DNA from: a virus | Length of the DNA stretch: 21,971 bases | Strand: one strand, 5' to 3' | IMG/VR virus record: IMGVR_UViG_3300011116_001105 | Span: 1-21,971 of that record | Shown: positions 1-21,971 of the stretch, in pieces | Layout: every line of letters begins with the position of its first letter | Position numbering within the stretch: position 1 is the first letter of the stretch | Position numbers and translations under genes: made by a program | Notes under the pieces: model-generated | Seen by the model: only the letters and a program-made list of their open reading frames with translations | The model's database searches: none | What the model was told of the DNA's origin: nothing

Positions 1-303
1 TGTTATTTTGTATAAGTTGTTGTTATACTCTACCCACAATTGCTTATCCAATGGGATTGATGAGTTAAATCTAATGTAAAAATCTGTATTAATACCAGCA
101 TCAATATTTACCCCATCAATAAATTCTCTCGCAGTATTTGTTTTAATCATGGCCCACACTGTCGCAATTGTTGTAAATCCAACACTTGAAACGCTATTGG
201 GTGCATTATTTGGCGTTATTGATGATGTCTGTATTTTTATTCTTTTATCATAATCACCAATACATACTTTTTTTATATTTTTCTTTATTGATTGGCATTT
301 CAT
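1..303 (-). CDS. Head-tail joining protein (SPP1 gp16 / Phage_H_T_join-like), partial
   Basis: The reading frame runs leftward from an ATG at 303-301 and stays open for 101 codons to the window edge, so the C-terminus is missing. The start overlaps the TGA stop of the upstream connector gene (ATGA arrangement), which indicates translational coupling. The visible protein has the family's usual plan: a short N-terminal strand (DYDKRIKIQTSS), a middle block VGFTTIATVWAMIKTNTAREF containing the W-A pair typical of these adaptors, then a strand with YIRFNSSIPL and the ending LWVEYNNNLYKIT. In characterised phages this protein closes the head-tail connector after DNA packaging. Position right after the gp8-like connector agrees. 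The family call rests on pattern recognition, not a profile search. Confidence 0.8.
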   Translation of the reverse strand, partial: MKCQSIKKNIKKVCIGDYDKRIKIQTSSITPNNAPNSVSSVGFTTIATVWAMIKTNTAREFIDGVNIDAGINTDFYIRFNSSIPLDKQLWVEYNNNLYKIT

Positions 304-863
304 ATAATAAATTTCTGTGGTATAATGTAAGGGAAGAATAAAGATTTTAAAAGCGGGTTATTTTCATTGCCACAATCGCCAGAATTTTCAAATAAATAAC
401 TACAAACATTTAAACAAGCTTGTTTTATAGCATCTGGTCTATTGGGATAATCGCATTTAAAAGTTATGATAACCGCTTGCTTTCTATTATAAGTATTTGG
501 AAACTGTTTATCTTGCTTAATATATATTGATGAATAATCAGCATCATCAGTGAAATAATAATCATTGGCATTTAGTGTTTGCAATGTGTTGTTATCATCG
601 TAATATTGAATTGATGTAATGGATTTTAGTTTGCTTCTTCTAACTTCTATTCCGTGGCAGTTTGGAAATGTATCAAGATATAATTTAAACTCCTTTTCAA
701 CAAATTCTCTTCCAGTTATTTTCTCGCCAATTTGACGAGACACTTTAATAAAAGGTGTTAGGATATTATCAAAGTCATTGCCATCTATTCGCAAAAATGT
801 TTTAATTTCTGCTAGGGTTATAACTTCGGTTGTTGCATCGGTTAATAATACTATGGATTGCAT
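300..863 (-). CDS. Head-tail connector, phiE125 gp8 / HK97 gp6-like
   Basis: A 187-residue protein with the opening typical of connector proteins, here ITLAEIKTFLRID at residues 16-28, followed by a helical stretch (ILTPFIKVSRQIGEKITGRE), a beta-rich middle (IEVRRSKLKSITSIQYYDD, YYFTDDADYSSIYI) and a C-terminal helix (RPDAIKQACLNVCSYLFE). Family members form a ring under the portal and attach the tail. The start overlaps the previous gene by 13 bases and the stop overlaps the next start, so the genes are packed as one operon. There is no close Shine-Dalgarno; a GGAGA lies about 18 bases before the ATG. Confidence 0.8.
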   Translation of the reverse strand: MQSIVLLTDATTEVITLAEIKTFLRIDGNDFDNILTPFIKVSRQIGEKITGREFVEKEFKLYLDTFPNCHGIEVRRSKLKSITSIQYYDDNNTLQTLNANDYYFTDDADYSSIYIKQDKQFPNTYNRKQAVIITFKCDYPNRPDAIKQACLNVCSYLFENSGDCGNENNPLLKSLFFPYIIPQKFII

Positions 864-1192
864 ATTATTTTTATTTTTCTTTCTCCAGTTTCAGTCATAT
901 TTGAAACTAAACGAATAAAATTAAATGGATTATCATAATTGCTTTCAATTTCAACAAATTTGTTAGCAGTGATTTTAATTTCTTTTGCAGTTCCTGTCTC
1001 ACTTCCATAAACTTCATAGAAATTAGTGCCATCAATCGAACCTTCAATTGTGAATTTGCTTCCAGTTATTGTTGCTGGCACTATTAAGCCAATTAAATGT
1101 GTTCCGCCTAATTCATAAGATGTTGATGTTGTAGATCCATTTGGAATTGTTAATTCCACAAATTCTCTTGTGCTTTGAAATTTACTTGGCAT
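851..1192 (-). CDS. Small virion-module protein, unknown function
   Basis: A 113-residue protein of mostly beta character, rich in Thr, Ser, Gly and Ile, with no signal peptide or membrane segment. The run FTIEGSIDGTNFYEVYGSETG (about residues 48-68) and the ending FNFIRLVSNMTETGERKIKI suggest a beta-sandwich like those of small head or decoration proteins. An AAGGAA sequence 8-9 bases before the ATG is a fair ribosome binding site. It sits between a small 90-residue protein and the connector and overlaps both neighbours (11 and 13 bases), so it belongs to the head-completion block. I do not recognise a named family. A structural role is inferred from position. Confidence 0.65.
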   Translation of the reverse strand: MPSKFQSTREFVELTIPNGSTTSTSYELGGTHLIGLIVPATITGSKFTIEGSIDGTNFYEVYGSETGTAKEIKITANKFVEIESNYDNPFNFIRLVSNMTETGERKIKIICNP

Positions 1193-1454
1193 TTTTATTT
1201 CCTTTTTTTGGTTTAATATCTTTATTTTCTAGATTATCGATTGCTTTGTTTTCTAATTCTTCAATAGCTTTTTCTTTAATAATTTCTTCTTTATTTTCTA
1301 GATTATCGATTGCTTTTTCTCCCCAGCCTTCTTTTAAAAATACTTCGGCTAATTCTTGGTAAATGTCATAAGTTTTACCCTCTAAATATTCAAATGTTTG
1401 AGTTCCTGATTCGTTTTTAGAGGCTTTTGTGGTTATTAATACTTTTACTAACAT
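1182..1454 (-). CDS. Small head-region protein with repetitive C-terminal helix
   Basis: A 90-residue protein in two parts. Residues 1-47 (LVKVLITTKA, FEYLEGKTYDIYQELAEVFLKEGWGEKA) follow the pattern of small proteins found between capsid and connector genes in many phages: a strand, a Gly-Lys turn, then a helix with 'LA..(F/L)...G.(A/G)'. Residues 48-90 are low complexity, made of Glu/Lys/Asn repeats (AIDNLENK, AIEELENK, AIDNLENK), probably a charged helix or coiled coil. A 27-bp direct repeat at the DNA level underlies this. The gene is the first one after the hairpin terminator. There is no Shine-Dalgarno. Function unknown. Confidence 0.6.
   Translation of the reverse strand: MLVKVLITTKASKNESGTQTFEYLEGKTYDIYQELAEVFLKEGWGEKAIDNLENKEEIIKEKAIEELENKAIDNLENKDIKPKKGNKNAK
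1221..1316. repeat. 27-bp direct repeat inside the 90-residue gene
   Basis: Positions 1221-1247 and 1290-1316 carry the same 27 bases, starting TTTATTTTCTAGATTATCGA, 69 bases apart start to start. On the coding (minus) strand they encode the repeated segment AIDNLENK. The stretch between them encodes the related IKEKAIEELENK, so the region looks like repeat expansion of a helical tail. Confidence 0.9.
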
Positions 1455-1470
1455 AAGATATGATTTAAGT

Positions 1471-1500
1471 TAAAAAGAGGGGTTTTTAAGCCCCTCTTAA
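1471..1500 (-). terminator. Rho-independent terminator between capsid and connector genes
   Basis: Read on the minus strand, AAGAGGGG (1498-1491 side) pairs perfectly with CCCCTCTT over 8 bp around an 8-nt loop and is followed at once by a U tract (CTCTTTTTAAC). It starts just after the stop of the 133-residue capsid-adjacent gene (1504) and ends before the 90-residue gene (start 1454). On the plus strand the tail (AATATTT) is poorer, so the minus-strand reading is preferred. It would let the capsid and its partner be made in excess over the connector proteins downstream, by partial read-through. Confidence 0.75.
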
Positions 1501-1503
1501 TAT

Positions 1504-1905
1504 TTATGCAACTGGTGCAGTTTTTGGGTCTCCAAGAATAACTGAACCGCCAGCAGTTAAGCCAGTAGTTACAGAAGTTGAAACCAAAGATAACTTTACA
1601 TATCTTTTAGTTCCAATATATCCAACTCTTGAACGAGAATGACCTGTTGAAAGTGCGGCGTCAGCCTCAAGTCCAACTAAATCATCATCGCTCACAGAAC
1701 CACTATAAGAACCTGAAGTATCAGATTCTTGAATAAGTGGAGTTACAGTTCCATCAGTTCTTGCACCAGTAATTATTTCAAATGTTACTGATTCATAACC
1801 TTGGGTGTCAACTTCAACACCAGCAGTTGTGGTATTGGTTGAAATTGCGGCAATATTTAAAGCATTTACAACTTTAATATTGGTTTTTAGGTCTCTACTA
1901 GCCAT
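1504..1905 (-). CDS. Capsid-adjacent structural protein, putative decoration/stabilising protein
   Basis: A 133-residue protein directly after the major capsid gene, rich in Thr, Ser, Gly and Val. The pattern YESVTFEIITGARTDGTVTPLIQESD (about residues 37-62), then RSRVGYIGTKRYVKLSLVST (91-110), then VILGDPKTAPVA at the end, is one I associate with a recurrent family next to HK97-type capsid genes, often in alphaproteobacterial phages. It is beta-rich and lacks membrane segments. An AAGGAG Shine-Dalgarno 8 bases before the ATG is the best ribosome site in the leftward operon, and the terminator follows the gene, so high expression is expected, as for a decoration protein. The exact role is inferred. 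Confidence 0.7.
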   Translation of the reverse strand: MASRDLKTNIKVVNALNIAAISTNTTTAGVEVDTQGYESVTFEIITGARTDGTVTPLIQESDTSGSYSGSVSDDDLVGLEADAALSTGHSRSRVGYIGTKRYVKLSLVSTSVTTGLTAGGSVILGDPKTAPVA

Positions 1906-1930
1906 ATTATTTTCTCCTTTATTTTATAAA

Positions 1931-3094
1931 TTAAGATGCGATTTTAAGTTTTCTTAAACCTTCAGTTAGAACAACTTGTCCGCCAGTTCTCTTATAAACA
2001 ATAAAGCGTCTTTTTCCGCTAGTTGCTTGAGTATAAGGGTCTTCAATCAATTCAAAGTTAACATTATCAACAATGTAATAACATTTACGATAATCACCAA
2101 GAATAATTGGGAAAGTTCCAGCACCTACATCTGGCATATCATTAGCCAAAACATAAGGCAAACCAGCAACAGTGTTTGGAACATCTCTAATTCCTAAACT
2201 TGGAACGAATAGATATTGACCATAAGTATCTTTTAATGTTCTAATATGAGCATTAAGAGTTTTGCGGTTAAACATCCAAGCTAGATTATATCCTGTTGGG
2301 AGTTCACCTTGAATTGCATATAATGAATCACCAGTCAAGGCAGATGCACTACCGCTGTTGGTTTCGCCAACGCTAGAGTTTGACAACAAGCCTTGTGGCT
2401 TATTAATGCCATTTCCACTAACAAAAGCAGAACCTTCGATTCTTGCCATATCTTCGGCAATATCGCTAGTGATTTCATTTCTCATATTGAAAGCAGAATC
2501 ATTCAATAATTCAAAAGAAATATCAGTATAAACCATCAATTTTTCAGCCTTAATAGTTTCTTCACCATAAGTTGAATTAGATTGGTTTGCGGTTTGACCT
2601 TCGCCTACCCATCCACCAGAAACTAAACCAGTTCTTTTTGGGAATTGAATTTCTTTTGAGCTAGTAGTAATAACACGGGCAACGGAACGAACTGGTGAAA
2701 CTTCGGTAATTTTTTTGATAATTTCATTAGCATATTCAGCGGGTGCTAAATATCCACCTTGAGCATTATCAGCTTGACGAAGATATTTTAATTCTTCAGT
2801 TCCTTTCATTTGGAAAGTTCCTTTAATCAAAAGATTTTCAAATGATTTTAACTCTTGAGTTTTGGCTTCTTTAGTTTCACCACTTAGGCCTCTTTTTAAA
2901 TCGGCTTCGATTGAGTTAAGTCTATTTTCCAATTCTTCGGCTCTATTAGCTTTTTCTTGGATTTCTTTTAGTTTTGCTTGGTTTTTAGTTTCTTGAGCGT
3001 CTAAAAGGTTATTAATCTTTTCTTCCATCTCTTTAGAAACGCCAGCACGGAGAGCGTTTAATGCTTCCATGTGTTTTTGTTCAAAATCTGACAT
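1931..3094 (-). CDS. Major capsid protein, HK97 family
   Basis: A 387-residue protein of typical HK97-type length. Residues about 1-88 are a charged coiled coil (EEKINNLLDAQETKNQAK, RAEELENRLNSIEADLKRG), the scaffolding delta domain. From about residue 109 the capsid domain begins with the standard AQGGYLAPAEYANEIIKKI and continues through SPVRSVARVI, EIQFPKRTG, WVGEGQTANQS, DISFELLNDSAF, ASAFVSGNGINKPQGLL-like turns and the closing RFIVYKRTGGQVV. Cleavage by the neighbouring protease before the GGYLAP block is expected from the family, but the exact bond cannot be read. It lies 6 bases after the protease gene. No Shine-Dalgarno is visible. Confidence 0.95.
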   Translation of the reverse strand: MSDFEQKHMEALNALRAGVSKEMEEKINNLLDAQETKNQAKLKEIQEKANRAEELENRLNSIEADLKRGLSGETKEAKTQELKSFENLLIKGTFQMKGTEELKYLRQADNAQGGYLAPAEYANEIIKKITEVSPVRSVARVITTSSKEIQFPKRTGLVSGGWVGEGQTANQSNSTYGEETIKAEKLMVYTDISFELLNDSAFNMRNEITSDIAEDMARIEGSAFVSGNGINKPQGLLSNSSVGETNSGSASALTGDSLYAIQGELPTGYNLAWMFNRKTLNAHIRTLKDTYGQYLFVPSLGIRDVPNTVAGLPYVLANDMPDVGAGTFPIILGDYRKCYYIVDNVNFELIEDPYTQATSGKRRFIVYKRTGGQVVLTEGLRKLKIAS

Positions 3095-3100
3095 ATTGTT

Positions 3101-4138
3101 TTATTTTAAATTTTTAATGAAATTGTTTAAATCTGTGATGATTTTTTGTTTTAAATCAGCATCTCGCTGATTATCTTCGCTCGCGTCTCGCTTGCTTGAG
3201 AATTCTTTTACTTTACTTATTAAAGTTTTTGCTTCGTTATTTGAAAAACCATAAGCTTTTAGTGTTTGTTCGATATCTTTTAAACTATCAAAGGATTTTG
3301 TTAATGGACTAATAATTGAATCATCTTCAAATTCTTCCGCCATTCTTTTATAGAGTTGGTTAATAACTGGTTTAATGCGGTTTTTATCATTATCAGAAAT
3401 ATCCACGCCACCTCTTGCACCATTTAAGATACCAGCAATTGCAAATACTGCTCTTGGCACAATATGAGGTTCATTATTTATAATATCTGCAAAAAGTAAT
3501 TTATATGAGCCGAATAATTCTGGAGCTTGACCATCAAAATACATAAAATATTTGCGATAATCTTGGCTTGGTGTTTCATTTGATTTTGTATATTCTCTAA
3601 TTCTTCTTTCGGCTTCTGTGCTGTCCCAATCTCTATCTCTTGGCGCTAGTGGCAGTCTTGTAGTGCCAGCAAATGACTTAAAACCACTTACTAATGCTTG
3701 TGAGTTCATTGCTTTAGTTACTAATGATACTTCAAACAATTCAATTTGTTTTAATGCTCTAATACCATTTTTTAACATCTCAGAATCTTTGGTAAAGAAA
3801 CCAATTGACATTTCTTTAATTGACCCGACTTTCATTTGTGGAATAATGCGACCAGAAACTAAGGTATCGTCTTTTGGCAAGTTTCCCTTAATAAACAAAC
3901 CTTTCTCATCTTCATATAATTGAATTGAAACTCCAACTGGCTCGCTCATTTGATGTTGCCATAAAATTGGCACTTGCGAATTTCTAGCTAAAGAGTCGGC
4001 AAAAGCACCTCTAATAACCATATCATCGCCATAATCTATATTGTTAAATGTTGATGCGTAGCCTTCAAATGTAAAATTATTTTCAACTTCTTGAGTTGAT
4101 TTTACTTCAAATGGAAATGTTTTAATTTCTTTTTTCAC
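3101..4138 (-). CDS. HK97-family prohead protease (peptidase S78) with C-terminal extension
   Basis: A 345-residue protein. Residues 1-150 are the S78 protease domain: FEGYASTFNNIDYGDDMVIRGAF near the N-terminus, then the likely catalytic His62 (LWQHQM), Ser111 (EMSIGF) and an acidic partner around Glu136 (LFEVSLVTKAMN). Residues about 180-290 form a second block seen in some phage proteases (SYKLLFADIINNEPHIVPRAVFAIAG, NGARGGVDIS) that ends near a Tyr-Lys-Arg-Met motif. Residues 290-345 are a charged helix that could act as extra scaffold. The enzyme matures the prohead by cutting the capsid delta domain. The start codon is GTG (4138-4136), with no clear Shine-Dalgarno. It is twice the length of the minimal HK97 protease. 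Confidence 0.92.
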   Translation of the reverse strand: MKKEIKTFPFEVKSTQEVENNFTFEGYASTFNNIDYGDDMVIRGAFADSLARNSQVPILWQHQMSEPVGVSIQLYEDEKGLFIKGNLPKDDTLVSGRIIPQMKVGSIKEMSIGFFTKDSEMLKNGIRALKQIELFEVSLVTKAMNSQALVSGFKSFAGTTRLPLAPRDRDWDSTEAERRIREYTKSNETPSQDYRKYFMYFDGQAPELFGSYKLLFADIINNEPHIVPRAVFAIAGILNGARGGVDISDNDKNRIKPVINQLYKRMAEEFEDDSIISPLTKSFDSLKDIEQTLKAYGFSNNEAKTLISKVKEFSSKRDASEDNQRDADLKQKIITDLNNFIKNLK

Positions 4139-4151
4139 TTGCTAAAATATA

Positions 4152-4180
4152 TTGATTTAAATTAAATTATCTTTTAACAT
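4152..4180 (+). promoter_or_regulatory. Likely promoter of the plus-strand cassette
   Basis: TTGATT (4152-4157) and TAACAT (4175-4180) are separated by 17 bases, a good sigma70-type spacing, and lie 36 bases before the ATG of the 106-residue gene. The 77-base gap between two divergently oriented genes is where such a promoter is needed, because the cassette runs against the morphogenesis operon. Such matches arise by chance in AT-rich DNA. Confidence 0.45.
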
Positions 4181-4215
4181 AAAAAGGTTTTTATATAAAA
4201 TCTAATTAAAAAACT

Positions 4216-4536
4216 ATGATTAATAACAATCCAATAGACTTAAATGTCCATTTTAACGGTTCTTATAAACTTTTTAAATGGATACTCAAAAAATATAAAA
4301 AGCAATTACCATATAACGGAAATGTAAAAGATTTTGCAGTTTCAAATAATTATTGCCCGCAAATATCTGACCACTGGCGATATTATGGTGTTGGTCATAG
4401 AGTTTGGAATTTACTACATAAAGATTTAACGATTCTTTTTTTAATGAACAAAATTGAAATAGCGAATTTAAACGAATTAAGAAATATGTTTGAGGCTTGG
4501 AAAAAAGATGATTCAAAGGGTTTAAATGATTTATAA
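4216..4536 (+). CDS. Hypothetical protein, first gene of the inserted plus-strand cassette
   Basis: A 106-residue protein, basic in the first half, with several aromatic residues (WRYYGVGHRVWNLLH at residues 53-67) and a helical, charged C-terminus. There is no membrane segment, signal peptide or recognisable motif. The gene is read against the surrounding morphogenesis genes and is followed 37 bases later by the Ntn hydrolase gene, so the two are probably co-transcribed. An 86-residue reading frame on the opposite strand overlaps it but has poor composition. I cannot assign a function; cargo of moron type is a reasonable guess from the orientation. Confidence 0.6.
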   Translation: MINNNPIDLNVHFNGSYKLFKWILKKYKKQLPYNGNVKDFAVSNNYCPQISDHWRYYGVGHRVWNLLHKDLTILFLMNKIEIANLNELRNMFEAWKKDDSKGLNDL

Positions 4537-4573
4537 ATTTTATCAACAGATATTAACAAAAAATTAAAGAAAT

Positions 4574-5167
4574 ATGACAGTATTAATAGCACAAAACACA
4601 AAAGATAAAATTATATTAGGAGCAGACACTGGTTGTTTTTATGGAAATAGTGGAGCTAAATTTCACATAGATAATCACAAAGGTCACCTAAAAATTGCGC
4701 AAGTTAATGATATTATTTACAGCGCAACTGGCTTGGTTAGTGAAATTATTAATTTTGGTTTATTTTGCCAGACTAAAAAACCAGAAAGAAGTGACCAGTT
4801 GGGAATACAAAGATTTTTTATTGACTTTGGCAAATGGCTTAAAGAACAAAATATTGAGTTTAATGGTAAAGTTAATAATTATTATTTCGTTGTTTTTGAG
4901 AAAAGATTGTTTCACTTTCAAGAAGGTGCGATTAGTGAAATTTTGGAAGATGATTTTGCAACTGATGGGGCTGGGTTCAAAGAGGCGTACATGGCAATGT
5001 ATTTGGGTAAATCAGTTGAAGAGGCTATCAATCTAACAATTGAAATAAATAATTGGACAAGTGGAAAAGCCCAAGTTGTTGAGATTAAAAAGAATCAAAG
5101 TCTTAATGGAGCATTACCACCGTCTATAAAATATCCACCAATTCCAACTGACATCAAATCTTTATAA
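4574..5167 (+). CDS. Proteasome beta / HslV-like Ntn hydrolase
   Basis: A 197-residue protein with the plan of the proteasome-type Ntn hydrolase fold. The second residue is Thr, which would become the N-terminal nucleophile after Met removal: TVLIAQ then DKIILGADTG, placing an Asp exactly 17 residues from that Thr, as in proteasome beta subunits (Thr1/Asp17). A Lys at residue 40 (GHLKIAQ) is a candidate for the conserved Lys33. IIYSATGLVSEI matches the usual 'aG...D' strand-turn. A C-terminal block DGAGFKEAYMAMYLGKSVEEAI, then NWTSGKAQVVEI, matches the GSG...eeAi...SGG.v.v pattern, with Asn160 where the catalytic-site Asp166 normally sits and Ala where Ser129 sits. A Pro-rich tail follows residue 180. 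No ATPase partner is visible. The fold assignment is fairly confident; activity and substrate are unknown. Confidence 0.7.
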   Translation: MTVLIAQNTKDKIILGADTGCFYGNSGAKFHIDNHKGHLKIAQVNDIIYSATGLVSEIINFGLFCQTKKPERSDQLGIQRFFIDFGKWLKEQNIEFNGKVNNYYFVVFEKRLFHFQEGAISEILEDDFATDGAGFKEAYMAMYLGKSVEEAINLTIEINNWTSGKAQVVEIKKNQSLNGALPPSIKYPPIPTDIKSL

Positions 5168-5179
5168 AAAATTAAAATT

Positions 5180-5327
5180 ATGGAATTTTTACCCCCCAAA
5201 TCTGTAAAGTTTTTATTTACAATCAATTCAAGTTGTAGCAGATAAAAGATGGTTCGGAAGATATTATTATTTAATCTTTATAAAAGATTATAGTGATTTT
5301 TTAGATTCAAATGTTAAATCTTATTAA
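5180..5327 (+). pseudogene. Small gene with a one-base frameshift (about 48 residues if repaired)
   Basis: From the ATG at 5180 the frame encodes MEFLPPKSVKFLF and then stops 21 codons in. A neighbouring frame is open from about 5203 to a TAA at 5325-5327 and reads like real protein (QVVADKRWFGRYYYLIFIKD). Dropping one T from the T5 run at 5210-5214 joins them into a coherent 48-residue protein. The 3' end overlaps the stop of the converging MuF gene. It is either a decayed gene, a sequencing or assembly slip in a homopolymer, or a slippage-expressed product. It follows the Ntn hydrolase stop by 12 bases. The family is unknown. Confidence 0.45.
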
Positions 5328-6487
5328 TCTTTGTATTTTTCCCAGATATTAGTTGACCAAATTCTTCCAGCATCACCACCCCAAAGGCAATATGCAATCT
5401 TTCCATTACTTGGATAGCCTTTTTCTCCTTGTCTAAAACCTTCTGCTTGCTTATCTACTTCGTGTCTCGCAAAATAAGAATACATTCTTTTAACAGTATT
5501 TAAACTTAGATTTTCTCGATTAACTAATTGATTAGCTCTCTTAACACCAACCGCAGTCCCACCTCTTCCATATTCTTTTCTCCATTCCAATCCTTTTTTA
5601 GCTTCTCTTGCCATTTCTTGCGTTGGTTTGAATGTTTCGTTTGCTTTTGCTTCAAAAGATTTCTTGCCAAACTTATTCGAATAATCTGCTATGCACCTAC
5701 AATTGATGGACTCCTCGGCAGGTAAATTCGGGTCTCTTGGAAACTTAGCACGATTACCACCTATAAAAAAATCATCGCTAACATTAACTTGTTGAAAATC
5801 AGCCTCGGCGTGTGTAGTTCTTGTTTTATTATCAAGTATAGCAACCCAGGTTTTTAAAACCTCAACGGATTTATTGTTAATTTCTAACTCTGATTCATCT
5901 ATAAGCTCGCCTTCTTCTTGTCTTGTCCAACTTTCGGTTAATCCGACAACTTGAGAGGCGATTAATTCGCTTCTTGCTTGGCTTTTATCCAGTAAGTTTA
6001 TTTTAATATTTCTGGCAATAATTATCCACTCGGGTAATGCCTTTTGAGTAGTAAATTTAATCTCTTCTTGTGATATTGCTGTTAATATTTCTTTAGCGTT
6101 TGTCTCTGTAATATATCTCGCTTGAGTTTCGCTTTCATTTGCAATAAAAAAAGTCGCCGATTCTTGAAATTGTGTGTTGATTTCTTTTAGTTTGTCATCG
6201 ACTCTTGGGTCTGTAATTTCTTTTATTTCTAAATCTATACCAAAATTTAATCCCTTTTTTTGTAAATCTTCTCTTAAGCTAAAACCAAACTCCTTAACTG
6301 TTTTTCTCATTATATCCCTAATTTCTTTTAAAAATTCTGGATAATAATTACTTGCTAATTCTTGGGTGTTTATCGTGCCATTTTTTCGATAAATATTTTC
6401 AGCATCATTTGCCATATTGCGAAATATTGCCTTGATTTTTGGCAATGCATTTGCTTCTAGCTTTCTTTTGCGAACATCAATTTCCAT
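5324..6487 (-). CDS. MuF-like head morphogenesis (minor capsid) protein
   Basis: A 387-residue protein. The N-terminal two thirds are helical and charged. The MuF-type module lies around residues 213-267: TWVAILDNKTRTTHAEADFQ, then FPRDPNLPAEESINCRCIAD, with the Cys-Arg-Cys of the family. A separate C-terminal module follows, containing EWRKEYGRGGTAVGVKRA, a helix ending MYSYFARHEVDKQAEGF and LWGGDAGRIW near the end. I recognise this last block as a recurrent appendage on phage head proteins. MuF proteins sit inside the head near the portal and help assembly or carry injected domains. The gene overlaps the portal stop by 11 bases. Confidence 0.85.
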   Translation of the reverse strand: MEIDVRKRKLEANALPKIKAIFRNMANDAENIYRKNGTINTQELASNYYPEFLKEIRDIMRKTVKEFGFSLREDLQKKGLNFGIDLEIKEITDPRVDDKLKEINTQFQESATFFIANESETQARYITETNAKEILTAISQEEIKFTTQKALPEWIIIARNIKINLLDKSQARSELIASQVVGLTESWTRQEEGELIDESELEINNKSVEVLKTWVAILDNKTRTTHAEADFQQVNVSDDFFIGGNRAKFPRDPNLPAEESINCRCIADYSNKFGKKSFEAKANETFKPTQEMAREAKKGLEWRKEYGRGGTAVGVKRANQLVNRENLSLNTVKRMYSYFARHEVDKQAEGFRQGEKGYPSNGKIAYCLWGGDAGRIWSTNIWEKYKD

Positions 6488-7838
6488 AAAATTCTTTTAC
6501 TTTTAGTTCGATATATTCATCGTTGTAAAGTCTGTCGCCACTTTGTTTTTTCTGCTCTTGCATTATTCTAATAAATTCAGCTTTTGCCATTGGTTCATCT
6601 CTATTATCTGCGGTGTTTATATCTTGACCAACTGGCAATTGATTAGATGGCTTATATATTGTATCACCACCACTTATTGCTTCATAACCAATCATTGCCC
6701 TAATCTCATTATCGCTTAATACTCCTGTTTGACTTGCTATTCTAGCATTTTCAAACTTTCTTGATTCTAACGCTTCAATTGCTGATTCATCAAAAGAAAA
6801 TTCAAGCCCTTCTGTGTTTTTGTATCGTGTTAGGAGTTTTAGACTTAAAAACTTTAATATTCTTTTAAGCACTGGCAACACAGCATTATCATAAAAAACA
6901 TATTTTGAAGCATCCATATTAGCAAAGCTCATATTTTCAGGGCTTATCATTGGCAATGGTATTTTTAAAGCTGTGTAAATCGACTCTGATACTGATTGTT
7001 TAAGCTTTGGAAAATCCATATCCTTCATTGATTCCGATAATGGTTGCCACATAAAATCACCACCTAAAAAAGCTGGTTCACCTGCATTTTTTGCACCTGA
7101 TAATTTGGTTTTTAAAACACTTTTAATTGAGTCAATTTGGTCTTGCGATAAATCATTAGAGCCTTTATAAGTTAGCATTCCACTTGGTCTTGCACCATTT
7201 TTTAATAAAGAATTGTTGTGAATACTTGCAAGGATATATTGGCTTATTTCTAATTGACAACCCAAGAAAGCACTAGAGCCAACAAGGTTGGTTGATGAAT
7301 ATTTGGGATTAAAATTTCTTAAATGCAATAATTCATTTTTTCTCCCATCTAAAAATCTCTTATCTGCTGTTCTTGTGTAAATAGATGAATTTGTATTAGA
7401 ATTTTTAGTGTATTCGTTAGGATATCCATCTTGTCCCGCAAGTATCGTTATATCTTGAGGATTAATATTGTTTATTTCGATTGGTTTAGTTTCTCCGATT
7501 ATGTTTAAATAATTGTTGCCAGTTAATAAATAAAATGAGGCTAATTCTTTTAAGAATAATTGACCGTCTGTAAATGGATTTGGATTATTTAATAATTTTA
7601 AAGATTCATGATTATAGATAAAATCACCTGTTTTTTTATCTTTTAAAACAATTTCAATAGAGCTTATCGCATCAGCAATCAATGTTGTTGCGGTAAAGAC
7701 TGGGCAAGAATCAATAAAGAACTCAATAAATTCTTTTGCATTATTTGTTGATTTATAGTCATTGCAAAGAATATTAAAAAAACTTAAATCTCTCCAATCA
7801 TAACTTTTTTTTTCAGGTTTTTTTCTAAAGAAAAGCAT
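6477..7838 (-). CDS. Portal protein, HK97 family
   Basis: A 453-residue protein of normal length for HK97-type portals. Recognisable segments are FFIDSCPVFTATTLIADAIS (about residues 42-61), FLKELASFYLLTGNNYLNI (90-108), HLRNFNPKYSS (172-182), KLKQSVSESIYTALKIPLPM (282-301) and the helix with DNAVLPVLKRILKFLSLKLL. The C-terminal part QTGVLSDNEIRAMIGYEAI is the usual portal tail. Twelve copies form the channel for DNA entry and exit and dock the terminase. It lies between large terminase and MuF. No Shine-Dalgarno precedes the ATG. Confidence 0.93.
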   Translation of the reverse strand: MLFFRKKPEKKSYDWRDLSFFNILCNDYKSTNNAKEFIEFFIDSCPVFTATTLIADAISSIEIVLKDKKTGDFIYNHESLKLLNNPNPFTDGQLFLKELASFYLLTGNNYLNIIGETKPIEINNINPQDITILAGQDGYPNEYTKNSNTNSSIYTRTADKRFLDGRKNELLHLRNFNPKYSSTNLVGSSAFLGCQLEISQYILASIHNNSLLKNGARPSGMLTYKGSNDLSQDQIDSIKSVLKTKLSGAKNAGEPAFLGGDFMWQPLSESMKDMDFPKLKQSVSESIYTALKIPLPMISPENMSFANMDASKYVFYDNAVLPVLKRILKFLSLKLLTRYKNTEGLEFSFDESAIEALESRKFENARIASQTGVLSDNEIRAMIGYEAISGGDTIYKPSNQLPVGQDINTADNRDEPMAKAEFIRIMQEQKKQSGDRLYNDEYIELKVKEFYGN

Positions 7839-7911
7839 TTTTTTTAAAATTAATTTTAAACATTAAAAATATAACGATAATTTGAAAAGTGTAATAAAAA
7901 TACTATGATTA

Positions 7912-9204
7912 TCAAAAGGCATGTAAAATGGGAGATTTTCTGATATAAGTGCTAAGAGCATATCTTAAAGCGTCTATTCCATCGTCTTTAATTCCCATTT
8001 CATCGCCTTCTTTTTCTTTTATTCGTTCTTTTTTATCGTTTATTTTTGGCAATATTTCTTTTGTTTCGGAATCAACTATGTATGAGTAATTTTCAAACTC
8101 TTTAGCGATATTAACGCAACGATTATGAATAATAATTTTTTTAAAATTTTTTAAATATTCAATACCATCTTCAACGCTTCCAGCCCATTTCTTTGCACCT
8201 CTTATTTTAAATCCTTGTCGAACTAAATTTGATATTGTTTCTGGTCTTGATGAGTCAGCTTCTATTTGCCAAATTTTAGATTCTGGTATTTTGTCAAAAA
8301 TAACTTTTCCAATATGGTCGATTTCAACCTTAATTTTGTAGCATTCATAATCAATCCACAAACATTCATCTTTTATAAAACATCTTACCAAAACACAGGG
8401 GTCTGTTGCATAACCCCAATCCGCACCAAAGAAAAATCTATTTTGATAAACCTCAGATAATGACGGGGTTATAAAATCTCTTACTTCATATTTTTCCGAA
8501 AAAACTAATTCTTTTGGATTGCCGATGGATTTGCCCAAATATTCGTGGCAATAGGTTTCATAATTATTTCTTTTAAGTTGTTCTGCTTTTTTAAAAAATT
8601 TATCGCCTAGCCAATTTTTTGGAACATCTAAATAAGTAGAGTGATGAATAAATTTATTACCAGCTTCTTTAGCCATCTTATTTATCCAGTGATTTGGATT
8701 TCTTGGCGGGTTATAACTTAGAAATTCAATAAATTTTTGTCCACCCCTTAATACTGATTGCTCTACACTTCTAATTTCTGAATCGCCATCAAACTCATCA
8801 GCTTCTTCAAACCAAAGTATTTTGAAATAACCTTTCCTTAATTTGATTGATTTGAGTTTTTTTGGTTCGTCTAAACCTCTTAGAATAATCTTCTGCCCTG
8901 TCGGTAAATAGGTTATCTCAGCGGGTGAACTTATTGAATCAAAATTTTCACTTTCACCTAATTCATCAATAGCCCAATTTAATGAACCCTGAATTGAATC
9001 CCTAATTGTTCTTGATACTTTACGAAATGCAATAGCGTTGGCTTCTGTGTCTCTAATAATTGAAAGAATTATTTGAATAGAAATAAAACTTGATTTAGTT
9101 GAACCCCTCCCACCGTGCAACCAAAATTCATCGTGGGTTTCATCTCTTATTGCTTTATGAACTTCAAAAAAAACTGGCGCGATTTTCTCGCTTAAGCTAA
9201 CCAT
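7912..9204 (-). CDS. terL: Terminase large subunit (PBSX/Terminase_3-type)
   Basis: A 430-residue packaging motor. The ATPase domain has Walker A GGRGSTKS (residues 31-38), Walker B ILWFEE (129-134) and the coupling segment FLSYNPPRNP (161-170). The RNase H-like nuclease domain begins near residue 256, with candidate metal-binding acids Asp262 (FGADWGYATDP), Asp317 (IEADSSRPE) and Asp408/Asp411 (KDDGIDALRYAL). All motifs are intact. Its start overlaps the stop of the small subunit by one base (TAATG), which indicates coupled translation. It translocates DNA into the prohead through the portal and cuts concatemers. Confidence 0.96.
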   Translation of the reverse strand: MVSLSEKIAPVFFEVHKAIRDETHDEFWLHGGRGSTKSSFISIQIILSIIRDTEANAIAFRKVSRTIRDSIQGSLNWAIDELGESENFDSISSPAEITYLPTGQKIILRGLDEPKKLKSIKLRKGYFKILWFEEADEFDGDSEIRSVEQSVLRGGQKFIEFLSYNPPRNPNHWINKMAKEAGNKFIHHSTYLDVPKNWLGDKFFKKAEQLKRNNYETYCHEYLGKSIGNPKELVFSEKYEVRDFITPSLSEVYQNRFFFGADWGYATDPCVLVRCFIKDECLWIDYECYKIKVEIDHIGKVIFDKIPESKIWQIEADSSRPETISNLVRQGFKIRGAKKWAGSVEDGIEYLKNFKKIIIHNRCVNIAKEFENYSYIVDSETKEILPKINDKKERIKEKEGDEMGIKDDGIDALRYALSTYIRKSPILHAF

Positions 9205-9617
9205 TATTTTATATCATCTCTTATAATTTTTGTAATATTAGTTTGTTCAATTGTTGTTTTATCACTCCAACCATAACCATTTTTAAGAATAAAATCAGCT
9301 TTGTTTCCATGTTTACCCTCAAAGCACTGGTCTACTGCATAAGACTCGCATTTCCGCTTGGCTCGTTTAATCGTGTCAGAAAATTCAGGGTTTTTTTCAT
9401 AATCACAAAGCGTTTCTCTTGAGATATCCAAATGAACACAAAGCCCCTGAATGTGCCTTGGTGCTGGGCTTGGAACATTAATGATATTACCATCTTTATC
9501 AGTTTTAGCAATAATTCTATTTTCGCATTTTTCAAAATAATCATCTATGACTTTTGCCATATCTTCAACCGATTTAAATTTTTTTGGTCTACCGACTAGA
9601 TTTTGTTCTTCTGACAT
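9204..9617 (-). CDS. terS: Terminase small subunit (gp3-like DNA-packaging protein)
   Basis: A 137-residue protein with the pattern of the gp3-type small terminase: VGRPKKFKSVEDMAKVIDDY at the N-terminus, then a helix-turn-helix region with HIQGLCVHLDISRETLCDYE (residues 59-78), and the closing KADFILKNGYGWSDK (106-120) that is characteristic of the family. It recognises the packaging site and stimulates the large subunit. Its N-terminus overlaps the upstream 72-residue gene by 29 bases. No Shine-Dalgarno is visible, but the N-terminal match supports the ATG at 9617. Confidence 0.9.
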   Translation of the reverse strand: MSEEQNLVGRPKKFKSVEDMAKVIDDYFEKCENRIIAKTDKDGNIINVPSPAPRHIQGLCVHLDISRETLCDYEKNPEFSDTIKRAKRKCESYAVDQCFEGKHGNKADFILKNGYGWSDKTTIEQTNITKIIRDDIK

Positions 9618-9807
9618 ATTTTTTTTTATTTAGTTTTTTAACAATTTTATTAATATCATTAACTTCTAAATTAATCAACAACTTTCTTTTTGGTTGCCTA
9701 TCTTTCCGACAAATGTAAGTTTTAATATTAGGTTTCCAAACACTTTCAATTAATTGATGTTTTAATTTTTCTTTATCGACAAAATCAGTTATTAAAATAT
9801 CAGTCAT
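9589..9807 (-). CDS. Small basic protein at the head of the morphogenesis operon
   Basis: A 72-residue, Lys/Arg-rich protein (WKPNIKTYICRKDRQPKRK in the middle, KKYVRRTKSSR at the end). It has no recognisable family. It is the first gene after the long structured leader and overlaps the small terminase by 29 bases, so it is likely translated with it. The charge suggests nucleic-acid binding, but that is only inference. It lacks a Shine-Dalgarno sequence. Confidence 0.5.
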   Translation of the reverse strand: MTDILITDFVDKEKLKHQLIESVWKPNIKTYICRKDRQPKRKLLINLEVNDINKIVKKLNKKKYVRRTKSSR

Positions 9808-9837
9808 TTTATATTAGTTTATTTATAACTTTAAACT

Positions 9838-10295
9838 AGATTTGAGCGAGCTGGAGAAACAGTAATCCCATACTCGAAAATTACTGCTTTAAACTGAGTT
9901 TTCGCTCGCCGTTTTTTTACAGTTTTGCTTAGAAGCTTGATTTTGCAATCAAGAGGCAGGTTTGGTATCTCCTTTTTCACTTCTGAATCCCATTTCCAGA
10001 CGGTCTTAATCTAAGTCCTTTGTAGCCAAGCAAACGACATCAAAGGTTATATCACTTTTATCCATCAGAGACTAAATAATTACTTTAGCTTTCAAAATCA
10101 TTTTGAGTAAGTTTCTCGCATTAATGCCACTAGAACTCGGGCTCTTTTTATTTTATTGATGGTAGAGCAATGTTAGTTAATTACTTTAACTTATCTTGTT
10201 ATTATATCGAGTTGAAACTAACTTATTTAGCTTAGAGTTTTAGCTCTAAGCTACAAACAAGATATTCCAATGCTGGATACGGTTAATTACTCCGC
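9838..10295 (-). ncRNA. Structured leader RNA or independent ncRNA on the minus strand
   Basis: This gap is richer in GC than its flanks and has no convincing gene, but it folds strongly. Helices seen directly: a 10-bp hairpin at 10228-10253 (TAGCTTAGAG/CTCTAAGCTA); a 9-bp helix 10192-10200 with 10256-10264 that encloses it; a 7-bp helix 10172-10178 with 10216-10222 that crosses the previous one, giving a pseudoknot; a 7-bp hairpin at 9936-9953 that on the minus strand closes a GCAA tetraloop; a 7-bp hairpin 9860-9866 with 9880-9886. A promoter lies just upstream on the minus strand. No terminator is evident before the 72-residue gene, so it may be a 5' leader of the morphogenesis operon. It matches no RNA family I can name. 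Confidence 0.6.
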
Positions 10296-10301
10296 ACAAT
10301 T

Positions 10302-10329
10302 AATATAATTATGTTAATTCTATTGTCAA
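10302..10329 (-). promoter_or_regulatory. Promoter for the leader RNA and leftward operon
   Basis: On the minus strand TTGACA (10329-10324) is a perfect -35 and TATATT (10307-10302) a near-consensus -10, separated by 16 bases. Transcription would start near 10295, directly before the base-paired region, and run toward the terminase genes. Confidence 0.65.
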
Positions 10330-10583
10330 GTTCATTTTATATTATTTTATTTAATATTTTAATGCTTGCTTAATCATTTTTTTTTATTTTATCATTTTGA
10401 TACACTAACTGAACCCTTGATTTTATTGACTTTATGAACTATTTTAAAAATATTTATAAAATAATCATTTTAGTTATTGACATTAAAATTTTTATGCTTA
10501 ATCTTATTGTTATCGTAAAAATTAAAAATATAAATTAAATATATAAATAATTATTACTTAAATATTAACTTAACTAAAAAAAT
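10330..10583. other. AT-rich divergent control region
   Basis: This stretch between the two divergent transcription units is almost pure A/T with many short T and A runs. Apart from the rightward promoter candidate at 10477-10504 I see no gene, no clear inverted-repeat operator and no iterated motif of an origin. Confidence 0.5.
10477..10504 (+). promoter_or_regulatory. Likely promoter of the rightward early operon
   Basis: TTGACA at 10477-10482 is a perfect -35. TAATCT at 10499-10504 is a fair -10 after a 16-base spacer, preceded by TG in an extended -10-like position. It lies 80 bases before the first rightward gene. Confidence 0.5.
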
Positions 10584-10877
10584 ATGAAAATAATATCAAA
10601 AGAATTGAACAGAACACAATTAAAAAAAATCGAAGAAGCAAAAACTTGGTTTAAAAAAGGCGATAGATTTCCTCTCGATTATGCCCTTAAAAATTTTAGA
10701 ACTTCGCGAGAAGAAAATAGAATTATTGACGCTTATTGCTATTTAGAAATTTCTTTTAAATCTAATATTGAATTTAAAAAGATAAAAAAATTCTATAATT
10801 CAAAAAACGAATTTGAATTCAAAGATTATTTAAAACTTTGCAAAATGATTAAAAAATTTGTCAAATCTTTTAACTAA
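10584..10877 (+). CDS. Hypothetical small basic protein, first rightward gene
   Basis: A 97-residue, Lys-rich and aromatic-rich protein (FKKGDRFPLDYALKNF around residues 23-38, RIIDAYCYLEI at 46-56), predicted mainly helical. I recognise no family. As the first gene behind the rightward promoter it is probably expressed very early. The ATG is preceded by TTAACTTAACTAAAAAAAT, the recurring AT-rich leader of this operon, rather than by a Shine-Dalgarno. Confidence 0.65.
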   Translation: MKIISKELNRTQLKKIEEAKTWFKKGDRFPLDYALKNFRTSREENRIIDAYCYLEISFKSNIEFKKIKKFYNSKNEFEFKDYLKLCKMIKKFVKSFN

Positions 10878-10909
10878 TACTAACTTAACTAACTTAAAAC
10901 TTAAAAAAT

Positions 10910-11149
10910 ATGAAAGATTCACAAGAATTAAAAAATCAAATCAAAAATTATTTCAACTACATGTTTGAAAATAAATCAAAAGAAGAAATCGCAAAATATG
11001 ATTACAATTCTTTTTTAAATTTTTCATCATTTCTCGATGAAATAAAATCAAGATTCACTAGAAACATCGATATTAATGATTTTTCTGATGATGAAATCAG
11101 CATAGCGTATGACTCAGCGATTGAAGAACTTTTAAACTTAACTAACTAA
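10910..11149 (+). CDS. Hypothetical small acidic protein
   Basis: A 79-residue, acidic and helical protein (NDFSDDEISIAYDSAIEELLNL near the end), with Asn and Ser in turns. I know no family. A small acidic early phage protein could bind a host enzyme, but nothing in the sequence shows that. It is preceded by an ACTTAACTAACTTAAAACTT leader and its own 3' end (AACTTAACTAACTAA) forms the same motif in front of the next gene. Confidence 0.6.
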   Translation: MKDSQELKNQIKNYFNYMFENKSKEEIAKYDYNSFLNFSSFLDEIKSRFTRNIDINDFSDDEISIAYDSAIEELLNLTN

Positions 11150-11155
11150 AAAACT

Positions 11156-11287
11156 ATGAAAATAATTATTTTAATAATTTTAACAATATCTTGCATCTTT
11201 TTAGAGCTTACAAGACCAAGTTTTAACATAACTGAAGATGAGTATAAAAATTATTTACATCATCTTGAAAAAAATGGGCTTAATTAA
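11156..11287 (+). CDS. 43-residue membrane-anchored peptide
   Basis: The frame starts 6 bases after the previous stop and encodes a hydrophobic N-terminus MKIIILIILTISCIFLELTR, then a short charged tail (ITEDEYKNYLHHLEKNGLN). The Cys at residue 13 after T-I-S is only weakly lipobox-like, so a single membrane segment is more likely than a lipoprotein. The tight spacing and AACTTAACTAACTAAAAAAC leader support a real gene. Confidence 0.5.
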   Translation: MKIIILIILTISCIFLELTRPSFNITEDEYKNYLHHLEKNGLN

Positions 11288-11328
11288 ACTTCTAATTACA
11301 ACTTAACTATTAACTTAATTTAAACTAT

Positions 11329-11994
11329 ATGACTAACATTTTAAAAAAATATACATCAAATCCAATTGTTTTTTGCTTAGAAAGCCAAGAAATTTATAAA
11401 AAAGATGATGTTGTAAAATATACAACAAAATATGGCAAGGAAATTGAATTAATTATTTATAAATTAATTTTTTCTAAAAACGGCTTAAATTATTATTCTT
11501 ATTTGCGAGTTGACGGCAAAAATAGAAAGACAATTTTAGAAAATAAAATTGAAAAAAGAAAGGAATGGGCTGAAGCAAGAGAAAATAAATCAAATCAATA
11601 TTTTGAAGCATCAAAAGAAGGGGCGGATTTCTTGGCACTTGCTGAACCGATTAAGGTGGGTCATCATAGCGAAAGCAGGCACAGGGCTTTAATCGAAAGA
11701 AATTGGAACAGAATGGGAAAATGTGTAGAAAATAGCGACAAAGCAAAGGAACATCTTGAAAAAGCTGAAAATTTAGAAGCTATGTTAAATTCTGAATTGC
11801 CACTTGATACGCCCGATTGCCTTGATGAAATTAAAACAAGACTAGAAAAAGCGGAGAAATTGCATTTATTTTATAAAGATAATCCAGAAAAACGGCCGCA
11901 CTCATTCGCTTTAACTTATGCAAAGAAAAAAGTAAACGATTTAACTAAAAAGTTAGATATTGCCAAAAATCTTTGGGAATTAAACATTAACTAA
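11329..11994 (+). CDS. DUF3560-domain protein
   Basis: A 221-residue protein whose central part matches the DUF3560 pattern: a charged helix (KRKEWAEARENKSNQYFEAS), then AEPIKVGHHSESRHRALIER (residues 105-124) with the diagnostic G-H-H-S-E-x-R-H-R, and a following helix with a Met-x-K-x-V-E-like segment (RMGKCVENSDKAKEHLEKA). The last 60 residues are coiled coil. The family occurs on phages and plasmids; its biochemical role is not known to me. The N-terminal 70 residues look like a separate beta-rich piece. It lies in the early gene block behind an ACTTAACTATTAACTTAATT leader. Confidence 0.75.
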   Translation: MTNILKKYTSNPIVFCLESQEIYKKDDVVKYTTKYGKEIELIIYKLIFSKNGLNYYSYLRVDGKNRKTILENKIEKRKEWAEARENKSNQYFEASKEGADFLALAEPIKVGHHSESRHRALIERNWNRMGKCVENSDKAKEHLEKAENLEAMLNSELPLDTPDCLDEIKTRLEKAEKLHLFYKDNPEKRPHSFALTYAKKKVNDLTKKLDIAKNLWELNIN

Positions 11995-12019
11995 TTAACT
12001 AACTAACAACGGGGGGACT

Positions 12020-12166
12020 ATGAAAAAACAAAAAATTAAAGAGCAGAAACAAAAATGGTACAAAATGAGACAAAAAGAAATAAATTATTTAATTCTTGAG
12101 TTAAAACTTTACAAAACAAGCACTTTATTACTAATATTAATTTTAATTTTTACTAACTTAATTTAA
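12020..12166 (+). CDS. 48-residue basic peptide with C-terminal membrane segment
   Basis: The product has a very basic N-terminal half (MKKQKIKEQKQKWYKMRQKE) and a C-terminal hydrophobic stretch (STLLLILILIFTNLI) ending at the stop, so it is a tail-anchored membrane peptide. The ATG follows a GGGGGG run (12011-12016) three bases away, which may pair with the CCUCC of 16S rRNA. It fits exactly between its neighbours. Function unknown. Confidence 0.5.
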   Translation: MKKQKIKEQKQKWYKMRQKEINYLILELKLYKTSTLLLILILIFTNLI

Positions 12167-12174
12167 AAAAAAAT

Positions 12175-12654
12175 ATGAAAAATTTCACTTCAAAAAAAAT
12201 AAAAAGACTTTTAAATGCTTATAAATCGATTGATTTAAAAAGGCGGGAAGGTTTTTTCAATGCAAATGAATCTGACCGCTTTTATATCGATGCTGAATTT
12301 AGGGCAAAAATGGCGAAATTAGAGCAAATAACGGCTAGAATGTATAAAAACTACTGGAGAGCTACAAATATCGATTTACGGCTTTCTAATCAATTATTTG
12401 AAGCAATTCAATATCTGGGTAATTATGACATTTATGGAATCTTACAAATTATTTATGATTTTTATAAAAATAAAGAATTTGATGAATCAGCAGAATTGGC
12501 AGTCGATTATTTTGCTAATATTAATGAAAATTCGGACATCATCGAAGAAGCTAAAAACGGCGAAAAATCGGCAATTAAAATGCTAATTCAAGAATATCAA
12601 ACTCAAAATAAAATTGATATTCAAAATAAAAAAATGGAGGTAGCAAATGACTAA
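12175..12654 (+). CDS. Hypothetical helical early protein
   Basis: A 159-residue protein, helical throughout, basic at the N-terminus (KKIKRLLNAYKSIDLKRREG) and acidic towards the C-terminus, with an aromatic-rich centre (YLGNYDIYGILQIIYDFYKN, about residues 80-99). There are no membrane segments, metal-binding motifs or family patterns I recognise. It lies in the early block; its last 8 bases overlap the next gene, whose Shine-Dalgarno lies inside its coding region. Confidence 0.65.
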   Translation: MKNFTSKKIKRLLNAYKSIDLKRREGFFNANESDRFYIDAEFRAKMAKLEQITARMYKNYWRATNIDLRLSNQLFEAIQYLGNYDIYGILQIIYDFYKNKEFDESAELAVDYFANINENSDIIEEAKNGEKSAIKMLIQEYQTQNKIDIQNKKMEVAND

Positions 12655-12871
12655 AATTGATATTTTCAATCAGAAAAAAAAATATAAAAAAATTCTAACT
12701 AACAACGAAAGAAAGGTTGTTGATAACTCAGCTCAAATAAAATTGAGTTGTAGCAAAATAAAACATCTTTGCAACAAAGAAAATATTTTGTTGAATCAAG
12801 ATGTTTTACAAGAAATCGATAATATAATCGAAAATGCTACAAATATAAGCAATATTATTAACTTTAACTAA
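12647..12871 (+). CDS. Hypothetical small protein
   Basis: A 74-residue protein, basic in the first half with two Cys (SCSKIKHLCNKE), helical in the second (LNQDVLQEIDNIIENATNIS). No family is recognised. The start is secure because GGAGG lies 7 bases before the ATG, inside the end of the preceding gene, so the two genes are translated together. Confidence 0.6.
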   Translation: MTKIDIFNQKKKYKKILTNNERKVVDNSAQIKLSCSKIKHLCNKENILLNQDVLQEIDNIIENATNISNIINFN

Positions 12872-12878
12872 AAAATAT

Positions 12879-13151
12879 ATGACAGAAAAATTATATCCTG
12901 AATTAAAAAATTTAACAGCTGATGAGCTGGAAAAACTCTTAAGAGATAACGACCCCATCAAATACGAAGCCCGATTTGAAAGAGGCAAATTGATTAAAAA
13001 AATCAAACAACTCGAAGAAGATGTTAAAAATCTTGATACTTCACAAACGATGTGGACAGTCAAGAAAGATAAGCTCGAAACTCAAATTAAAATTTATAAA
13101 TTTGAGATAAAATTAATCGAAGCTGAAAAAATTCTTGAAACTAAAATTTAA
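12879..13151 (+). CDS. Hypothetical coiled-coil protein
   Basis: A 90-residue protein that opens with a charged segment (LTADELEKLLRDNDPIKYEA) and continues as an uninterrupted coiled coil (KLIKKIKQLEEDVKNL, KDKLETQIKIYKFEIKLIEAEKIL). No catalytic motif or membrane segment is visible. The length and form resemble small phage regulators or chaperone-like proteins, but no family is recognised. It is preceded by the TTAACTTTAACTAAAAAAT-type leader. Confidence 0.6.
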   Translation: MTEKLYPELKNLTADELEKLLRDNDPIKYEARFERGKLIKKIKQLEEDVKNLDTSQTMWTVKKDKLETQIKIYKFEIKLIEAEKILETKI

Positions 13152-13158
13152 TAAAAAT

Positions 13159-13362
13159 ATGAAAAATAAAACAATAACAATCTTTTTAATCATCGCAATA
13201 ATCGCAATCGCTTTTATTGCTACTAAAATAAAAAAACAAACGATAATTATTAATGATAATGCTCCAACGATTGAAGTAAGGATTTTAGATAAATGGTGCG
13301 ATGAAACTCCAGAGATTTACGAGTGCCGAACATATAAAGCAAATAAAAAGGAGGACAGATAA
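13159..13362 (+). CDS. Small single-span membrane protein (first of a coupled trio)
   Basis: A 67-residue protein with a membrane segment at residues 6-21 (TIFLIIAIIAIAFIAT), a basic stop-transfer stretch KIKKQ and a C-terminal domain with two Cys (KWCDETPEIYECRTYKA) that may form a disulfide outside the membrane. The ATG at 13159 is preferred over one 24 bases upstream because the upstream one overlaps the previous gene. The stop and the next start share a base (TAATG). Confidence 0.55.
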   Translation: MKNKTITIFLIIAIIAIAFIATKIKKQTIIINDNAPTIEVRILDKWCDETPEIYECRTYKANKKEDR

Positions 13363-13535
13363 TGACTAGAAACGAAAAAAAAATAGTTGATTTAATCCAG
13401 CTTATAGTATTCTTTTTAATGCTTGGGACTATATATCATCAAGCAATGACAATTAAAACACTACAAATTGAAGCAGAGCCGTGTGCTACTGCGGAAATGA
13501 TTGAGCAATGTATTAAACAAAAAGAGGGGGAATAA
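13362..13535 (+). CDS. Small single-span membrane protein (second of the trio)
   Basis: A 57-residue protein: short charged N-terminus (MTRNEKKIVD), membrane segment LIQLIVFFLMLGTIY (residues 11-25) and a C-terminal tail with two Cys (EPCATAEMIEQC). The start is supported by AAGGAGGAC 8-10 bases upstream and by TAATG overlaps with both neighbours. Two small Cys-containing membrane proteins in a row could interact. A spanin-like or holin-like role is conceivable but not shown. Confidence 0.6.
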   Translation: MTRNEKKIVDLIQLIVFFLMLGTIYHQAMTIKTLQIEAEPCATAEMIEQCIKQKEGE

Positions 13536-13690
13536 TGATTTTATCGATAATATTTATAATTTTATCAATTTATTTAGTTTTGATAATCTATGAAATAAAT
13601 AAGCCAGCTTATAAATTAGTTTTTAGACTTTTAAGAATATCAAAAAATAGGTTCAAGAAAAAACTTGACAATATTTTTAACAAACAATAA
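13535..13690 (+). CDS. Small membrane protein with basic tail (third of the trio)
   Basis: A 51-residue protein: N-terminal membrane segment (MILSIIFIILSIYLVLIIYE) followed by a strongly basic amphipathic tail (KLVFRLLRISKNRFKKKL). GAGGGGGA precedes the start. It overlaps the previous stop by one base. Hydrophobic segment plus basic tail is the layout of many membrane-active phage peptides; no family is recognised. Confidence 0.55.
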   Translation: MILSIIFIILSIYLVLIIYEINKPAYKLVFRLLRISKNRFKKKLDNIFNKQ

Positions 13691-13756
13691 ATTTAGTTGT
13701 GAAAATATTTCATAATTTATTAATTTTTTGTTAATATTTGATTGTTATTTTTCATA

Positions 13757-14003
13757 TAGAATAGTTAAGTTGGGCAAGGGGGAGTAGTTAGCCCCCTCGC
13801 TTTCTTATTGTGAGCCGTTCCCGTTTCGGGGTTGCATCCACTACGGCTCACAATTGGCAAGCGAAAGTTTTTATCTATATAATAATTGAAGCGATAGTTC
13901 ACAAAATAAGTATGCTTGCCTGCACATAAACATTTCGGGGGGGATTGTTTATTATTTATGGTGAGGCTTGCCCCCCGCAAGTCTTACCGCCACAAGGGGG
14001 AAT
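13757..14003 (+). promoter_or_regulatory. Structured RNA leader with potential SD-sequestering pseudoknot
   Basis: The region 13691-14003 contains no credible gene. From 13771 it is much richer in GC than its flanks and heavily base paired: AGGGGG (13777-13782) with CCCCCT (13792-13797); a perfect 11-bp helix TTGTGAGCCGT (13808-13818) with ACGGCTCACAA (13843-13853) enclosing a CCCG/CGGG hairpin; and a 12-bp hairpin 13960-13971 with 13977-13988 whose loop is CCCCC (13972-13976). That loop can pair either with G7 at 13937-13943 or with GGGGG at 13996-14000, which is the ribosome binding site of the next gene. A possible -10 (TAGAAT, 13757-13762) lies just before the structured part. This is the architecture of a translational switch. 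It matches no riboswitch class I can name. Confidence 0.6.
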
Positions 14004-14297
14004 ATGTCAAATAATACTAATATAGAAAAGGAAAAAATCCTAAAATTAAACGATAGGATTCAAGTTAAAGTTATTTATCGATATGAAGATAATATTATCG
14101 GTAAAAGAGAAGAATTTCTCTTTATTTTCACAATTGAAAATCAAAAATGGAAACAAGAAATTAAAGTTGATATTGAAACTGGTGAAGTCAAAACTTCATT
14201 ATTTTCTTTTGAGTTAGTGCATTTTCAAGAAGATTTAAAAACAATCTTTGATTATATTTCAGGTTTAAAGTTTAAAAAAAATATGTTTAATTATTAA
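14004..14297 (+). CDS. Hypothetical protein behind the structured leader
   Basis: A 97-residue protein, beta-rich in the first two thirds (LNDRIQVKVIYRYEDN, EEFLFIFTIENQ, WKQEIKVDIETGEVKTSLF) with a helical C-terminus. No family is recognised. The start is placed at 14004 rather than at an in-frame ATG 36 bases upstream because AAGGGGG ends 3 bases before it and because the upstream extension would run through the 12-bp regulatory hairpin. Its translation is probably controlled by that structure. Confidence 0.6.
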   Translation: MSNNTNIEKEKILKLNDRIQVKVIYRYEDNIIGKREEFLFIFTIENQKWKQEIKVDIETGEVKTSLFSFELVHFQEDLKTIFDYISGLKFKKNMFNY

Positions 14298-14326
14298 ACA
14301 CAATTATTAAAAGGGGGGAAGAATAT

Positions 14327-14647
14327 ATGCATCCATCGGAGATAATCGAAATCATTGGTAAGCCAATGACTTTAAACAAACTTATTCTTATTTTAAAAAC
14401 AAACGGGCAACTGATAAAAAAGAAAAATAAATGGTATATTCTTTTTACCTTTAACGACATAGACATTTACTGGGACTTGAAAAAAGACACAGTGAAAGAA
14501 CAAAAAAAAGGAACTCAAAAACTAATCAATAAATTAATAACAAAAGTAAATGAAATAAAAGAAGATTTAGAATATTTAAAAAATTATTTTAATGACGATG
14601 TAATTGATGCAAAATTACAACAAATATTAAACAATTTGACAACATAA
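14327..14647 (+). CDS. Hypothetical small protein
   Basis: A 106-residue protein. The first 45 residues (SEIIEIIGKPMTLNKLILIL, then KNKWYILFTFNDIDIYWDLK) could form a small winged-helix-like alpha/beta piece; the rest is a charged coiled coil ending in LQQILNNL. No family is recognised. AAAAGGGGGGAAG ahead of the start gives a G-rich ribosome site like that of the gene before it. Confidence 0.6.
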   Translation: MHPSEIIEIIGKPMTLNKLILILKTNGQLIKKKNKWYILFTFNDIDIYWDLKKDTVKEQKKGTQKLINKLITKVNEIKEDLEYLKNYFNDDVIDAKLQQILNNLTT

Positions 14648-14676
14648 AACAATAATTTATAATAAAAGGAGCAGAA

Positions 14677-14901
14677 ATGCAAAAAGAAAGTAATTCAAGT
14701 GAAGTAATTATGGATTTAGAGGATTTACTAACAGAAGAAACCAAGAAGCTTGTAGGGTATATTATGCCAATACTTGAAGCTGAAAAAATTTCTATGACTA
14801 GTAAGATTAATATTAAATCTATTTTATGGAACTACAAAGACAATTTAAAAGAAAAGTTAATCAAGGAAAATTATGACAAATCAAACACAAATAAATATTA
14901 A
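14677..14901 (+). CDS. Hypothetical small protein
   Basis: A 74-residue, acidic-then-basic helical protein (VIMDLEDLLTEETKKLVGYI near the N-terminus). No family is recognised. AAAGGAG 6 bases before the ATG is a strong ribosome binding site. Its last 29 bases overlap the nuclease gene, so the two are probably translated in a coupled way. Confidence 0.6.
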   Translation: MQKESNSSEVIMDLEDLLTEETKKLVGYIMPILEAEKISMTSKINIKSILWNYKDNLKEKLIKENYDKSNTNKY

Positions 14902-15421
14902 TTTATCAGAAAAAGAGCTAGAAGATTTTTTATGCTCTAACAATAACTTAGAAAAATATCTAGGTTTAAAATTCATAGCAAGGCAAGTATCAATACCACC
15001 AGTTGGCATTATTGATATATTAGCATATCATAAAGAAAGTAAATGTTGGGTTATTATAGAATTAAAGAAAGATTCTTTAGATGCTTCAGCTTTTTGTCAA
15101 TTATCATCTTATTTAAATTATTATAAAAAAACAAAATCTTTTATAAATTATAAGTATTTTCAACGAGAAAGACAATTTTGTGGGTTATTAATTGGAAACG
15201 ATTTAGATTCTAATTTGATTAAGTGTGTTGATTATTATTCTGGTGTTAATTGCAATATAATAAATTATCGCCTTTTTAGTGCGACTTTAGAAAATGGAAT
15301 ACAATTTGATTGGTATAATAATGAGCAACAAGATATTGAAAATTGTCTTTTTGATATAGATAATAGAAATGACTTTAATCGCAATAATGCTTTGGAGGGG
15401 TTATGCAGCAAGGATTTATAA
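14873..15421 (+). CDS. PD-(D/E)XK family nuclease-like protein
   Basis: A 182-residue protein with the core of the restriction-endonuclease-like fold: an N-terminal helix (SEKELEDFLCSNNNLEKYLG), then strand GIIDILAY with Asp48, strand WVIIELKKD with Glu63 and Lys65, and a helix ASAFCQLSSYLNYY with Gln76. This gives the D-(14)-E-x-K signature plus the Q-L-x-x-Y helix seen in NucS- and RecB-like nucleases. It has no additional domain. It sits between small unknown genes and the replication initiator, so a role in processing replication intermediates or attacking host DNA fits. It overlaps the initiator gene by 19 bases. Confidence 0.75.
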   Translation: MTNQTQININLSEKELEDFLCSNNNLEKYLGLKFIARQVSIPPVGIIDILAYHKESKCWVIIELKKDSLDASAFCQLSSYLNYYKKTKSFINYKYFQRERQFCGLLIGNDLDSNLIKCVDYYSGVNCNIINYRLFSATLENGIQFDWYNNEQQDIENCLFDIDNRNDFNRNNALEGLCSKDL

Positions 15422-16206
15422 TAGTGCATAGAAAAATAACTGATAATTGGCTTTGGTTATCAGAGCCATTTACAAAATCTCAGGCTTGGATTGATTTGTT
15501 ATTAATTGCAAACCACACACCAAACTCTTTTTTCATTAGAGGTATAAAAATAGATGTTAAAAGAGGTCAAATTGGTTGGAGTGAAGAAAATATTGCTTTG
15601 CGTTGGAAATGGTCTAGAAATAAACTAAGAAAGTTTCTTAAAATGTTAGAAAAGGAACAACAGATTAAACAGCATAGAAGCAATATTATCAATATTATAG
15701 AGATTTTAAATTATGATATTTATCAGGATATGAACAACAAAAAGAACAACAAAAAGACAACAGAAAAACAACAGAATGAACAACAAAAAGACACAAACAA
15801 TGAATGTATAACTAATGAAGAACAATGTTTAATAAATGAAAAAGAAATAGAAGCAAAATATTTATTTTCAAAATTACCAATTTTCATTAACAAAGATTTG
15901 TGGAAAATTTTTATAGATTTTAGAATTTCAATAGCAACTAAGCATAAACCTTTTACAGAACATGCAAAAGAATTATTGCTAAAAGATTTAACAAACTTTG
16001 AGAATCTAAAAGCTGGTAATGCTAACATAGCACTTGAAAATTCAATTAAAAACAGTTGGCAGGGAGTATTTGAACCAAAACCAAACAACCAACAACAACA
16101 GCCGAAGCAAAATAACTATTACAAAAAAGATGATGAAGACCCATATCTTAAAGAAATAAGATACCAACTAGAAAAAAGAAATAATGGAGGAAATAATGGA
16201 AAATAA
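15403..16206 (+). CDS. Phage replication initiator with winged-helix N-terminus
   Basis: A 267-residue protein with the opening of phage replisome organisers: FIIVHRKITDNWLWLSEPFTK, QAWIDLLLIANH and VKRGQIGWSEENIALRWKWS, followed by the recognition helix NKLRKFLKMLEKEQQI and a wing (IIEILNYDIYQ). A Lys/Asn/Gln-rich linker covers about residues 110-140. The C-terminal domain (residues about 150-230) has DLWKIFIDFRISIATKHKPF and ends with NSIKNSWQGVFEP, as in DnaD/GpO-like proteins that load the helicase. GGAGGGG sets the start. The helicase follows directly, supporting the role: it binds the origin and recruits the helicase. Confidence 0.85.
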   Translation: MQQGFIIVHRKITDNWLWLSEPFTKSQAWIDLLLIANHTPNSFFIRGIKIDVKRGQIGWSEENIALRWKWSRNKLRKFLKMLEKEQQIKQHRSNIINIIEILNYDIYQDMNNKKNNKKTTEKQQNEQQKDTNNECITNEEQCLINEKEIEAKYLFSKLPIFINKDLWKIFIDFRISIATKHKPFTEHAKELLLKDLTNFENLKAGNANIALENSIKNSWQGVFEPKPNNQQQQPKQNNYYKKDDEDPYLKEIRYQLEKRNNGGNNGK

Positions 16207-17530
16207 GCATATAAACCAAGAGTTGGAGCTTCAAATAATTACCACCATCATAGCCAATAATTTCACTTATGCAAAAATACAGGGCTTAGTAAAACCTGAA
16301 CATTTCGCAACATTGGAAATACAAAAATTGTATAAATTTTTTGAGGAAAAAGTCAATCAAATGGAAGTTAATATCTTGACTTGTAAAAATTTCTTACAAG
16401 TCGAGTTTAAAGAGTTTGAAAATTTCTTTAGAGAGTTTTTTAATTATTATAGCGATTTAAGCATAGTAAATTATGACCTAGTATCTTTGGCTAAAGAATT
16501 GATTGAACTATATCAGAAACGAGAGTTTGACGCCTTTATTTCGAAATTAAATCAGGGAGGATATTATACTTTTGACGAAATTAAAAATAATGTCTTAACA
16601 AAACTTTATGATTTAGAAGTTGGAAATAATTCAGACCCTAAAAATATTTTAGATGGTATTAATGAAATTATGAGCAACAATCAAACAACAGCAATCTATT
16701 CTAATTTTAAACAATTGGACTTTATGTGTGGCGGTTTTGAGCTTGGCAACTTGGTTATTGTTGGTGGCAAACCATCTAGCGGAAAAACAACATTTTCTTT
16801 ATGTATGGCTATGCAAATGGCAATGAATTATAGTGTTTGTTTTTTTAGTGTAGAAGTAAAAGCAGTAGCAATATATCGTAAATTTCTGAATAATATCGCT
16901 TCAATGCAACATTATAAAATTAAAACTAAGACTTATAATGTTTATGAAGAGGAATTATTAAAAGAAAAAATTCAAAATGAGAAAGTTATTAAAAGGCAAC
17001 TATTAGTCTATGATACCAAAAAATTAACAATTAATTTACTTAGAAGCAAGATTAAAAAAATACTTTTAAGAAACAAACTTGATGCAATATTCATTGATTA
17101 TTTACAATTAATGACTCCAGAAGGCAAGGATTTTTCAAGGGAACAACAAATTGCTAAAATAGCTATTGGATTAAAACAAATTGCTACCGAGTTTAATATT
17201 GTTGTTGTTGCTTTGTCTCAATTATCAAGAAATAGTGATGTCCGAGAAAATAAGAAACCAGTATTAAGTGATTTAAGAGACTCTGGAAGCATTGAAGCAA
17301 GTGCTGATATTGTCTTATTCGTCCACAGAGACCACTACTATTTGCTACAAACTAAACCACCTGAACATAATCAGGCTAAATATATGGAGTGGCAACAAAT
17401 GGCTAAAAAGGTTGAATATGAAGCAGATATAATTATTGCAAAAAACAGAGATGGTATTTGCGGTGATGTTAAATTTATTTTTGATAAAGAATATTCAAGA
17501 TTTTCGGAGGCTCAAAATGATACATATTAA
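16196..17530 (+). CDS. dnaB-like: Replicative DNA helicase, DnaB family
   Basis: A 444-residue helicase. The N-terminal domain (IITTIIANNFTYAKIQGLVKP, HFATLEIQKLY) matches the DnaB N-terminal helical bundle. The RecA-like domain has Walker A GGKPSSGKTT (residues 190-199), Walker B AIFIDYLQLM with Asp301, LSQLSRNSD, then LSDLRDSGSIEASADIVLF and a closing IIIAKNRDG. GGAGG 4-8 bases before 16196 fixes that start rather than an ATG 12 bases upstream, which would also overlap the initiator more. It unwinds DNA at the phage fork. Confidence 0.95.
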   Translation: MENKHINQELELQIITTIIANNFTYAKIQGLVKPEHFATLEIQKLYKFFEEKVNQMEVNILTCKNFLQVEFKEFENFFREFFNYYSDLSIVNYDLVSLAKELIELYQKREFDAFISKLNQGGYYTFDEIKNNVLTKLYDLEVGNNSDPKNILDGINEIMSNNQTTAIYSNFKQLDFMCGGFELGNLVIVGGKPSSGKTTFSLCMAMQMAMNYSVCFFSVEVKAVAIYRKFLNNIASMQHYKIKTKTYNVYEEELLKEKIQNEKVIKRQLLVYDTKKLTINLLRSKIKKILLRNKLDAIFIDYLQLMTPEGKDFSREQQIAKIAIGLKQIATEFNIVVVALSQLSRNSDVRENKKPVLSDLRDSGSIEASADIVLFVHRDHYYLLQTKPPEHNQAKYMEWQQMAKKVEYEADIIIAKNRDGICGDVKFIFDKEYSRFSEAQNDTY

Positions 17531-17744
17531 AGAAATACAAGAAAAAATTTTAAATAATGCTAGAAAAGCAAAATTTTATCATCACAACAGAGATATTTTT
17601 ATTAAATATTTTGATTCTATTGAGCAATATAATTCGCTTATAATGAGTGGAAAATTTGATAAATTAGAACAAATAATTAATGAAAATACAAACTTCACAA
17701 TGTCTATTGTGGAGAATGTAATTAACAACTTAACTAAAAAATAA
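17517..17744 (+). CDS. Hypothetical small protein after the helicase
   Basis: A 75-residue helical protein (IKEIQEKILNNARKAKFYHHNRDIF at the start, ENVINNLTKK at the end). No family is recognised. The start at 17517 is supported by CGGAGG 7 bases upstream inside the helicase gene; a longer frame starting at 17436 would only read through the helicase. It overlaps the helicase stop by 14 bases. A helicase accessory role is guessed only from position. Confidence 0.6.
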   Translation: MIHIKEIQEKILNNARKAKFYHHNRDIFIKYFDSIEQYNSLIMSGKFDKLEQIINENTNFTMSIVENVINNLTKK

Positions 17745-17996
17745 ATGGAAAATAAAGTTAAAATTTTAAAGACTAAAGAAGGTTTTTTAAAAAATGAGAT
17801 ATTAATAGAATCACTTGGAAATTGCGGAATAGTGTTCGAGAGTTTCTTCGGAGATAGATTATTTTATCTTAAAAAAGGTAAAAGAAAATGGGTGAAAGTT
17901 CCAAAATCATTTGCTTTTCGCGAAGGTGAAATAATTGATTTTTGCGAAATTTGTAAATCATCGACAGCCTGGCAGTTTAGCTGGGATTTTTGTTAA
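17745..17996 (+). CDS. Hypothetical small protein
   Basis: An 83-residue protein, beta-rich, with GIVFESFFGDRLFYLKKGKR (about residues 28-47) and two close Cys near the end (DFCEICKSSTAW), followed by SWDFC. A Cys cluster of three could bind metal, but the spacing does not match a standard zinc finger. The ATG follows the previous stop without a gap, behind an ACTTAACTAAAAAATA leader. Confidence 0.55.
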   Translation: MENKVKILKTKEGFLKNEILIESLGNCGIVFESFFGDRLFYLKKGKRKWVKVPKSFAFREGEIIDFCEICKSSTAWQFSWDFC

Positions 17997-18013
17997 TTTA
18001 ATTAAAAAATAAT

Positions 18014-18232
18014 ATGGAAAATCAATGGCAACCGATACAAACAGCTCCAAAAGATGGAACCAAAATTTTAGTTTGCCACATCAACTATTATAGCCCTATA
18101 ACTGCTCTGTGGTCTTCTTATCATCCTAATGCAAAAGGCAAAGAAACGTGGCGCGAAGATGGTAGCAATTATAAATTGAATCCAACGCACTGGATGCCTT
18201 TACCGCCAAAACCCGAAACAGCAACAACTTAA
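18014..18232 (+). CDS. DUF551-family protein
   Basis: A 72-residue protein with the whole DUF551 signature: WQPIQTAPKDGTKILV at residues 5-20, a central Trp-containing segment (ITALWSSYHP) and the closing THWMPLPPKP at 58-67. The family is widespread in phages and prophages of Gram-negative bacteria, and its function is unknown. The full length is present. This is one of the clearer hints that the host is Gram-negative. Confidence 0.85.
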   Translation: MENQWQPIQTAPKDGTKILVCHINYYSPITALWSSYHPNAKGKETWREDGSNYKLNPTHWMPLPPKPETATT

Positions 18233-18246
18233 ATAAGGATTAGATT

Positions 18247-18537
18247 ATGAAAATTAAAAAGGTTATACTTCAAAGCGACTTAAGCGACGATTTTAAAGAC
18301 TTAAATCATAAACAGGGTTTACATCCTATCTTCGATCGAGACGATTTTCATTCAGTAGTTATTACTAGAGAAGCATTAGTTAGAGCAATTGATGTTAATA
18401 AACATCTCTTTGATAATCTTCCAGAGGTTAAACTATTAGCTGATAAGTTAATAAAACTTTTTGATGAATTCAACATAGATCTCTTGATACGGGATGTAGG
18501 ACTAGACGGTGGTCTAATGCTTCAGAAAAACAATTAA
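18247..18537 (+). CDS. Hypothetical protein
   Basis: A 96-residue protein, mixed alpha/beta (VILQSDLSDDFKDLN; SVVITREALVRAIDVNKHLF; LIKLFDEFNIDLLIRD). No family is recognised. AAGGA 8 bases before the ATG supports the start. It belongs to the accessory block after the replication genes. Confidence 0.6.
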   Translation: MKIKKVILQSDLSDDFKDLNHKQGLHPIFDRDDFHSVVITREALVRAIDVNKHLFDNLPEVKLLADKLIKLFDEFNIDLLIRDVGLDGGLMLQKNN

Positions 18538-18547
18538 TTTAGAATAT

Positions 18548-18787
18548 ATGAAAACAACAACAAATAAAAAATATAAACTTTGTAAAAACATATCTATTAA
18601 TGAATTAATGAAGTTTAAAATTCAGTTTCGTAAAAACTTTATATCAATTATGACAGATACTAGATTTAAAATTCCTGCTGATACAAAAAATGAAGCATTG
18701 ATAAAATGGGGAGAAATAGGAGTTATTTTTGATGCAACAATTGATGATATTTTAAAAACTCGTGATTGGAGAGACGAAAATTATTAG
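18548..18787 (+). CDS. Hypothetical small protein
   Basis: A 79-residue protein with a basic N-terminal half (KYKLCKNISINELMKFKIQFRK in part) and an acidic C-terminus (IDDILKTRDWRDENY). No family, membrane segment or motif is recognised. It starts 10 bases after the preceding stop, with no Shine-Dalgarno. Confidence 0.55.
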   Translation: MKTTTNKKYKLCKNISINELMKFKIQFRKNFISIMTDTRFKIPADTKNEALIKWGEIGVIFDATIDDILKTRDWRDENY

Positions 18788-18817
18788 AATTATTAACAAT
18801 TAACTTATTATATATAT

Positions 18818-19759
18818 ATGAAAACAATCGTAAAAATGAATTTTGGAAGTCATCTATACGGCACTAACACCGAAACAAGCGACAAAGATTTAAAAGGGGT
18901 TTATCTACCAAATTTAAATGATTGTATTGTAGGCAATGTCAAAAGAAGCATTGTTTCAAATACCAAAAGTAATGCTAACCAAAAAAACACCAATAAAGAT
19001 ATTGATTGTGAGATTTATTCACTTCAATATTTTTTGCTAGAGCTTGGAAAAAATGGTGATACAACTTTTTTAGATATGATTCACGCTCCAGATTCAATGC
19101 TAATTGAAAAAAGTGAGATATGGCAACAAATAAGAACTAATAGGGAAAAATTTTATACTAAAAGTTTAAAATCTTATATAGGATATTGTCGGTCTCAGGC
19201 TTCAAAATATGGCATCAAAGGTTCAAAATTAGAAGAGGCACAAAAAATCATTAATGTTTTAAATAAACATAATGAAAGTGAGAAGCTAGCTAATTTTTGG
19301 GAGGAATTACCTACAAGTGAATACACCAAAATATATGAAATTAAGAATTGCCAAGCAAAAGACAAAAGAGCCTTTGATTTTTGCGGAAAAAAATTAATGG
19401 CTGATACAAATGTGTTTTTTGCTAAACAAACCATACAAAAGTTTTATGATTCTTACGGGGAACGGGCAAGAATGGCTCAAGCTAATGAAGGGATTGATTG
19501 GAAGGCAATTTCTCACGCTTTTAGAGTTGGTTATCAATTAAAAGAATTGTACACAACTGGCGATTTAATTTTTCCTTTGAAAGATGCAGAATTTATAAAA
19601 GAGATTAAAAAACAAAAATTTCATTTTTCTAACGACAAAATAGCTGATAAGCTAGAAAACTTAGTTAATGAAATTGAAATTTTAGCTTCTAACTCAAATT
19701 ATCCTCAATCAGTTGATTTAACTTATTGGAATAATTTTATTATTAATCTTTATAAATAA
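18818..19759 (+). CDS. RlaP-type nucleotidyltransferase (polymerase beta superfamily, PF10127)
   Basis: A 313-residue protein. The N-terminus carries the family signature: MNFGSHLYGTNTETSDKDLKGV, with the Gly-Ser nucleotide-binding turn at residues 10-11, the metal-binding pair Asp22-x-Asp24, and the third acid in DIDCEIYSLQYF (around Asp63/Glu65). GDTTFLDMIHAP (80-91) and a long helical C-terminal half (KSLKSYIGYCRSQASKYG; KAISHAFRVGYQLKELYTTG) follow the usual layout. The family was named from association with RNA-repair ligases, and phage members are common, but the substrate is not established. All catalytic acids appear intact. No RNA ligase is in the window. The AT-rich leader ATTAACTTATTATATATAT precedes the start. 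Confidence 0.85.
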   Translation: MKTIVKMNFGSHLYGTNTETSDKDLKGVYLPNLNDCIVGNVKRSIVSNTKSNANQKNTNKDIDCEIYSLQYFLLELGKNGDTTFLDMIHAPDSMLIEKSEIWQQIRTNREKFYTKSLKSYIGYCRSQASKYGIKGSKLEEAQKIINVLNKHNESEKLANFWEELPTSEYTKIYEIKNCQAKDKRAFDFCGKKLMADTNVFFAKQTIQKFYDSYGERARMAQANEGIDWKAISHAFRVGYQLKELYTTGDLIFPLKDAEFIKEIKKQKFHFSNDKIADKLENLVNEIEILASNSNYPQSVDLTYWNNFIINLYK

Positions 19760-19763
19760 TAAT

Positions 19764-20153
19764 ATGAAAACAACAAATTACGAAATATCAAAGAAACTCA
19801 AAGAAGCGGGATTTGATGCTCAGTCAAGTTTTTTTTGGTGCGAGTTAGGTAAAGATTTAATTAAGATACATATTTCACAATCTCACTCAGTGCCTGAATC
19901 ATTAGATAAAATAAGAGCTTATGACCTCGAAACGCTACTCGATGCTTTGCCTAAAAAAATTAAATTTAAAGAAAAAGAGTATTGTTTTTGGATGCAATGG
20001 TCTGGATGTTCTGATTGTTATATCATGGGCTATGTTTATGGAAACCTGCGGGCTACTGAATTGGAGGTTTCGAGATACGATGATGAAAACAAATCACTCG
20101 CCGACATTGCTGGCGAAATGTGGCTAATATTGAAAAAAAAGGGGTTGATGTAA
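19764..20153 (+). CDS. Recurrent phage protein of unknown function
   Basis: A 129-residue protein with three features I associate with a widespread but uncharacterised phage family: TNYEISKKLKEAGFDAQSSF at the N-terminus, AYDLETLLDALPKKI at 52-66, and SLADIAGEMWLILKKKG near the C-terminus. These are typical of phage proteins annotated only as hypothetical. The centre has several Cys (YCFWMQWSGCSDCYIMGY). It begins 4 bases after the preceding stop, so it is co-transcribed with the nucleotidyltransferase. Confidence 0.7.
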   Translation: MKTTNYEISKKLKEAGFDAQSSFFWCELGKDLIKIHISQSHSVPESLDKIRAYDLETLLDALPKKIKFKEKEYCFWMQWSGCSDCYIMGYVYGNLRATELEVSRYDDENKSLADIAGEMWLILKKKGLM

Positions 20154-20154
20154 T

Positions 20155-20616
20155 ATGAACTATATATCAGACAAAAATTTAGTTAAAATTGTTATATTTC
20201 CTTATTTTTTGGGAACTCTTGCTTTAAATGGCATAACAAAAAACACTAATGAATTTTTTAAGCTATGTGAATCTTGTTATTTGGAAATTTTGGATAAATA
20301 TCAAAAAAAAGATAAACTTGCTAAATTAAATAATCGCTTAGACATATTGACAAACAAAGCTATCTATGAGTTGGCAAACAAACAAACTAAAGAAGTAAAC
20401 ACTCACAAAGCAATTATTGTTATTAATGAAATAGCACAAATGGCAATTGATGCTAATTTATTCGATTATGAAATGCAGGCGAAGATAGCAAGTCTATTAG
20501 AACCATTTCAAGAGATTGAAACAAGAATGGATATTAGCAATGATGATTGGCTGATGCTTAAAAACTCGGCTGAAAAACAGGCTAAGAAAATTTATGAAAT
20601 ATTTTTTAAGGAGTAA
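20155..20616 (+). CDS. Hypothetical helical protein
   Basis: A 153-residue, helix-rich protein (LAKLNNRLDILTNKAIYELAN; KAIIVINEIAQMAIDANLF; WLMLKNSAEKQAKKIYEIFF). The N-terminus is somewhat hydrophobic (LVKIVIFPYFLGTLALNG) but not a clear membrane span. No family is recognised. It starts one base after the previous stop. Confidence 0.6.
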   Translation: MNYISDKNLVKIVIFPYFLGTLALNGITKNTNEFFKLCESCYLEILDKYQKKDKLAKLNNRLDILTNKAIYELANKQTKEVNTHKAIIVINEIAQMAIDANLFDYEMQAKIASLLEPFQEIETRMDISNDDWLMLKNSAEKQAKKIYEIFFKE

Positions 20617-20618
20617 TT

Positions 20619-20684
20619 ATGGAGCCAGCAATTCTTTTATTAGTCATAATTGTTTTAGGACAATTATCAATATTAGATTGGTAA
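20619..20684 (+). CDS. 21-residue membrane peptide
   Basis: The frame encodes MEPAILLLVIIVLGQLSILD plus a final Trp. Nearly the whole peptide is one membrane segment. An AAGGAG Shine-Dalgarno 6 bases before the ATG, a 2-base gap to the previous stop and a 1-base gap to the next start make it more than a chance frame. Function unknown; it could also serve to couple translation of its neighbours. Confidence 0.45.
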   Translation: MEPAILLLVIIVLGQLSILDW

Positions 20685-20685
20685 T

Positions 20686-20979
20686 ATGATTTTAATTATT
20701 GATGACCAAAATATTAATTTAGTTTTATGGAATTTTCTTTTAAAAAAAGATAATATTGTTTATGCACAAAGACTAGAAACCAAGCATCTTGGGATAAATT
20801 GGGATTTTGTTTTTATCGATAAAAATGGCGATGAAGATGGATTGGTAGTAATGGACAGATTGTTGCTTGCTAATCCTAGGTTGGCAGGCAAGATATTTAT
20901 AATCAGTGAAAGTGATTATGTGTTAAATAATTTTATTCACAAAAGCAATTTGATTGATTTTATTAAAAATATTTTTTGA
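20686..20979 (+). CDS. Stand-alone response-regulator receiver-like protein
   Basis: A 97-residue protein with the layout of a CheY-type receiver: MILIIDDQNI with Asp6/Asp7, WDFVFIDKNG with the presumed phosphorylated Asp45, KIFIISES with Ser74 at the Thr/Ser switch position, and FIHKSNLIDFI with Lys86. It is shorter than the usual 115-125 residues, mainly between the first helix and the phospho-Asp strand, and it has no output domain or nearby kinase. It could intercept host phosphorelays or be a non-phosphorylated relative. The family call is moderately sure; activity is unknown. Confidence 0.6.
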   Translation: MILIIDDQNINLVLWNFLLKKDNIVYAQRLETKHLGINWDFVFIDKNGDEDGLVVMDRLLLANPRLAGKIFIISESDYVLNNFIHKSNLIDFIKNIF

Positions 20980-21043
20980 TTATTTTATAAAAACACTTGC
21001 CAAACCTTACGGCTGTAGGCAAAAAAATACTTTAAAAAAGTGC

Positions 21044-21072
21044 TTGACATTATGCAAGTAAATAATTATAAT
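21044..21072 (+). promoter_or_regulatory. Perfect consensus sigma70-type promoter of the large RNA
   Basis: TTGACA (21044-21049), a 17-base spacer and TATAAT (21067-21072) match the consensus at every position. A/T tracts just upstream (21021-21040) resemble an UP element. Transcription should start around 21079 and be strong. No open reading frame of coding quality follows. Confidence 0.85.
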
Positions 21073-21104
21073 ATTAATAATGCAAATATGCAGAATTACA
21101 GTTA

Positions 21105-21338
21105 GCCTTCTGTAAAAAGGCAATAACTCGGCACGAGTAAAGATGAGTGCATAACTTTTTGATAATCCGTTGGCTTAACGATACAGCCCACTTAATTTGG
21201 TATCAAATTAAGAATGAAATAAGCGTCAAATACCCGTCGGAAAGCGATTTATGGAGCGGGGCGATAATCAGCATCGTAGTAGGCGTATCCGCAAGTCTAA
21301 GAGCTGGTAAGCGGTCTGTTAGCCTTCAGTAAAAAGGC
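21105..21338 (+). repeat. Repeated anticodon-arm-like hairpin
   Basis: The unit GTTAGCCTTC(T/A)GTAAAAAGGC occurs at 21101-21121 and 21318-21338. Each forms a 5-bp stem GCCTT/AAGGC with a 7-nt loop, CTGTAAA in the first and CAGTAAA in the second. The first loop is identical to the tRNA-Tyr-type anticodon loop at 21433-21439. Given coordinates span both copies. Confidence 0.8.
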
Positions 21339-21400
21339 AAATTACTCCTCTGCCTAGTGTAAAAGGAGCTTCTGAGTTCGTCCAAAAGGCGTTCTCTGTT

Positions 21401-21486
21401 GGGTTGCTATACTGCTAAATACGCAGTCCAGACTGTAAATCTGGCGCAGAAATGCTGGCTAGGAGAGTTACCTAGGCAACCCACCA
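21401..21486 (+). other. tRNA-Tyr(GUA)-like cloverleaf embedded in the large RNA
   Basis: 86 nt, as long as a normal bacterial tRNA-Tyr. Acceptor GGGTTGC (21401-21407) pairs perfectly with GCAACCC (21476-21482), followed by A and an encoded CCA. D-like arm ACTGC/GCAGT (21411-21427) with loop TAAATAC. Anticodon arm CCAGA-CTGTAAA-TCTGG (21428-21444) with anticodon GTA. A 14-nt variable region (21445-21458) with a GCA-GAAA-TGC mini-hairpin, as in class II tRNAs. T-like arm CTAGG/CCTAG (21459-21475). The D-loop lacks the GG pair and the T-loop reads AGAGTTA instead of TTCRANY, so the normal tRNA elbow cannot form. It may be a mimic, a diverged tRNA or a decayed one. Confidence 0.75.
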
Positions 21487-21518
21487 ATTCAGTTATTAAG
21501 TATTTCTTAATAACTTGT

Positions 21519-21597
21519 GCGGCTGTCTGTCAAAAGGTTATTGGTTAGGTTCAAGAAAATTTGACGAGATTGTGATTCGATTCATAAAGCCGCTCCA
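21519..21597 (+). other. Possible second tRNA-like domain (acceptor, T-arm-like hairpin, CCA)
   Basis: GCGGCT (21519-21524) pairs with AGCCGC (21588-21593), followed by T and CCA. Just inside, TTGTG/CATAA (21570-21574 with 21583-21587) closes a loop containing TTCGATT, a canonical T-loop sequence with one extra A. GTCAAA (21529-21534) pairs with TTTGAC (21560-21565) where D and anticodon arms would be, with a 25-nt loop. The 79-nt length is tRNA-sized. It has no proper anticodon arm, so it is closer to a tRNA-like domain than to a tRNA. Confidence 0.4.
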
Positions 21598-21766
21598 AAA
21601 TTTTACAAAGCGGCGCTAAAGTAGTTCTGGTAAATTAAAATCTCTTAAATCCAGCCGTATGACGATATGGTTTACAAGACCCAACACTGCCGAAAAGGTC
21701 GCTCCTTTTTACAAGTGCGAGGTTGCTTCCATGAGGAGGGAAGTTAGTTCCGCTCCGTAAGATTTT

Positions 21767-21790
21767 AAAGGTGTCGAATTCGACACCTTT
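21767..21790 (+). repeat. 24-bp perfect palindrome
   Basis: AAAGGTGTCG, AATT, CGACACCTTT form a perfect inverted repeat. In RNA it gives a 10-bp hairpin with a self-complementary AAUU loop. Downstream T content is short (TTTTAG), so it is not a convincing terminator. Confidence 0.85.
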
Positions 21791-21971
21791 TAGAACTAGA
21801 ATAGTCCTGAGTGCATACGGGACTTAAAATCAGTTGTGCGCTTAACTCTGTGAAGCGGAGACGAGGGAATAAGCCAAGAATCGCACCAGCTCATCTATTA
21901 TTGGATGGGAACGAACTTTTGGAGGGCGAGACAAAGCGGGGCTGTGCGACATTGGTATCGGCTGCGTGATG

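What the first reader, a model, noticed from the sequence alone, without database searches (positions are those of the whole stretch)
21044..21971. Strongly expressed giant structured RNA at the end of the early operon
Seen directly: a perfect TTGACA-17-TATAAT promoter with upstream A tracts, followed by about 890 nt without a credible gene and with many perfect helices, still running at the window edge. Known: giant ornate RNAs such as GOLLD and ROOL are phage-linked, 600-900 nt, abundant, and reported to assemble into large RNA-only cages. Inference: this is a divergent member or a new class.
Basis: partly seen in the sequence, partly recalled or inferred. Interest (0 to 1): 0.9.

Follow-up and report, generated by a model that had tools for sequence, protein, structure and literature searches.

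The report
Phage island of structured, tRNA-like RNAs
Behind a very strong promoter, a virus whose nearest relatives sit in Rickettsiales bacterial genomes carries not one giant RNA but a string of small folded RNA modules (pseudoknots, a tyrosine-tRNA look-alike and other domains) that are reshuffled between related viruses and are absent from the RNA family database.

Summary
In detail: a perfect TTGACA-17-TATAAT promoter (21044-21072), then 893 nt without a credible gene (longest ORF 61 aa), GC-rich (43% against 27%) and strongly folded (z -5.1), cut by the end of the virus record. "One giant ornate RNA" is not supported. In the closest syntenic relative the promoter is 91% identical, but the transcribed cargo is entirely different and starts with a tRNA. 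About 45 other contigs carry the same modules in different orders, mixed with true tRNAs. The window has two H-type pseudoknot modules: M1 (twice) and M2, both supported by compensatory changes. They form a recurring unit, M2, then 91-461 nt, then M1 (28 times; reverse order 3; opposite strand 0). It also has module Y, an 86-nt perfect class II cloverleaf with GUA anticodon and CCA that lacks the D- and T-loop consensus, and the 5' part of a fourth conserved module, X. Rfam has none of these; GOLLD and ROOL do not match. Best reading: a phage tRNA/ncRNA island, swappable cassettes behind a fixed strong promoter, probably serving tRNA-centred counter-defence (inferred; an RlaP RNA-repair gene lies about 1.3 kb upstream). 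New RNA modules, known kind of locus.

The parts
21044..21072 (+). Consensus sigma-70 promoter TTGACA-17-TATAAT; likely start near 21079
   Evidence: Only 12/12 match in 7 kb; conserved 12/12 in L044 with 91% identity over window 20941-21079; 10-11/12 promoters at the same place in L012, L020, L027, L037, L045, L052, L054, L065
21099..21121 (+). M1 pseudoknot, copy 1: CAG-UUA-GCC-UU-CUG-UAAAAA-GGC
   Evidence: Exact 22-nt motif in 27 other viral contigs and 2 Rickettsiales MAGs; pseudoknot pairs counted
21126..21150 (+). M2 pseudoknot: ACUC-G-GCAC-GAGU-AAAGAUGA-GUGC
   Evidence: 20 distinct relatives, 95.6% of cells paired, 25 double-sided changes against 8.3 in shuffles
21151..21315 (+). Variable body of one M2-body-M1 unit
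   Evidence: No similarity outside the flanking pseudoknots in any locus; unit syntax
21316..21338 (+). M1 pseudoknot, copy 2: CUG-UUA-GCC-UU-CAG-UAAAAA-GGC (compensatory swap relative to copy 1)
   Evidence: Sequence; pair counts
21341..21398 (+). Module Y, CUCCUCUGCCUAGUGUAAAAGGAG...CUGAGUUCGUCC...AAGGCGUUCUCUG
   Evidence: 81-87% identical to L016, L025, L075, L076, L077
21401..21486 (+). tRNA-Tyr-like cloverleaf with encoded CCA, class II variable arm, anticodon GUA, non-canonical D and T loops
   Evidence: MFE structure is exactly the cloverleaf, -30.6 kcal/mol, z -2.6, also within the global fold; full descriptor hits 3 non-ARAGORN sites in all loci, 0 in 842 kb shuffled
21486..21515 (+). 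Perfect-stem hairpin; 97% identical over 30 nt to part of a RhuM-family gene in a Rickettsiales genome
21767..21790 (+). 24-bp perfect palindrome AAAGGTGTCGAATTCGACACCTTT, shared with Rickettsiales genomes
   Evidence: exact copies in 3 of 47 family genomes, a 2-mismatch copy in a fourth
21910..21971 (+). 5' part of module X, GAGGGC-GAG-ACAAAGCGG...CGUGAUG, cut off by the record end
   Evidence: R1 covariance model, 3'-truncated hit, 12.9 bits, E 0.033 in 4 kb; 17/18 identity to L027 in the core; X closing helix 100% paired with 19 double-sided changes
18818..19759 (+). RlaP-family RNA-repair nucleotidyltransferase gene in the operon upstream (context)
   Evidence: Pfam PF10127, E 3e-13

Best explanation
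This is a phage tRNA/non-coding-RNA island: a fixed, very strong promoter at the end of the early operon that drives a string of exchangeable small structured RNAs. Each unit is typically opened by pseudoknot M2 and closed by pseudoknot M1. Tandem M1/M2/Y modules, tRNAs or tRNA-like cloverleaves and domain X are joined in a different order in each phage. Shown here: the modules, the two pseudoknots (by covariation), the unit syntax, the conserved promoter with swapped cargo, and the tRNA-Tyr-like cloverleaf. Inferred: the long transcript is cut by host tRNA-processing enzymes; the pseudoknots mark and protect ends. The tRNA-Tyr-like RNA keeps bacterial tyrosine identity features (G1-C72, A73, GUA, long variable arm) but lacks the D/T-loop nucleotides that build the elbow. 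It would therefore act mainly as a decoy or substitute for tRNA-Tyr against tRNA-cutting defences, alongside the RlaP repair enzyme. I put about 0.75 on the island description, and about 0.35 on the counter-defence function given that.
For: Cargo swap: L044 matches the window at 91% from the upstream ORF through the start site, then only M1/M2 match; its cargo begins with tRNA-Asn although a flanking protein is 93% identical. Modules: M1 exact in 27 other contigs and in 2 Rickettsiales MAGs. Over the loci, 46 M1 and 42 M2 lie on one strand, 0 on the other; M2 then M1 28 times (91-461 nt), M1 then M2 3 times. Covariation: M2, M1 with 3 compensated pairs, X closing helix. tRNAs among the modules. 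Window cloverleaf. Promoters at the same site in relatives. RlaP. Precedents: phage tRNA-Tyr from an exceptionally strong promoter in a tRNA-rich region defeats retron-Eco7 (PMC11555353); Septu cuts the tRNA-Tyr variable loop (PMC13096335); Tyr identity set (PMC9976931); RlaP restores bases lost from RNA ends (PMC7824862).
Against: No expression, processing or charging data exist. RlaP is absent from the fetched flanks of the other loci, so the repair link may be private to this phage. Canonical tRNA models do not score the cloverleaf, and its anticodon arm overlaps an alternative pseudoknot reading. About half of the window RNA (most of 21487-21920) has no homologue to test. The M2 and M1 alignments were assembled by hand; M2 variants with shifted register or an 8-nt loop were left out. 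The island cannot be seen to end in this record.
Confidence: 0.6

Rival explanations
1. A single giant ornate RNA of a new class (GOLLD/ROOL-like in behaviour): the modules are domains of one molecule that folds, perhaps oligomerises, and carries tRNA-like parts in variable linkers as GOLLD sometimes does.
For: Strong fold, several pseudoknots, phage and tRNA-island setting, as described for GOLLD/ROOL (PMC12286853); no internal terminator called on the + strand after the promoter.
Against: No Rfam hit in the window or in complete islands. The closest syntenic relative has unrelated cargo behind the same promoter. X stands 39 nt after the promoter and is followed by a tRNA in L045, but about 850 nt after it in the window. 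Modules recur in different order.
Confidence: 0.18
2. A long structured 5' leader that regulates the gene beyond the record end: M1 as a cis-acting element just before the start region of the next gene.
For: In about ten relatives M1 is followed within about 50 nt by an AU-rich leader and an ATG.
Against: Elsewhere M1 is followed by a tRNA (L015, L027, L044) or by another module; in the window copy 1 is only about 20 nt into the transcript and followed by M2.
Confidence: 0.12
3. A graveyard of gene and tRNA debris gathered by recombination, with no selected RNA function.
For: Short pieces match a RhuM-family gene and a palindrome found in KilA-N-like genes of Rickettsiales; the tRNA-like element lacks canonical loops.
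Against: Promoter kept perfect in L044 and near-perfect elsewhere; fold z -5.1; compensatory changes in M1, M2 and X; strict strand and order of M2/M1.
Confidence: 0.1

Closest known systems
tRNA-rich regions of T5- and T4-like phages (T5 tRNA-Tyr against retron-Eco7; T6 tRNA-Tyr against Septu)
   Same: Phage tRNA cluster behind a strong promoter, including a tRNA-Tyr; established counter-defence role (PMC11555353, PMC13096335)
   Different: Here many elements are not canonical tRNAs; covarying pseudoknot modules M1/M2 and domain X are mixed in; the window's Tyr element lacks D- and T-loop consensus
GOLLD and ROOL RNAs (Rfam; PMC12286853)
   Same: Phage-borne, large, structured, with pseudoknots, near tRNA islands; GOLLD linkers can hold tRNAs
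   Different: No covariance-model match; no conserved overall architecture; modules reshuffled
Stable RNAs C and D in the T4 tRNA cluster (own knowledge, not checked)
   Same: Non-tRNA stable RNAs inside a phage tRNA cluster
   Different: No sequence comparison was made; here the extra RNAs dominate and recur as families
Plant-virus tyrosylatable tRNA-like structures and upstream pseudoknot domains (PMC9976931 for TLS; the pseudoknot domain from own knowledge)
   Same: Consecutive H-type pseudoknots next to a Tyr-type tRNA mimic
   Different: DNA phage, internal rather than genome 3' end, bacterial identity pair G1-C72, ordinary unknotted acceptor stem

Membership tests
GOLLD / ROOL giant ornate RNAs | Match to the Rfam covariance model | tested here: not met
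   No hit at gathering score in the window or at E<=5 in 20900-21971; none in related islands. The window lacks its 3' end, where GOLLD is most conserved, so complete relatives are the better test
GOLLD / ROOL giant ornate RNAs | Conserved overall architecture across homologues | tested here: not met
   Only M1, M2, Y and X are shared; order and spacing differ
GOLLD / ROOL giant ornate RNAs | RNA-only oligomeric cage | not testable with these tools
   Needs cryo-EM or mass photometry
Canonical bacterial tRNA-Tyr | Class II cloverleaf with GUA anticodon, A73, G1-C72, CCA | tested here: met
   21401-21486, MFE structure; descriptor; identity set from PMC9976931
Canonical bacterial tRNA-Tyr | G18G19 in the D loop, TTC in the T loop; recognised by tRNA models | tested here: not met
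   D loop UAAAUAC, T loop AGAGUUA; no ARAGORN or Rfam tRNA hit; only ARAGORN's relaxed mitochondrial mode calls it Tyr
Phage tRNA-rich region | tRNA genes clustered behind one promoter | tested here: met
   Met in relatives L044, L062, L068, L054, L037; in the window itself only a tRNA-like element, up to the cut
tmRNA | Rfam or ARAGORN tmRNA hit | tested here: not met
   a 17-nt T-arm match in L027 only, E 0.03
H-type pseudoknot | Two interleaved helices kept by compensatory changes | tested here: met
   M2: both helices change on both sides, 95.6% paired, slid controls 41% or less; M1: weaker, 3 compensated pairs, 2/500 shuffles

The most novel reading that the evidence does not exclude
A new, modular class of phage RNAs: units bracketed by a 5' pseudoknot (M2) and a 3' pseudoknot (M1), exchanged as cassettes behind one fixed promoter and carrying elbow-less tRNA mimics that are charged or cut like tRNA but do not translate, as an RNA-based, swappable arsenal against tRNA-targeting immunity.
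Probability: 0.25. Interest if true: 0.85.

Novelty: new variant of a known kind. Interest (0 to 1): 0.68.

Why it matters
Several structured RNA modules (M1, M2, X, Y) recur across uncultured phages, with compensatory changes in M1, M2 and X, yet match nothing in Rfam 15 and gave no hit in 50,697 phage records. They define new RNA families and a simple grammar (M2, body, M1) that can be tested directly. If the tRNA-like elements are decoys, the locus would be a hot-swap site for RNA counter-defence, extending the tRNA-Tyr arms race known in E. coli to phages of Rickettsiales-like hosts, where almost nothing is known about phage-host conflict. It also warns that 'giant phage RNAs' predicted from sequence can be arrays.

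Tried and rejected
GOLLD/ROOL/OLE or any other Rfam family: rejected. M1 as a plain hairpin or tRNA-Tyr anticodon-arm mimic (loop CUGUAAA): rejected, because copy 2 and L044 change CAG/CUG to CUG/CAG and UAG/CUA, which the pseudoknot predicts and which breaks U33 of an anticodon loop. tmRNA: rejected. Homologues of the whole 893 nt in cultured phages: none. The search for related loci with the 97-aa ORF: none. Exact M2 of the window: none elsewhere. The X pattern scan returned many GC-rich coding false positives, discarded by eye; likewise five M1-core hits that lie in coding sequence (L030-L032, L034, L035). Palindrome 21767-21790 as terminator: unlikely, since in a relative it lies 15 nt upstream of a start codon. 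Breakpoint enrichment at M1: not attempted, because loci were selected for M1. RlaP as a constant partner: not supported.

Full report
OBSERVATION. The promoter at 21044-21072 is a perfect consensus and the only 12/12 match in 15000-21971. The 893 nt that follow have no ORF above 61 aa, 43% GC against 27% in the early operon, and a fold 5.1 standard deviations below dinucleotide shuffles. The window is a complete 21,971-bp linear virus record, so the RNA is truncated by the end of the data. The record carries terminase, portal, capsid, prohead protease and DnaB genes, with an RlaP RNA-repair nucleotidyltransferase about 1.3 kb upstream of the promoter.

NO KNOWN RNA. Nothing in Rfam 15 matches at gathering score, and at E<=5 only one chance microRNA match appears. 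Cultured phages have no similar DNA.

A REPEATED MODULE OPENS THE CASE. The RNA holds GTTAGCCTTC[T/A]GTAAAAAGGCAA twice, 217 nt apart. That 22-base pattern occurs exactly in 27 other IMG/VR contigs and, among 84,980 species genomes, only in two Rickettsiales MAGs. A two-mismatch search of 344 genomes of that order adds two weak sites, in G093 (not examined) and G249; G249 proved to carry the same array. Rickettsiales as host is therefore likely, but rests on binned contigs.

SYNTENY SHOWS CARGO SWAPPING. L044 (MAG JTM.66) has the same three upstream genes; the nearest proteins are 88-93% identical. It is 91% identical to the window through the promoter to the start site and then shares only M1 and M2; its cargo starts with tRNA-Asn and includes tRNA-Gln. 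L045, L012, L020, L027, L052, L054, L065 and others have the same kind of promoter and other cargo. In L045 and L020 a module called X stands 39 nt after the promoter; in L045 a tRNA follows it. In the window X is about 850 nt downstream. Noncoding blocks of 50-200 nt at 90-98% identity sit at different places in different contigs. This is an array, not one conserved giant RNA.

THE MODULES. M1 is an H-type pseudoknot, CAG-UUA-GCC-UU-CUG-UAAAAA-GGC. The window's second copy reads CUG...CAG, and a copy in L044 reads UAG...CUA. On 13 distinct sequences 93.6% of cells pair and three pairs have compensatory changes, reached by 2 of 500 shuffles. M2 is also an H-type pseudoknot, ACUC-G-GCAC-GAGU-AAAGAUGA-GUGC. 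On 20 distinct sequences 95.6% pair against 78.8% in shuffles, with 25 double-sided changes against 8.3 (0 of 500) and both helices contributing; slid controls pair at 41% or less. These sequences were gathered by loop similarity and trimmed by hand; shifted and short-loop variants were left out, one broken chimera kept. An unbiased descriptor finds 7 clusters of A-rich-loop pseudoknots in the window RNA against a mean of 2.2 (maximum 5) in 30 shuffles and 0-3 in coding controls. M1 and M2 obey a grammar: 46 M1 and 42 M2, none on the opposite strand; M2 then M1 28 times at 91-461 nt, the reverse 3 times. Some contigs are related, so these counts are not independent events. X is closed by an 8-bp helix, 100% paired with 19 double-sided changes. 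The window's last 62 nt hit the X model as a 3'-truncated match, E 0.033 in 4 kb, with 17 of 18 core bases identical to L027. Y is shared with five contigs.

THE TYROSINE-tRNA LOOK-ALIKE. 21401-21486 folds exactly as a class II tRNA: 7-bp acceptor, 5-bp D, anticodon and T stems, 3-bp variable arm, A73 and CCA, with anticodon GUA. The same cloverleaf is part of the global fold. A full cloverleaf descriptor finds 16 tRNAs known to ARAGORN and three others in the loci searched, and none in 842 kb of shuffled sequence. It carries the bacterial tyrosine identity features (PMC9976931) but lacks GG in the D loop and TTC in the T loop, so standard tools miss it. Its anticodon arm can also be drawn as an M1-like pseudoknot; the cloverleaf explains far more pairs.

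MECHANISM. Shown: promoter, modules, pseudoknots, grammar, swapping, cloverleaf. Inferred: one transcript, cut by tRNA-processing enzymes, pseudoknots protecting ends, tRNA mimics as decoys or substitutes. The precedent is direct. T5 uses a strongly expressed tRNA-Tyr in a tRNA-rich region against retron-Eco7 (PMC11555353); [quoted passage not shown] RlaP enzymes are predicted to restore bases lost from cut RNAs (PMC7824862). But RlaP was not found near the other islands.

LOOSE ENDS. Two hairpins in the second half (21486-21515 and 21767-21790) match short pieces in Rickettsiales genomes: a RhuM-family gene, and a palindrome found upstream of that gene and inside KilA-N-like frames (the KilA-N label is my reading of the translated frame, not a database hit). 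They may be shared operators, pairing sites or debris. Most of 21487-21920 has no homologue that could test its structure.

VERDICT. It is better described as a modular phage RNA island with new pseudoknot families and a tRNA mimic than as one giant ornate RNA; the missing 3' end leaves some room for the latter.

Noticed in passing
window 18818-19759: RlaP-family (PF10127) RNA-repair nucleotidyltransferase in the early operon, without a detected RNA ligase among the ten window proteins scanned.
   Followed up: partly
window 21486-21515 and 21767-21790: Hairpins nearly identical to a piece of a RhuM-family gene and to a 24-bp palindrome that lies upstream of that gene and inside KilA-N-like ORFs; the palindrome is in 4 of 47 Rickettsiales family genomes.
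   Followed up: partly
window 13765-13960: GC-rich intergenic stretch with strong inverted repeats (ATTGTGAGCCGT...ACGGCTCACAAT; CTTGCC/GGCAAG) between two small-gene clusters; fold z -3.4 for 13363-13967. Possibly another structured RNA or a replication element.
   Followed up: no
L009 13787-13861 (- strand coordinates) and L015 1701-1789 (same): Two more full cloverleaves with CCA that ARAGORN misses: a Trp-like one with T loop GGCAGAA and a Ser-like one with a long variable arm.
   Followed up: no
L003, L012, L023, L027 just upstream of M1: tRNA-like RNAs with canonical T arm and acceptor stem but the anticodon domain replaced by extra hairpins, ending exactly where M1 begins.
   Followed up: no
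L044 2345-2508, L018, L025: Element with conserved TGTCAGCGGTCGACCAGTAGGC and a CCTACC...CCTCCCACCA 3' end: a long tRNA-like RNA with CCA, shared by unrelated contigs.
   Followed up: no
L044, L005, L039, L008: AT-rich connectors AAATATTTAAATGG...TTTTTAAATATT that pair with each other around variable RNA elements, possibly processing stems.
   Followed up: no
L044 5375-5675 and 5946-6207: Two low-complexity repeat regions open in both strands and several frames (Gly/Asp-rich and Glu/Thr-rich readings).
   Followed up: no
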